From a bacterium (GTDB lineage: Bacteria > Planctomycetota > Planctomycetia > Pirellulales > Pirellulaceae): a DNA stretch of 55,362 nucleotides. The notes below the pieces were generated by a model that did no database searches, was not told where the DNA came from, and saw only the letters and a list, made by a program, of their open reading frames with translations. The translations under genes and the position numbers were made by a program. This document shows positions 1 to 55,362 of the stretch, piece after piece. Where the stretch lies: NCBI GenBank assembly GCA_024743355.1, contig JANSWS010000006.1, positions 1 through 55,362 on the forward strand, given 5' to 3'. How positions within the stretch are numbered: position 1 is the first letter of the stretch; each line of letters starts with the position of its first letter.

Positions 1-2208
1 AGCCACCACTTTTCCATTCACGACACATTCCACGCGTCTCTTCCCGCCTTCAACTATACCGGTTTCCCGTTCGGCGTGCAGATGAACCGTATCACCGATA
101 AGACGCTTACCTGCAGCCGGTACCAGGGTCCCATAGGCTACTGCCTTTGGTTGTCTGGGAGCGAACGCCACCTGTGCCTCAACGTGAACGCTTTGAGGGC
201 CTTCTAGGGCCAGTGGAGGATCCAGCAACGTTTGGCCCGAGACCGAAAACTGCAACGCGTGCGCGTAGCCATCGGAAACGTACGATTCACCTGCGGCCAG
301 CCCCGCGCACCACTCGGCAAAATCGATTTCGCTTTGACGCCCCATTTGCACGTAGACTCGCCCCTGCCCAACACGACGGCTGCTCATACAAGGAAAGTCT
401 GTCTCACCGCTTAATTTGAGTGGATAACCGCAGTTCAGCAGATGGTACCAAGTATTCCATTCGGGAATGCGAGCCGTATCCATAGCACTGATGAAGTCAC
501 AGACCCCAGCCGGTGTACTGACAAAAATCTCCATGGCTCCACCGCCATCCATGCCTGGCAATGCGACGTTGGGCAGTTCATCAGCTTCGGCAGAACTGGC
601 CTGCGTCAACTCCCGAGCTGAAAGCTGTCCATTCCTGTCTCGGTCAATGTCTTCAAAGGCTTGGGGTAGCAGGCCCCTTCCCGCCTCGTCTTCCGTCAAT
701 TGCTGATCACCATTGCGGTCCAGCTGCTGCAGGAGCCATTCGCTGGCCGCACGCGGATTGACTTCGATGGCCGAATGTGGGTAACCGGTAAAGCCGCCTT
801 GTTGCTTAGCCCATGCCATTACGGGCACAGTCCAGGTTGGCCAACCCTGGATCTTCGTGCCCTCGGAACCCGGGTAGCTCTGATCCCGCAAGTTCAGCAA
901 GCACACATGTCCCATCGCGGCGGAACCGAATCCACTGATCTCAAGATCGTACTTCAAAACTGTTAACGGCTCGCTAGTGTCGTCCGCCAAGGGCGAAAAG
1001 AAATTACGTTGATGTTCGAAGCATGGCCCCCATGTCAAAACACAACCCACATTCAGACCTTCCCCTTTGACCTGGGAGAACATGTCTGCTGGTGTTACTC
1101 CCTGTGTCGGATTGTCATAGTGGGAGCAACCCGCGCCATGGATATGGTGATCCCCCGCGTAGAAGCCGTAGGCCTGCGGATGAATCCACCGCTGGAGCTG
1201 GACATCTAGATCTATTGCTTGGCCTTCGATGACCTCCAGCTCCTGCGTCGTTTCCAGGTACTCCGGCCCCCGACAGCTAGTGACCTGGAACGTGCCGGGC
1301 GGCAAGTGCAGCACATCACCACTGGCGCGATAGATCTGTGGTTGAAAAAAGAAATCGGGCGCGAGTCGTTTGGCTTGCGGCGGATAGACTCGAGCGTCCT
1401 GGTCGTGAATGAGCAGACGAGCGGTGGTTGGAGTACCGTCAAAATCAGAGATTCGCAGTTTGACCGGCACAGCTGGCGCGATCTCAAACAACACCGGCAC
1501 TTCACTGCGAAAGCCCAAATCCTGCGTGCCTTGTCCTAAATCAAAGACGATCGTCGCCTCGCGCTTACCAGCCTCTTCAGCGTAGATCAGCACAATCAGA
1601 TATTCGACCTCGAGGCCCGAGAGTCGCGGCGTCATGGGGGCTTTGTCAAACATTTCCAGAGCAAGAAAGCGTTGCTCGCGATTGACATTCTCATTCTCCG
1701 CGAGCTGCGTTTGAGCCTGTCTGTCGAGAATTGCCATGGCAGCACCTGCATAGACAGGGCCAGCTTGCGGACTTTGGACCCGGAGCACACGCGTAGAGGT
1801 GGCTTCGTTGTAGAGCTTGACGAGACACGGTCGATAGCCAGCTTGCTGCAACTTGGCGGCCGCAGGCCCTCGTCCAACCTTGACGCGCAATTCTGGATTG
1901 ATGCTAACCGTCAGCAGGACTTCCTCGTCCACCAATCGTTGCAAATCTGCTGAGTCGGCTCCCAGCTTGGCGGCCGCTCGCACGCGTTCACCGAGACCGT
2001 TCGCAAGCGGGCTGCCAAGATAGTCCAAGGCATCCATCAATCGCAGCAGATTGGCTGCCAAGGGTTGTGACTCGCAAGCGGCAATGGGTAAGGCCGCATC
2101 CTGTCCAACCACGCATTGAGAAAGACTAAGCAACACGATCACGCAAGATGCAACCCGTGCGCGATCGTGGCGCGTGGTGGATAAAGCAAATCGAAATGGC
2201 GATTGCAT
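1..2208 (-). CDS. CehA/McbA-family metallohydrolase with EF-hands, 3'-truncated by window edge
   Basis: An open frame of 736 codons runs from the ATG at 2208 off the left edge, so the C-terminus is missing. The N-terminus is a hydrophobic export signal (VIVLLSLSQCVVG). The middle carries a PHP-like metal motif, DHHIHG, at residues 353-358, followed by GAGCSHYDNPTQGVTPADMF; this arrangement is typical of CehA/McbA-family metallohydrolases of planctomycetes. Around residues 497-535 are two calcium-binding EF-hand loops (DRNGDQQLTEDE and DIDRDRNGQLSARE), which are common insertions in planctomycete exported proteins. The substrate cannot be told from sequence; the likely location is periplasmic or extracellular. 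The gene is divergent from the interrupted SDR to its right. Confidence 0.8.
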   Translation of the reverse strand, partial: MQSPFRFALSTTRHDRARVASCVIVLLSLSQCVVGQDAALPIAACESQPLAANLLRLMDALDYLGSPLANGLGERVRAAAKLGADSADLQRLVDEEVLLTVSINPELRVKVGRGPAAAKLQQAGYRPCLVKLYNEATSTRVLRVQSPQAGPVYAGAAMAILDRQAQTQLAENENVNREQRFLALEMFDKAPMTPRLSGLEVEYLIVLIYAEEAGKREATIVFDLGQGTQDLGFRSEVPVLFEIAPAVPVKLRISDFDGTPTTARLLIHDQDARVYPPQAKRLAPDFFFQPQIYRASGDVLHLPPGTFQVTSCRGPEYLETTQELEVIEGQAIDLDVQLQRWIHPQAYGFYAGDHHIHGAGCSHYDNPTQGVTPADMFSQVKGEGLNVGCVLTWGPCFEHQRNFFSPLADDTSEPLTVLKYDLEISGFGSAAMGHVCLLNLRDQSYPGSEGTKIQGWPTWTVPVMAWAKQQGGFTGYPHSAIEVNPRAASEWLLQQLDRNGDQQLTEDEAGRGLLPQAFEDIDRDRNGQLSARELTQASSAEADELPNVALPGMDGGGAMEIFVSTPAGVCDFISAMDTARIPEWNTWYHLLNCGYPLKLSGETDFPCMSSRRVGQGRVYVQMGRQSEIDFAEWCAGLAAGESYVSDGYAHALQFSVSGQTLLDPPLALEGPQSVHVEAQVAFAPRQPKAVAYGTLVPAAGKRLIGDTVHLHAERETGIVEGGKRRVECVVNGKVVA

Positions 2209-2339
2209 GCGTCGGACTCCCACGGCAAGATTGGAATCTCACCAGTGTACAATCTGTTGGCTCCGCCCGCTGTTTTTGTTTGCCGTCGTGCTGCGAATTG
2301 CCGCTCGTGCTGTGTTTCAATTGAAAACTAGGGTTGGCT

Positions 2340-2404
2340 GTAGTGGATAAGGCGACGAGTCCCCGCAATTGCCAGGCTCTTGGACTCGAAGCCTCGTCCA
2401 CTAC
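2340..2404. repeat. Long imperfect palindrome (REP-like)
   Basis: Arms 2340-2362 and 2382-2404 are inverted copies, 19 of 23 positions matching (arm core GTGGA..AGGC..CGAGTCC), around a 19-nt loop. It lies in the 244-nt divergent intergenic region between the metallohydrolase and the SDR gene. It looks like a dispersed planctomycete intergenic palindrome. Because of its position it could also be transcribed as the 5' leader of the SDR gene. Confidence 0.6.
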
Positions 2405-2452
2405 CCTAAAATTGAACTGCAACAAAGCACTAGTCACTTGAAGGAACCACGC

Positions 2453-2967
2453 ATGTCCGCACGCCCAACGGGCCAAGTCCACTATGACAACCAAGGCCGA
2501 GTCGTACTCGTCAGCGGTGGAGCCAATGGAATTGGTCGCAGCGTCTGCGAGCTGTTTTATCGCTCGGGAGCACATGTTGTGTGCATGGATGTCGATCAAG
2601 AGAAAGCCAGAGGGTTGCCGCCTGAGGTGGAGTTCTTCGCGGGAGATACCTCGATCGAAGACCACTGTCAAAAGGCGGTAGCACACGCCGTGAGCACATT
2701 CGGCGGACTCGATGTACTCGTTAACAACGCGGCCATTCAGCCGCCCGATTCCTATGTCCGCTTGGATCTACTGACAGCCGAAGCCTGGAATCGAATGCTG
2801 GAAGTCAACCTGTCCGGCTACACCTATCTTGGCAAGCACGCAGCGCGGATCATGCGGCAACAGCAACATGGCGTCATCATCAATCTCGCCAGTGGCCAAG
2901 CTCACCGTACAGCCCGGCAAGTCCCCTGTTACGGACCCATCAAAGCTGCAAATGTCTTGCAGGCTAT
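2453..2967 (+). pseudogene. SDR-family oxidoreductase, 5' part, interrupted by integrated element
   Basis: Starts at ATG 2453 with AAGGAA about 8 nt upstream. It encodes the N-terminal Rossmann half of a classical short-chain dehydrogenase: nucleotide-binding SGGANGIG, NNAAIQ, catalytic Ser147, Tyr160 and Lys164 (YGPIK). After residue 172 the sequence switches to element DNA and the frame runs 18 foreign codons to a stop at 3020-3022. The remaining 95 codons are at 8729-9014. Joining 2453-2967 to 8729-9014 gives 801 nt, an intact in-frame 266-aa SDR. The truncated product lacks the substrate loop and the last Rossmann strands, so it should be inactive unless the element excises. Confidence 0.9.
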
Positions 2968-4530
2968 ACCAGACAACTTGCCATCTTTTCGCAGTACGAT
3001 GGATCCGCCTTCGAACGTGTAGCGGTGCTTTTTCCCCTGCTTTTGCTGCGATACGTCAACTTCAACATGGTCGATAACGGCCCGCATACAGGCCGCTAGA
3101 TGCTCGCTGTCAGCTTCCTGCCATACTTCGACCAGATTATCGAGAAGATCGCTAGCCTCGCTTAGACGGTGCTCCAGTGCGTCTATCTCGCGGTCCACGT
3201 CCACGCTTGCGAGCCGGATAGACTGATCGAGTTGTTCCAGCTCGGCTTTCATTTCGATGGCGTGCTTGCTCAAGTCTGGGACCAGGGAGTCATCCACGTC
3301 CAGCAGTCGTTTGGTAGCCTTCTCATATTTTTCTGCGAGTTTGTCACGCTTGGCCTGTAGCGATTTGGTGTCGGCTTTCTTCTGTTGCTGCTTCAATTCA
3401 GCGCGAGCCTCGCTGATTATCTGACTCCTGTTTTCATCGCTCAACTTTTCGGCAAGTGCGGTGAAAATTGCCTGTAACAGATCGGATTCCCGAATGCCAA
3501 AACTACCACAGTCGTGATGGCGTTCCACGGATCGGCATCGGTAGCGCTTGATGCCCGTTTTAACTGCGGTGTGGCCGTAGAGCCCATTGCCGCATCTGGC
3601 ACAGCGTACCAGCCCACTGAGGACATATATGCCGTGGCTCGTGGGAGCTGTTTTGCGTTTATTGGCCTCTCGCATTATCTGGACCTCGTTAAACAAGATC
3701 TGGTCTACAATGGGCTCGTGGGCATCTTCCACACGCACCTGATCTGCAACAGTGGATTGCCCAGCCCCGCTAGCAGGCACAATGCCGTTGTTCCGCCATG
3801 CGTGCCGCTTGGCTCGGCTTTTCCGGTTCCAGCATATCATGCCCGTATAGGTCGGGTTGCGTAATATGTCGCCCACGGCCTGCGGGCCGATACGAATCCC
3901 AAAACGCTTTAGCAAGCCGATAGCGATGGGCCGTAGTGTTTTGCCGCTTGCGTATTGGTCGAATATCCACCGCACCGCGGCTGCTTCGTCATTGGTGCGA
4001 AGTTTCGAGTCCTCACCAATGGAATAGCCCAGCGGTGGACTCCCGCCAACCCATAAACCTTTAGCGGCCTTGTCAGCACCACCACGGACCACGGCACGAC
4101 TCATTTTTAAGACGAACCCGTTGTTCGATTCGGATTCGATAGCCGTCATGATGATGCCCGTTATCGACGTCCAATCCAGCGGGCCTTTGTCCATCGTCAC
4201 CAATGTGATACCGGCGTCTTTTAGCGGGCCAAGCTCACGGAATGTATCGAACGGATTGGAGCGAGTAACGCGGCTTTGATCCCACACTAAAACGTGCGTA
4301 AAGTCTCCGGCGGTTGCCGCGTCTATCAGTTGTCTGAATCCAATGCGGCTTGCTGCGGTATCCACGCCGCTAATCCCCGCATCCACAAATTCGCCAACTA
4401 CGCAGTAGCCATTCTTGGCCGCGTATTCATACAGATGCTTTTTTTGGCTGCCGATGCTGGCTTCTTGCTGGTCCGTAGACTTGCGGCAATAGATCGCAGC
4501 ACGGATGGTGCCTGCTGTTGTGATTCGCAT
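2929..4530 (-). CDS. Large serine recombinase (integrase)
   Basis: A 533-aa site-specific recombinase that should catalyse integration and, with a directionality factor, excision. The N-terminal resolvase domain (about residues 9-140) has the catalytic serine in AAIYCRKST (Ser18). A Recombinase domain follows (about 155-285), then a zinc ribbon with Cys310, Cys313, Cys332 and Cys341, then a long coiled coil (about 374-465). This is the standard large serine integrase layout. I chose ATG 4530 because GGGAG lies 8 nt upstream; an in-frame GTG at 4584 lacks a ribosome site. The last seven residues (FAALMGP) are read from host SDR DNA beyond the attL core. In the excised circle the shared residue Thr526 would be followed by GQVAVIRFRVAA and a stop. 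Confidence 0.95.
   Translation of the reverse strand: MRITTAGTIRAAIYCRKSTDQQEASIGSQKKHLYEYAAKNGYCVVGEFVDAGISGVDTAASRIGFRQLIDAATAGDFTHVLVWDQSRVTRSNPFDTFRELGPLKDAGITLVTMDKGPLDWTSITGIIMTAIESESNNGFVLKMSRAVVRGGADKAAKGLWVGGSPPLGYSIGEDSKLRTNDEAAAVRWIFDQYASGKTLRPIAIGLLKRFGIRIGPQAVGDILRNPTYTGMICWNRKSRAKRHAWRNNGIVPASGAGQSTVADQVRVEDAHEPIVDQILFNEVQIMREANKRKTAPTSHGIYVLSGLVRCARCGNGLYGHTAVKTGIKRYRCRSVERHHDCGSFGIRESDLLQAIFTALAEKLSDENRSQIISEARAELKQQQKKADTKSLQAKRDKLAEKYEKATKRLLDVDDSLVPDLSKHAIEMKAELEQLDQSIRLASVDVDREIDALEHRLSEASDLLDNLVEVWQEADSEHLAACMRAVIDHVEVDVSQQKQGKKHRYTFEGGSIVLRKDGKLSGIACKTFAALMGP
2954..2967. other. attL core (left attachment site)
   Basis: GTCTTGCAGGCTAT is identical to 8715-8728. The left flank continues the SDR coding sequence; the right flank (ACCAGACAACTTGCC) belongs to the element. 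Identity of the two copies and exact restoration of the SDR frame mark this as the crossover region. Confidence 0.88.
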
Positions 4531-4803
4531 AGATACAACTCCCGTCAGTTGTCCCGTGGAATTGAAAGTGGGGCAAGCAAGCACGGGTGTCTCGCGGTTC
4601 GGCTGGCCGGCCTAGCCCTCTGGAAAGAATAGTCGGTTTCGCAATCTGGCGATAGATCGCATCTGGCTTCGGTTCCTTCGCGGGCTTACTACCATCCGCA
4701 GCTCTGCGGTTAGTTGTATTTTCCCAAAGTCTAACCGTAGACTCTGCCACCCCAGCACTTCCGCCACTCGCTGCTGAGTCCAGTCTGGGCTGGCATCTCT
4801 CAC
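4427..4803 (-). pseudogene. Frameshifted helix-turn-helix (ParB-like or Xre-like) gene
   Basis: One frame (GTG at 4803) reads RDASPDWTQQRVAEVLG. The neighbouring frame continues VAESTVRLWENTTNRR. Joined, they form a clear helix-turn-helix of the type that begins ParB-like or phage adaptor proteins. The switch falls at a GGGG run near 4750; one extra G would join the two frames. It could be a real frameshift mutation, a sequencing error or a programmed slip. The start is unclear because the upstream sequence is the repeat array. The second frame stays open into the integrase start. As it stands no intact protein is encoded. Confidence 0.5.
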
Positions 4804-5002
4804 CCACGCGCGCGAGGACTAACCATCTGCTGCGAAAAGGGTAACACGCTGTTACCCTTCTCACCCACGCGCGCGAGGACTAACCTTGTCTAAAGGTTCC
4901 TCAGATTTCTGAGTAACCTTCTCACCCACGCGCGCGAGGACTAACCTTAGAAAGGTTAGTGTTACTAACCTTTTCATCCCTCTCACCCACGCGCGCGAGG
5001 AC
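4798..5002. repeat. Array of four 22-27-bp repeats at exact 61-bp period with hairpin spacers
   Basis: Near-identical copies of TCTCACCCACGCGCGCGAGG (plus ACTAACC in three copies) start at 4798, 4859, 4920 and 4981. The 34-bp spacers differ in sequence but each is a perfect or near-perfect hairpin: 4837-4859 (9-bp stem, 5-nt loop), 4893-4920 (AAGGTT and CTCAG arms), 4951-4973 (10-bp stem, 3-nt loop). A diverged fifth copy is at 5217-5243. The geometry resembles CRISPR, but the palindromic spacers and the lack of cas genes argue against that. Possible roles are a partition or origin site, an attenuator, or a regulator-binding array. Confidence 0.85.
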
Positions 5003-5216
5003 CAGGCAGCTCCCAGCCGATAACAATCTGATGCTTCGGCTGCCATTGCTGGAAATTTGGGTGCTCAGATATGGGCACCCAGCGTCCCGCTACTTCCTGT
5101 GCCGTCGGTTATCTGCGGGATGACGGCGATGTATCGCCGACCAGCGTGTCCTGAGTGTCAGTCACGTATGGTCACACTAACCGCTCAAATGTTGTCTACG
5201 TAGACAACTTTCGATC
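5003..5216. other. Gene-free, dyad-rich stretch between repeats 4 and 5
   Basis: No credible gene is seen. The stretch holds hairpins at 5058-5081 (7-bp stem TGGGTGC), 5124-5139 (CGGCGAT arms, 2-nt loop) and a perfect 18-bp palindrome at 5191-5208 (GTTGTCTACGTAGACAAC). With the 61-bp array to its left and the fifth repeat to its right, this is a roughly 450-bp block of repeats and dyads, which suggests a replication, partition or regulatory locus. Confidence 0.6.
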
Positions 5217-5243
5217 TCTCACCCACGCGTGAGAGGACTAACC
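5217..5243. repeat. Fifth, diverged copy of the array repeat
   Basis: TCTCACCCACGCG followed by TGAGAGGACTAACC. It matches the four array copies except that CGCG is replaced by TGAG, which makes the repeat itself palindromic (CTCTCAC/GTGAGAG). As with the other copies, a hairpin (5191-5208) sits just to its left. Confidence 0.75.
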
Positions 5244-5251
5244 TCCACCAA

Positions 5252-5282
5252 CAAAAACGGCCCGCAGATCAACGCGGGCCGT
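5252..5282 (-). terminator. Rho-independent terminator
   Basis: On the minus strand the 9-bp stem ACGGCCCGC/GCGGGCCGT (5257-5265 and 5274-5282, 8-nt loop) is followed by a run of T. It lies 39 nt beyond the stop of the 65-aa ORF and should end the minus-strand transcript coming from the right part of the element. Confidence 0.85.
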
Positions 5283-5320
5283 AGGGTATGACTATCGAGT
5301 CGGATTAGTCGGTGCGTGCG

Positions 5321-5518
5321 TTAAATCGCGTCCTCGTGCTCGATCTTCAATGGTGGCTCAACTCCCTGCGGGAATGGGATCAGCACCGCGTTATTCTCAT
5401 TCGGATCCCATAACAGCCATCGGTCTATAAATTCTTCGCGGCTGAGCCCCTCCCATAGCAGGAATGCCGCACCGGTTTGCAGGTCGTGGGCGTAGATGTC
5501 CCATAGTGGTTTGCTCAT
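5321..5518 (-). CDS. Small acidic hypothetical protein (65 aa)
   Basis: ATG 5518 has GAGGAG at ideal spacing. The protein is acidic and rich in Trp, Asp and Glu (start MSKPLWDIYAHDLQTG; WDPNENNAVLIPFPQG near the middle), with no signal peptide or membrane segment. I do not recognise a family. It is the last gene before a strong terminator. Upstream lies the 103-codon ORF ending at 5549, so both probably share a transcript. The good ribosome site and terminator make it a real gene despite its size. Confidence 0.75.
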   Translation of the reverse strand: MSKPLWDIYAHDLQTGAAFLLWEGLSREEFIDRWLLWDPNENNAVLIPFPQGVEPPLKIEHEDAI

Positions 5519-5548
5519 TGGTAACTCCTCGCATTGAATGAAACAGGT

Positions 5549-5860
5549 TCAGTGAAGAGTAAGCCCCACCACAACCGGCGAAAAGACGGGCTTGGAAGTC
5601 GCTCGGGTGATGCCTCGGGTGATAGCTTGCTGATGCCCAACAGCGTGCTGCCGGCGTTCGAGTCCTAGCGGGGTGAGATTATTTTGAGAATCTCGCTGCA
5701 ACCGCTGCTCGATGTAGAGACGAGAGGTGCCTCGCTCCGGTTGTCTGCCAAGCGTTACATTGTCACTCTTGCCAGAATCAGGTTTTCCACCTGTGTGCTG
5801 ATTACCACGGTCGCCGCCATGCTTGCCCTTCGGCTTCGGCGTGAGGCACGCACGGCACAG
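5549..5860 (-). CDS. Putative DNA-binding/adaptor protein with GNQHTGG motif; start unclear
   Basis: The frame reads GKHGGDRGNQHTGGKP, then DNVTLGRQPERGTSRLYIEQ, then LERRQHAVGHQQAITRGI. This resembles phage- and plasmid-type proteins that open with a KHGGDRGNQ-like motif and carry a helical segment ending in an AAI.AG-like element; the match is from memory. No ATG, GTG or TTG is available in frame: the first codon after an in-frame TAG (5870-5872) region that could serve is CTG 5860, four bases after a G-rich AGGGGGG. The same frame upstream of that TAG starts at ATG 5926 with 18 codons (MAEVLNLSELIILEFLLG). Either CTG initiation, TAG readthrough, or an inactivating stop is possible. Confidence 0.5.
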   Translation of the reverse strand: MCRACLTPKPKGKHGGDRGNQHTGGKPDSGKSDNVTLGRQPERGTSRLYIEQRLQRDSQNNLTPLGLERRQHAVGHQQAITRGITRATSKPVFSPVVVGLTLH

Positions 5861-5875
5861 ACCGCCCCCCTACCC

Positions 5876-6000
5876 CAAGAGAAATTCTAAAATTATCAGC
5901 TCTGACAAATTTAGAACTTCTGCCATTTTGACCCCACGTCCAAGGGAGATTCTAAAAGTCCAAGCTCTTGGATTTTTAGAACTTCTGCCAATTTGACCCC
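5876..6000. repeat. Two 60-bp repeat units with covarying dyads
   Basis: Units 5876-5935 and 5941-6000 share flanks (AGAACTTCTGCCA.TTTGACCCC and CAAG.GA.ATTCTAAAA). Each has a central palindrome with 15-bp arms and a CT loop: 5885-5916 (13/15 paired) and 5950-5981 (14/15 paired). The inner arm bases differ between units but stay paired, so structure rather than sequence is kept. Read on the minus strand, each unit also holds GGGGTCAAA followed by a start codon and a similar short peptide (MAEVLNLSEL.. and LAEVLKIQEL..). Confidence 0.75.
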
Positions 6001-6003
6001 TGG

Positions 6004-6195
6004 CTATTCTGAAACTTTATCGCCGGATTCGTCTCTCATTTTCCGCCAGTTCCGCAGCCTGCACCGCGGCCCGCAGAATCGCTTGCTTATCCGCTCCCGG
6101 GTAAACGCAGCACCGCAGACTTCGCAATACCCACGGCTTGCCTCAACTCGCATTCGGAGCAGTTTTGCTTCTCGAATCAACGATTTGAGCTTCAT
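6004..6195 (-). CDS. Small zinc-ribbon protein (63 aa)
   Basis: A basic protein with four cysteines in a CxxC...CxxxC pattern (Cys24, Cys27, Cys41, Cys45), within YCEVCGAAF and RFCGPRCRLRNWRK. Such small zinc-binding proteins are common on phages and mobile elements and usually bind nucleic acid; no specific role can be given. ATG 6195 is the first start; the ribosome site is weak. Its stop lies just before the twin 60-bp repeats, which may form part of its 3' region. Confidence 0.65.
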   Translation of the reverse strand: MKLKSLIREAKLLRMRVEASRGYCEVCGAAFTRERISKRFCGPRCRLRNWRKMRDESGDKVSE

Positions 6196-6289
6196 AAAAA
6201 CGACGGACAGTATCTAAAGTTTCCTGGACGCTTGCAAACCGCAATAAGACGGGGTAGGGTCAAGGGGGAACCAGACGTCCGTGCGGGGT

Positions 6290-6553
6290 CTACCTAACAA
6301 TCTCGAATTGCAGATTCGGTTGTCGGCCTTCTCGGATCGCTCTGGAGATTTCCTGCAAGCCTTTAATGACCTGCTCTTGCCGTTCCGCTGTTTTCTCAAC
6401 AGCCTTAGCTGTGCGTTCTGCTGGCCGGTTCTGGCTGCTGTCGCCGCGTGTCAACAGTCTGCCCTGTGTGGCCTGGAGATCCGGCGAGGGCTGCCGCAGC
6501 CGCTGTTCTAATCGCTCGGCTTCTAAAAGCCCCTAGAACGCTCTCTGTCGCAT
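6290..6553 (-). pseudogene. Charged coiled-coil ORF interrupted by an in-frame TAG
   Basis: ATG 6553 reads MRQRAF, then TAG at 6533-6535, then 80 open codons in the same frame: GLLEAERLEQRLRQPSPDL and later AERTAKAVEKTAERQEQVIK, QEISRAIREGRQPNLQFEIV. The region after the TAG has strong amphipathic helix character and looks coding. The same frame is open upstream of the ATG back to about 6672 (IEAEDSSTTHANRPEGIPSP). So a longer protein may have existed, now broken by one amber codon. Re-initiation at an internal TTG is possible. Confidence 0.45.
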
Positions 6554-6658
6554 TTTGTTGATATCTGGACTCGGAATACCTTCCGGCCTGTTTGCGTGCG
6601 TTGTGGATGAATCCTCAGCCTCTATGGGGTGCGGTGCGGTTATTAACGTCGAGCTTGT

Positions 6659-6723
6659 TTCTATGTGAGGTTTCTATGAAGAGGTTCTATAAGAGGGTTC
6701 TATTAAGAGTTTCTATATTAGTG
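6659..6723. repeat. Five 13-bp iterons (TTCTAT family)
   Basis: TTCTAT starts at 6659, 6672, 6685, 6698 and 6711, an exact 13-bp period; the consensus is roughly TTCTATRWRAGRG. The repeats follow the 3' end of the Rep-like gene and adjoin a second iteron set. Regularly spaced iterons beside a winged-helix Rep candidate suggest a replication origin or a Rep autoregulatory site. Confidence 0.75.
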
Positions 6724-6807
6724 AGCGGGTATGCGTGCAGGCATGCGTGCGGGTATGCGTGCAATGTGTGAGCGATATGCGTGCAAGATGCGTGCAAAGT
6801 GTGAGCG
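6721..6807. repeat. Second iteron set (ATGCGTGC x5, GTGAGCG x3)
   Basis: ATGCGTGC occurs at 6731, 6743, 6755, 6777 and 6788. GTGAGCG occurs at 6721, 6768 and 6801 and brackets the groups. The set ends two bases before the stop of the Rep-like gene. Together with the 13-bp iterons it forms a compact candidate origin of about 150 bp. Confidence 0.7.
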
Positions 6808-6808
6808 G

Positions 6809-7519
6809 TCATTCCAGCCCTTTCAATTGTGCTAAAACCCGTTCCCGCAGTTCGTCCGTTTTGCTTTTCTGGCGCTGTTTCGCTTTCTCGACGGCTCGGG
6901 TCACAATGGCTTCGTCTAGCTCAGCCTGGCTTATGCGGTGGCTGTAGAAATAGTTCCGGCCATCCACGGAAGCACGGACAAATAGCCCCCGGCTTTCAAG
7001 GGCTGCCACTGTCCGCGACATGCGGAATCGGCTCATCAGATTACCGCTCTCGATTTCCGGTACCTGATCGGGCCTGGAGTACCCCAACGACAGAGCGTTT
7101 AAATACGACATTCTGAGGCACTTATAGCGGCTCGTCCCGATGCCCGCATAAACGCCGCACAGCACCGCGAACAGCTTCCACGGAAGCCGCTGGTGGAACA
7201 CGTCCCACAAAATATCAGAGCGAATGCGTACCAGTGTTTCCCCGCCCTGCTGGGGCAGTTTTGGTGGATCTCGCAGAATGTAGTTCGGTCCGCTTGAATA
7301 CTTCACGCTGAGCAATTTGGCCGCTCGCTCTAGGTGCTCGATTTTCAGCCTGTCATCGCTGCTTAATTCCCAGATCGAACTAGCCGCGGTCATAACACAA
7401 TGGTCAATTATCAGGTTGACGCGGCTCTTGGCTTCTTCTGGTGTCACCAAAGAAATCGGAATCTTCAGGTGCAATCCCTTGATTGGGAACTGGAAAAAAG
7501 TCTCTGATTTGCTTACCAT
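6809..7519 (-). CDS. Rep-like winged-helix protein (236 aa)
   Basis: A soluble protein with a C-terminal segment that looks like a winged helix (MSRFRMSRTVAALESRGLFV, then GRNYFYSHRISQAELDEAIV), ending in a basic helical tail (EKAKQRQKSKTDELRERVLA). I do not recognise the exact family. The position directly before two iteron sets suggests a plasmid-type replication initiator or an iteron-binding regulator; this is inference. ATG 7519 is the first start; its ribosome site is weak. A terminator at 7640-7666 separates it from the upstream genes, so it probably has its own promoter in 7520-7639. Confidence 0.6.
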   Translation of the reverse strand: MVSKSETFFQFPIKGLHLKIPISLVTPEEAKSRVNLIIDHCVMTAASSIWELSSDDRLKIEHLERAAKLLSVKYSSGPNYILRDPPKLPQQGGETLVRIRSDILWDVFHQRLPWKLFAVLCGVYAGIGTSRYKCLRMSYLNALSLGYSRPDQVPEIESGNLMSRFRMSRTVAALESRGLFVRASVDGRNYFYSHRISQAELDEAIVTRAVEKAKQRQKSKTDELRERVLAQLKGLE

Positions 7520-7629
7520 GTGGGTATCATGACCTGTCTAAGGCATCATGCCTGATGCGGCTCGCCTGAAAAATTGGTTTGCGGTTGTCGTCCCGCAAGT
7601 GATGTATCGCCGTTCCTGTGCATGGAACA

Positions 7630-7666
7630 AAAGAAGGGGGCCGAGTCAGCCATGTGCTAACTCGGC
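7630..7666 (-). terminator. Probable rho-independent terminator
   Basis: Minus-strand hairpin GCCGAGT/ACTCGGC (7640-7646 and 7660-7666) is followed by CCCCCTTCTTTTG. It lies 20 nt beyond the stop of the 120-aa ORF and should end the right-hand minus-strand operon (47-aa, excisionase-like, 120-aa genes). Confidence 0.7.
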
Positions 7667-7686
7667 TCTCTTCGTTTCTGGTGGTG

Positions 7687-8049
7687 CTACTGCTCGCCAA
7701 AATCGTGGTACTCACGGAATTTCTGCCGGAACACTTGCTTAGGGTCGGCTTTATTGGGAATCAACTGGTCATTTAGCCATTGCTCCGCGCTTGTAAAGAC
7801 CCTGCTGGCTTTCACGTAATTGCACTCAAGCGTAAACGATCCGAGATCAAGCGAGACCGCCTCGACGGTAGCCAGAGCGCCGTTGATCCGAACGAATGCT
7901 GGATCGCAAGCCTGCCCTATAAGTTCTTGGTTCGCCCTGTCGATCTCTTCCCGTGGACAGAGATCGAGCTCAACGTTCTCGCCATCCTCATTGAAGGCAT
8001 ACGGCTTGCCGTCCTTACCTTCGGGAACGTAGGTAATAAGCTCATCCAT
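7687..8049 (-). CDS. Hypothetical acidic protein (120 aa)
   Basis: ATG 8049 has GGAGAG about 9 nt upstream. The protein starts MDELITYVPEGKDGKPYAFN and is acidic and soluble. I do not recognise a family. It is the third gene of the operon downstream of the excisionase-like gene (gap 50 nt) and is followed by a terminator. Small accessory genes next to the excision factor often help control element maintenance, but nothing in the sequence proves a role here. Confidence 0.75.
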   Translation of the reverse strand: MDELITYVPEGKDGKPYAFNEDGENVELDLCPREEIDRANQELIGQACDPAFVRINGALATVEAVSLDLGSFTLECNYVKASRVFTSAEQWLNDQLIPNKADPKQVFRQKFREYHDFGEQ

Positions 8050-8099
8050 CTTCGCAATCTCTCCAAAAAACAACCATTTGCACCTGGAAGCCGGTGCCG

Positions 8100-8309
8100 C
8101 TATTTACTGTTCAGACTGTCAGCATTGGTCATCAACCATGCTTCAACATCACGCTTTAGGAATCGTCGTTGCACTTTGACATTGCCGGCGACGATGCAGC
8201 GTGGTAATTGGCCTGCTTTTAACAATTGCCTGAATCGGTAGTCCGTCAGTGCGTTATCGGCCCGAAACTCGCCGGCCGTGATCCAGAGCCGCTTATGTTT
8301 GGGTGTCAT
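8100..8309 (-). CDS. Excisionase-like helix-turn-helix protein (69 aa)
   Basis: ATG 8309 has GAGGAGG 10 nt upstream. The short basic protein (MTPKHKRLWITAGEF, FRQLLKAGQLPRCIVAGNVK, FLKRDVEAWL) fits the small MerR/AlpA-type HTH fold of excisionases and phage-type DNA-binding proteins, where a recognition helix is followed by a wing and a KRDVEAWL-type end. It is a good candidate for the recombination directionality factor of the serine integrase. Its start overlaps the stop of the 47-aa ORF (GTATGA), so translation is probably coupled. Confidence 0.75.
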   Translation of the reverse strand: MTPKHKRLWITAGEFRADNALTDYRFRQLLKAGQLPRCIVAGNVKVQRRFLKRDVEAWLMTNADSLNSK

Positions 8310-8449
8310 ACGGCGGTTGCCTCCTCTGGTGTACGTGATTGCTTGGCAGATGCTCGCTTTTCTGCGATGTGCAACAGAAGCCGCGCGATAGCACGGCAAT
8401 GGGTGTCGTCGAGTTGCTTGTCCAGCTCAACTTTTGGTTCGGTTGCCAC
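8306..8449 (-). CDS. Small ORF translationally coupled to the excisionase-like gene (47 aa)
   Basis: GTG 8449 is preceded by GGACGGAG at about 8-nt spacing. The product is a hydrophilic helical peptide (VATEPKVELDKQLDD, then RAIARLLLHIAEKRASAKQS). Its TGA (8306-8308) overlaps the ATG of the downstream gene. Good ribosome site, helical composition and coupling support a real gene. No family is recognised. Confidence 0.6.
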   Translation of the reverse strand: MATEPKVELDKQLDDTHCRAIARLLLHIAEKRASAKQSRTPEEATAV

Positions 8450-8490
8450 TGAATTAACTCCGTCCTGAGAGACAACGCCGATATAGAATT

Positions 8491-8659
8491 CCGGTTGAAA
8501 ACCGGTTGCGTTGCGGTAGAGCTATTGGCACCTGCCTGCGGTTCGCAGACTAACAGAAGATTTGGCTACCAAGAAGGACTCGAAAAAAGTTGTCGTAAGT
8601 GATTGATTGCCAACCACTTACGAAAACGCGATTTTCGCTCTGCGGCTCTTTTGAGAGCC
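8491..8659. promoter_or_regulatory. Hairpin cluster in the upstream region of the excisionase operon
   Basis: The 265 nt between the 47-aa ORF and attR hold no gene but several dyads: 8491-8505 (CCGGTT arms), 8594-8622 (CGTAAGTG arms, 12-bp stem with one mismatch), 8621-8637 (CGAAAA arms) and 8644-8659 (GGCTCT arms). This region must contain the promoter of the right-hand operon; the dyads could be operators for the HTH protein. In the circular form it lies directly downstream of the integrase gene. Confidence 0.5.
8582..8622 (-). terminator. Terminator candidate for the integrase in the circular form
   Basis: On the minus strand the hairpin 8622-8594 is followed within five bases by TTTTTT (8588-8583). 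No minus-strand gene ends here in the integrated state. In the excised circle, the integrase frame would run through attP, stop at TAG 8677-8675, and meet this terminator about 53 nt later. Confidence 0.55.
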
Positions 8660-8714
8660 CGATTGGGAATTTGACTATGCGGCAACCCGAAAACGGATAA
8701 CGGCAACTTGTCCA

Positions 8715-8728
8715 GTCTTGCAGGCTAT
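8715..8728. other. attR core (right attachment site)
   Basis: GTCTTGCAGGCTAT, identical to attL. The left flank GGCAACTTGTCCA is element DNA; the right flank resumes the SDR codons (GCA GTG GGG CGT in the forward sequence, part of ATG CAG TGG GGC). Element-side flanks of attL and attR are inverted copies of each other (12 of 15 bases). Confidence 0.88.
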
Positions 8729-9014
8729 GCAGTGGGGCGTCGAATACGCCCGCGACGGAATCCGTGTCGTGTCTGTGTCCCCCGGGGCGATCCTGACTCC
8801 CATGGTTGAAGCCAGCCTGGCGGCTCAAGGAGGACCCAAGGAGCTGGCGAATCGACATCCGATCGGGCGTCTTGGACAGCCGCAGGAAGTCGCCGCCGCC
8901 ATTCTTTGGCTAGCCAGCCCAGACGCATCCTTCGTGACCGCGACCGATCTTGAGGTAGACGGAGGGCTGGGAGCTTTCGGCGCCTTTGCCGATCCATTCT
9001 CACCCGAGCCTTAA
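8729..9014 (+). pseudogene. SDR-family oxidoreductase, 3' part
   Basis: Continues the SDR frame after the element: QWGVEYARDGIRVVSVSPGA, ILTPMVEA, GRLGQPQEVAAAILWLASPD, FVTATDLEVDGGLGAFGAFA. These are the substrate loop and the C-terminal strand typical of classical SDRs (SPGAI.TPM; DGG). It has no promoter, start codon or cofactor-binding half of its own, so it is a fragment in the integrated state. Confidence 0.9.
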
Positions 9015-9319
9015 CCTGGTGCCCAGACGAATCCGCTTGCCGCAACACATGCTTGCCCGGTCGCCAGTTAGCCGGATTTGGCGAGCAAGCCGGAGTTTAA
9101 GTATGGGGCGAACAAGGGTTCCTAGTCCCGCAATCTCTACGCCTCTTGACGGAGCCCTTGGCTGCCCATAACGTCTCTGTCAGCTGGCCCGAACCCTCTC
9201 CCATCAATCCGGCTCTTAAGTCCGGAGGCTTGTGATTAACTCGCGACCGGCGGATGCTGGAAATCTCCTACATGGCCATCCAAATCAGCATCCTTGATTT
9301 CAAGCTTTAGGGAACTCGT
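9015..9319. other. Intergenic region, no gene seen
   Basis: 305 nt between the SDR stop and the transporter start. I see no open frame with coding character and no clear terminator. It should contain the promoter of the MATE gene. Confidence 0.5.
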
Positions 9320-10741
9320 GTGTCTTCCAACTTGCTAGCTGAATCCAAGCAGAATTTGTTTTGGAATGGGTGGCATTCTGTGGAAGGACCTGGGCCGTTG
9401 CTGCGTATTGCCGTGCCGCTCATGATCTCAGCGGGATTTGTTTCTTTAACCCTGTTCACCGATCGCACCTTGCTTTATTGGCATTCCGAGGAATCCGCCT
9501 CAGCCGCCATGGGCGGCGGCGCGTTGTATTGGGCGATCATTTGCCTTCCAACAGGGCTGCTCGGATACATGAGCACCTTCGTGTCTCAGTATCGGGGTGC
9601 TAAACATTTCGAAAGAATCGGCTCTGCCTATCAACACTTCATGGCTGTTGCCTGGTGCATTGTTCCACTACTGGTGGTGGGAATTCTGCTTTCACGGAGC
9701 ATCTTCATTTGGGCGGGACATAGCACGGCACTGGCACAGCTCGAATCGACTTATCTGAGCATCCTGCTAGTGGGAGGCATCAGCGTCCTGTTTTACAGTG
9801 TGCAAAGCGGCTTATTAACTGGCCAGGGGCGAACTCCGACAGTGCTGGCGATCGACGCTTTGGCTACGGTCGTCAACCTGGCCCTGAACTTCGTGCTCAT
9901 CTTCGGATTCGGTCCCATTCCTGAACTCGGATTGATGGGAGCTGCGATCGCAACCTCAGTCTCGTTTTGGCTCAAAATCCCGATTGCCAATTGGACCATT
10001 CGCCGCGATCCGACGCTGAGAGGTGACTATCTCGTCATGCAGAAGCATGCCTGGGAATTCGACATGATTCGCCGGGTATTCGTTTACGGCGCTCCCGCGG
10101 GTATGCAGATGCTGGCGGAGGCTGGATGCTTTTCGATCATCATGTTGCAGGTAGGCCGTCTTGGCGAGTTGCAAATGGCTGCCACGACACTAGCACTCGG
10201 GCTGAATGTCCTGGCCTTCGTCCCCATGATCGGTCTGGGTATCGGCGTAGGTGTCCTGGTAGGACAACGGCTCACGGAAGGCCGGTTGGATCTCGCCAAA
10301 AAGACCGTTCTATGGGCTTTGAGCATTACCGTTGTCTACACGGGTTTTTTCGCTGGTTTGCTCGGGCTGGCGCCGGAAGCCATGACCGCCGTTTACGGCT
10401 GGGGAACCACGGCGGAAAGGTTTGAAACGATTCGCCCCATGCTCATTCCACTGCTGCGGATTATTGCCGTCTACTGCATCCTGGATGGCTTGCAGATTGT
10501 GTTCGTGGGTGCCATCAAAGGAGCCGGAGACACGTGGTTTGTCTTGCTGGCAACATCCGTAATCTCCGCATCAGCCGTTCTCCTGGGCAACCTGATTCAG
10601 AGCTGGCAAGGCCCAAGTCTGCAACTGTGGTGGTACGTGATCGCTGGCTGGGTAGCCGCCATGGGGACCGCGTTCTTTCTCCGCTACTGGAGTGGGCGAT
10701 GGGAATCCAAACGCGTCATCGAATTCCAAGTAGCCGACTAA
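9320..10741 (+). CDS. MATE-family efflux transporter
   Basis: 473 aa with about twelve hydrophobic segments. The N-terminal part LLRIAVPLMISAGFVSLTLF followed by DRTLLYWHS fits the start of MATE (multi antimicrobial extrusion) transporters, as does ATVVNLALNFVLIFGFGPIP, ELGLMGAAIATSVSFWLK in the first half and ILDGLQIVFVGAIKGAGDTW in the second. Such proteins export cationic compounds or drugs in exchange for Na+ or H+. GTG 9320 is preceded by AGGGAA. The gene stands alone. Confidence 0.9.
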   Translation: MSSNLLAESKQNLFWNGWHSVEGPGPLLRIAVPLMISAGFVSLTLFTDRTLLYWHSEESASAAMGGGALYWAIICLPTGLLGYMSTFVSQYRGAKHFERIGSAYQHFMAVAWCIVPLLVVGILLSRSIFIWAGHSTALAQLESTYLSILLVGGISVLFYSVQSGLLTGQGRTPTVLAIDALATVVNLALNFVLIFGFGPIPELGLMGAAIATSVSFWLKIPIANWTIRRDPTLRGDYLVMQKHAWEFDMIRRVFVYGAPAGMQMLAEAGCFSIIMLQVGRLGELQMAATTLALGLNVLAFVPMIGLGIGVGVLVGQRLTEGRLDLAKKTVLWALSITVVYTGFFAGLLGLAPEAMTAVYGWGTTAERFETIRPMLIPLLRIIAVYCILDGLQIVFVGAIKGAGDTWFVLLATSVISASAVLLGNLIQSWQGPSLQLWWYVIAGWVAAMGTAFFLRYWSGRWESKRVIEFQVAD

Positions 10742-11099
10742 TCCGATCGCTGCGATTCCAGCGTGAAAAAAGCAGGATCCCCCAGCACAACCTCGCCCCG
10801 GCTCGGGACCCTAAGAGTGGGTGTGCTCAACAGGCCTATTGTAAGAGAAATCCAACAAAGCGATTTAATTTCGCCTTAGAACTGTTTTTAGGCGAAATGG
10901 CTAACATTCCACTTGCTTGCGAACTCGTAGTTGCGAGACAATAACAAGCAGCGTGCTGGTCAGTTAAGCTACCACACACAGGGTTTCTTTGCCCGCCAGT
11001 TGCCGCTCCTGTCGAGCGACAGAATGACGCTGGTGCGCGCAGCGTACACGGTTGTACTCCCTCATCCCGATCCTTGGCCGAAACCAGGGGAGTTACGGC
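10742..11099. other. Intergenic region with one hairpin
   Basis: 358 nt without a credible gene. It contains a perfect 9-bp-stem hairpin at 10868-10898 (ATTTCGCCT/AGGCGAAAT, 13-nt loop including TTTTT), which may be a terminator or a leader structure of the small gene at 11100. Confidence 0.55.
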
Positions 11100-11324
11100 A
11101 TGTCAGCAGATTGGTATTTTCTCCGACACGGTAGTTTCTTTCACCGTCGCAAGCGGATCGGACCGATCTCGGAGCAGAACCTACTCCAGCGAATCGAGAA
11201 AGGTGAAGTTACCCCAGACACACTGTTGTCCAGCACTTCCAAGACTCGCGGGCACTGGGTGGCCATGCGCGAAATTAAGCCGGCCATCCAGCACTGGAAG
11301 CAGCACCATCCGGATGCTGCGTAA
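11100..11324 (+). CDS. GYF_2 (DUF4339)-domain small protein
   Basis: 74 aa. ATG 11100 has GGGGAG 7 nt upstream. ADWYFLRHGSFFHRRKRIGP and later GPISEQNLLQRIEKGEVTPDT and a C-terminal GHWVAMREIKPAIQ follow the GYF_2 pattern (WY....G..GP.....L......G.I...TL....W). In larger proteins this domain mediates protein-protein contacts; here it forms the whole protein. It converges on the DUF1080 gene. Confidence 0.8.
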   Translation: MSADWYFLRHGSFFHRRKRIGPISEQNLLQRIEKGEVTPDTLLSSTSKTRGHWVAMREIKPAIQHWKQHHPDAA

Positions 11325-11381
11325 CCCGGATCATGTCTCGCACCGCACCGCGTTGGAAGACTTGGCGTGTCCGCCTGAGTC

Positions 11382-12080
11382 TCACTTCAGTTGCTTGAGG
11401 CGAATGTTCTTGAATTGGATGACCATCGCAGGGCCTTTGTGCACTTGAAATGCCAGCACTCCTGAATCGGCAGCTTTCTCGGTTTGCTGGTCGATGACTT
11501 CTGACATGAGTTCGCTGTTGATGTAGTGGCTCAATCGGTTGCCCTTGGCCACGATGCGGTAATGATTCCACTCGGATTTGCGAATCTTCTTTCCTAGCAT
11601 TTCATTGTCACCGAAGGTCTCGACGTCTTTCTTGCCGTCTTCCTGCAAAGTTACTCGCTGTCCTCGTTGAGCCAGGATACCGCGGCCTTTTTCTTCGTAA
11701 TTGATACCGGCATACTGCAAGGTCACGTCGATATCGGCCTGATAGCCCCCGACGACAAAATTCTCTTCGTCCAGAACCTTACTCCGGTACTGGATACCTG
11801 AATTACCCGCATCACCAATGCGATAATCCAACTCCAATTCAAAATCCCGCAGTTCGCCTTCTTCCCAAATGAGAAAAGTGTTAAAGGGAATGGGCTTATC
11901 TTCAGAAGTACGACCGGTGATGGCGCCGTCTTCGACCGACCAAAGTTCTGGATTTCCTTTCCAGCCACTTAAGTCCTTTCCGTTGAAGATTGCCTGAAAA
12001 TCCTCTTGCGCCAGGCAAGTCGGAGTTACACTCCACAGCAGTCCAAATACCAATCCGAATGCTACGCTTCTTGTGATCAT
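11382..12080 (-). CDS. Secreted DUF1080 (3-keto-disaccharide hydrolase) protein
   Basis: 232 aa. A signal peptide (VAFGLVFGLLWSVTPTCLA) is followed by one DUF1080 domain: FQAIFNGKDLSGWKGNPELW at the start, GAITGRTSED, FELELDYRIGDAGNSGIQYR and a C-terminal VLAFQVHKGPAMVIQFKNIR. The domain is a concanavalin-like fold annotated as 3-keto-disaccharide hydrolase and is greatly expanded in planctomycetes; it is thought to act on carbohydrate in the periplasm. ATG 12080 has AAGGTGG upstream. The gene is monocistronic and divergent from the gene at 12151. Confidence 0.9.
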   Translation of the reverse strand: MITRSVAFGLVFGLLWSVTPTCLAQEDFQAIFNGKDLSGWKGNPELWSVEDGAITGRTSEDKPIPFNTFLIWEEGELRDFELELDYRIGDAGNSGIQYRSKVLDEENFVVGGYQADIDVTLQYAGINYEEKGRGILAQRGQRVTLQEDGKKDVETFGDNEMLGKKIRKSEWNHYRIVAKGNRLSHYINSELMSEVIDQQTEKAADSGVLAFQVHKGPAMVIQFKNIRLKQLK

Positions 12081-12150
12081 GACAATCCACCTTAATTTTT
12101 TGGGCTTTAACGCTTGGGGCTGAGAGCTAGTCTATCTACTGGATCTGGCC

Positions 12151-13254
12151 GTGAACACTCCTGAACAATTTCTTCACCGACGACGCATGAATTTTGTTAC
12201 CCAGCAGCATCGCGATTCTCCGCCAGCCGTATCGCTGTCGAGCCACACGGCATTACCCGGGGAGCCGCCAAGCTCCGGAGGATCCTGGTGGAAAAAGGCG
12301 GCCGCGTCAGTGGGCTTCGCGGTGAACTGCGGCTTTCTGCTAGCGAGCGTTGGCGTCTTGGCTCAGCTGTTGCTGTCGCTTGTTCCACGCTTGCATCCCG
12401 TGGTCGAGCTGGCCTGCCATTTTTCGATGCACTCTATGGTCGCCTTGTGTCTGCTTGTGCCTACTGCCATCTATCGAGGCAAGCGCGGTTGGGCAATCGT
12501 TCTATCCGCCGCAACCCTGCTGGCCCTAGCCATTACCCAGCCCTGGGAGCTACTGCCGCAAAAGACAAGCTCTGCGACTCAACACAAGCATGCGATTTCC
12601 ATTTTGAGCTGGAACGTACTGGCCTCGAATCAGGCTCATGACGAGATACGTCAGATCGTGGCCGAAGCCGATACTGATATTGTCTTATTGATCGAAGCTT
12701 CACCGGCCCATATTCGCGGTTTGGCGGATGTTCTCAACCGCTACCCTCACACGATCACCTATCCAGCCTGGGGAGGCTCTGGCATCGCGTTGCTCAGCAA
12801 AGTTCCCGTGGCAAAACTTGAGCTCGAGCCTTTTACGCTGGCTCATCAGCCTGCCATCATCGCGAGCCTTTCGCTGGCGGATTCGTCACAGAACCTGACC
12901 CTCATTGCCATGCATACCGTTTCGCCAATCCCAGTTTGGCGGACAAGCTATCGCGACGCGCAACTCGCAGCCATGCGTGAATGGTCTCTAGCTCAGTCGG
13001 GTCCCCTGTGTTTATTTGGAGACTTGAACGTGACTCCCTGGGCACCCTCATTTCGCGAGCTGATCGACGCCGGGTTCAAGGACTCACGCCAAGGCAACGG
13101 AAACTGCGCGTCCTGGCCTGCATCAGCGGGCATGCTAGGCATACCGATCGATCATGCCCTGACCCTGGGTGATTGCGGGATTGTCGACAGGCAGGTTCTC
13201 AGCGGCAGCCGGGGGTCGGATCACCGACCGATCCGGTTTGAACTTCGCTATTGA
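12151..13254 (+). CDS. Endonuclease/exonuclease/phosphatase-family membrane protein
   Basis: 367 aa. The N-terminal third has three hydrophobic segments (about residues 50-135), then an EEP domain begins at ISILSWNVLASN. Family motifs follow in order: VLLIEAS, a HTVSPIP histidine, GDLNVTPW, PIDHAL and GSDHRPIRFE. This is the metal-dependent hydrolase fold of AP endonucleases and sphingomyelinases; the membrane-anchored type is common in bacteria with unknown substrate. GTG 12151 is the earliest start; ATG 12187 is an alternative. Neither has a strong ribosome site. Confidence 0.85.
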   Translation: MNTPEQFLHRRRMNFVTQQHRDSPPAVSLSSHTALPGEPPSSGGSWWKKAAASVGFAVNCGFLLASVGVLAQLLLSLVPRLHPVVELACHFSMHSMVALCLLVPTAIYRGKRGWAIVLSAATLLALAITQPWELLPQKTSSATQHKHAISILSWNVLASNQAHDEIRQIVAEADTDIVLLIEASPAHIRGLADVLNRYPHTITYPAWGGSGIALLSKVPVAKLELEPFTLAHQPAIIASLSLADSSQNLTLIAMHTVSPIPVWRTSYRDAQLAAMREWSLAQSGPLCLFGDLNVTPWAPSFRELIDAGFKDSRQGNGNCASWPASAGMLGIPIDHALTLGDCGIVDRQVLSGSRGSDHRPIRFELRY

Positions 13255-13287
13255 TGTTGAGAATTTGTCTGGATGCAGCGGGTAATT

Positions 13288-13357
13288 TAGAGCCTATCCG
13301 AAGACCGTTAGCCGCTTTGGCGTTAGTCGCGGTTCTATTATTTCAGCTAGGCTCTTA
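13288..13357. repeat. Intergenic inverted repeat
   Basis: TAGAGCCTA (13288-13296) and TAGGCTCTTA (13348-13357) form inverted arms around GTTAGCCGCTTTGGCGTTAG and CGCGG. Similar GGCTAACGCC sequence occurs near 21528, so it looks like a dispersed palindromic repeat. It lies between the convergent EEP and ptsI genes and may act as a terminator. Confidence 0.5.
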
Positions 13358-13405
13358 GCCCTCAGCAATCCCCAGAACGCATCAGTGAACGACCCAAGCT
13401 GTCCA

Positions 13406-15172
13406 TCAGGACATCAAGATCGGCTCTAGATTCGGAGCGATTTTCATCAGTTCTTTATTCATCAGGCTGTGAATGCGACGGCTGGAATTCTGCTTTTTGC
13501 TCAGCTCAACTAGCTCACAGGCTTTCGCGACAGTGATGTGGGATGCTAGTTCCTTGATCGTGGGAATAAAAGCTGGACTCATGCTGAAACGCCTTAAACC
13601 CAGACCGAGCAAGATGACAAAGGCTTGTGGCTGGCCGGCCATTTCCCCGCACAAGGTAACCGGCTTCTTGAATTGGTTACAGGTCGCGACGACCGACTCC
13701 AAGACTCGAATGACCGCCAACGAAAGCGGCTGACAAAGATGACTTACCTTGGGATTGTCACGATCCGCGGCCATCAGATACTGAACCAGATCGTTGGAAC
13801 CGATGGACACGAAATCCACGTTCTTCAACAAACGATCCATGGTAATGGCCGCTGCGGGAACCTCGAGCATCATGCCAAAAGCGACATCTCCGTAGGGAAT
13901 GCTCTCAGAACGCAGCTGCTGTTGGGCTTTGCGAACGATGGCCCGCAGCCGGCGCACTTCTTCGACGTTGGTGACCATTGGAAACAACATCTGCACCGAT
14001 TTTCCGGGTTCCCCTGAACCTACATGAGCCGACCTTAAAATTGCTCGTATCTGCGTCAGAAAAAATCCTGGGTGTTCGAAGGATAGCCGAATGCTTCGCC
14101 AGCCCATGAATGGATTGGCTTCTTTGTGGCTGCGCCCCAGAAAGGGCACCGTTTTATCCCCGCCGATGTCCAAGGTGCGAATCGTGACAAAGCGATTGGG
14201 ACTCGCGTCGATCACATCGTTGTAAATCTCCAGCTGCTCTTCTTCGCCCGGGACGCTGGCGTGCGTCAAATAGAGATATTCGGTACGGTACAATCCCACG
14301 CCGGAAGCGCCCATGGCGGCCGCGCTTTGTGCGTCGGCTAGTCCATTCACGTTGGCGAGCAACTCAATTGCCGTGCCATCCTTGGTAACCGCAGCCTGAT
14401 CGCGGTTATGCGCCAACTCGTCGCGTAAATGGAAAAACTCCCGCTCTAGCTTGCGGTATGCCGAAAGCACCTCGGGATCCGGATTGACGATTACGTGGCC
14501 TTCACGTCCATCCACAACCACGGTATCGCCCGTCTTGGTCTGTCGGAGGATTCCGGTCACGCCGCTGACCGCCGGGATACCTCGGCTGCGTGCAACAATT
14601 GCAGCATGACTGGTTTGGCTGCCTGCCTGCGTAACAATTCCATGCACCGGCTTATTGCCTAGCATGACGACCTGGCTCGGCAGCAGTTCGTCCGCGATGA
14701 CGATTGTTGGTCCGCTAAGAACCTTCGACTTCTTCTTCAGGGCCGGGCTCAAATAGCTGGTCAAGCGTTCCACCACGTCCCGCAAATCGGCCATCCGCTC
14801 TTTCAGGTATTCATCGCGCGAACGGTCCAGCAAGCCTCGATAGTATTCGACCAGCTTCGCCAGGGAAGCCTGAGCCGTCAGATGATCCTCGCTAATCCAT
14901 GCGCGAATCTTGCTGAGCAGGATAGGATCGTTCAGAATCGCGATGTGCACGGAGAAAATCGAGGCAGCTTCCTGATCTATCTGCTGCGAGACTTTGCTCT
15001 GCAAGGCGCGCAGATCCTCGATCGACCGCTTCCTCGCGTTGTCGAATTTGGCGAGTTCACCCGCCACCTCGTGGGAGCTTAGCAGGGACTTGTTTGGATC
15101 CACAAAGACCTCGTGGATACAATAAGCCACCCCAATAGTCACACCCGGCGATACTGCTATACCCTTGCGCAT
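13406..15172 (-). CDS. ptsI: Phosphoenolpyruvate-protein phosphotransferase (enzyme I)
   Basis: 588 aa from ATG 15172 (a TTG at 15208 would add 12). Enzyme I moves phosphate from PEP to HPr. All parts are visible: start RKGIAVSPGVTIG; phospho-histidine domain QAGSQTSHAAIVARSRGIPA; the PEP-binding barrel with GVGLYRTEYLYL, FGMMLEVPAAA, SIGSNDLVQYLMAADRDN; and the catalytic cysteine in TLCGEMAG. Length fits canonical PtsI, with no GAF domain as in PtsP. No HPr or enzyme II gene lies in the window. The neighbour upstream on the same strand, 79 nt away, is an unrelated dehydrogenase. Confidence 0.95.
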   Translation of the reverse strand: MRKGIAVSPGVTIGVAYCIHEVFVDPNKSLLSSHEVAGELAKFDNARKRSIEDLRALQSKVSQQIDQEAASIFSVHIAILNDPILLSKIRAWISEDHLTAQASLAKLVEYYRGLLDRSRDEYLKERMADLRDVVERLTSYLSPALKKKSKVLSGPTIVIADELLPSQVVMLGNKPVHGIVTQAGSQTSHAAIVARSRGIPAVSGVTGILRQTKTGDTVVVDGREGHVIVNPDPEVLSAYRKLEREFFHLRDELAHNRDQAAVTKDGTAIELLANVNGLADAQSAAAMGASGVGLYRTEYLYLTHASVPGEEEQLEIYNDVIDASPNRFVTIRTLDIGGDKTVPFLGRSHKEANPFMGWRSIRLSFEHPGFFLTQIRAILRSAHVGSGEPGKSVQMLFPMVTNVEEVRRLRAIVRKAQQQLRSESIPYGDVAFGMMLEVPAAAITMDRLLKNVDFVSIGSNDLVQYLMAADRDNPKVSHLCQPLSLAVIRVLESVVATCNQFKKPVTLCGEMAGQPQAFVILLGLGLRRFSMSPAFIPTIKELASHITVAKACELVELSKKQNSSRRIHSLMNKELMKIAPNLEPILMS

Positions 15173-15251
15173 GGCCGACACTCTATCAGAAGCCCTAGCG
15201 GACGACAATTTACGGAATCACGAAACGGACACCAGCCTGGCTGAGCCCAGT

Positions 15252-18200
15252 TTAGAATCCCTGCCTCAAAAAGACGATTAGTTCTTGCATTTGTGTGGGA
15301 GTCAGCTGCTGTTCCATTCCTTCCGGCATCAGCGATATCCCACTGCTCTTTAAGCGAGTAATCTGAGAACGTCGAATCGTATGCGGCTTACCCCCGGATT
15401 CCACCAGCACAATTTGGCTGGCGGTCTCGCTGCCAATGACTCCCGCCAGAGTGCGGTCGTCGTCCAGCAAGACGCTATAGCTAATGTACCTGGGGTCCAC
15501 CTCTCGGTTGGGGTCCAGGATTGCTTCCAGCAGCTGCCGCGGAGACTTCTCGTGAATCTGTGTTAGAGCCGCACCCACATTGACCCCGATACCGGACAGT
15601 TGGTGGCACTGCGCGCACAATCGCTCAAAGTGCCCGCGTCCGCGCGTCAAGGCTTCGCTCCCAACGGGCTGATCCAAAGCCTGGGCATAGTCAGCCACCA
15701 CCCTGGCTCGATCGCTGGAGACCTCGCCGAACAGTCTCCGGGCCCGGCTGGTTACGTCCGACGAATCCATGCGTTCAAGCTGCTGCCGTATCTCCACCGG
15801 CACCTGGGAGATCCGAATTCGCTCAGATTCTAACTCGGAAAGCAACTCCATTGCCGCCGCAGGACGCTTGACCAATAACCTCAGACTCTCCAGCTGGATT
15901 CGTGGCGTCAGCTCGGAAAATCTTGGGAGTATCAAGTGGGCTAAGTCGGCGGGTAGGGATTGCTCCATCAGCTGGATGGCTGCCAGTTGAGTCGACTCTG
16001 GCTGATGAGCTGCCAGCTTGCCGCGAATCGCGTCTAGCCGTCTAGCGGAGGGTAACAGTCTCAGCAAAGACAGGCTTGCGGGGGAATCCGGATCTGCTGC
16101 AATCAGACGTTCGACTTCACGCTGAAGCATCTGCAGATCCTCGACGGCAACCGTGTCCAGAAGACGATCGATATCAGCTTGCGACTCGAGCCTTGCACTG
16201 GCCTTCAACCAACTTCTAAGTCCCGCTTCGTTGGACGCACTCAGCTGCTCGCCAAGCCAAACGGCCAGGCGACTGTCGTCGGCCGCCCGCCGACTCCACT
16301 CGGGCAGTAATAGCTTCAACCATTCCGCGTAGGCGGCTTCATCCATATCGCTGAGAATCTCGCTGGAAAACAGCTCCCACAAGTCGGCACTCGACGCTGC
16401 AACCACGGCTCGCACCAACGGCTGCTTGGCCGTTTTAATCAGCGGACGTAGCAGGCTAGCTCGGCTGACTAAGGGCAAGCGCATACTTGCCTTGCCGATC
16501 TCCAATTGAATCCTGGGCTCTTCCCGCGCACACAAGCGTTGGCTGTCGCGGATCAGTTCCGTGGCAAATCCGTTTTCAGCGGCCAGTCGGATCGCATGTT
16601 CCAACACCCGCGGATGCTCTTGCCGCAACCCCAAGCGACACCATGCCTGGTCAAAAAAACCCAGCCGGCTACCGATGTGCAGCGCCAGGATCTTGGCCTC
16701 GGGGCGACTTGCCTCATCCAACACATCTCGCAAGCGGCGTTGTTGACCTGCCACTCCCTCCTCAATCAACATCTGACTGGCCATCCGCCGCCGCCAACTG
16801 ACGTCATCCTGCAACATGTCGATTCGCTGAACTGCATCCGCTTGACTGACTGGAATCTTATCTTGATTGGAATACTGCTTCGTCGCGGAAGTCACACGCC
16901 AAATACGACCGCGGTTTCTTCCGCTGGTGAGATCCAAATGCTTCTTGATGATGGGTGGCAGACTTTTGGGATGCTCAATAACCTCGCGGTACATATCCGC
17001 GATATAGAGTCCACCGTCCGGTCCGTCTCCCAGTTGCACTGGACGAAACCATGTATCGCTGGATGTCAATAGCTCCGTACCTTCGTCCACACGCACGGCG
17101 GACCAAAACAGGCCCTGATCCAACAGCATTTTCCGGTGCACTAAGTTGCTTCCTACGTCACAGACCAGGGCCACATCCCGCCCCCCCAAAAAACCTGCTT
17201 CAGCGTCCATGATCCATACACCGGTAGCGCCGGTAAAATAGCCTGCCGCACGGCCACCGCCCTCAACGGGACCCGGCACCAGACCGCCAACTCTCAGCCG
17301 TGTCCGCACGATCCGCCAGGGCTCGATGGGACTGGTGCGAAAAACCTCTGCCTGTGGACCGTCGACGGCAATGCTGCGACGCAAGTCTGGAAAGTCAACC
17401 GCGGCCGATACCTGCCCCAACCATCGCTCCAGGTCAACAACCTGCTGAAGATGATCGCTATTACTGCTGACGAACTTGTCTCCCCAGCGATTGAAGCTCA
17501 TTCCGTGCTGGCCCCCGCCCGTCTCGCGTTGCATCGTCTTGCTAAGGGGATCAATGGCAAAGTCGCTGCGCGAAAGTCTGAGCAGCGGCTGTTCCGGACT
17601 CATTCCGCTCCGTACCTCGGCCCCAGCACTACTGGTGGCACCATGGATATAGCCATCAACTCCCCAACGCAGGCTGTTGACTAGACCCTGTACGTTGCTG
17701 CGGTGAAAGCCGGAAAACCAGGTTTCCGAACGATCACTGACACCATCACCATCCGTATCCCGATACCATGTGATATTTGGCGGCTCGGCAACCAAGGCAC
17801 CATCCTTCCATGGCCAGACGGCGGTCGGCCAGGAAAGCCCATCGACATAGGTGCTGCGGAAATCCATCCGTCCATCTCCGTCACGGTCCTCCAGCAAGGC
17901 CAAGCTGCCCAGACGCTCGCTCTCCTGTTCGCTATAGTCTCGCATCTCAACCACAAACAGACGACCTGCCGCGTCGAAAGCAAAAGCTACCGGATCGCTG
18001 ATTAAGGGTTCGCTGGCCACCAATTCGATGCGAAACCCTGGTCGCAAGGTGAAGCTTTCCAAGGCTTGCTCCACCTCGAGCGGCGCCGCCCTTGGCAGTT
18101 CCGATGCGTAATCCCGCTCTAAACTGTCGTTGGCTGCCTGCTGGGCGAACGCAATGGACGAAACTGCTGCTGCGAAAAGCAAACACAATGCCCCCAGCCC

Positions 18201-18377
18201 ATCCGCTCGGAACAAAGTCCAGTTTGTATCGACCCATGGCCGCAGAAAAGCCGTGCGAATTTGTCTGCCAAATAACCGATCAAGTTGAGTCACTCGCGTC
18301 AATCGCGGGAAATATACCTGTAGGTCAGCCAGACAACTTGGCACAAATGCAGCTTGCCTAGGCGAATCAGTCATCAT
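15252..18377 (-). CDS. PVC-type membrane-bound dehydrogenase with HEAT-like and haem-binding domains
   Basis: 1041 aa. A hydrophobic segment near residues 65-80 (GLGALCLLFAAAVSSIAFA) exports or anchors it. The next part (FTLRPGFRIELVASEPLISD, DAAGRLFVVEMRDY, DRDGDGRMD) is the planctomycete membrane-bound dehydrogenase beta-propeller domain. A helical HEAT-like middle follows (about 500-880). The C-terminus is the PVC haem-binding domain with CAQCH (near residue 919) and ILDPNREVDPRYISY. Such proteins are thought to oxidise sugars or alcohols in the periplasm and pass electrons through haem. ATG 18377 was chosen; TTG 18386 is possible, and the N-terminal extension before the hydrophobic segment is unusually long. 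Confidence 0.88.
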   Translation of the reverse strand: MMTDSPRQAAFVPSCLADLQVYFPRLTRVTQLDRLFGRQIRTAFLRPWVDTNWTLFRADGLGALCLLFAAAVSSIAFAQQAANDSLERDYASELPRAAPLEVEQALESFTLRPGFRIELVASEPLISDPVAFAFDAAGRLFVVEMRDYSEQESERLGSLALLEDRDGDGRMDFRSTYVDGLSWPTAVWPWKDGALVAEPPNITWYRDTDGDGVSDRSETWFSGFHRSNVQGLVNSLRWGVDGYIHGATSSAGAEVRSGMSPEQPLLRLSRSDFAIDPLSKTMQRETGGGQHGMSFNRWGDKFVSSNSDHLQQVVDLERWLGQVSAAVDFPDLRRSIAVDGPQAEVFRTSPIEPWRIVRTRLRVGGLVPGPVEGGGRAAGYFTGATGVWIMDAEAGFLGGRDVALVCDVGSNLVHRKMLLDQGLFWSAVRVDEGTELLTSSDTWFRPVQLGDGPDGGLYIADMYREVIEHPKSLPPIIKKHLDLTSGRNRGRIWRVTSATKQYSNQDKIPVSQADAVQRIDMLQDDVSWRRRMASQMLIEEGVAGQQRRLRDVLDEASRPEAKILALHIGSRLGFFDQAWCRLGLRQEHPRVLEHAIRLAAENGFATELIRDSQRLCAREEPRIQLEIGKASMRLPLVSRASLLRPLIKTAKQPLVRAVVAASSADLWELFSSEILSDMDEAAYAEWLKLLLPEWSRRAADDSRLAVWLGEQLSASNEAGLRSWLKASARLESQADIDRLLDTVAVEDLQMLQREVERLIAADPDSPASLSLLRLLPSARRLDAIRGKLAAHQPESTQLAAIQLMEQSLPADLAHLILPRFSELTPRIQLESLRLLVKRPAAAMELLSELESERIRISQVPVEIRQQLERMDSSDVTSRARRLFGEVSSDRARVVADYAQALDQPVGSEALTRGRGHFERLCAQCHQLSGIGVNVGAALTQIHEKSPRQLLEAILDPNREVDPRYISYSVLLDDDRTLAGVIGSETASQIVLVESGGKPHTIRRSQITRLKSSGISLMPEGMEQQLTPTQMQELIVFLRQGF

Positions 18378-18407
18378 CGTGTTCAATGAAACCTAGTAAG
18401 GGTGAGT

Positions 18408-18460
18408 CGGCAGCCCGTCGGCCAGCTATTGGCTGCCGGCCAGCCAGCTGCCGGGGCAGG
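18408..18460. repeat. GC-rich overlapping hairpins
   Basis: GGCCAGCTATTGGCTGCCGG and CCAGCCAGCTGCCGG contain nested inverted and direct copies of CCAGC/GCTGG and GGCAG/CTGCC. They sit in the divergent region (18378-18623) between the dehydrogenase and the next gene. No gene is seen in that region. Confidence 0.45.
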
Positions 18461-18623
18461 CGAGACTCACAGCCTAGCAGATAGTTGTCCAAAGGGCGAT
18501 CAACCTGATCAGAAGCTTTGACCAACCTTCCGGAGTCAGCTCTGCCGTGCTGTCAATGTAGTCGATTGTCATCCTGACGCCCCCCAAAAACGCTCCCAGG
18601 AGATCCGAGCGAACGAGGCATAG

Positions 18624-19676
18624 ATGAACTGGTTTCGCATCGCTTCCCAGATGATCCAGGTGCTGAATCCACGTGTCACAGGCGCGGCTGGAGCCGCCGG
18701 CCATTCGCCAAAGCAGCTTGTCGACTCTCAGCCATCCCTTCGATGGGTTCCGAATTCGCTCGTGCCCCCCATGCGAATCCACTTGGAGCTTAACGATCAA
18801 GATGTCAGCATTCTGGGAGACTGGGGAAAACGCGTCTCCGCCTGGCTTGAGGCCCATGATTTTGTACAAGTCGGCCGATACGTAATCGAAGAGTTGAACT
18901 GTGAGCAGTTGTTTGCTTACTTGGATCCCAGCTCTAGACTCCTCGCCGCAATTCGCTGGACGCCCAACTCAGACGAACCCTACGTGGAATTCTGCTTTCT
19001 GGATGAAGATGGCGAGTTGCATGGCATCGCCAATCCGCCTGCCTCCACCGTCCCCTTACCGCCGGGATCGGTTGGTCATTTTTATCGTGAGGGCTTGGAT
19101 GAAGAATGCGCTCTTCTCGACCAAATGTGGGCGGACGCAAAAGAAATCGCGGCATCCCACGCAGCCACGGTATGGCGTGCACAGAATGTGCCAGCCATCT
19201 ACGAGCAAGCCCACGCCCGCGAAATGGATTATCGCCTCTCGATCGGAGGGCTTACCGAACAAGAGATTTGCGAGGCATTATCGCAACAGAACATCGCGCC
19301 ATCGACCGATGACATCCACGCCATCCAGCAACAGTGGCAGAATGCAATCCACGCACATCTGCTGGACTTCTCTTCCACGGCCCTCAATTATCGCGTAGCT
19401 GGGAGACAAATTTTAATCGTTCATGACGGAAGCCTGAAAAGCGACCTGGTAGATCGCTTGAGCAATCTGCTCAAAGGCCTGGGGCAGCCCAAGTCCCAAC
19501 CCCATCAGCGGCAGCTGGTAAGCGCGTTTGCCGAGTTGCCCGCGATGATGGCCCACTTCGCACCGCGCGAAGCCATCGCTCGATTTCGGCCCTTTCTTCC
19601 GCCTGAAGCACGCTATGAATTGATCGACGTGCTCAGCCAACCGGTGGAAGCCGATTTCTACGTGCTTCCACCCTGA
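18624..19676 (+). CDS. Hypothetical cytoplasmic protein (350 aa)
   Basis: ATG 18624 has GAGG five bases upstream. No signal peptide or membrane segment. Recognisable stretches: LELNDQDVSILGDWGKRVSA, a middle acidic region, and a helical C-terminal half with AMMAHFAPREAIARFRPFLP. I do not recognise a family. The start is not certain: an ATG further in (18771, RIHLELND) would remove a variable, Gly/Ala-rich N-terminus. It converges on the LRR gene with only 3 nt between the stops. Confidence 0.7.
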   Translation: MNWFRIASQMIQVLNPRVTGAAGAAGHSPKQLVDSQPSLRWVPNSLVPPMRIHLELNDQDVSILGDWGKRVSAWLEAHDFVQVGRYVIEELNCEQLFAYLDPSSRLLAAIRWTPNSDEPYVEFCFLDEDGELHGIANPPASTVPLPPGSVGHFYREGLDEECALLDQMWADAKEIAASHAATVWRAQNVPAIYEQAHAREMDYRLSIGGLTEQEICEALSQQNIAPSTDDIHAIQQQWQNAIHAHLLDFSSTALNYRVAGRQILIVHDGSLKSDLVDRLSNLLKGLGQPKSQPHQRQLVSAFAELPAMMAHFAPREAIARFRPFLPPEARYELIDVLSQPVEADFYVLPP

Positions 19677-19679
19677 GGA

Positions 19680-20510
19680 TTACTCGAGCACAATTCTGGC
19701 ACCTAACTCCTTGAGTCCCTCCAGCTGACTCTGCGCTGAATCCTTCAGTGGATTACCCTTTAAGTAGAGCCTCCAAAAAGGAGCAAATCTCCGCTGCTCG
19801 TCAGCTTTGGCCATCTGCAGCAAGGGCTCCAGATCGTTCAATTGACAGTCTTGCAAAATCACCGTTTTCAATTCGGTCAGCGGCTTTAGAAAACTTAGAT
19901 CCTTGAGCTTGCACTGGCTTAAGTCTAGCGAGCTCAACCACTTCAACTTTCCGATCGGCCCGAAATCCTCAACTGGATTGTTGGCCAAGTACAAAGTCCA
20001 GACTTTAGGAAGCTGTTCCACCACCTCGATCGACTGGATCTGATTATCCGACAGATACAACGAGCGCATGTTGCTCATCTTGGCCAGAGGAGCAATATCG
20101 CTGATCTTGTTCCGCGACAATTCCAAATACTGCACACGATCAAGATCTTTGAGTGGCTCGACAGACTGGATCTGATTGCCGGCAAGATTGATGGACTGCA
20201 ACAGTTTCAGACCCGACAGCTGCGACAAGTCTTCAATCTGATTGTTTTCAAGATCAATCTCTTGCACCGCCACACAGTGCTCAAGCCCCGCCAAGCTTTT
20301 GATCTCCAGACCTTTGCCGTGAACTTGCGAGATGTTCTTGACATCCTCGGCAGTCAGCGGCTCTTCGTTGTAACGCTTGGCAAACACCTCTTTTCTGACT
20401 GCAGATTCCAAGCCCTTGTCAGGAAACAGGTCTTCAGCCGCCAGTGGTGTGGCACTCGAAATCCCGACGCATACGAGCAGAAGAAATTGGCAGGTGAATG
20501 CTATTTTCAT
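19680..20510 (-). CDS. Secreted leucine-rich-repeat protein
   Basis: 276 aa. ATG 20510 follows GGGA and begins a clear signal peptide (MKIAFTCQFLLLVCVGISSA). After a short cap, about eight 22-residue LRRs of the internalin type follow: LEHCVAVQEIDLENNQIEDL, LKLLQSINLAGNQIQSVEPL, DRVQYLELSRNKISDIAPL, SNMRSLYLSDNQIQSIE and so on. Such repeats bind proteins; secreted LRR proteins with this repeat length are frequent in planctomycetes. No catalytic domain or anchor is visible. Confidence 0.9.
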   Translation of the reverse strand: MKIAFTCQFLLLVCVGISSATPLAAEDLFPDKGLESAVRKEVFAKRYNEEPLTAEDVKNISQVHGKGLEIKSLAGLEHCVAVQEIDLENNQIEDLSQLSGLKLLQSINLAGNQIQSVEPLKDLDRVQYLELSRNKISDIAPLAKMSNMRSLYLSDNQIQSIEVVEQLPKVWTLYLANNPVEDFGPIGKLKWLSSLDLSQCKLKDLSFLKPLTELKTVILQDCQLNDLEPLLQMAKADEQRRFAPFWRLYLKGNPLKDSAQSQLEGLKELGARIVLE

Positions 20511-20882
20511 GATGTCCCACGAGGTTGCTGTAAATTTGGGGGGAGGGTTCGACGATCGCGTTGGGGCGTAGAAATCGCCGGAGTCAACGCACATCACAAT
20601 GCGAGTGTTTGGAGTTTCCGCGCGGGAAACTCCACGGATCCGCAATTATACAAGCGAACCGCCGCAGATGGATCACTGCATGAGCTATATGTTAATCGCT
20701 AGAAAATCCCGCTGCCAAGCAGTTGGCGAAACTGGCTCGCGGCGGCAGAAACACGCGAACTAGTGTAATATGGTGAGACTGTGGCCAAAGCCACCAGCGG
20801 CCTTCCAAGTGCTCCGCAGAAAGGGTTCGCCCTCGCAAGTTAACGCCCCAATTTGCTTTGTCGTTTTGCTACCGGAAGTCCT
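20511..20882. other. Divergent intergenic region with hairpin
   Basis: 372 nt between the LRR gene and the peptidase gene. A perfect hairpin at 20611-20633 (GGAGTTTCC/GGAAACTCC, 5-nt loop) stands out. No other gene is seen; promoters of both flanking genes must lie here. Confidence 0.5.
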
Positions 20883-21515
20883 GTGCGCATCTTGCTGACC
20901 GCCTTTGAGCCCTATGACGAATGGACAGAGAATTCCAGCTGGCTGGCCATGGTGGCGCTGCTGAATGAGTTTTCGCGCAGCAGTCAACTGGAGCTGGTCA
21001 CCCGACGCTATCCGGTTGACCTCACGCAGCTACAGCAACGCCTGGTCAAGGATCTGCAACAACCTTACGACGCCATTTTGCATCTGGGTCAGTCTCCGGG
21101 CAGCACCTGTATCAAGCTGGAAGCCATCGCGCTGAATGTAGCTGGCCTGATCGAAGAGGAGGGCCGTCAATTGCCCGCCTTGGTCAACAGCGGTCCCATC
21201 GCCTATCACAGCCAAATGCCCTTGGGTAGCTGGGCGGATCAGCTGCGCGAAAATCGCATTCCAGCTGTCGTTTCCTACCATGCCGGCACGTTCCTGTGCA
21301 ACGCAACCCTGTATCTGACACACCACCACCTGTCCTCCGCCGATGATCCGCCGCAGATTGGATTCGTCCACTTGCCTCTGGCAACGGAGCAAGTCGTCGA
21401 CTTGCCCAGGATGCGTCCCTCGCTTCCCACATCAACCCTGGCAAAGGCTATTCGACTACTGATTGAAGACTTGCAGCAACGCCACGACAAGGCGACTACC
21501 GAAGAGGTCGCTTAG
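20883..21515 (+). CDS. pcp: Pyroglutamyl-peptidase I
   Basis: 210 aa from GTG 20883, which GGAAG precedes; it starts VRILLTAFEPY, the family N-terminus. Peptidase family C15 removes N-terminal pyroglutamate from peptides. The triad is visible: Glu in KLEAIALNVAG, Cys in YHAGTFLCNATLYLT, His in GFVHLPL. Length fits the family (about 200-220). Cytoplasmic. It is a lone gene followed by a hairpin shared with the convergent RTX gene. Confidence 0.9.
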   Translation: MRILLTAFEPYDEWTENSSWLAMVALLNEFSRSSQLELVTRRYPVDLTQLQQRLVKDLQQPYDAILHLGQSPGSTCIKLEAIALNVAGLIEEEGRQLPALVNSGPIAYHSQMPLGSWADQLRENRIPAVVSYHAGTFLCNATLYLTHHHLSSADDPPQIGFVHLPLATEQVVDLPRMRPSLPTSTLAKAIRLLIEDLQQRHDKATTEEVA

Positions 21516-21545
21516 AACCTTTTCGGCTAACGCCGACCGGCTGAT

Positions 21546-21579
21546 AAAAACAGCCGCTGACCGATCGCAGGTCAGCGGC
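21546..21579 (-). terminator. Terminator of the RTX gene (possibly bidirectional)
   Basis: Stem GCCGCTGACC/GGTCAGCGGC (21553-21562 and 21570-21579, 7-nt loop). On the minus strand it is followed by TGTTTTT, giving a good terminator for the gene ending at 21627. The hairpin may also stop transcription of pcp from the other side. Confidence 0.8.
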
Positions 21580-21626
21580 CTATCGTTGCTGCCGTGTAAG
21601 CCAAGCGGCCGAAGGCTGGTCGCACA

Positions 21627-22985
21627 TCAGAACGCGGCGATGAATTGCTCCATGTATAGCATCTTTTCCGGAGACGCGGCGGCACCGCCTAGACTTTGGC
21701 CTTCGGCTATCGAGTCGATGTAGAATTCCGGGCCCAACACATAGGCCGCAAAACTGGTGGCAAAGTCCTCATAGGGGTCTGTGCGACTGTACTCGCGGAC
21801 AAAATTGGTTTGGGTGCTATCGTACCACCAGCTGTCACTTCCATCCAAACCCGTCGACAGGTTAGGGTTAATCACGATGTGCCGACCACCACCCCGAACC
21901 CAAGTGCTGCTGATAATGTTGCTGTCGGTCCAACCGCTGAGGGCTCGAAACTCGTCGATCGAATTATTAGTCCCTTCCCAGTCCCAATTATGGCCGACCT
22001 CATGAATTACCGTCTGCTTAAGCGGCATGCCTGGATCAAAGGCGGCGTCGGTGATGGAGATGTTCCCCAAATGATTGCTCCAGCCTTCTGGGGTTGTACC
22101 CGTGTTCGCCAGCCCCATGCGAAAGAAGGTCAAAGCCGAGTTGTTTCCATCTTTTAGCAAACGCGTATTGCCGGTGATTTCATGCAGCGTGTGCAGAGCT
22201 TCGTCGACCGCCTTGATCTCGCTCTGCGTCCAAGCTTTGCCGCCAACCGTTTGCGCTTGCCCAAGATTATTGGTCCTGCTGGTGGTGGAACCGCTCTTGA
22301 ACCAGATAATGGCATCGTCCAAGGACGTATCGTAAACGTAGTCCGTCAATCCTTCGTCGCGCAGCACACGATCAAAGCCCGTACCAGCGTATAAACGATC
22401 GCGACCAGATCCTCCCAGCAAACCGTCATTGTGGCTTTGCCCATAGAGCCAATCGTCGCCGGAGTCACCGAAGAGACGGTCGTTGTGATTGCCTCCATAC
22501 AGGTAGTCATTGTTCGATCCGCCTTCCAGCAGATCGTTGCCGTTGTTTCCGAGAAGCTTATCGAGGCCGGAACCGCCCATCAAATGGTCGTCGCCGCTGC
22601 CGCCTGAAAGATAATCATTGCCGCTTCCACCCTGGGCGATCATCGGAATGCTGGTGAAGTTCCAAACATCATCGTTACCACCCAAGGTGCTGACCTTGAT
22701 ACGTTCAAAATCGTCGCGGTCGAAAGTTCGAAGCAATTCCTGGTTGCTATCGTCACGCTGATACTTCCCCCACTGGTCCTTGATCGAGACTCGCAGCAAG
22801 TTGTAACCTGCATCTTCAAAGCGAACGATGTCTCGATTATTGGTGCCCTCCACAACCAGCGTTTCGACATTCTCGATCAGCGCCACGTAGGCATCCGCAG
22901 CCATCAGGCGTCTTTCTTCCATCGACTCCAGGCTGAGCTTTCTGCATCGATGATTTCGATCGGTTTTGGTTGATCTTCCCAGCAT
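21627..22985 (-). CDS. Exported RTX-repeat protein with HExxH metallopeptidase-like motif
   Basis: 452 aa from ATG 22985 (GGGAG 8 nt upstream; earlier ATGs lack this). The N-terminus RKLSLESMEERRLMAAD is the LEPR-like export motif of planctomycetes. Residues about 119-205 hold roughly nine calcium-binding RTX nonapeptides (GGSGDDHLMGGSGLDKLLG). The C-terminal half has HEVGHNWDWEG (residues 328-332 for HEVGH), a zinc-peptidase signature, plus RPFEEDFATSF-like DPYEDFATSFAAYVLG. So it is probably a secreted, calcium-stabilised zinc peptidase; the family is not identified. The order, RTX before the peptidase region, is the reverse of serralysins. Confidence 0.85.
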   Translation of the reverse strand: MLGRSTKTDRNHRCRKLSLESMEERRLMAADAYVALIENVETLVVEGTNNRDIVRFEDAGYNLLRVSIKDQWGKYQRDDSNQELLRTFDRDDFERIKVSTLGGNDDVWNFTSIPMIAQGGSGNDYLSGGSGDDHLMGGSGLDKLLGNNGNDLLEGGSNNDYLYGGNHNDRLFGDSGDDWLYGQSHNDGLLGGSGRDRLYAGTGFDRVLRDEGLTDYVYDTSLDDAIIWFKSGSTTSRTNNLGQAQTVGGKAWTQSEIKAVDEALHTLHEITGNTRLLKDGNNSALTFFRMGLANTGTTPEGWSNHLGNISITDAAFDPGMPLKQTVIHEVGHNWDWEGTNNSIDEFRALSGWTDSNIISSTWVRGGGRHIVINPNLSTGLDGSDSWWYDSTQTNFVREYSRTDPYEDFATSFAAYVLGPEFYIDSIAEGQSLGGAAASPEKMLYMEQFIAAF

Positions 22986-23356
22986 GTCTACTTCTCCCAT
23001 GACGGACCATGAATTGCCAACTTTCGGAACAGACATGCAAGCGGAAGCTGCGGACCCTTGTTACACGTTTTTTTGAAAGATCTCGATTCTGTTTAAGGCT
23101 GCGTGTTGAACGCATGCCAGGCACACCGGGCTGCCGGCCTTCGCAGCAGAATCATTTCTTGGCCGCTCGGCGCCCATGAATAAATCCGGGCTAGATAGCA
23201 CGCCCTACCGATCAGGAATGCTTTTTTTTGAAGCGCAAAAGAAAACCCGAAGCACTCGCGGGGCATGGCTGCCGCCAGCTGGGCTTCGGGTTCGACGCAG
23301 AATCACTTGATCTAAACAGGGCTCGCATGGGGCTGCCCTGGCGGTTCAGCACATGT

Positions 23357-23878
23357 TTAGAAGACGTCGGTAATAAAGTGATGACCCCAGTGATAGCGGC
23401 GAGGCGATGGATAGTAATTGTGCCAGTGTCGGTTGTAGACCGGAATCTGCATTTCGGGACGGTAGCGATAGTACAGACTGTCACTGCTTTGAAATGCTTC
23501 TTGCCCCATGAAGTTCTGTGGGTAGTAGACGTAGGGATAATGGTAGAATCGCGCGCAATCCCGGCTGCTTTGCGCTCCGCCCCACACGCGGCCAAAGGCC
23601 ATAGCGGAAGGCCCGCCACCATAGCCACCACCAGCACCATAGCCACCGCCGGCCCCGTAGCCTGCGGCATAGCCCCCACCGCTGCCGGAAGAGCAGGACG
23701 GACAAGAGGCGAGCGACGCGGGCGTCTTCGACGAAGCGTAGTCGCGACCGTAGGTCGCCATCTCTATTCGCGGAGTCGGGGCCACCGCGCCGGCAGTCGC
23801 TTCGCTCTGCGCTCGTAGCTGGCTACCTGAAAAACTGGCAGCGGCCAGCGCAAGGCTCAATGTCAGGTGACGAAACAT
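23357..23878 (-). CDS. Secreted Gly/Tyr-rich protein
   Basis: 173 aa. Signal peptide FRHLTLSLALAAASFSGSQL. After it come a CPSC pair, a glycine-tyrosine repeat (GGGYAAGYGAGGGYGAGGGY) and an aromatic, His-rich C-terminus (YHYPYVYYPQNF, HWHNYYPSPRRYHWGHHF). Low-complexity secreted proteins of this kind occur in planctomycetes; function is unknown, possibly structural or wall-associated. A 371-nt gap to the RTX gene suggests its own transcript. Confidence 0.8.
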   Translation of the reverse strand: MFRHLTLSLALAAASFSGSQLRAQSEATAGAVAPTPRIEMATYGRDYASSKTPASLASCPSCSSGSGGGYAAGYGAGGGYGAGGGYGGGPSAMAFGRVWGGAQSSRDCARFYHYPYVYYPQNFMGQEAFQSSDSLYYRYRPEMQIPVYNRHWHNYYPSPRRYHWGHHFITDVF

Positions 23879-24109
23879 CTTTTGGAACCCCCTGGGACTT
23901 AGTTATCAGCCTGGATCAAATGGCGGAAGGAAGCCCTATTCAGGGCCCTCAGCCTGTCCCATCGGCAATCGCTAAAGCCCGAGTTGAAGGAATATTCGGC
24001 GCATCCCCTAAACGATGCGCCACCTGAAAACTGCGCAAACTTTGCGGGCCAACTGCGGCCATTGCGTGCATTGCAGGTCCATCCTCAACCCACCCGACGG
24101 GCAGGTGAC

Positions 24110-24266
24110 TTACCCGTAGCCACGCTCGCCAGAGTGTGGTCGAAGTCTTACCCGTAGCCACGCTCGCCAGAGTGTGGTCGAAGTCTTACCCGTAGCCACG
24201 CTCGCCAGAGTGTGGTCGACTTCGTCCACCTTCAGGCGACGGTGGCTACGATGGGCAAGTCTTCAT
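24110..24266. repeat. Three tandem 38-bp repeats plus inverted arm
   Basis: TTACCCGTAGCCACGCTCGC... repeats at 24110, 24148 and 24186 with an exact 38-bp period. The last copy faces an inverted, diverged arm at 24224-24260 (CGTAGCCACCGTCGCC.GAAGGTGGA on the minus strand), so the block ends in a long hairpin. It lies in the 399-nt gene-free gap 23879-24277, where nothing else is seen. It looks like a planctomycete REP/BIME-type element that has expanded in tandem. Confidence 0.75.
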
Positions 24267-24277
24267 CTGCCGCTCGC

Positions 24278-25060
24278 TCAAGAGGGCAATTTGCCCTGGG
24301 CAATCTCTTCTTCCCACTGGTCCATCAAAGGCCAGTCGATGGCACAGGTGCCAAAATCAGCCATATGCAGATAGGATCGAAGACGCTCGATGGTCGCGTC
24401 CAGCATGGCCACGTCCTTGCGAAAGATCGGTCCATGACTCGGTAGTAACCATTCGACATCCGAGTTACGAATGCGTTCCAGCGATCGAATAAATGCCGGA
24501 ATATCGCTGCCATGATGGGCATCGATGGCACCCACGCAGCCGTCTCGATAGACGTTATCTCCGCTGAAGAGCAGGTTACCCATGCGAAAAGCCAGCTGGC
24601 TGTCCGCATGCCCAGGAGTCGACCAGACTTCGAGTTTCAGCTCCCCGACCTCGATGACAGAACCCTCGTCAATAACATGATCGGTATCGACGATCGGCAT
24701 ATCCAAATGAATATTCTGGGCTTCGATCTCGGCAAAAGTTCGCAGCTTATCGCCTGCAGCCAATAACTTGGCGGCTTTGGGATGTGAGGAGACGGTTGTT
24801 TTCAGCATCCGCTTGGCCAAGGCTAACCCCTGGCCATGATCGACATCCGCGTGGGTGGCCACCAACGTCTTGCACTTGGAGAGGGGAAAATCCAGTTCCC
24901 GAATGAGTTCGACAATTTCCTCCACCGATTCTTCATACCCGATGTCGATCAAGATCCATTCATCTTGATCGAATACCAGGTAAACGTTGCATCCAATGAT
25001 GTGCCCCGCTTGAAAATTCAATTCAATGACGTTGGGGAAGAGCGGCTTTCTTTCCAGCAT
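24278..25060 (-). CDS. MBL-fold metallo-hydrolase
   Basis: 260 aa, cytoplasmic. Metallo-beta-lactamase motifs in order: [52 protein letters not shown] and LLPSHGPI. The first motif is HxDxDH instead of the usual HxHxDH; this variant exists in part of the superfamily. Substrate unknown; glyoxalase-II-like or quorum-lactonase-like hydrolysis is possible. Starts at ATG 25060 with only a weak AAAG upstream. Stands alone. Confidence 0.85.
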
Positions 25061-25607
25061 GGAACTTTACGTCGAATCGTTCTGGAGGAGCTTATGAAGA
25101 GTCGATGTGCTGAAACCACCCTTTGGATCCCCCACATTCCCATGAAATTCCGGTCACATGGGCGGTATCCTGAGCGTTCGCGTATGGGATTGTAGGCCCT
25201 CGGACCAGAGCTGACAAACCCGTACCACAGGCAGCGGACTCGTGGAACGGGTGAAGTCTCCACCCCAGCACCTTAGCCGCCCCGCTGCCGCAGCCATGAG
25301 AAGAATTCATGGCTTAAGATGTGCCTAATGGGATCCCATCTCCCGAAACCTTGCGACCGAGCCCCCCTGTTGAAACGGCGTCCCGCTGCCTGGTGCCTGT
25401 GGCTTGAAACTGCATTTTTGACCCTCCACATGTCCTCCGATCGGCTGCAAAGCAAAACTTCACCTGTGAATGCCACATCAGCGTAGTCGATTGGAACGAC
25501 TACAGCCTACAATGCCAGCCGGCCGGCAGGGAGCTTCAGACAACCCAAGTTGCAGGCAAACAGCGAACGACCACCATGAAATCAATCGCCTAGTGGGACA
25601 GAAGAAT
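25061..25607. other. Divergent intergenic region, mostly featureless
   Basis: 547 nt. A hairpin at 25292-25314 (AGCCATGA/TCATGGCT) is the only clear structure. No coding frame is convincing. It should hold the promoters of the hydrolase and the HtrA gene. Confidence 0.5.
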
Positions 25608-26747
25608 ATGTCGGGAGACATGCGGAATAGCTATCCAGATCCAACTTCCAGCCTGAAACGCCAGCTGGCTTTGACTTGGTTGTTGATGCTGCTCTTGGTC
25701 GTTGTGATTGCATTGCCAACGCTAAAAATCTGGATGAATTTTGGCGTATCCGGCAATCCTCGGCTGGTCACCCCCCGAGGAGCTTTGGCTGATTTTGAGC
25801 AGACGACCGTCCAACTCTTTAATGAAGCCAGTCCGTCCGTGGTCTATATCAACACCAACTCCCAAGTGCTGAATCCATTTCGCCGTCGTGTTGAGGAGAT
25901 TCCGGTAGGCACTGGCAGCGGATTCGTGTGGGACGAAGACGGGCATATTGTCACCAACTACCACGTTCTGGAAGGAGCCTCATCTGCGGAGGTTGTGTTC
26001 TTCGACCAATCCAGCTTCAAGGCCGAATTGGTAGGAGCGTCACCCGGAAATGACTTGGCAGTGCTTCGCATCCGCGCACCGAAGAACCTGCTGCGTCCGG
26101 TTATCATCGGTGAGAGCCAGGATTTGCAGGTCGGCCAGAGCGTGTTCGCCATTGGTAACCCATTCGGTTTGAACCAAACTCTGACCACGGGCGTGATTTC
26201 GGCCAAGAGCCGCACCATCCAATCGCCCGCCGGTACGACCATCGACGATGCGATTCAGATCGACGCAGCCATTAATCCGGGTAATTCAGGCGGTCCCCTG
26301 TTGGACAGTGCGGGACGTTTGGTAGGCGTGAACACCGCTATCTACAGTCCCTCCGGAGCATCTGCGGGCGTGGGCTTCTCCATTCCTGTTGACATCGTCA
26401 ATCGCGTCGTGCCGCAGATTATCGAGAAAGGCAAATACGAACCTCCGAAACTGGGCATCTATATCGTCGAAGAATATAACGAAGTCATTAAGCGCAGCAT
26501 CGGCATCGAAGGAGTCGCTGTGCTAGGCGTACAGCAGGGGGGCCCCGCCGACAGGGCCGGACTCCGCGATATGATTCGCAGCGCTAGTGGGATACAAGTA
26601 GATTTGATCACGCGCATCGACAATCGACCCGTTACCAGTGTCCGTGAATTGCAGGACGCCTTGCAAAAATACCAAGCCGGTGACCGCGTTGAAGTCACCT
26701 TTAATCGCGGCGGGACGGAGCTGCGAGCGGACATCGTCTTGGAATAA
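25608..26747 (+). CDS. HtrA/Deg-family serine protease, membrane-anchored
   Basis: 379 aa from ATG 25608 (upstream GGGACAGAAG). A single N-terminal membrane helix (about residues 19-40) anchors a periplasmic S1C protease. Triad: His119 in TNYHVLEG, Asp149 in GNDLAVLRI, Ser227 in NPGNSGGPL. One PDZ domain follows (about 290-375; GVQQGGPADRAGL, VTSVRELQDALQKYQAGD). This is the DegS-like layout, used in protein quality control or regulated cleavage of envelope proteins. An extended frame upstream of this start lacks a ribosome site. Confidence 0.93.
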   Translation: MSGDMRNSYPDPTSSLKRQLALTWLLMLLLVVVIALPTLKIWMNFGVSGNPRLVTPRGALADFEQTTVQLFNEASPSVVYINTNSQVLNPFRRRVEEIPVGTGSGFVWDEDGHIVTNYHVLEGASSAEVVFFDQSSFKAELVGASPGNDLAVLRIRAPKNLLRPVIIGESQDLQVGQSVFAIGNPFGLNQTLTTGVISAKSRTIQSPAGTTIDDAIQIDAAINPGNSGGPLLDSAGRLVGVNTAIYSPSGASAGVGFSIPVDIVNRVVPQIIEKGKYEPPKLGIYIVEEYNEVIKRSIGIEGVAVLGVQQGGPADRAGLRDMIRSASGIQVDLITRIDNRPVTSVRELQDALQKYQAGDRVEVTFNRGGTELRADIVLE

Positions 26748-26865
26748 GGGAGGCGTTGCGCAAGGGCAGCCAACTGAATACCTGCGGAAATCGCGGCTCA
26801 TGACTTCCGGATAGGTTCTTGTCTTCGGTCTACCCGCACTCCAAAGCTTGGGGCGCTAGCGTGAA

Positions 26866-27723
26866 CTACAGAGAAGCTTGCAGACCGGATCGATAATCGG
26901 GATAGCGGTATTGAAATCCACATTCCTGTACCAGGCCTTGCGGATCGATCCGCTTGCTGGTGGCCCGCCGCTGTCGCGGATCATCGGGTTCAGGTTCTAC
27001 GAAGCGTGGCTCCGGAACTTGGCATAGTCCTGCCAGGTACCGATAAAATTCTTCGCGCGGCACGGGATTGCCATCCGAGAAAACGTAGCAGCTCTTTTTG
27101 AGCTGACGCTGCATGACCACTCCTAGCATGCGGGCGATGTCTTCCACATGCAACAGATTGAGATAACCTTGACGCGGAACCGCCAGGGGCTCGCCCGATC
27201 GAATTCGCTCTGCCAAGGGAATACGCCCGGCGCCATAAATCCCGGCAAGTCTTAGAATCGTGAATCTCCAGGCATTGACCGTTTCGAAAGGCAGATGTTC
27301 CGTCAGCCAATGTTCTGCCGCCACGGCGATCTGCGGTCCTATCCGGGTGGGAGAGACGGGACTATCCTCGTTGACAGTCTCTCCAGTGCAATCTCCGAAA
27401 ACGCCCGTCGTACTGAGATAGACCAGCTTTTTCCAGCCCGCAGGCAGTTTCTCCAGAAGATTTGCCATGCCCCGACAATGGGTCTCCGTCCCCAACTGTT
27501 GATCTTCGCGATGAGGCACGGAAACCAGCAGGTAGTCGACATGCGGCAGCGTTGGCATTTGCTGAGAATCCAGCCAATGCCCAATGATCGGTCGAATACC
27601 CTGTGTCTCTAATTCGGCGGCCCGCTCTCGGCTGCGCGTGAGCGCGTAAACTTCCATTTCTTGCTGGACTAAATCAGCGACTGCCGAACCCACATAACCA
27701 CAGCCTACGATCAGCAACCTCAT
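26866..27723 (-). CDS. NAD-dependent epimerase/dehydratase-like protein (YeeZ-like SDR)
   Basis: 285 aa. Rossmann start RLLIVGCGYVGSAVADLVQQ; then LVYLSTTGVFGDCTGETVNE and RLAGIYGAGRIPLAERI. The extended-SDR YxxxK is not in the usual place, as in YeeZ-type atypical SDRs that may lack catalysis. ATG 27723 overlaps the stop of the S41 protease gene (ATGA), so the two are translationally coupled. Confidence 0.85.
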   Translation of the reverse strand: MRLLIVGCGYVGSAVADLVQQEMEVYALTRSRERAAELETQGIRPIIGHWLDSQQMPTLPHVDYLLVSVPHREDQQLGTETHCRGMANLLEKLPAGWKKLVYLSTTGVFGDCTGETVNEDSPVSPTRIGPQIAVAAEHWLTEHLPFETVNAWRFTILRLAGIYGAGRIPLAERIRSGEPLAVPRQGYLNLLHVEDIARMLGVVMQRQLKKSCYVFSDGNPVPREEFYRYLAGLCQVPEPRFVEPEPDDPRQRRATSKRIDPQGLVQECGFQYRYPDYRSGLQASL

Positions 27724-29129
27724 GGAATCGCGACTTCCAGTGGAGCGGTAATTTGAGCCGCTGGTCTTTCTTGCTCCACAAGCGGATCCCCTGGAGAACG
27801 ATGAGAACCGTCGAGCACGGCCTGGAGATAATCCAACACCAGTTTTAACTGCGGATCACCGGCACAGGCTGGTGCCGGCGGCTGCTCAGGAGATGCGGTA
27901 ATTCTGGGATCACCATTCCTGCGCCATCTCTGGTTCAAGTAAAGGTTCTGTAGGTCGCTCACTTTCAACTCGAGATCGCTGTCCGGACTTACACCCCATT
28001 CATCCTCTTCATTCATTTCCTCGGTGCGGTGGATATTCTTTCCGCTCGGACGATAGAAGCGGGCCGTGGTAAATTTCAGGGCAGTTTGATCATTGTCTAG
28101 GGGAAACACTTGTTGCACGGTACCCTTGCCGAATGACCGGCTACCGGCGATCTTCGCCCGTCCGAGATCTTGCAAACAGCCAGCCATGATCTCGCTAGCG
28201 CTGGCGGATTGCTGGTTGATCAATACGACCATGGGAATATCCAGCGGCAGTTGCACTTCCGACTTGGCACGAAATTCGGACCCGAAGATATCCCGTCTCC
28301 CGCGTGTGCTCACGACCACACCTTTGTCCACCAACATATTGCACAACTGCACCGCGCAAGAAAGAATGCCGCCGGGATTGTATCTGAGATCCAAGATCAC
28401 GGCCTGCGCCTCAGGCTGGATAGCCGCCAGGGCTTTCTCAAACTCCGCGACCGTCTTCTCCCCAAACAGATTAATACGGATGTAGGCAATCCTTCGATCT
28501 TCTTTCAGAAAGTAATCCCACGAGGAATCCGCGCGGATACGGTCTCCATAGATCGAATCGACCTGGATGTCGGCTCGTTCAATCTGCACGTCGAATTCCA
28601 GCGGTTCTCCCGCTCTGCGAATTCGCAGCACCACCGACTCGCCGACCGGCCCGCGCATCATTTCGGAAGCCTTGTCGGCAAACATGCCTTCCGTCGGCTC
28701 GCCGGCTATCTGCGCGATGATATCTCCGGGTTGCAATCCCGCCCGGAAAGCAGGCGTTCCGGGGATCGGCGCGACCACGGTAATTTGCTGAGCCACCGGA
28801 GGGCCCTCTACCAAGATTCCCAGCCCGCCGAACTCCTGTTCGATACCAGCCTGAAATTGCTCATACTTTGCAGGTGGGATGAACTCGGAGAAGCGGTCGA
28901 GCCGCGAAACGATTCCATCCATGGCCGCATAGTACAATTCCTGCGGATCGCGTTCTTCCACAAAATTCTGTTCGATTAGCTGAATGGCACTGCCTATCTT
29001 GCCCGCGTACTTCAGCCTTTCAGCCTGAACGTAACAAGCAATACAGACCAGCATAATCACCACCAATATTTGGATATTGCGTACTGGCAAAGCCTCAGTC
29101 TCCAATTCAAATTCAGCAACTCGAACCAC
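27720..29129 (-). CDS. S41-family C-terminal processing protease
   Basis: 469 aa. N-terminal membrane anchor (ILVVIMLVCIACYVQA), then a PDZ domain (about 95-175, GTPAFRAGLQPGDIIAQIAG) and the S41 catalytic core: the serine in NQQSASASE (308-313) and Lys335 in SFGKGTVQQ. Such CtpA-like proteases cleave C-termini of periplasmic proteins. The only early in-frame start is GTG 29129, without a clear ribosome site. The last 70 residues are a Pro-rich tail of unknown role. It overlaps the following YeeZ-like gene by 4 nt. Confidence 0.92.
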   Translation of the reverse strand: MVRVAEFELETEALPVRNIQILVVIMLVCIACYVQAERLKYAGKIGSAIQLIEQNFVEERDPQELYYAAMDGIVSRLDRFSEFIPPAKYEQFQAGIEQEFGGLGILVEGPPVAQQITVVAPIPGTPAFRAGLQPGDIIAQIAGEPTEGMFADKASEMMRGPVGESVVLRIRRAGEPLEFDVQIERADIQVDSIYGDRIRADSSWDYFLKEDRRIAYIRINLFGEKTVAEFEKALAAIQPEAQAVILDLRYNPGGILSCAVQLCNMLVDKGVVVSTRGRRDIFGSEFRAKSEVQLPLDIPMVVLINQQSASASEIMAGCLQDLGRAKIAGSRSFGKGTVQQVFPLDNDQTALKFTTARFYRPSGKNIHRTEEMNEEDEWGVSPDSDLELKVSDLQNLYLNQRWRRNGDPRITASPEQPPAPACAGDPQLKLVLDYLQAVLDGSHRSPGDPLVEQERPAAQITAPLEVAIP

Positions 29130-29194
29130 CGTGGTCTAAATTATAGGCGGACCAACCAGCTTGGCGCTTCGGCTTCCGCTGCCATGCTTGGCGT

Positions 29195-31297
29195 TTATCG
29201 AGAATCATCCGTGCGCAACAGCTGAAACGCATCCACGATGACATGTCCGTCGGTATCTTCATTGGACACGATGATGCTGGCCTGTGCTTGCTCGAATTCA
29301 AACTTTCCCAGGGATTCGAAAGCACCATCCGACGGGGGCAGCTTTTGATTGACGCGAATCGTTCGCGGACCACCTCGAGCGACCACGATCACCGGCACGT
29401 TGGTGGCCCGGTTTGAGCTGGCAGTGTAGCTCATGCGAACTTCGTAAATCCCCGCTGCGGGCAGGGACACCTGGAACTCGACTTGTTTGTCACCCTTACC
29501 CACATTGTCGTCGTGAAAGTAACAGGACCCGACGAATCCGGAAGCTGACGAGCTGGGTACCCAACCCTGCAGTCTGCCTTGCTCTTCGCAGTCGACTACC
29601 AACCCGGAAAGCGTCTTCGGGTCGATGCCGGCTTGGGTCGACTGGTGAAGCGGGCCGGAGTAATCCAGCACCTGACCGTCCGCCTCGAGCCGCTTCCGCA
29701 GCTGCTGGTAGTCAACATCTTGCACGCTCGAATTGGATTCGAGAGCCAAGACGCCCGCGGTAGCCGCGGATTGTCCCAGAATCATGAACACCGGTTCCAT
29801 TCGTATCGACCCAAAGGCGATATGAGAACTGCTTACGCAAACCGGAACCAATAGATTCTCACATTCTTCCCGCTTCGGAATGAGTGTGCCGTAAGAGATC
29901 TTGTAAGGTGCTACTGCCACGCCGATATCGCCCTCGTTCTGCACAAAACCATCGTCTTTGACATAGCGTTGCACGTTATGCGAATCCATGGTGTAGGAAC
30001 CCATGCCCACTGGTCTAGGTGTTTGCTGCGTTCCCAAACAATGGTGCTCTGTCATGACATAGTCGCCAATCATGCGACGGGCCTCACGCACGTAAATCTG
30101 ATGAGGCCAATTGTCATTGTCGATAAACTCGTCCCGGGCCAGTCCCCATTGCGACATATGCTGTCGCACATCCTCGGGAACGCGAGGATCATTGGCCACG
30201 AAGTACATTAGCCCCTGTTGATACTGAGCGTGCTCTTCGATGATCTCTTGTCGGCGCTGGTAGCTAGCCTCGGGATAATCGTAATTGAAGCCGATATTGT
30301 CGGTGCTGAAGGGGCCGTGGTTGTTGGTATCCGTCTTGCGATTAGGGATCGCATCGAACTTCTCAAACCCCTCCCGCCAACCGGTTTCAAACACCCGCAG
30401 CAACAGTTCATATTGGAAAGCATCGTATCCCTCAGGCTTGGGAAAGGGACGGCGATTGCGTGGATCGTCCGTCAGGCACATTCGAAAGCAATAGGCTTGG
30501 ACGCGGTGATCGCCTTCGCCTTTCTTGCCCGGATCTTCTCCGCTGATGCGAGGCAGCAGTCCGCTACTGGGATCTCCGGGCACTACGTAAGGATCCACCG
30601 GCTTTTTGAACCAGTGTCCGTGGTGCAGGACGCCAAGCTGAATACCATTCCATTTTTCGCCGTAGGTTGCTGTCGATTCGCGTCCAACGTGATAGCTGAC
30701 GCCCGCGGCAGCCATCAAATCACCTTCGTAGGTTGCATCAATGAACATATCCGCGCGAAATTCCAGGCCGCTCAACATGCGAACCGAAGCGATGCGTCGC
30801 TGGGTGATAAGAACTCCGGATTCACGGTCCAGCCATTCGTCGCGATAGGTGGGAATGTCGAATTCGCGCACTAAGTCTTCAAAGACCTGCTCGGCAACAT
30901 GGGGTTCGAAGATCCACTGTGTTTTGAGGTCACCATCAATCGCCGGAGTTCCCTGTCCGCGATTGCCATAGGATTCTCGGGCCTGCCACTTCCAAGCCGC
31001 CGGATCCTGGTATTTTTCCCAGATGCGATGGTAGAACTCTCGCGCCAGCCCACCAATCACTGCCTTGTTGCCTGTATCGGTAAATCCCAGTCCCCCGGAA
31101 GTTAAACCGCCAAGATGCTTTTCAGGGCAAACCAGGACCACGGATTTTCCCATTTTCTTGGTTTGCACCGCAGCCATGACACCCGCGGAGGTTCCCCCAT
31201 ATACCACCACATCCACGTTATTCGCCAAGACCCGGGAGTCGCAGTCCGCATAAAGTAGCATGAGCGCTAGCAGCGCCAGGAAAAATCGCATCATCAT
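29195..31297 (-). CDS. Exported FAD-dependent oxidoreductase (FAD_oxidored family)
   Basis: 700 aa from ATG 31297; AGGGG lies just upstream of three consecutive ATGs. A signal peptide (FFLALLALMLLYADCDSRVL) precedes the dinucleotide-binding start VDVVVYGGTSAGVMAA. Typical of the family: HLGGLTSGGLGFTDTGN, DMFIDATYEGDLMAAAGVSY, and a late FGSIRMEPVFMILGQSAATA. The last 140 residues look like a carbohydrate-binding-type beta domain (GIYEVRMSYTASSNRATNVP). Such proteins are abundant in planctomycetes and are often linked to polysaccharide breakdown. Substrate unknown. Confidence 0.9.
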   Translation of the reverse strand: MMMRFFLALLALMLLYADCDSRVLANNVDVVVYGGTSAGVMAAVQTKKMGKSVVLVCPEKHLGGLTSGGLGFTDTGNKAVIGGLAREFYHRIWEKYQDPAAWKWQARESYGNRGQGTPAIDGDLKTQWIFEPHVAEQVFEDLVREFDIPTYRDEWLDRESGVLITQRRIASVRMLSGLEFRADMFIDATYEGDLMAAAGVSYHVGRESTATYGEKWNGIQLGVLHHGHWFKKPVDPYVVPGDPSSGLLPRISGEDPGKKGEGDHRVQAYCFRMCLTDDPRNRRPFPKPEGYDAFQYELLLRVFETGWREGFEKFDAIPNRKTDTNNHGPFSTDNIGFNYDYPEASYQRRQEIIEEHAQYQQGLMYFVANDPRVPEDVRQHMSQWGLARDEFIDNDNWPHQIYVREARRMIGDYVMTEHHCLGTQQTPRPVGMGSYTMDSHNVQRYVKDDGFVQNEGDIGVAVAPYKISYGTLIPKREECENLLVPVCVSSSHIAFGSIRMEPVFMILGQSAATAGVLALESNSSVQDVDYQQLRKRLEADGQVLDYSGPLHQSTQAGIDPKTLSGLVVDCEEQGRLQGWVPSSSASGFVGSCYFHDDNVGKGDKQVEFQVSLPAAGIYEVRMSYTASSNRATNVPVIVVARGGPRTIRVNQKLPPSDGAFESLGKFEFEQAQASIIVSNEDTDGHVIVDAFQLLRTDDSR

Positions 31298-31364
31298 CTC
31301 TACCCCTGAAGTGCATTGTTGAGTTCCATCCCTATTGTGCGCTACGAGCCCCACACGCGCGCGT

Positions 31365-33029
31365 CTAGCGATCAAATTCTGTTTCTTCTTTGCCCGTCTC
31401 GGCGGAACTGGGCTGCCACCTGCGAAAACTGCGAGCCAGTAACAACACGTACAGTGAACCCGAAATGGCGACTCCCAATGACGCACCGAACACGTAGGCC
31501 AAAATCGCATCGCCGAAAACCCGGCCTGCCACAACAGAAAGTAGCGTCCCCAACACGATCGCAGGAATCAGCATGAGAAAGAATATCCACACGCTGGCCA
31601 TCGCCCTGCCGGCCGCCAGAGCATCCCGTTGCTGCAGGGCGCGAGGTCGTATGATGTTCCAAGATCCCAAGAGATTGACGTTCGCGATCAACACCCCTGC
31701 GGCAGGCAGCAGAGCCAGGCTTGTCCACAGCACCAGCCCTCGACTCTGTGGTACCACAACCAGAAACAGCAACGTCACGGCCAGATGAATCAATCCGAGC
31801 GGAATAATGGGGCCCGCCAACAATCCAAAGACAATACGCCATGAAGGTATCGGTAGGCTCTTGAGCATCTCACGCTGTGCCACAGGCGCTAAAAAGCCAA
31901 CGGGCAGCTGTAGCAACAGCAGAAAATCCGCGTATAAGCACAAGCCCGCCATCCAAGCCACCGATCCCCAGCCGTCCAATCGCGACGCATCCACCATCAG
32001 CGGAACGACCAGGACGATGCCGACGATGGTAAACGTAAACACAATAAACCGCGGGAGAACACGCACTGAATGCACCATCTGCATCCAGGCGACGCTTCCC
32101 ACGCCACCCATACGCGGCAGCCTGGGCAAACTCAAACGACTGGTCCAACTCGAACCGCTCGTCGTACCCGCTACGCCGCTGCGCAAGGCACTCTGCCGTT
32201 TGGCGACGGACACATCGGTACGGCGGGTCGTGGCCTCTAAATAGCGACCGCCCAGCAAATACACCAAGCCAACCAACAGCCCCAGCACCACCAGCCGCGG
32301 TGGCAACATTGATAGCGTCTCCGGATAAAAAGACTCGGCGGAAAGAGGGGCGAACATCCATGCCAGGGGTGGCAGTAACCACTGTCCCACTGGAGTCTGT
32401 TGAGCCGCTGCTGCGATGGTTGAAAGTCGGGGACTTTCTCCCGCCAACTTGACCGACTGCATCGACTGCGCAATCAACAACAGCAACGCCCCCACAGCCA
32501 ACACGTTGAACACGCGCCGCATCCGTTTGATCCAAGGCAGACTCGAACTGCGTGACGAGAGCGAGACGATCATGCCAACCAGCAAAGAAACTGCGATCAT
32601 CATCCAGATACCGATCAACGCCGATAGGTAACTGGCCACATACGCCTTGGCCAACAGTGACAACACCAAAGCGCTGATCAAGGCTCGATAGCCCAGACGT
32701 ACCAAGTTCAGAGTAATGACGTCCCGCTCGCGAAAGGGACCGCCCACCACAAAGTGAATATCTGCCGGACGCATGACCAATCCACGATCCGCCGAGGCGG
32801 TCAACCAGGTGGCCAACAAATAGACCAGGGCCCAAAATGGCATGGCTGGTCCAAAGCGTCCATTGGCCTCGCCACTCGAGTTCACCATTCGAGCTGCGAC
32901 GAACAGACCAACGAAGGCCAGCATGAACAGAAACAGCAGCAATTGTCTCCACTTGCGACGCCCGCGCATCAGGCCTCGCAGTGAACCTCGGAAGTCCAGC
33001 CACAGTAGCTTCCATAATGCTGTGTGCAT
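31365..33029 (-). CDS. Putative ABC exporter, membrane subunit
   Basis: 554 aa with about ten membrane helices. The start ALWKLLWLDFRGSLRGLMRG followed by a long hydrophobic stretch and GRFGPAMPFWALVYLLATWL, then ADRGLVMRPADIHFVVGGPF, fits the putative ABC exporter family (permease subunit). No ATP-binding subunit is encoded next to it, so its partner must lie elsewhere. ATG 33029; ribosome site GAAAG is weak. 52 nt separate it from the OleD-like gene upstream, possibly one transcript. Confidence 0.8.
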   Translation of the reverse strand: MHTALWKLLWLDFRGSLRGLMRGRRKWRQLLLFLFMLAFVGLFVAARMVNSSGEANGRFGPAMPFWALVYLLATWLTASADRGLVMRPADIHFVVGGPFRERDVITLNLVRLGYRALISALVLSLLAKAYVASYLSALIGIWMMIAVSLLVGMIVSLSSRSSSLPWIKRMRRVFNVLAVGALLLLIAQSMQSVKLAGESPRLSTIAAAAQQTPVGQWLLPPLAWMFAPLSAESFYPETLSMLPPRLVVLGLLVGLVYLLGGRYLEATTRRTDVSVAKRQSALRSGVAGTTSGSSWTSRLSLPRLPRMGGVGSVAWMQMVHSVRVLPRFIVFTFTIVGIVLVVPLMVDASRLDGWGSVAWMAGLCLYADFLLLLQLPVGFLAPVAQREMLKSLPIPSWRIVFGLLAGPIIPLGLIHLAVTLLFLVVVPQSRGLVLWTSLALLPAAGVLIANVNLLGSWNIIRPRALQQRDALAAGRAMASVWIFFLMLIPAIVLGTLLSVVAGRVFGDAILAYVFGASLGVAISGSLYVLLLARSFRRWQPSSAETGKEETEFDR

Positions 33030-33081
33030 GCACTATCTTTCTATGAATTCAAATCCTTCAGCCCATCAGCCATGCGATCCA

Positions 33082-34098
33082 TCAGCGAAGAGGTCTTTGG
33101 GCTAGGTCTCGCAACCAGGGCTCACACCGCTTCCACTCCGACTGCCAATCCAAACTCGGATCGTAGCCGATCAGTTGCTGCGCACGATCGATGGAGAAGT
33201 AGTGCTCCAGAGCCAGCTGGGCTGCCACAAAGCGGGTCATGGGAGGCTCGCTCTGCTTCCCAAGGGCCTTGTATGCGGCTTCCAAACAAGCACCCACCCA
33301 ATACGCCGCCCGATAGGAAAGACCGCCCTTGGGTACCGCCAATCCTGCCGTTGTGAGAATCCGGCTGATCCACTCCCAACATTCGATGGGCTGACCGTCT
33401 GTGATAAAAAGAGATTGCCCATTGAGCCGCGAATCACCCTCCAATAATCGCTGCAGGGCCTGAACATGAGCCCGAGCGGCATTGCTTACGTGCACCACAT
33501 CAATCAGATTCTGGCCGCTGCCTACCCGCCGCAAGCGGCCTTGCCGGGCGCGCTCGATGACGCGGGGAAACAAATGCGGATCCCCCGAACCCCAAATCAG
33601 ATGAGGCCGCAATGCACACGTTGCAACCTTTCCAACCCGAGCCGCTTCCAACACCGCCATTTCAGCCAGCGCCTTCGTTTGGGGATAGAAACACAGCCAC
33701 TTCTTGGGGTAGGGTACATCTTCGTTGACACCAGACTGATGCTGGCCATCAAAAGTCACGCTGGGACTGCTGGTGTACACAAAGGCCCTTAATTGATTGC
33801 GATGGGCCGCCTCGAGCAAGTGCGAAGTCGCCAGCGTATTGACACGATAGTAGTCATCCCAACGTCCCCAGACGCCGGCTTTGGCGGCCGTATGCACGAC
33901 CGCGTCGCAGTCCTTACTGGCTTGCAATACAAGCTCGCGGTCACCAACATCACCTCGAATGACCTCGATCCCTTGCGACTCCCATTCCGGATACGTGCTC
34001 CGGGCCACACCTCGCACCTGATAGCCGGCTTGCAGCAGTTGCCGAACGATCTCCGATCCGAGAAATCCTGCGTAGCCCGTGACTAGAATTCGCGCCAT
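33082..34098 (-). CDS. NAD-dependent epimerase/dehydratase, 3-beta-HSD/OleD-like
   Basis: 338 aa. Extended SDR: ARILVTGYAGFLGSEIVRQL, DAVVHTAAKAGVWG, VYTSSPSVTFDGQHQ, catalytic YPQTK, and ALRPHLIWGSGDPHL. Closest in pattern to the 3-beta-hydroxysteroid dehydrogenase group, which includes OleD (2-alkyl-3-ketoalkanoate reductase of olefin biosynthesis). No oleA, oleB or oleC genes are seen here, so that pathway cannot be claimed. Cytoplasmic. Confidence 0.85.
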   Translation of the reverse strand: MARILVTGYAGFLGSEIVRQLLQAGYQVRGVARSTYPEWESQGIEVIRGDVGDRELVLQASKDCDAVVHTAAKAGVWGRWDDYYRVNTLATSHLLEAAHRNQLRAFVYTSSPSVTFDGQHQSGVNEDVPYPKKWLCFYPQTKALAEMAVLEAARVGKVATCALRPHLIWGSGDPHLFPRVIERARQGRLRRVGSGQNLIDVVHVSNAARAHVQALQRLLEGDSRLNGQSLFITDGQPIECWEWISRILTTAGLAVPKGGLSYRAAYWVGACLEAAYKALGKQSEPPMTRFVAAQLALEHYFSIDRAQQLIGYDPSLDWQSEWKRCEPWLRDLAQRPLR

Positions 34099-34451
34099 TG
34101 GTTTAAAATCTTGTTACCGAATCAGCGAGGCGACCCGAGCAACGATGGAAATGAGAAAGGGACCGGAACACTGGGCCTGATCGAAGCCTGCACTGTCAAT
34201 GCACACAGAACTTCTTGCCGACATCCTATCGAATTGTCCAGGATTGGACATTGCCGGTTTGCGGCAATACCGGGCAGCACCCTCCCATTTCAGCTCCCGG
34301 GCAACTAGCTTGTGCAAGAGGAACATGCCAGTTCGCCATCCCTGGACTAAATCCATCGGTTGGCCAGCAGGATTCGGCCCATTTCGCCGTGCACCGGCCG
34401 CGCTGCGTGGCCTCCGCCCGCTCAGAGTGGGCCCGTGATGAATATCGAAGA
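34099..34451. other. Divergent intergenic region
   Basis: 353 nt between the OleD-like gene and the MoxR gene. A frame upstream of the MoxR start is open but has no coding character. No hairpin or motif stands out. The promoter of the long plus-strand operon should be here. Confidence 0.5.
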
Positions 34452-35510
34452 ATGTCCTGGGAGCCGACCTTGTCACCAGAAATCGACCCACAAACCACCC
34501 CAACATCGCCCCATCCACTTTCCGATGGCGGGGATATCGCCGCAGCCGAAAAGCTACGCGAACTATGCGGGGCGGTACGCCGCGAAGTCGCCAAGGCAGT
34601 GGTGGGCCAGGAAGCCGTGGTGGAGCAGATGCTGATTGCCATGTTGGCGCGGGGACATTGTCTGCTGGAGGGAGTTCCAGGTATCGCCAAAACGCTGATG
34701 ATTCGCTCACTGGCCCGCGCCATGGATCTCAGCTTCCATCGCATCCAGTTCACTCCAGATTTGATGCCCGCCGATATCACCGGTACCGATATCATCCAGG
34801 ATTCCAAAGACACCGGTCATCGCGAACTTGTTTTTGAAGCGGGCCCCATCTTCTCGCAAATTGTGCTGGCCGATGAAATCAATCGCACCCCACCAAAAAC
34901 ACAGGCGGCCCTGTTAGAAGCAATGCAGGAACACGAAGTCACCGTCGGTGGAAAAACCTACCCACTGGCCGAGCCCTTCTTCGTCCTGGCCACACAAAAC
35001 CCCATTGAGCAGGAAGGAACCTATCCCCTGCCTGAAGCACAACGCGATCGATTCCTGTTTCAAGTCGCGGTGGATTATCCGTCGCGAAACGAAGAAGCTG
35101 AAATCATCGATCGCACCACCTCGGACTTCAATTCTTCGATTGAACCTGTGATACACGGCCCGCAAATACTGGAGTTCCAGCGCTTGGTGCGGCGTGTACC
35201 GCTAGCCGACAACGTCAAGCAATGGGTACTTGATCTCGTTCGTGGCTTGCGACCGACGGAAAGCCAACAGTTCGACTGGACCCAGGAAATGCTAGCCTGG
35301 GGGCCGGGACCGAGAGCCAGCCAACAATTGGTTCTGGCCGCCAAAGCACGAGCCCTTCTGCAGGGCCGTTACCACGTGACCCTTTCCGATATACGAGCTT
35401 TGGCTCTGCCTGTTCTGAGGCATCGTATTGTTCTGTCGTTCGCCGCCGAGACCGCCAAATTACAGGCCGACGATCTGATCACCCGCGCGCTCCAAGAATT
35501 GTCCCAATAA
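34452..35510 (+). CDS. MoxR-family AAA+ ATPase
   Basis: 352 aa from ATG 34452. Walker A GVPGIAKT (74-81), Walker B VLADEINR (from 138), sensor [20 protein letters not shown] and PEAQRDRF are the MoxR signature. MoxR ATPases act as chaperones with VWA-domain partners. It opens the long plus-strand operon and is followed by DUF58 and VWA genes, the usual arrangement. The ribosome site is weak (GAAG). Confidence 0.95.
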
Positions 35511-35573
35511 AGCCGCGGATAACCCGCCCATTTCGCCCAGCCTTGCATCTTCAAATTGGAGCCCCGCTGCATC

Positions 35574-36560
35574 GTGCAACCATCGATCCTCAGCAGCGAA
35601 GACCGCGAAGGAATCGCCCAACTGCAGTATTTCGCCAAGGGCGTCGTCGATGGACTGACCGGCGGACGTCACAGCTCTCCGCACCGCGGTTCCAGTGTGG
35701 AATTCAAGGAGCACCGGGGTTACGCCAAAGGCGATGAAATCAAGTCCATCGACTGGAAGCTGTTCGGCAAGACCGATCGTTTATTCATTCGTCAATATGA
35801 AGACGAGACGAATTTGCCCGCCTGGTTACTGCTGGACCAGAGTGGATCGATGGGCTACGGAGGCAAAGATCCACACCAAATATACAAGCATCAATTTGCA
35901 GTGCGGCTGGCCGCCTGCCTGGCAACGCTGCTGGTTCGTCAACAGGACGCGGTAGGACTGGCCACCTTTGATACGGATATGCGAGCAACCGTGCCACCAC
36001 GTAGCCAACTTTCCCATCTGCATAGCCTGCTACAGTCTTTGGTACAGTCGAAGACACAGGGGGAAACGTCTCTATCAAGAAGCTTGCAGCAAGCGGCCCC
36101 ACGACTGAAACGACGTGGTCTGCTGATCTTGCTTTCGGATTGCTTTGACGAGATCGTGCCTTTCGTTCAAGCAATGCAGTACTTTCGTCACGCCGGTCAT
36201 CAGGTCATCGTTTTTCAAATCCTGCATCGTGATGAAGTAGAATTTCCGTTCCGCGAAAGAACCCAATTTCGGTCCCTGGAACGCTTCGGAGAGCATACCG
36301 TTGACCCACGTAGCATAAGGCAGAGCTACCTCAGTAAATTTTCCGAGTTTCAGCAAGAACTGCTTACGAACGCAATGCGACTGCAAGTCGAATGGGTGAC
36401 CTGCACGAGCGATGCATCCTGCGGACAGCTGCTGGCGGAATTCTTCAACACAAGAAATTCTGGGAAACGCGGGACCGACACCGGAACTCTCCGCCATCAA
36501 TTTGTGAACCATCGCCAGTCAGCCAGCACGCATGCGCGTGCAGATGGAGGCCAGCCGTGA
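35574..36560 (+). CDS. DUF58-domain protein
   Basis: 328 aa. SSVEFKEHRGYAKGDEIKSI followed by DWKLFGKTDRLFIRQYEDET is the DUF58 core; LLLDQSGSMG gives a VWA-like metal site (DxSxS). DUF58 proteins are regular partners of MoxR ATPases. GTG 35574 was chosen with GGAG 12 nt upstream; TTG 35556 is an alternative. Its stop overlaps the GTG of the next gene (GTGA), so translation is coupled. Confidence 0.9.
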   Translation: MQPSILSSEDREGIAQLQYFAKGVVDGLTGGRHSSPHRGSSVEFKEHRGYAKGDEIKSIDWKLFGKTDRLFIRQYEDETNLPAWLLLDQSGSMGYGGKDPHQIYKHQFAVRLAACLATLLVRQQDAVGLATFDTDMRATVPPRSQLSHLHSLLQSLVQSKTQGETSLSRSLQQAAPRLKRRGLLILLSDCFDEIVPFVQAMQYFRHAGHQVIVFQILHRDEVEFPFRERTQFRSLERFGEHTVDPRSIRQSYLSKFSEFQQELLTNAMRLQVEWVTCTSDASCGQLLAEFFNTRNSGKRGTDTGTLRHQFVNHRQSASTHARADGGQP

Positions 36561-38818
36561 GCTTCCTCAATGCCACTCTGTTGACTGGCGGATTGGCCTT
36601 TCTGATTCCGCTGTGCATTCACTTGCTCAATCGAACGCGAGTTCGTCACGTCGATTGGGGAGCCATGCATTTACTGCAAGCTGCCATTCAGCAAAACCAT
36701 CGAAGCCTGCAGTGGAAATCATGGTTGCTCTTGCTACTCCGCTGTTGCATTCCAATTCTTCTGGCGCTATGTCTGGCCCGACCCGTGTTGACTTCTATCC
36801 GTTCAACATGGGCTCAGGGGGCGCAATCATTGTTATTTCTTGTCGACGATAGCCTTTCCATGGGACAGATCCAGGCACAGGTGTCCGGTGATGGGATTAG
36901 TTTTCTGAGCTCCATGGCCGACCAATGTGCGTCTATAGCCGCGTCCCAACCGGACTCTGAAAAACACCTGTGGACGACCAGCTGCCTCCAAGATGCGCGG
37001 CCGCTGACGTCTACCAAGGATCCCCAAGAGTTGGCCAACGCTCTCGATCAATTGCGGGCCGAGGCAGGTTCACTAGATCCTCTGAAACACCTGAGGCATG
37101 CCCTGGAGAAGCTCACCGCATTCAGCACTCCCGGTCGGCATTTGATCTTGGCCAGCGATTTCCGAGTTGCGGATTGGCAGGCCATCTCGGACTCGGATCT
37201 CGAGAGTCTGAGGAGCCTATGTGAGACTCCAGAGGGCCCGTTGCAGATCTCATTGCTGTCGCTTGCGGCAAGTACGAATTCTTCCAATCTCTCGGTTCGT
37301 TTTTCCTCCGCGAACAGCCAGCAAGCCGCTCCCCAACAGCCCTTTTCACTGACGGTCGAAATCACCAATCACGGCTCCGAAGATGTCGAGGATGTCCCAC
37401 TGATACTTGGCGTTGATGGTCAGACGGTAGAACGCCGATCGGTCGACATCGGGGCCGGCGACAGTCGCCAACTTGAATTCGGCTACGAGTTTGCCGATGC
37501 AGGCTGGCACTACGCCGTCAGTCGAATTCTGGAACCATCGGCTACTTGGAAAGACGCCCTGGATTTAGATAACCAAGCCAGCCTTGCGTTTGAGATCGCT
37601 CGGCGCCCCCGAATACTGATCGTCAACCCCGACCGCGGTGCCAACAGCCATTACCTGGAGCTCGCTTTAGCCCCATTCTCATCGCAACAAGCTGAAGGCA
37701 ATCGTTACGAAGTTCTGACCTTGGCACCCGAGGATTGTGCCGACCGAATCCGCCAACTAAAGCCGGAAACCGTCGTCTTAAACGGCGTGCCTCGGCTAGA
37801 CCAGCAAGCCACACAAGAACTACGAGAGTTCGTGCAAGCAGGAGGCGGTCTGCTGGTGTTTCCGTCATCTGACATGGATTCAGACTGGTATCGCACACAA
37901 TCCCAGTCCCTTGCTTTGCTGCCCATGCAATATGGAGCACAGGTGGAGTCGAAGATCGAGGCCGAACTCAAGCGGCAGTTCTTTCAGGTCCCTGATCTTC
38001 AAGTATTCAACGGACTCGAGGCGGGGAATCTGTACGAGTTGCGATTTTCCCGCTGGCGGGTGCTGTCACCAATTGCTCCGACGGTGGACGAAGCCAGCCC
38101 GGCAGACGGAACATCCAGCCGTCCGGCAACCATTTTGGAATTGACCGATGGAACGCCGATGGTCGTATCGCATCGCTTCGGCCGCGGGATCGTCATTCAA
38201 GTCGCCAGCTCGCTGGACGAACGATGGGGTAATCTTCCCCAGAAGCCTGTTTTCGTTCCCTGGTTGCAGCAATTGCTGCAATCCACTCTGACACGCCCCG
38301 ATTCGGCTAATCTGCGACCCGATGAATCCGCGTTTCTGCGACTCATTGATCGCGTCAATTCTCAGCGACAAGTGACTCTCGGCAGCCCGCGGAGCATTGA
38401 GATTTCCCAGCTTCCCGACATGAAAGCCATCGCTTCGCGAAGAATTGAGGCCGCTGAGCGCAGCCTGCAACTCGAGCCGCTCAAGCGTGTGGGGCTTTTT
38501 CGCTTGGATCTGGCCGCCAGCTCCTCGGAAAACAGGGCCGGTCAGCCCTTATCCCGCGAAATCACCCCGCCGCTTCTCAGTGTGAACGCCGCAGCCAAGG
38601 AATCGGAACTTCGACAGCTAAGTCCGCAGGAACTGCGTCGACTTTCCAATCGACTTGGGGCAAATCTGCTGCAAAGCTCCGAAGAATTTGAAACCATGTT
38701 GAATCTTCACCGAGCCGGACGCGAGATCTGGCAACCGCTGATAGCTGTGCTGTTGCTGCTACTGTTCGCGGAATCATTGCTATCGAGATCCATTACAAAA
38801 GGTGGATCCGCGGCATGA
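36557..38818 (+). CDS. BatA-type VWA membrane protein
   Basis: 753 aa. GTG 36557 overlaps the DUF58 stop and has GGAGG 6 nt upstream. The start SFLNATLLTGGLAFLIPLCI, HLLNRTRVRHVDWGAMHLL is the two-helix BatA N-terminal domain. A VWA domain with LVDDSLSMGQ (DxSxS) follows; a large periplasmic or cytoplasmic middle and a C-terminal membrane helix (LLLLLFAESLL) complete it. Its stop overlaps the next ATG (ATGA). Confidence 0.88.
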   Translation: MSFLNATLLTGGLAFLIPLCIHLLNRTRVRHVDWGAMHLLQAAIQQNHRSLQWKSWLLLLLRCCIPILLALCLARPVLTSIRSTWAQGAQSLLFLVDDSLSMGQIQAQVSGDGISFLSSMADQCASIAASQPDSEKHLWTTSCLQDARPLTSTKDPQELANALDQLRAEAGSLDPLKHLRHALEKLTAFSTPGRHLILASDFRVADWQAISDSDLESLRSLCETPEGPLQISLLSLAASTNSSNLSVRFSSANSQQAAPQQPFSLTVEITNHGSEDVEDVPLILGVDGQTVERRSVDIGAGDSRQLEFGYEFADAGWHYAVSRILEPSATWKDALDLDNQASLAFEIARRPRILIVNPDRGANSHYLELALAPFSSQQAEGNRYEVLTLAPEDCADRIRQLKPETVVLNGVPRLDQQATQELREFVQAGGGLLVFPSSDMDSDWYRTQSQSLALLPMQYGAQVESKIEAELKRQFFQVPDLQVFNGLEAGNLYELRFSRWRVLSPIAPTVDEASPADGTSSRPATILELTDGTPMVVSHRFGRGIVIQVASSLDERWGNLPQKPVFVPWLQQLLQSTLTRPDSANLRPDESAFLRLIDRVNSQRQVTLGSPRSIEISQLPDMKAIASRRIEAAERSLQLEPLKRVGLFRLDLAASSSENRAGQPLSREITPPLLSVNAAAKESELRQLSPQELRRLSNRLGANLLQSSEEFETMLNLHRAGREIWQPLIAVLLLLLFAESLLSRSITKGGSAA

Positions 38819-41175
38819 TGTCCCTTGTGTTCAACAGCAACTGGCCAGTGATGTGGGGGCTGCTTCTGGCTACCGGGCTGGGATTGTTTGGATGGCTACT
38901 AAGTCGCCGGGAGACGCGGCAAACGACACGTCCGTGGAGTTGGTTGCTGCCGCTACTGCGAGGCCTATCGATCACGCTTCTTGCACTGACCCTGATGGAG
39001 CCGACCGTGCGTCATCTATCTGTGGAAGGGCAGCCCAGTAAGCTGGTGTTTGCGATCGATGCCTCACAGAGCATGCAATTGTTCGATGATTCCAAGGATG
39101 TTTCCAACAGGCTCTCGCGATTTGAGCGGGTAACATCGGCGCTCATCGGTCCAACCTCATCCACCGCAGAGACCAATTCTGCGGAAGGTACCGCCGATGA
39201 ACCAACGGCTCAAAGCGAGCCGGGTTTATTGGAAGAGCTGGCCGACCGCTTCGATATCGTTGTCCATCGCATTGACCAAGCCGGAACCACGCCATTGATA
39301 TGGGACTTGCGGGCCGTCAAGGCCGATAAAGCGACGCCTCTGACGAAGGCGAAACCGCAGCAGTTCTCGCCTACTACATCCATCGGCGACGCGCTGGTCA
39401 ATTTGGCCCAGGTATACGGGAGCGATACATCGACTCAACACACCATGCTGGTCTTGATGAGCGATGGGCAAAGCAACGCAGGAATGCCAACCCTCACGGC
39501 GGCTGAACAACTTGCCAGTCAGAACTTGCCCCTGTTCACCGTTGGTTATGGCAGCTCAGAAGCAGCAACCGACGTGGCACTTCTGGCCACCAGATTGCCC
39601 GAACAGGTTTTTGCCGAGGAAACGCTGGCCGGAACGCTGACCGTGCGTGAAAGAACCCCCGTTGGTGATCCCTACCGTTTGGAAATTCACTTTGAATCAC
39701 AACTACTTTGGGAAACTGAAATTGTTTCGCAGTCCGAGCAGCAACGAGAGATTCCGTTCACGTTCCCAGTCAGAAAAATTCTTGAGACGGCTCAAAGCCG
39801 ACAAAGCCGCAACGTTGATTTCGCAGTTCTGCCCGTCAAGCTAGAGGTCCAGTTGCAGTACGATTTGGATTCACAATCGGCCAATGACCGCGCGAATTGC
39901 TTTACTTCGATCTCCGTTCAAAAGTCGCGCGTGCTCTTGCTTGATGGCCGTAGTCGTTGGGAAACACGCTACCTGAAGAACCTACTGCAGCGCGATGCCG
40001 CTTGGGAACTCACGGCCTGCATCGGAAACCCCAACACAACCGACCTTCCACCCAATTTCCCCGATAGTCGTGAAGAGCTGTTCAAGTTTGACTTGATGAT
40101 CCTGGGAGAGGTCGATGCCGAGCTGCTAGGTAGCCAGCGATTGAAGTGGATCAAAGAGTTCGTCGCGGATCGCGCAGGAGGCCTGATAATCTGTGACGGC
40201 AATCGCGGCCATCTGCGGGATCCTGGCTACCAGCCGCTGTCGGAGGTGTTTCCCATACGGTGGCTTACTTCACGAGAATCGCGGCTGGAAAGCCGTGCCG
40301 TCCCGACTGCAAGCGGTTCCGAACTTCAGGCCTTGCAGCTGGCCGAAGACATGGGCTCGCTTTGGCCACAACTGAGTCCGCTGCAAAATGTAGCCATGGT
40401 GACTGCATTGCCGGGCGCGGAGATTCTGCTCGACGCAGAGAACACCGTCGGCCGATCACCTCTACTGGTCTATCGGCAGTTTGGCGCGGGACGCGTGCTA
40501 TACCTGGCCAGCGATGACCTTTGGCGATGGCGTTTCAAAGCTCCCGATGGTGTTCACACTCGCTTATGGAACCAACTGGCAAAATGGATCATGGACCAAC
40601 CGCTTTACGTCCAAGGCGAGTTTGTTTCGTTGGACTCAGGCGCCGCCCGCTACTTCCCCGATGAGACGATTGAGATTCGCTGCCAGCTGCGCGACAACAA
40701 CGGCAATCCCCAAGCAGCCGTCGCGGCGACCGCCGTTGTTCGCAGAGTAAGCGACAGTGGTGACTTCGAGTCCCCGATCCGATACCCCTTGCAAAGTTCC
40801 AAGATAGCCGGCAGCTATCAGACTACTCTCGAAGGGCTGCCTGAGGGTGACTATCAAGTGCAGATAGAGGCACCTGGTTTTTCACGCGATGCCTTGAATG
40901 TTGCTACTGGTTTCACGGTAGCCTCGGATAGTAGCGACGAATACAGGCACGCCGATTGCCAAGAATCCTTGCTGCGCGCACTGGCCGAGGAAACGGGCGG
41001 CGAGTATTTTCCGGAAGCGGATCTTCATTCCTTGGTTTCGCATTTAAAGCCGCTCAGCCATGGCCAGTACAAACTGAACCTGAATCCGGTCTGGCCAACC
41101 TTTACCTGGTTCACTGTGGCTATCGCCCTCCTCAGCTTAGAATGGCTCTTGAGGAAGCGTGCAGGCCTCGTTTAA
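38815..41175 (+). CDS. VWA-domain membrane protein
   Basis: 786 aa. Two N-terminal helices (WGLLLATGLGLFGWLL and LLPLLRGLSITLLALTLMEP), a VWA domain with KLVFAIDASQSMQLFDD, a glutamine-amidotransferase-like region (VSVQKSRVLLLDGRSRWE-like, ILGEVDAELLGSQRLKWIKE) and a C-terminal helix (FTWFTVAIALLSLEWLLRK). This layout is common in planctomycete MoxR/BatA operons. Coupled to the preceding gene by a 4-nt overlap. Confidence 0.88.
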   Translation: MMSLVFNSNWPVMWGLLLATGLGLFGWLLSRRETRQTTRPWSWLLPLLRGLSITLLALTLMEPTVRHLSVEGQPSKLVFAIDASQSMQLFDDSKDVSNRLSRFERVTSALIGPTSSTAETNSAEGTADEPTAQSEPGLLEELADRFDIVVHRIDQAGTTPLIWDLRAVKADKATPLTKAKPQQFSPTTSIGDALVNLAQVYGSDTSTQHTMLVLMSDGQSNAGMPTLTAAEQLASQNLPLFTVGYGSSEAATDVALLATRLPEQVFAEETLAGTLTVRERTPVGDPYRLEIHFESQLLWETEIVSQSEQQREIPFTFPVRKILETAQSRQSRNVDFAVLPVKLEVQLQYDLDSQSANDRANCFTSISVQKSRVLLLDGRSRWETRYLKNLLQRDAAWELTACIGNPNTTDLPPNFPDSREELFKFDLMILGEVDAELLGSQRLKWIKEFVADRAGGLIICDGNRGHLRDPGYQPLSEVFPIRWLTSRESRLESRAVPTASGSELQALQLAEDMGSLWPQLSPLQNVAMVTALPGAEILLDAENTVGRSPLLVYRQFGAGRVLYLASDDLWRWRFKAPDGVHTRLWNQLAKWIMDQPLYVQGEFVSLDSGAARYFPDETIEIRCQLRDNNGNPQAAVAATAVVRRVSDSGDFESPIRYPLQSSKIAGSYQTTLEGLPEGDYQVQIEAPGFSRDALNVATGFTVASDSSDEYRHADCQESLLRALAEETGGEYFPEADLHSLVSHLKPLSHGQYKLNLNPVWPTFTWFTVAIALLSLEWLLRKRAGLV

Positions 41176-41274
41176 TTTTGGTGGGACACGTCCATCAGAC
41201 AATTCGTAGGGCCACCTATTGGACCGGCTTTCCATGAACCGCATTTCCCCGCCTACTGAAAAATCATCGCGGCG

Positions 41275-44200
41275 ATGGTCATGACACCACCGGACAACAG
41301 ATTCCAGCATTTCGGCACGATGGCGAGTGCCCCGTCTTGGCCTTTGGACTTGGCGGCATCTTCGACGGAAATGGATCCGATTACCGAACAAAGGTTGGCT
41401 GAATTTCGTTCGCGGCGACAGGGCTTGCGGCTTTGGAGGGGCGCCTCGCTCGCCTTGGGCTTCTCCGTCGGCGGCTTGCTAATATGCTTGCTGGCCGAGT
41501 CACTTTCGGAACAAGCTTGGGTGCACTGGATCTGCGCCTTGGTGACTTACGGAATTTTGCTCTCTGCCGTGATCTGCCTCATCGTCATTCCACTCTGTAA
41601 GTCAACGTCGCTGTCCGCCGACGCCCGGCGTCTGGAAAGACTCGAACCTCGACTTAAAGACTCGCTGCTCTCCGCGATTGAGCTATCCGACGACGCGTCG
41701 ATCACAAACGGTACGTCCGCCGAGTTTCGGGCGGAGCTACAGAGGCAGGTTGCAGACACCATGGAAATGGTCGATGTCCGTAATCTGCTGCCCTGGCAAT
41801 TGATTCGGCGCCCCCTGAGGATCGGAGCTGGTGCAGCTGCCCTTTTGCTGCTGCTGTGCTGCGTTCCGCAGTTGCACTTACCGCATCGAATAGCCCGGAC
41901 ACTCCTCCCATTTGCGAATTTGGGACGTGCCACCAACCTGGTGATTCACATAGAACGTCCCGCGCCGCCCAACCAGCACCTGCCGCGAGGGGACGTTGTC
42001 GCAATCACGGCCAGAATCAGCGGTGGTCAGCCCAATCGCGTGTGGTTGGAACGACGTGACGAGCATGGATCGCAGCGGCAGGAGATGCTGCCGCTTAAAA
42101 CTCGTTCTCGCGAGCCATCGCGCAGAAGCGACGCGTGGTGGTCGCCGGATGAGTCACGATTTGAGTCGACTTGCCCAGCGGATGCCCCGCGACTGGAATA
42201 CCGGGTGCTGGCCGACGGAGCAGCTTCTCCTTGGTACGAACTACGTACCGACGTTCGGCCTGGTGTAGACCAGTTCGAGCTCGCCGTGTCGCCGCCCAGC
42301 TACACGGGCTTGCCAACGGAGATCTTCACTCAGGAGCATGGAAGCATTCAGGCCTTGAGAGGCTCGCATCTACGGCTGGCAATCCGTGTCAACCAACAAC
42401 TCGCCAGGGCTGAGATCCGCTGGCAGGACAGTGAAAGCGATAGCAGTACCCAGGATCTGCAGTGGGATGCCGACAGTGAGCAGTATGTTACCGACGTCGA
42501 GCTGGGAGATTCACGAAAGTATCGTCTGCTTCTGCAGAGCGCTGAAACTGGATTTACCAACGCCTTTAGCCCCAGCTACCAAATTACCGCCTTGGCAGAT
42601 AATCCACCGCAAATCCAATGGCTGGATCCCATCGATTCTTCGATAATCGCCGCCTCTCATGAATTGCTGTCGATGACGGTGATTGCCAGCGATGACATGC
42701 CGCTCAACTCATTGCAACTTCAAAGTAGGCAAAGCGAGGCAGATCCGTGGGAAGACGTTGGACCGCCCAAACACCTCGATTCCACCGCCCATGATGACAC
42801 CTCACCGCGCGGCTCAGAAATGGACGGAGAGGCTAAATCGGCTGAAAAGTCGCCGATAACGGGCGGGCATCGTGTTCAGCAAGCCTGCACCTTTACGTAC
42901 GACCTGCAAACATCCGAGCTACAGTCCGGAGATACGATTCAATTTCGCGTTAGAGCGCAAGCCTTAAACGAAGAGTACGCTGCATCCACGCCACTGAACT
43001 TGACTATTTCCTCGCTTTCTTTGGACCTCACTGCCTCGCAGGCGGAAGTTCACCGAGCCGAGGTAGCGGCTCGCTTGCAAAGGATGTCAACCGAACTGCA
43101 ATCGAAGTTCCCTTCGGCTGACGGGGCGGATTCTGCTTTGCCTGCCGCAGAACTGCAGGAATGGACCGCTCGTTGGAAAGCCGGTGCTGAAGATCTGCTG
43201 CTCGCCGCACAGATCGCGGCAAGCAGCTGTGACGAATGGGTCGACAATTGGGAAATGCGGCAAATTGCCGAGCTGACTACGCAGTGGATTCACCTGGCGG
43301 ATCAGATTTCGTTGGGTGAGGAAATTGCCGAGGACAGACTGCGGGCGCAAAGCCAAACCATCGCGGTGACTGCCGAGCACGCCCGGGCCATGGTTGCACA
43401 TGATTTTGCGGAGCGTCACGCCCGCTTGATGCATACTCTCGCCGGAGCCATGGTCGCAATGACTGAGGATACGTCCGCGGACGTGGAGCGTTTGATGCGA
43501 CGTCAAGCAGCACTAGGAAAACAGCTCGAGGATGTATTAGCCTCGCTGTCAGCCTATTCAGCGCATCTCCATCCTGCAGCCCATTCCGCTATGCGGCAAT
43601 TGGCCGAGCGACTCACGGGCCTCCAAGAACGGATGGAAAGCCCCACCATCAGCACGCAGGCTGAAACCTTGCGCGAACTCGCCAGGTCCTATGCCAAACA
43701 ACTGCAGGACGCCAGTTTGCTCTCGCGTTTGGACGCCAAGCTCTCCGAACGCATCGGCCAAGCCCATCGCTTTCTCGATCAAAACGTTCAACTCAGCGCC
43801 CGCTTGGTAGCGGACCAAGTACGCGCGTCCGACTCCGCAGACAGCGCAAACCTGCCTCCAACTCAGTACGCAAGTCGCTTCGAGCCAGTTTTGATTCAGA
43901 TGTCTCAGCGACGGAGCATCCGTCGGCTGGGGCCTCCCGGCAGCCCTTTCGAGTCCAGCATGCTGGGCTACGCGCGACGCGGCATGCAGGCCATTCTGCA
44001 AAGCAGCGATTCCGTGCGGCAGAAGCAACAGGCATTACTTTCCCTGGCAGATGCTCTCCTGGTGATAGAACTGGGTGGTGAGCTTCGACAAGCCTTGACC
44101 ATGACGGAGGACTTGCTTGAGCGCGAGAGCTGGAGCTTTCGCAACACGGCCACATGGACCGAAGTTCCCCGAATTTGGGCCGCCACCCGCGCAAGACTGG

Positions 44201-47004
44201 AACAAGCTCTTCAGATATGCCAACTAGCCGAGTTAGATTCCGAGTTGAAAAGCCAGATGCGTGCCGCCGGGCATGACCAGCTGGCCGATGAAATTTCGAC
44301 TTTGTTGCAAAGTCGGCTATCCGAATATGGAGCATCTATGCCGGCAGTCGATCAGCTTGGAAGGAAGTTGGCGCAATTGAAAGAGCTTGAGCGGGCGCTG
44401 GCACCTATGCTAAGAGAGGCTCATAATGCGATCTTGGCGGCAACTCCGAATCTAGCGACCCTGGCACATCGAGCCGCTGAGGACGCCCGGAGCGTACAAG
44501 AACAATCCAACGGACTACAAGAGTTGATCGGCCGCGGGGAGTCGCTGGATCCTACGTCGCGATTGCAGCAGGTGCTGCACCAAACCGAACTGGCGACCGC
44601 CACCAGCGATTCGTTGCACAACGCCTTGGTCGATGTGGCGGATTCACGCGAACTGCTTGATTTCGCGCAAATCGAGCAACTTCGCGTAGCGCAGGCAGCG
44701 ATCACCCTGGTGGATAGCGCGCGGGAGAAGCTAGCCACCAGTAGAGAATTGGTAAGCGATGCGTCGTCCGCGGCAGCTCGGATTGCCGTCGTTCCCGACG
44801 CAGCGAATTCAGCCCGGCAGCCCCTTGCTGAGGCCGTGGACTTGCAGGCTCAAGCCGCCAACACACTACACAGACTGGCGGAGCTTTTAGCCTCGGCTGG
44901 CTCAACGGACACTTCCGAACTGGACGCGGAGATGCGGCTGCTGGAACAACTGATGGCTATGTCCGACGAGCCAGAGTTCGAACAAGCAGGCAGCGAGCAT
45001 ACCGCTCCGCCAGCATCCGAGGAACAAATACAGAGAGCCGAATCTCTGGCGGAGCTGGCAAGCCAGGATCCAAAACAACTCCTGAGTTCCCTGGAAGAGG
45101 AGTTAAAGACGAATTCGCCCATGCGCGAGGAGATGTCAGACATCGCCCGCACGGCAGCGGAACAAGCCTTGCGACAACTACAGGATGCCGCCCGCCGGCA
45201 GGCCAGAATCCGACCTGAGCTTGAACAATCGGACGTTGCTTTGAAAACGCAAGTGCGACTCTTGCTGCACGACTTGCAGGCCCTTCGGGACTTTTCCAAG
45301 CAAGACCTGGACTTACTTTTCTCGGAAGCCCGCTGGACCGCCGGCGCGGCGCGCCAGACCGGGCTGCAAGAAAGGCTCCGAGAATTCGAAACGCACTTCG
45401 CCGCCGAGCTGGCGATATTGTCCGACATTGGCATGCATCTATCCGCGACCGAGCTACAGCAATACGCGGATGCATTGCAGACAAGTCTGAATGGAGCTGT
45501 CGCCATCTCTCAAGCCGCCAGTGATCAACTTCAGTCGTCTGTGGAACAAACCATTCACCCCAATGGTGCTGAATGGAATCATCGCCGACGTGAAATGCGC
45601 GATCGCGATCGGCGAATTCATCAACAAGATTTGCGTCATCTTCATCAGGCTCTACAACGGGAACAAAAGCAGCGCAACCAGGCCAGCGATGAGCTAAAGC
45701 AGACCGAACAGCAATGGGAAGCAGCCCGAAAAATGTTGAGCGCGCAGCAAGCGAAGACGGGACAGCCGGCAGAACTTCGGGATGATCTTCCGACTTCGAC
45801 AGGCCCCATCACGGAACTAGAACGGCGATTGCAAGCTCAAGCAAAATTTCTGCAAGATTTGGAAGATCGCAGGACGGGCATGGATCGTTTGTTGCAACAG
45901 GCGCGAGAGTATACGGAACCAGGCTTCCGCTCACTGAATCCTAGTGCTGAGCTTGCCATGCAACTTATCCAGCTGGCAGAGCAGCGTAGCCGCCTGTTGC
46001 TTGAGCGGCTTGACGTTTGGAAGGAAGGCCTCCCGAACTCTGTGCGGGCTCCAGCCAGCCTCTTTGAGCAAGCGGCGGCACAACAGTCTTTCCTTCAAGC
46101 TCAAGTGTCGCAAGCCGCGCAGACACTCGCCAGGGCAGGGCGGCACGAGTCGCGATTGGAACACCTGGCCATCAGTGAGCAACTGAAACAGGTTTCCGAT
46201 CAAGCAGCCCGCAATGCGGATCGGCAACTGCAAACAGCCGCCGATACGCTGGCGCGAACGGCTCGTCGCGCGTTGGAAAGAGACCCTACGCAACCTTTCT
46301 CCACACCTGAGGACGCGAAGATTGCTCTCGACGCCAGCAGCGAAGCCTTACAGGCCATCCGTCAAACGGAGGACTCTCTGCGACAAGTCCTGGATGGCTC
46401 GCAGAAGCGCGACACTAGCGAGTTGGCCGATTCCTTACCTGGTGAACGCGATGGCACATCGGTGAGTTCTTCGTGGACCGAATCGGAACCCGGCAATTCA
46501 CCGGCCAGAGAAACTTCGTCTTCAGCAGAGTCGAAGCTAACTAATCGACTACCGCTTAATCCCGAGGAATTGGCACGACTGTTGGACGTCTTGGACCGCA
46601 AGCTGCATTCTGTTTCTGATTTGGGAGAACAGGACAATAACGCAGCCTCACCAGCGGCTCCGCAAACTACCAGTCCGCTTTCCAGGGCAGCCCGTCAACT
46701 TGCCCAACAGATGCGTCGCAGTCGCGACGAGCAAACTCCGCCTGCCAATCAGGATATCGGCATGGCAACGCAATCCAGCATGGCCGATTTCACTCCGCAA
46801 CAGAGCAGCGGATTTACCATTTTGGACAACTGGGACGGTGTAGAACCCAAGATTGATGCTCAGTGGGCGGATCTGCGGTTGCGACAAGCCGATGATGCTA
46901 GCCAAACGCAGACGATTCGAATGTCACCTCGTTTTCGTCAGCAGGTGGAAGCCTATTTTCAGAATCTGGGTACCTCGCTTTCCGAACCCGCGAATCGCAA
47001 GTAA
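41275..47004 (+). CDS. Giant membrane-anchored coiled-coil protein (1909 aa)
   Basis: Two or three membrane helices in the first 200 residues (ASLALGFSVGGLLICLLAES; AGAAALLLLLCC), then beta-rich Ig-like segments to about residue 560 (FELAVSPPSYTGLPTEIFTQ, DNPPQIQWLDPIDSS). The remaining 1300 residues are almost all charged, Gln/Ala/Leu-rich coiled coil (QLQDAARRQARIRPELEQSD). It resembles DUF4175-like large proteins that accompany MoxR/BatA clusters in planctomycetes. It could be a periplasmic scaffold. ATG 41275 has no clear ribosome site; Met33 (41371) is an alternative. No enzymatic motif was recognised. Confidence 0.85.
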   Translation: MVMTPPDNRFQHFGTMASAPSWPLDLAASSTEMDPITEQRLAEFRSRRQGLRLWRGASLALGFSVGGLLICLLAESLSEQAWVHWICALVTYGILLSAVICLIVIPLCKSTSLSADARRLERLEPRLKDSLLSAIELSDDASITNGTSAEFRAELQRQVADTMEMVDVRNLLPWQLIRRPLRIGAGAAALLLLLCCVPQLHLPHRIARTLLPFANLGRATNLVIHIERPAPPNQHLPRGDVVAITARISGGQPNRVWLERRDEHGSQRQEMLPLKTRSREPSRRSDAWWSPDESRFESTCPADAPRLEYRVLADGAASPWYELRTDVRPGVDQFELAVSPPSYTGLPTEIFTQEHGSIQALRGSHLRLAIRVNQQLARAEIRWQDSESDSSTQDLQWDADSEQYVTDVELGDSRKYRLLLQSAETGFTNAFSPSYQITALADNPPQIQWLDPIDSSIIAASHELLSMTVIASDDMPLNSLQLQSRQSEADPWEDVGPPKHLDSTAHDDTSPRGSEMDGEAKSAEKSPITGGHRVQQACTFTYDLQTSELQSGDTIQFRVRAQALNEEYAASTPLNLTISSLSLDLTASQAEVHRAEVAARLQRMSTELQSKFPSADGADSALPAAELQEWTARWKAGAEDLLLAAQIAASSCDEWVDNWEMRQIAELTTQWIHLADQISLGEEIAEDRLRAQSQTIAVTAEHARAMVAHDFAERHARLMHTLAGAMVAMTEDTSADVERLMRRQAALGKQLEDVLASLSAYSAHLHPAAHSAMRQLAERLTGLQERMESPTISTQAETLRELARSYAKQLQDASLLSRLDAKLSERIGQAHRFLDQNVQLSARLVADQVRASDSADSANLPPTQYASRFEPVLIQMSQRRSIRRLGPPGSPFESSMLGYARRGMQAILQSSDSVRQKQQALLSLADALLVIELGGELRQALTMTEDLLERESWSFRNTATWTEVPRIWAATRARLEQALQICQLAELDSELKSQMRAAGHDQLADEISTLLQSRLSEYGASMPAVDQLGRKLAQLKELERALAPMLREAHNAILAATPNLATLAHRAAEDARSVQEQSNGLQELIGRGESLDPTSRLQQVLHQTELATATSDSLHNALVDVADSRELLDFAQIEQLRVAQAAITLVDSAREKLATSRELVSDASSAAARIAVVPDAANSARQPLAEAVDLQAQAANTLHRLAELLASAGSTDTSELDAEMRLLEQLMAMSDEPEFEQAGSEHTAPPASEEQIQRAESLAELASQDPKQLLSSLEEELKTNSPMREEMSDIARTAAEQALRQLQDAARRQARIRPELEQSDVALKTQVRLLLHDLQALRDFSKQDLDLLFSEARWTAGAARQTGLQERLREFETHFAAELAILSDIGMHLSATELQQYADALQTSLNGAVAISQAASDQLQSSVEQTIHPNGAEWNHRRREMRDRDRRIHQQDLRHLHQALQREQKQRNQASDELKQTEQQWEAARKMLSAQQAKTGQPAELRDDLPTSTGPITELERRLQAQAKFLQDLEDRRTGMDRLLQQAREYTEPGFRSLNPSAELAMQLIQLAEQRSRLLLERLDVWKEGLPNSVRAPASLFEQAAAQQSFLQAQVSQAAQTLARAGRHESRLEHLAISEQLKQVSDQAARNADRQLQTAADTLARTARRALERDPTQPFSTPEDAKIALDASSEALQAIRQTEDSLRQVLDGSQKRDTSELADSLPGERDGTSVSSSWTESEPGNSPARETSSSAESKLTNRLPLNPEELARLLDVLDRKLHSVSDLGEQDNNAASPAAPQTTSPLSRAARQLAQQMRRSRDEQTPPANQDIGMATQSSMADFTPQQSSGFTILDNWDGVEPKIDAQWADLRLRQADDASQTQTIRMSPRFRQQVEAYFQNLGTSLSEPANRK

Positions 47005-47027
47005 CAGCCCGCATTTGAACCTGTTCC

Positions 47028-48212
47028 ATGCAAAAGCCTCATTTGTCAGCGAATCCCATTAACGCTCTGCTGTGCGATACAAAGCAACAAACTGTCTTAT
47101 CGGCTGCTAAGCGGAGTAGGACGGTGACGACCGCGCTGTGCTGTTCATGTCTGTGGCTAGGCCTGGCTACATCCGTCGTCGACTTACGAGCGCAGAGCAC
47201 GCAGATCCATGAAAAGGAAGCTGTCGATCCGATTCGCACAGCGATGGATCGGGCGACCCGCTACTTGATCTCCAAGCAGCGTGAGGATGGGGGGATTACT
47301 GACCGCCAATACGACACAACCATGACGTCTCTGGCCATCATGGCCATGGCCAGCACGGGCATCACGCCTGAATCCTTGGATGACTCTGGACAAGCTTCCC
47401 GACGGGCGCTCGATTTTGTGCTTCGAAGCGATCGACAAGATCAACAAGGCTACTTCGGTAATCGTGACGGCTCACGCATGTATGGTCACGGCATCACTAC
47501 CCTGATGCTGACCGAGATGCTGGGGATGGGCGCGGATGCGGAACAAGATCACCGAATCTACGAACGCTGTCAAAAAGCCATCGACTTGATTCTGTCGGCT
47601 CAGCAGCAGAACAAACCGAGCAAGTATCAAGGCGGCTGGCGCTACACGCCCAATTCAAACGACGCGGATCTGTCGGTCAGCGTTTGGCAATTGATGGCCC
47701 TGCGATCGGCCAAAAACGATGGACTGGATGTACCTGCCGAGGCAATTTCCATAGCGGTCGACTATCTAAAACGGTCTTACACCGCCAGGATCGACAACCG
47801 CGGTCTGCCGCTCGAAGATACCGGTGGCTTCAGCTACTTGCCGGACCGACGCAGCCCAACCTTCGCTATGACCGCAGCCGGGCTGTTGGCGATGCAGGTC
47901 TGTGGCCAGTACGAATCACCGCTGGTGAGCGGAGCGGCCGGATGGCTGGAACAACACCCTCCCAAATGGAATGAGCGTTTCTTTTTCTACGGCACCTACT
48001 ACTACGCTCAGGGCATGCATCAACGCGGCGGTCAGCAAGCCGAATCCGCTCGTCGCATCGTTTCCGAACTCTTGCTTGATCGTCAGCAGCCGGACGGTTC
48101 TTGGGTAGCTCCAGGTGGCGAAGAAGCCGGTGCCGGCAAAGTTTACACCACCAGCATGGCGATGCTGAGCTTGTCAGTCGGCTACCACTACCTGCCCATC
48201 TACCAGCGTTAA
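47028..48212 (+). CDS. Secreted prenyltransferase/squalene-cyclase-repeat protein
   Basis: 394 aa. Signal peptide near residues 34-55 ([20 protein letters not shown]). The mature part has alpha/alpha-toroid repeats with [40 protein letters not shown] and [20 protein letters not shown], the QxxDGSW-like signature of terpenoid-cyclase/prenyltransferase repeats. The aspartate-rich DxDD motif of true squalene cyclases is not seen, so the protein probably does not cyclise terpenes. It closes the operon, 24 nt after the giant gene. ATG 47028 lacks a clear ribosome site; GTG 47124 has GGAG upstream but would leave a signal peptide without positive charges. Confidence 0.85.
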
Positions 48213-48404
48213 AGGCTAGCAGCGTTAACGTCCACGTGGCGGATGGAGCACGCGACTCGAGAACGGACTCCGTGCTCCCTTCCGACGCCGCCCTTTCGCC
48301 GCGGATCCATTGGCTATTGCTTTTGCAGGACTCAACAATGGAGATCCACTCACACTGGACCTTCGGCTAGCTAGGGCAATCTCAAAAATGACGCAGGATA
48401 GAAA

Positions 48405-48472
48405 GTCGCAGATTGCTCCGCGATCGACGCGTTTTCAGGCTGAGGCGCTACGATCGCGGAGCGATCGGCGAC
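48405..48472. repeat. 22-bp-arm palindrome
   Basis: Arms 48405-48426 and 48451-48472 (GTCGC.GAT.GCTCCGCGATCG on one side) match at 20 of 22 positions around a 24-nt loop. It lies in the 280-nt gap between the operon end and a minus-strand gene and probably belongs to a dispersed palindromic repeat family; it may also terminate the long operon. Confidence 0.75.
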
Positions 48473-48492
48473 TATCTAGGACTTAAAATGCA

Positions 48493-48855
48493 CTATTCCA
48501 TGCGAAAGGCTTCGTCTTCCTGCGTGGACGACGAAGCCCGATTGCGGCGATCCATCCAGTTGATACCCAGATGTAAAAACCATACCAGGATGCCCAGGGC
48601 CATGGGTGAGGCATAGAGAAACATCGCGAACACGACCTGCGCCTGACGCGCATCCGAAGTGCTGGTAATCGGCTCGGTCTTACCGAACCAGGCGTTCAAC
48701 TCAGATGTAATGGCGGGAACCCGCAAGGCGTAAAAAACCAACAACCCCAACCCAGCAGATACAACCATCAACAGCAGAATCATCATCGTCCCGAAGCCCA
48801 GGCGAACCGGTTGCCGTTCCATGAACGGTGAGTCGACTTGAGGTGCAGGTTTCAA
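48493..48855 (-). CDS. Small two-helix membrane protein (120 aa)
   Basis: Membrane helices LGFGTMMILLLMVVSAGLGL and VVFAMFLYASPMALGILVWF, a basic end (MDRRNRASSS) and a charged C-terminus. The start DSPFMERQPVRLGFGTMM resembles small planctomycete membrane proteins. TTG 48855 (GAGAA upstream) includes this whole motif; ATG 48822 is an alternative. Function unknown. Confidence 0.75.
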   Translation of the reverse strand: MKPAPQVDSPFMERQPVRLGFGTMMILLLMVVSAGLGLLVFYALRVPAITSELNAWFGKTEPITSTSDARQAQVVFAMFLYASPMALGILVWFLHLGINWMDRRNRASSSTQEDEAFRME

Positions 48856-49096
48856 GATCTGATTCTCGCTTTAATGCTGGTATCGCAACTGTGAATCTAG
48901 CGAATATGGGTTGCTTTTCACAGGCAGGATGCTTCCGCGTAAATGAAACTTACCGGTTTTCCCGATTGATAGGTAGCGGGGAATCCGATCCCCGAAGTAG
49001 CCGTGTCGGGTTGACCCGCATCAACCTGACTCTCTAACGCCATACAACCATATGTCTGCATGGCAGTAAGCTAGCAGTGCGTAAAGGATGACGCAA

Positions 49097-49435
49097 ATGA
49101 ATCGCGTGATGTTGGGATTAGCTTTAGCAATTGGCATCTCCTGTAGCACCGGGTGCGAGACACTGCAGAAGCGTGGCCACGGAGTGCACTGCAACAACTG
49201 TCAGGACGCTGCCTGCAACGGACCACTCGGCTGCCGCCCATGCCGCATGGGCTGGCAACGAGGCGGTACGGATTATGGGGGGCTTTTGTCGCATGCAGGT
49301 GCCTACTGCCATGCACAACCCTCCGGACACACTGGACCGGCTGGTCCAGCCACAGCCCAGGTTGCTTATCCGTATTACACCGTACGAGGACCTCGGGATT
49401 TCTTCCTGGATAATCCTCCCAGCATCGGCCGCTAA
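49097..49435 (+). CDS. Cysteine-rich secreted lipoprotein
   Basis: 112 aa. ATG 49097 has AAGGA 8 nt upstream. Signal peptide MNRVMLGLALAIGISCSTGC with a plausible lipobox ending at Cys20. The mature protein is rich in Cys, Gly and His (HCNNCQDAACNGPLGCRPC). No family recognised; small Cys-rich envelope proteins of this type occur in planctomycetes. Confidence 0.7.
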   Translation: MNRVMLGLALAIGISCSTGCETLQKRGHGVHCNNCQDAACNGPLGCRPCRMGWQRGGTDYGGLLSHAGAYCHAQPSGHTGPAGPATAQVAYPYYTVRGPRDFFLDNPPSIGR

Positions 49436-49522
49436 GTTACCAGGCTGACGCCTGACGGCGATCGGTAGTGTCCGCGGCCGCGGCTGACAAACAAGCTGCC
49501 GCCGGAACAGCTCGAATTGCAA

Positions 49523-51271
49523 TTACGGCAGGGCTGAGTTCAGTGATGCATCAAAGACGATTCTTCCTTGAAGAATCGTCTTTTGCACATTGGCTCCAAG
49601 AATCTCTTCGGGCTGACATCGCAGCAAGTCCCGATCCCAGAGCACCAGATCGGCTTGTTTGCCGACTTCGATGGAACCCAGATCATTCTCCTGGAATGCG
49701 GCTATGGCTGGCCACAGCGTATAGCTCAGCAACGCCTCCTCGCGCGTCATGCATTGTTCGGGATAGAAGAGATCTCCGTTGGACAATCGTCGGGTTACCG
49801 CCGCATACAGACTGACACGCGGATCGATGCGTTCCACGGGAGCGTCGGTCCCGTTGGGAATAATGGATCCACAATCGATTAAAGAGCGCCACACATACGC
49901 ACCTTGTCGACTGCGGCGTTCTCCTAGCCGCGTGGGTACGAAGATTGCATCGCTCGTGCAGTGATTCGCTTGCATCACGGGAATCACCCCTAATGCGGCG
50001 AAGCGTGGTATATCGCTGACTGATAGATGCTGCGCGTGTTCAATTCTCCAGCGGTGGTCGCTGTGCACATTGGTTCCCAAGACTTTTTCATAGACATCCA
50101 ATACTTCGCGATTGGCGCGATCGCCTATGGCGTGAACGCATAATTGCCACCCGTGTTCTTGGCAGAGTTCGGCAATGCGTTCCATTTCGTCTAGGGCCAC
50201 CGTGTTCAGACCCGCGGATTCCGGCAAGTCTTCGTAGGGTTGCAGCAACCAGGCTCCGTGCGGACCGAGCGCACCATCAATGGAAACCTTGACACTGCGG
50301 ACGGTGAAGAAATGGCCACCTACCGCTTCAAATCGCGAAGCGGGCATCTTCGCTTGCAGTTCGTCGCTGCCGGTGCGGATCATCATGTAGACCCGCACGG
50401 GCAGTTCATTGGACTTTGCCATCTCGGCTAAATTCTCCGCCAGCTGAAAACTGCTTCCCGCATCATGCACGCTGGTAATCCCGTGCCTCAGGCATTCCTC
50501 ACCCGCTAAACGCACTTGCTCGCTGAGCAACTGCGATCTCTCCGCGACCGACATGCGCGAGTTTGATCGGGCTTGCACCCGGCGAATCAAGCTTTGCGCG
50601 TTTTCACGAAAGACTCCAATCGGCTGGCCATTCTCATCCTTGAGAATCTCTCCTCCCGCCGGATCCGATGTATCGGGCCCCACTCCTGCCATTCTCATCG
50701 CCAGCTCATTAGCGAAGCAGGCGTGGCCACTCGCGTGGGTAAGCAGCACCGGATGATCCGGAACTGCCAAGCTCATGTCGCCGTGCGAGGGATAACCATC
50801 CACCGCCCCGACAGGCTGCCGCTTCCACTTGGATTGGTGCCAACCGCGACCTTCAATCCAAGCACCCTTGGGCAATAGCTTCGCAGCCTGTTCCACTTGC
50901 GCCACGATATCGGCCCACGACTCGGCCTGACTGAGATCCAACATCTGCAGCGATTGGCCGAGGCCGACAAAATGCAGGTGGCTATCACAAAAACCAGGCG
51001 TCAAAGTTTGCCCTTGGGCATCGATGATTTGAGTCTGATCAGAGATCAGCGAGTCCAATATGTCTTGCGATCCCACAGCCACGACTCTTCCATCCCGGAC
51101 CGCCACCGCATCGCTTTCGCCCATCGACGGATTGCACTGAAGCACGACGGCGTTTTTGATGATCAGCTCGGCCGGCTGCGCTCGCACAACTTGAGCGCAA
51201 GTCCACAAACCCAAGAACGTCGGCCAGAGGGATCCAGCCAGTAGCCAACGAAGCGAAGCAAATTCATGCAC
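49523..51271 (-). CDS. YtcJ-like amidohydrolase, exported
   Basis: 582 aa. GTG 51271 with AGGAAAG upstream. N-terminal signal peptide (WLLAGSLWPTFLGLWTCAQV). Amidohydrolase features: ELIIKNAVVLQCNPSMGESD, GQTLTPGFCDSHLHFVGLGQ, VSIDGALGPHGAWLLQPYED, HRWRIEHAQHLS, PNGTDAPVERIDPRVSLYAA and DLGSIEVGKQADLVLWDRDL. This matches the YtcJ/LAF3 group of metal-dependent hydrolases; the substrate is unknown. Lone gene. Confidence 0.92.
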   Translation of the reverse strand: MHEFASLRWLLAGSLWPTFLGLWTCAQVVRAQPAELIIKNAVVLQCNPSMGESDAVAVRDGRVVAVGSQDILDSLISDQTQIIDAQGQTLTPGFCDSHLHFVGLGQSLQMLDLSQAESWADIVAQVEQAAKLLPKGAWIEGRGWHQSKWKRQPVGAVDGYPSHGDMSLAVPDHPVLLTHASGHACFANELAMRMAGVGPDTSDPAGGEILKDENGQPIGVFRENAQSLIRRVQARSNSRMSVAERSQLLSEQVRLAGEECLRHGITSVHDAGSSFQLAENLAEMAKSNELPVRVYMMIRTGSDELQAKMPASRFEAVGGHFFTVRSVKVSIDGALGPHGAWLLQPYEDLPESAGLNTVALDEMERIAELCQEHGWQLCVHAIGDRANREVLDVYEKVLGTNVHSDHRWRIEHAQHLSVSDIPRFAALGVIPVMQANHCTSDAIFVPTRLGERRSRQGAYVWRSLIDCGSIIPNGTDAPVERIDPRVSLYAAVTRRLSNGDLFYPEQCMTREEALLSYTLWPAIAAFQENDLGSIEVGKQADLVLWDRDLLRCQPEEILGANVQKTILQGRIVFDASLNSALP

Positions 51272-51579
51272 GATGATTTCTTTCCTGGTTCATTACCTTG
51301 GGCGACAACGAGACTTTTGAGCTAAAATAGAGCCCGTCATAGTCTCGCGAGACGATCGGATCGCTCAACAAATTGCATTTGGGACTATTTAACCCTTCGT
51401 ACTTTGAGACAACACGCGCCTATCGCCTACCTTTTCGAGTTTTCCAGTCGTCACATTTCCATCGATCGCCCGTAGACGAGTCGCTTCGAGCACGAGCACG
51501 AGCACGAGCACGGAAATCGACGATGGCGATTCGTCTACGTGTCCACTTTTATCCGCAGTATTCTAGCTTGGTGACAGTC
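51272..51579. other. Divergent intergenic region with repeat
   Basis: 308 nt between the amidohydrolase and the cytochrome gene. It contains the inverted-repeat/hexamer element described separately and an open frame with no coding character. Promoters for both genes are expected here. Confidence 0.5.
51471..51539. repeat. Inverted repeat enclosing four CGAGCA hexamers
   Basis: Arms 51471-51484 (CGTAGACGAGTCGC) and 51526-51539 match at 13 of 14 positions. The loop holds four perfect tandem copies of CGAGCA (51487-51510). The element sits in the leader of the cytochrome/WD40 gene, 40 nt before its start. Confidence 0.75.
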
Positions 51580-54546
51580 ATGTACCCACCCAGAGATCGT
51601 CTTGTGTGGACGGCGTCAAAGCCCTTTTATCCAATTGTGTTCAGCATCGCACTTTGGATGACCAGCACGCCCTTGCCAGCTGATGACAAGGTCACTTACC
51701 AGCAGCATGTGGCCCCCATTCTGAACAAGCATTGCGCGGGCTGCCACAACGCGGACGACCGCGAAGGCGATTTTTCGCTTGGGTCTTTCGAAGACCTGCG
51801 CAGCGGAACCCCAGAAGGTCCTGTTGTGGTGGATGGTAAACCGGAAGAAAGCAAACTGGTACGTTTGATGACCGGAGTTGACGAACCGCGGATGCCTCCC
51901 GAGGACGAGCCCGCTGTCGCCGAGGAAGACATCGAAACGATTCGCAAATGGATCGCACTCGGTATGCCCAGCGGGGATTCCGAATCCATGGTTTCGCTGC
52001 CCCGTATTCCCAAGCTTACTCCAGCCGCACCTCGTCATCATTATGTGGGCGCGGCGGAGGTAGTTGGAGATCTGCTGGTGTTAGGCAAGCTTGGCCGGCT
52101 CGAAGCTTATGATTTGGCGAAGCAAGAGCTCCGCTGGACTACCGAGGGTCTGGCCGGAAAGGTGAACTCGCTGCGAGTGAACGATGACCAAACGCGGCTG
52201 GTTGTAGGAAGCGGGATCGCTGGTCTAAAAGGAGAGATCAGCATTGTGGACACGACAGATGGATCCATCCTGAGCAAGCTCCAAGGGCACAACGACACCG
52301 TCTATTGCGCCTCCCTTAGCCCCGACGGGAAGTGGCTCGCATCGGGCAGCTATGATCGCAGCGTCTTGCTGTGGGACATGGCCTCAAGACAACTTGTGCG
52401 TGAGTTCCAAGGCCACAATGGAGCCATCTACGACTTGGATTTTGATCCGAGCAGTTCGGTATTGGCGACCGCCAGCGGCGACCAGACCATCAAATTATGG
52501 AACGTGCTTAGCGGTGATCGCTTGGATACTCTCGGACAACCCGAAGGCGAGATGTTGTGCGTGCGATTCTCCCAGGATGGCGATTTTATCTTCGCCGCCG
52601 GAACGGATCGACAGATTCGCAAGTGGCAACTTGTCTCCCGAGAGAAACCGGCCATTAACCCCATGTTGGTCGCTCGGTTCGCGCACGAGTCTGAAATCTT
52701 GCTGTTGCGCAAGCTCGGCCGTGACCGCCTGCTGTCCGCCTCCAGTGATCTCACCACCAAACTCTGGGACACCAATCGGCTTGAGCCACTGGGAGAGATC
52801 TTGCAACTAGCCGAGACTCCAGTGGCAATTGGAGTGGCAACCCCTGGCAGCCCACACGACGACTTAGTTGCCACGGTGGTGGAAATCTACGGTGAGGCTC
52901 GATCGATCACCCGATCGCAGTTGCCTGCCGACTCACAGCCTGAGCCGATTCCGGAACGGCAGACGGGTGAGCTAGCTAGCCAAGCAGACAGGGTCGCTCC
53001 GGGCAATCAGAATGGCGCGGAGAGTATCAGCATTGCCGAAGTCGAACCCAATGATCAGCTCAACCAAGCCTTGCTCGTCCGGCTACCAGCACAACTAAGC
53101 GGTACGCTGGAACCCGCCCAATTGCAACAAGCCGAAGATCAAGACTTATATCGCTTTGCAGCGAACAAGGGCGAGCGGTGGATCATCGATGTCAACACGC
53201 CTGACGATTCCTCGCTCGACAGCCTGATCGACATTCTCGATCGCGACGGGCAACCTGTGGTAAGAACCCGAATGCAAGCCGTCCGCGAATCCTACTTCAC
53301 CTTTCGTGGCAAGGACAGCGATACCAGCGACGACTTTCGGCTGCATAAGTGGGAAGATATGGAGTTGGATGAATATCTTTACGCCAGCGGCGAGATTACC
53401 AAACTCTGGCTTTATCCTCGCGGACCCGATTCAGGCTTTAAGGTCTACCCGGGTTTTGGTAACCGCTACACTTACTTTGGCACGACGCCCGTGGCCCATG
53501 CCTTGGGAGAGCCTGCTTACATTGTTCGGGAGCTGCGCGAGGGTGAGGTTCCTCTACCGAACGGTCTGCCGATTTTCCCGATCTATTTCGAAAACGATGA
53601 TGATCCGCTACGACGCGCGGGCAGAGATTCACGCTTGAGCTTTACCGCTCCCGAAGCCGGAGAGTATTTTCTCCGCGTCCGCGATGCTCGTGGATTCAGT
53701 GGTCCGAATTTCAAGTACGAAATCCAAATACGCAGCCCCCAACCCGACTTCGAACTGGAAATTCAAGGCGAATCCATGTCGATGCCCGTCGGGAGCGGAC
53801 GCGAATGGCAAGTTCAGGCCACGCGTCTGGATGGCCTGGATAGCCCCATCGAGATCCACATTGAAGGGCTCCCCGCTGGCTTCTTGGCCACGAATCCTGT
53901 GATCATCGAACAAGGTCAAGATGTCGCCTTAGGAACCATTTTCGCCACTGCGGAAGCTGTCCTACCGGACGATAAGCCCAGTGATCATCCGGCTTCCGCT
54001 CAAGATCCGGCGACCGACCAGAAAGAAGATCCCGCGGACACGGAGTCGCCAGCAAAAGATAAACCCGTGCTACATCTACAGCTGATTGCCCGCTGTGAAG
54101 TTGAAGGCAAGACGATAGAGAGGCGGCTGGATAAAAACCTGAATGTTCAATTAAGTACGCAACAGGAGGTACAGGTGCGATTGTTTGACCAGCAAGGGGG
54201 CAGTCAGGAGATCGAATCACTGACAATTCGTCCCGGCCAGACAATCTCGGCCCTTGTTCGAGTCGAGCGGAACGGCAGCGAGAGCTCAATCAGTTTCGGC
54301 AAAGAAGATTCGGGACGAAATCTCCCGCACGGTGCCTTTGTGGATAACATTGGTCTCAACGGATTGCTGATTACCGAAGGCAATAACCAGCGCGAGTTCT
54401 TCATTACCGCGGCACCTAAACTGAAACCCGGCAGAAGGCAATTCCACGTCCGTAGCGAAACTGAAGGAAAACCGACTAGCCGACCGACTTGGCTCGAAGT
54501 GGTATCCGGTTCGCCGCCCAATGATGCGCGTGCTTCTAACGATTGA
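51580..54546 (+). CDS. Secreted planctomycete cytochrome c/WD40/PPC protein
   Basis: 988 aa from ATG 51580 (GGTGAC upstream). Signal peptide FYPIVFSIALWMTSTPLPA. Then a planctomycete cytochrome c domain with the haem motif CAGCH (ILNKHCAGCHNADDREGDFS, IETIRKWIALG), a WD40 propeller (LQGHNDTVYCASLSPDGKWL, ASGSYDRSVLLWD, SGDQTIKLWN) and a region with EVEPNDQLNQA, a bacterial PPC domain. The C-terminal part has beta-sandwich repeats. An electron-transfer or scaffold role in the periplasm is likely; no partner is encoded nearby. Its last 11 bases overlap the convergent gene. Confidence 0.9.
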   Translation: MYPPRDRLVWTASKPFYPIVFSIALWMTSTPLPADDKVTYQQHVAPILNKHCAGCHNADDREGDFSLGSFEDLRSGTPEGPVVVDGKPEESKLVRLMTGVDEPRMPPEDEPAVAEEDIETIRKWIALGMPSGDSESMVSLPRIPKLTPAAPRHHYVGAAEVVGDLLVLGKLGRLEAYDLAKQELRWTTEGLAGKVNSLRVNDDQTRLVVGSGIAGLKGEISIVDTTDGSILSKLQGHNDTVYCASLSPDGKWLASGSYDRSVLLWDMASRQLVREFQGHNGAIYDLDFDPSSSVLATASGDQTIKLWNVLSGDRLDTLGQPEGEMLCVRFSQDGDFIFAAGTDRQIRKWQLVSREKPAINPMLVARFAHESEILLLRKLGRDRLLSASSDLTTKLWDTNRLEPLGEILQLAETPVAIGVATPGSPHDDLVATVVEIYGEARSITRSQLPADSQPEPIPERQTGELASQADRVAPGNQNGAESISIAEVEPNDQLNQALLVRLPAQLSGTLEPAQLQQAEDQDLYRFAANKGERWIIDVNTPDDSSLDSLIDILDRDGQPVVRTRMQAVRESYFTFRGKDSDTSDDFRLHKWEDMELDEYLYASGEITKLWLYPRGPDSGFKVYPGFGNRYTYFGTTPVAHALGEPAYIVRELREGEVPLPNGLPIFPIYFENDDDPLRRAGRDSRLSFTAPEAGEYFLRVRDARGFSGPNFKYEIQIRSPQPDFELEIQGESMSMPVGSGREWQVQATRLDGLDSPIEIHIEGLPAGFLATNPVIIEQGQDVALGTIFATAEAVLPDDKPSDHPASAQDPATDQKEDPADTESPAKDKPVLHLQLIARCEVEGKTIERRLDKNLNVQLSTQQEVQVRLFDQQGGSQEIESLTIRPGQTISALVRVERNGSESSISFGKEDSGRNLPHGAFVDNIGLNGLLITEGNNQREFFITAAPKLKPGRRQFHVRSETEGKPTSRPTWLEVVSGSPPNDARASND

Positions 54547-55186
54547 GAAATTCTCGCAGCTGTGCCACCGCGTCATTCGGATCGGACACCAATGGCAACA
54601 CGGCGAAAAGCAGCAATAAGGAACCCGCGATCACAAAGGGCAATCCAGCCAGTGACCGCGGGCAAGACATTTTCGCCCCGCCCCGAACAAAGGCTTGCTC
54701 CAGACGAATCCAATCTTGAAAACTGTGTAGAATCCCGACCGAAACAACTTGATGTACCCGCGTGGCGCCGGTGGGTTCCATGGCCAACTGCAGACTACTG
54801 AGCGGAAGATTGAGTACATCGCCCTCCCATTCGGACTCGGCATCCACCTCTCGGGCGGCCGCCAGCAAGGCCTGGCGAAATTGAGCATCGTCCATCCCAT
54901 ACGCGATTAGCTTCGGCTTTGAGCTCAACAGTATCAGCAGTAGGGCCAAAAGATACAGGGCGAATAAAGCCAGCCACACCCAGCCTTGAAACCGTTCCGC
55001 GGCCTGGACCGGAAAGAACAACTGCATCGGGCCGATGGCAATCAGTCCGCTAGCGGCAATTCCCAGCGTCAGCGTATCTCGCCAGCCGGTTGTCACCAGC
55101 GGGCGTTGCCGAAGACGCAGGCACCCGACGAGAAGAAAATAGACAGCCACGGGAATGGCCGCGATGGCAAAGTGCACGGATGACAT
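54536..55186 (-). CDS. Membrane protein of unknown function (216 aa)
   Basis: ATG 55186 starts MSSVHFAIAAIPVAVYFLLV. Four or so membrane helices: VAVYFLLVGCLRL, TLGIAASGLIAIGPMQLFF, WVWLALFALYLLALLLILL and LPFVIAGSLLLLFAVLPLVS. A cytoplasmic loop contains FRQALLAAAREVDAESEWEG. No family recognised. A longer open frame upstream has no ribosome site. The gene's 3' end overlaps the convergent cytochrome gene by 11 bases; 55187-55362 shows nothing further. Confidence 0.75.
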   Translation of the reverse strand: MSSVHFAIAAIPVAVYFLLVGCLRLRQRPLVTTGWRDTLTLGIAASGLIAIGPMQLFFPVQAAERFQGWVWLALFALYLLALLLILLSSKPKLIAYGMDDAQFRQALLAAAREVDAESEWEGDVLNLPLSSLQLAMEPTGATRVHQVVSVGILHSFQDWIRLEQAFVRGGAKMSCPRSLAGLPFVIAGSLLLLFAVLPLVSDPNDAVAQLREFLNR

Positions 55187-55362
55187 CGAATACGCTTTTC
55201 CACGCTTGATAAAAAATAAACGAGTCCATCGGCAGCAGCGAATGCTCACCTGATACCCGCCGCCTGCCAGGACGCGTAGTCCTGGAAAGTCGGCTTTAGC
55301 TCCCCGAAAACAGCGGTAAAAACCTACATTAGCGGTGCGCAAAGCGACTATCAAAAACAAAG

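Follow-up and report, generated by a model that had tools for sequence, protein, structure and literature searches.

Precise loss of a 5.76-kb serine-integrase element would restore a split SDR gene in a Pirellula-like bacterium

In the stretch of DNA analyzed here (the window, 55,362 nt), an SDR gene lies in two pieces on either side of an element with a gene for a large serine integrase. The sequence comes from a draft contig, and its junctions are those of the assembly. The initial annotation left open whether this interruption is a regulated one, with excision switching the gene on, or simply an inactivating insertion, and this is the question addressed below.

The split SDR gene and its rejoining

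The two halves of the gene and the repeats at their junctions are as follows.

2453..2967, plus strand, SDR 5' half (515 nt including the left core)
2954..2967, plus strand, attL core GTCTTGCAGGCTAT, predicted crossover dinucleotide AG at 2961-2962
8715..8728, plus strand, attR core, predicted crossover dinucleotide AG at 8722-8723
8729..9014, plus strand, SDR 3' half (286 nt)

The 14-mer GTCTTGCAGGCTAT is present as two exact copies, at 2954-2967 and 8715-8728, and no third place in the 55,362-nt window matches it with two or fewer mismatches; the genome itself (8.31 Mb) holds no further exact copy. Among 100 shuffled windows used as a control, five gave at least two matches at two or fewer mismatches to the 14-mer, while in the real window both copies are exact and each stands at one half of the same gene. 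Excision of 5761 bp in silico joined 515 and 286 nt into a frame of 801 nt with one terminal stop, encoding 266 aa. When the joined SDR was searched against the whole genome of the bacterium, it was recovered as two pieces at 99% identity (query 1-173 and 167-266). The coordinates, repeat and arithmetic given by the initial annotation are thus correct (the 14-mer at both junctions, 515 + 286 = 801 nt), and its claim that loss of the element would restore the SDR gene is well supported by sequence, with a single 266-codon frame.

In the integrated state, the frame of the SDR 5' half reads into the element, where its stop ends at 3022. The element beyond the core has no SDR homology and offers no substitute for the lost half, and the first piece, which lacks the last 94 residues, would almost certainly be inactive. 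A few residues before the junction stands YGPIK. It aligns with YNASK in dihydroanticapsin 7-dehydrogenase (5itv), at the YxxxK position of SDRs; the insertion just after YxxxK that had been proposed is borne out in this way. Altered conserved columns of the SDR number 2 of 88, compared with 0-5 in intact orthologues, indicating no decay.

Integrase, attachment sites and other contents of the element

The element is 5761 bp (5.76 kb) in size and contains the following features.

2929..4530, minus strand, large serine integrase (533 aa from ATG at 4530; Pfam PF00239, PF07508 and PF13408)
4553..4621, minus strand, weak match to Rfam int-alpA (24.6 bits versus a curated cut-off of 35.8 bits, E 0.087)
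4795..5260, no strand assigned, five-copy repeat array (first four copies at a 61-bp period)
5321..5518, minus strand, 65-aa ORF without family match
5875..6000, no strand assigned, two tandem 61-nt copies (80% identical, hairpins with different arms)
6004..6195, minus strand, 63-aa ORF (weak PHROG matches, no Pfam match)
6809..7519, minus strand, 236-aa protein (relatives in three other genomes, no family match)
7687..8073, minus strand, 128-aa protein without family match
8100..8399, minus strand, HTH_17-like small protein (PF12728 at E 0.001, under the curated cut-off; phrog_66 at E 0.007)

All three integrase domains, Resolvase, Recombinase and zinc-ribbon, score over the Pfam cut-offs, and the frame is open from a GTG at 4584. 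The motif YCRKST contains the presumed catalytic serine of the integrase. By sequence, the closest solved relative is the SPbeta integrase YokA (PDB 9dxh, 9dxd), with a weak similarity (E 3e-10, residues 141-505), and the 17 phage records that match the integrase all have less than 60% identity. The identical core stands at both ends of the element with the integrase beside one of them. The integrase gene ends just past the left core, so that its last seven codons and stop are located in SDR DNA. Because the core lies within the last codons of the integrase, here and in the distant relative G025 described below, host DNA provides its stop codon after integration. A limited literature search, in sources available in part, found no account of a serine integrase gene whose 3' end overlaps an attP, although one may be published.

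Around one AG of the core, which is its centre, the reconstructed attP forms an imperfect dyad with 16 of 22 positions paired, a score reached at only 3 of 55,086 other positions in the window. The possibility that the 14-mer is a chance repeat was rejected because the exact sequence is otherwise absent from the genome and the attP dyad is centred in it. For attB, AG tops at half-widths 22 and 25 (scores 10 and 11), a level common by chance, as a best-of-13 dyad score of 10 at half-width 22 is found at 19,778 of 55,301 places; at half-width 18, GT stands over AG in a weak dyad (9 versus 8). Crossover would probably take place within the 14-bp core, at its central AG.

Apart from the integrase, the HTH_17-like protein at 8100..8399 is a candidate excisionase or directionality factor. 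The weak int-alpA match is placed upstream of the integrase. Four copies of the array at 4795..5260 fit ACCCACGCGYGMGAGGACTAACC and the fourth in order deviates at its end; the pattern was not found in the 97 other genomes searched. For the two copies at 5875..6000, the hairpin fold z values are -2.1 and -4.1. The best PHROG match of the 63-aa ORF is of unknown function and the next is an HNH endonuclease. The 236-aa protein resembles a replication initiator by eye only, and its single-sequence model is unusable (mean pLDDT 41). No relatives of the 128-aa protein were found in 147 genomes besides its own. Genes for packaging, capsid, relaxase and conjugation were found neither among the seven ORFs of the element compared with Pfam and PHROGs nor among its four largest ORFs compared with NCBIfam, and no recognized cargo was found in the element.

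The SDR gene and the element in related genomes

The search of related genomes for an intact SDR gene, proposed with the initial annotation, gave a uniform result: 73 other family genomes have a match, all of them from other species, and in all 73 the gene runs over the insertion site without a break. Together with the three domains of the large serine recombinase (LSR) and the attP dyad, this supports the assignment as a serine-integrase element. Among the 74 SDR-bearing family genomes, the element is present in one, its own, and the genomes compared yielded no empty site from its own species or strain. Among 14 congeners, 5 lack an SDR match, including two with genomes at least 96% complete. 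The neighbourhood of the gene is not conserved, with a neighbour common to just 1 of 16 orthologue loci. The exact 14-bp core was found in none of the 37 orthologues compared, the best of which matches at 12 of 14 positions (10 of 14 in L003). These 37 are 36 loci of the SDR-match sets plus L069, restricted to loci whose sequence was fetched, after removal of eight duplicates, L009 (the window), L020 (gapped), L071 (partial) and the paralogues L021, L022, L072 and L073. An apparent insertion at this site in G031 was rejected because it is a stretch of N with one edge duplicated, and split SDR genes in G182, G262 and G284 were rejected as partial matches at contig ends, where the site is still spanned.

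A distant relative of the element was found in the single-contig genome G025 (33% identity for the integrase and 35% for the 236-aa protein). It splits another gene, with a 12-bp core at the 3' end of the integrase, and 46 of 97 other genomes have homologues of the split gene as a single piece. AG is a dyad centre of the G025 attP, and CG ties with it at half-widths 18 and 22. A phage capsid protein is present in this relative. In G051, a partial case, a dprA-like half gene (identified by eye) adjoins the integrase stop, and the motifs searched for did not recover its other half. Att sites in G068 were not accepted: a 12-bp match lies 5.7 kb off, on the far side of the integrase 3' end, among other genes. 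At E 1e-60, three others of 147 relatives have a match to the integrase (up to nine candidates per genome were scored), and in the phylum only its own genome, of 392, does (three candidates scored per genome). Close integrase relatives were not found elsewhere: scans that find close relatives only gave none of the integrase or the 236-aa protein in viral contigs and none via the integrase in genome contigs, and the 236-aa protein had no match in plasmids.

Sporadic insertion or gene switch

The locus is very probably a serine-integrase element in an SDR gene, whose precise loss would restore the gene, and the insertion appears to be sporadic and to serve the element, and not to be a switch run by the host. 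The element's own large serine integrase would have put the 5.76-kb integrative element into the chromosome of a Pirellula-like bacterium by recombination of attP with attB inside the SDR gene, just past YxxxK, which split the SDR into two pieces. Serine recombination is conservative, so its reversal with the help of a directionality factor would give back exactly the original gene and release a circle.

Regulated gene integrity, in which conditional or cell-type excision turns on the SDR in the manner of skin (sigK) and yin (yabG), is distinctly unlikely. The exact in-frame restoration read from the sequence would suit it, and so would an SDR without decay, but a recent insertion explains the lack of decay equally well. 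In-gene elements often or usually reconstitute their gene, according to the parts available of two sources (PMC12884075, PMC10111431), and the non-reconstituting ones usually point to regulated gene integrity (PMC10111431, in part); the element here carries no lost SDR half beyond the core, the usual sign, and this rule argues against the merely sporadic part of our preferred reading. Against a switch, the element is not kept across species, but this criterion is not strict, as yin is likewise known from a single strain (PMC10747680, available in part). Given one carrier among 74 genomes, congeners without an SDR match and a neighbour shared by one locus in 16, the comparison favours a sporadic insertion, and the gene-switch reading is not supported by it.

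A remnant, inserted in the same way and now unable to excise, with the SDR as a pseudogene in the making, is unlikely but would be compatible with the sporadic insertion that we prefer. The small proteins that make up the rest of the element, mostly without family, and the lack of a clear directionality factor speak for it, whereas the integrase is open with its three domains, the attP dyad is intact, and both SDR halves are open and conserved. That unrelated pieces were joined at a short repeat during assembly is extremely unlikely: the assembly is a draft of 823 contigs, but a chance 14-bp join is expected neither to centre the attP dyad in the core nor to order two gene halves in frame, and a similar layout exists in the single-contig genome G025. 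Only a slim chance is given to a small planctomycete element family with related serine integrases and attP in their last codons, where insertion would break a host enzyme gene and lend the integrase its tail and stop, and excision would reverse both, acting as a reversible switch of the SDR and possibly of the element's own integrase; no description of such a family was found in literature searched at the level of listings.

Skin, one of the parallels suggested in the initial annotation, and yin, both with a serine recombinase, are closer than another of those suggested, the nifD element, which uses an unrelated tyrosine recombinase. YokA, unlike the integrase here, comes from a large prophage, SPbeta. 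As far as the available parts of the sources go, skin of sigK shares with this locus a serine recombinase and a split coding gene restored by excision (here by sequence), and its 12-bp shared motifs with inverted repeats are counted as a likeness, but its excision is under developmental control and has a known auxiliary factor (PMC5025042). Similarly, yin in yabG has its serine recombinase by the 5' half of the split gene, a 14-bp flanking repeat, a gene restored by excision (predicted here) and a single known strain, but yin excision is observed and growth-phase dependent, and yin is prophage-like with a sporulation-associated target, while the target here is a patchily distributed SDR (PMC10747680). 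An LSR survey, in its available part, classifies targets according to which host genes an insertion disrupts (PMC10083194); compared with its elements, the present one is only 5.76 kb, without capsid, relaxase or recognized cargo, and SDR is not named as a target in that part of the catalogue. The element is a precise serine-integrase insertion in a coding gene, of a known kind, clean but ordinary.

To our knowledge, few genetic tools exist for the planctomycete group. The locus offers this group a compact integrase together with predictions of an attP/attB pair and of the crossover dinucleotide, and G025 adds a second example with a similar layout. Gene-restoring elements are known from spore-formers and cyanobacteria; if excision here is regulated, they would extend to planctomycetes.

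The split SDR gene and its insert

The window is contig C559 of a draft genome of 8.31 Mb in 823 contigs. The initial annotation proposed that a serine-integrase element splits a dehydrogenase (SDR) gene near its YxxxK motif, between copies of a shared 14-bp repeat, and that its removal would restore the frame, all of which was borne out by the sequence. A motif search placed exact copies of the 14-mer GTCTTGCAGGCTAT at 2954-2967 and 8715-8728, with no further copy in the window at two or fewer mismatches and no other exact copy in its own genome. Joining the flanks computationally at this core, with loss of 5761 bp, gave exactly 801 nt (266 codons, single terminal stop). The joined protein matched adh_short_C2 (E 5.4e-53, Pfam) and dihydroanticapsin 7-dehydrogenase 5itv (E 2e-36), with YGPIK aligned opposite YNASK. 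Among 12 named loci encoding a relative of it, 10 are planctomycete, six of these Pirellula, which suggests a Pirellula-like host. With the element in place, the reading frame of the 5' half continues into it and ends at a stop (3022), so that the product of this half would lack the last 94 residues.

Seven ORFs of the element (5761 bp) were tested:

4530-2929, minus strand: integrase; Resolvase, Recombinase and zinc-ribbon domains, all above cut-off (Pfam)
8399-8100, minus strand: HTH_17-like protein (Pfam E 0.001, below curated cut-off)
minus strand: 236-aa protein; relatives found in three further genomes
minus strand: 128-aa protein, matching only its own genome among 147 searched
minus strand: ORFs of 65, 63 and 54 aa

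The integrase also matched PHROG integrase family 95 (E 5.5e-91), and the remaining tested ORFs are all small and all on the minus strand. No capsid, packaging, relaxase or cargo genes were detected among the seven ORFs (Pfam, PHROGs) or the four largest (NCBIfam). A sub-threshold Rfam match to int-alpA RNA (24.6 bits, cut-off 35.8) lies directly upstream of the integrase (4553-4621, minus strand), in the same element as the HTH_17-like gene.

Two repeat sets occur in the element, the units of each folding into hairpins whose arms differ. The first is a five-copy array (4795-5040 and 5214-5260) with copies 1-4 at an exact 61-bp period; the three spacers between these copies form hairpins with unrelated arms. 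On the plus strand, the folds of three units are somewhat more stable than those of shuffled sequences (z -1.9 to -2.4), and that of the unit following the fourth copy is not (z +1.8). The pattern was absent from 97 other genomes; among the 98 genomes only this element matched, four times. The second set consists of two tandem 61-nt copies (5875-6000, 80% identical). Their differing arms still pair mutually and their fold z values are -2.1 and -4.1, which suggests that this hairpin is selected. Directly downstream of the 236-aa protein gene, short direct repeats around ATGCGTGCA form a run (6725-6807), and these could be iterons.

Attachment sites and related elements

In the reconstructed circle site (attP), the best dyad centre is the core AG (GTCTTGC-AG-GCTAT), with pairing at 16/22 positions. 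With the att regions left out, 3 of the 55,086 positions scanned in the window reach a score of 16, or 39 of 55,301 if the highest score among 13 adjacent centres is counted. The dyad of the reconstructed empty site (attB) also peaks at this AG when the half-width is 22 or 25 (scores 10 and 11, common by chance), and at half-width 18 GT scores 9 against 8 for AG. Since the best attB centre shifts with half-width and its scores are common by chance, the att evidence rests on attP, and crossover is predicted at AG.

Searching 147 relatives at E 1e-60 revealed three genomes, besides the window's own, with an integrase match (33-34% identity). One is G025, which is also among the three genomes with a 236-aa protein relative. 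Its 8980-bp element (locus L031, 5077-14068) interrupts a gene whose product, judged by eye, is SGNH-hydrolase-like, and is flanked by a 12-bp core, GTGAAGTCCGAA; joining restores the frame. The joined target has homologues in 46 of 97 other genomes, and a two-piece match of one copy was found only in G025. At attB, AG is the best dyad centre (13/22); at attP, AG (13/22) is tied with CG and is ahead only at half-width 25. Because this element encodes a phage capsid protein (PF05065, E 1.8e-26) and a ParB-like protein, it may be phage-derived. A run of TGTCCAAGC repeats follows its 236-aa protein homologue.

In G051 (locus L033, 8387-8490), a dprA-like gene (named by eye) truncated after SGLSLG adjoins the integrase stop codon; only one half of the gene was found, and G051 may hold a third example of this arrangement, with the integrase 3' end at a split gene. 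For the integrase relative in G068 no att pair was assigned. In G061 (locus L035, 4575-7675), the 236-aa protein relative lies in a stretch with a tyrosine-type integrase (by eye), and the module could therefore accompany integrases of either class.

In both the window and G025 elements the core falls within the final integrase codons. After IACKT, the window integrase ends in FAALMGP when integrated and in GQVAVIRFRVAA in the circle; after CEVR, the G025 integrase ends in S and TEQISECVMIPFSVAA, respectively. These tails seem by eye unrelated from integrase to integrase, so the swap would be expected to have little effect on function.

Regulated switch or plain insertion

Family and congener groups were taken as defined by the search tool. 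SDR matches at E 1e-38 or better were obtained in 74 of 241 family genomes, including its own. The initial annotation had suggested looking for the intact gene in relatives: a match spans the insertion site in all 73 other genomes, four of these matches being partial or gapped (G031, G182, G262, G284); in five of the 73 the matched stretch contains a single stop codon. An apparent insertion at the same place in G031 (locus L036, about 2773-2871) proved to be a run of N with duplicated edges.

These data bear on whether the element is a switch of the SDR, that is, regulated gene integrity, which we consider improbable. In its favour, removal would restore the gene exactly, the element offers no replacement sequence for the lost half, and the gene has not decayed: compared with 37 distinct orthologues it departs at 2 of 88 columns (those conserved in at least 95% of the others), and the orthologues depart at 0 to 5. 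One paper holds that elements inserted within a gene often rebuild it (PMC12884075), and another that exceptions to such reconstitution are usually regulated gene integrity (PMC10111431). However, only one of the 74 SDR-bearing family genomes carries the element, and some congeners do without the gene: 9 of 14 have a match, and the other five, two of them 96% and 99% complete, have none even when the limit is set at E 1e-30 and all candidates are scored. Nor is genomic context conserved. Among 16 orthologue loci (about 1.5 kb of flank) the left neighbour is present only in G005 and the right neighbour in none, and wider stretches of four relatives share no common setting by eye. Moreover, the stated targets of such enzymes in a large survey are host genes disrupted upon insertion (PMC10083194).

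Rarity alone is not decisive, since the yin element (PMC10747680), known from a single strain and likewise with a 14-bp repeat, is growth-phase dependent. Judged from its sequence, the window element is of a known kind, a serine-integrase element inserted into a coding gene. As the SDR shows no decay, either the insertion is recent or the gene is restored now and then.
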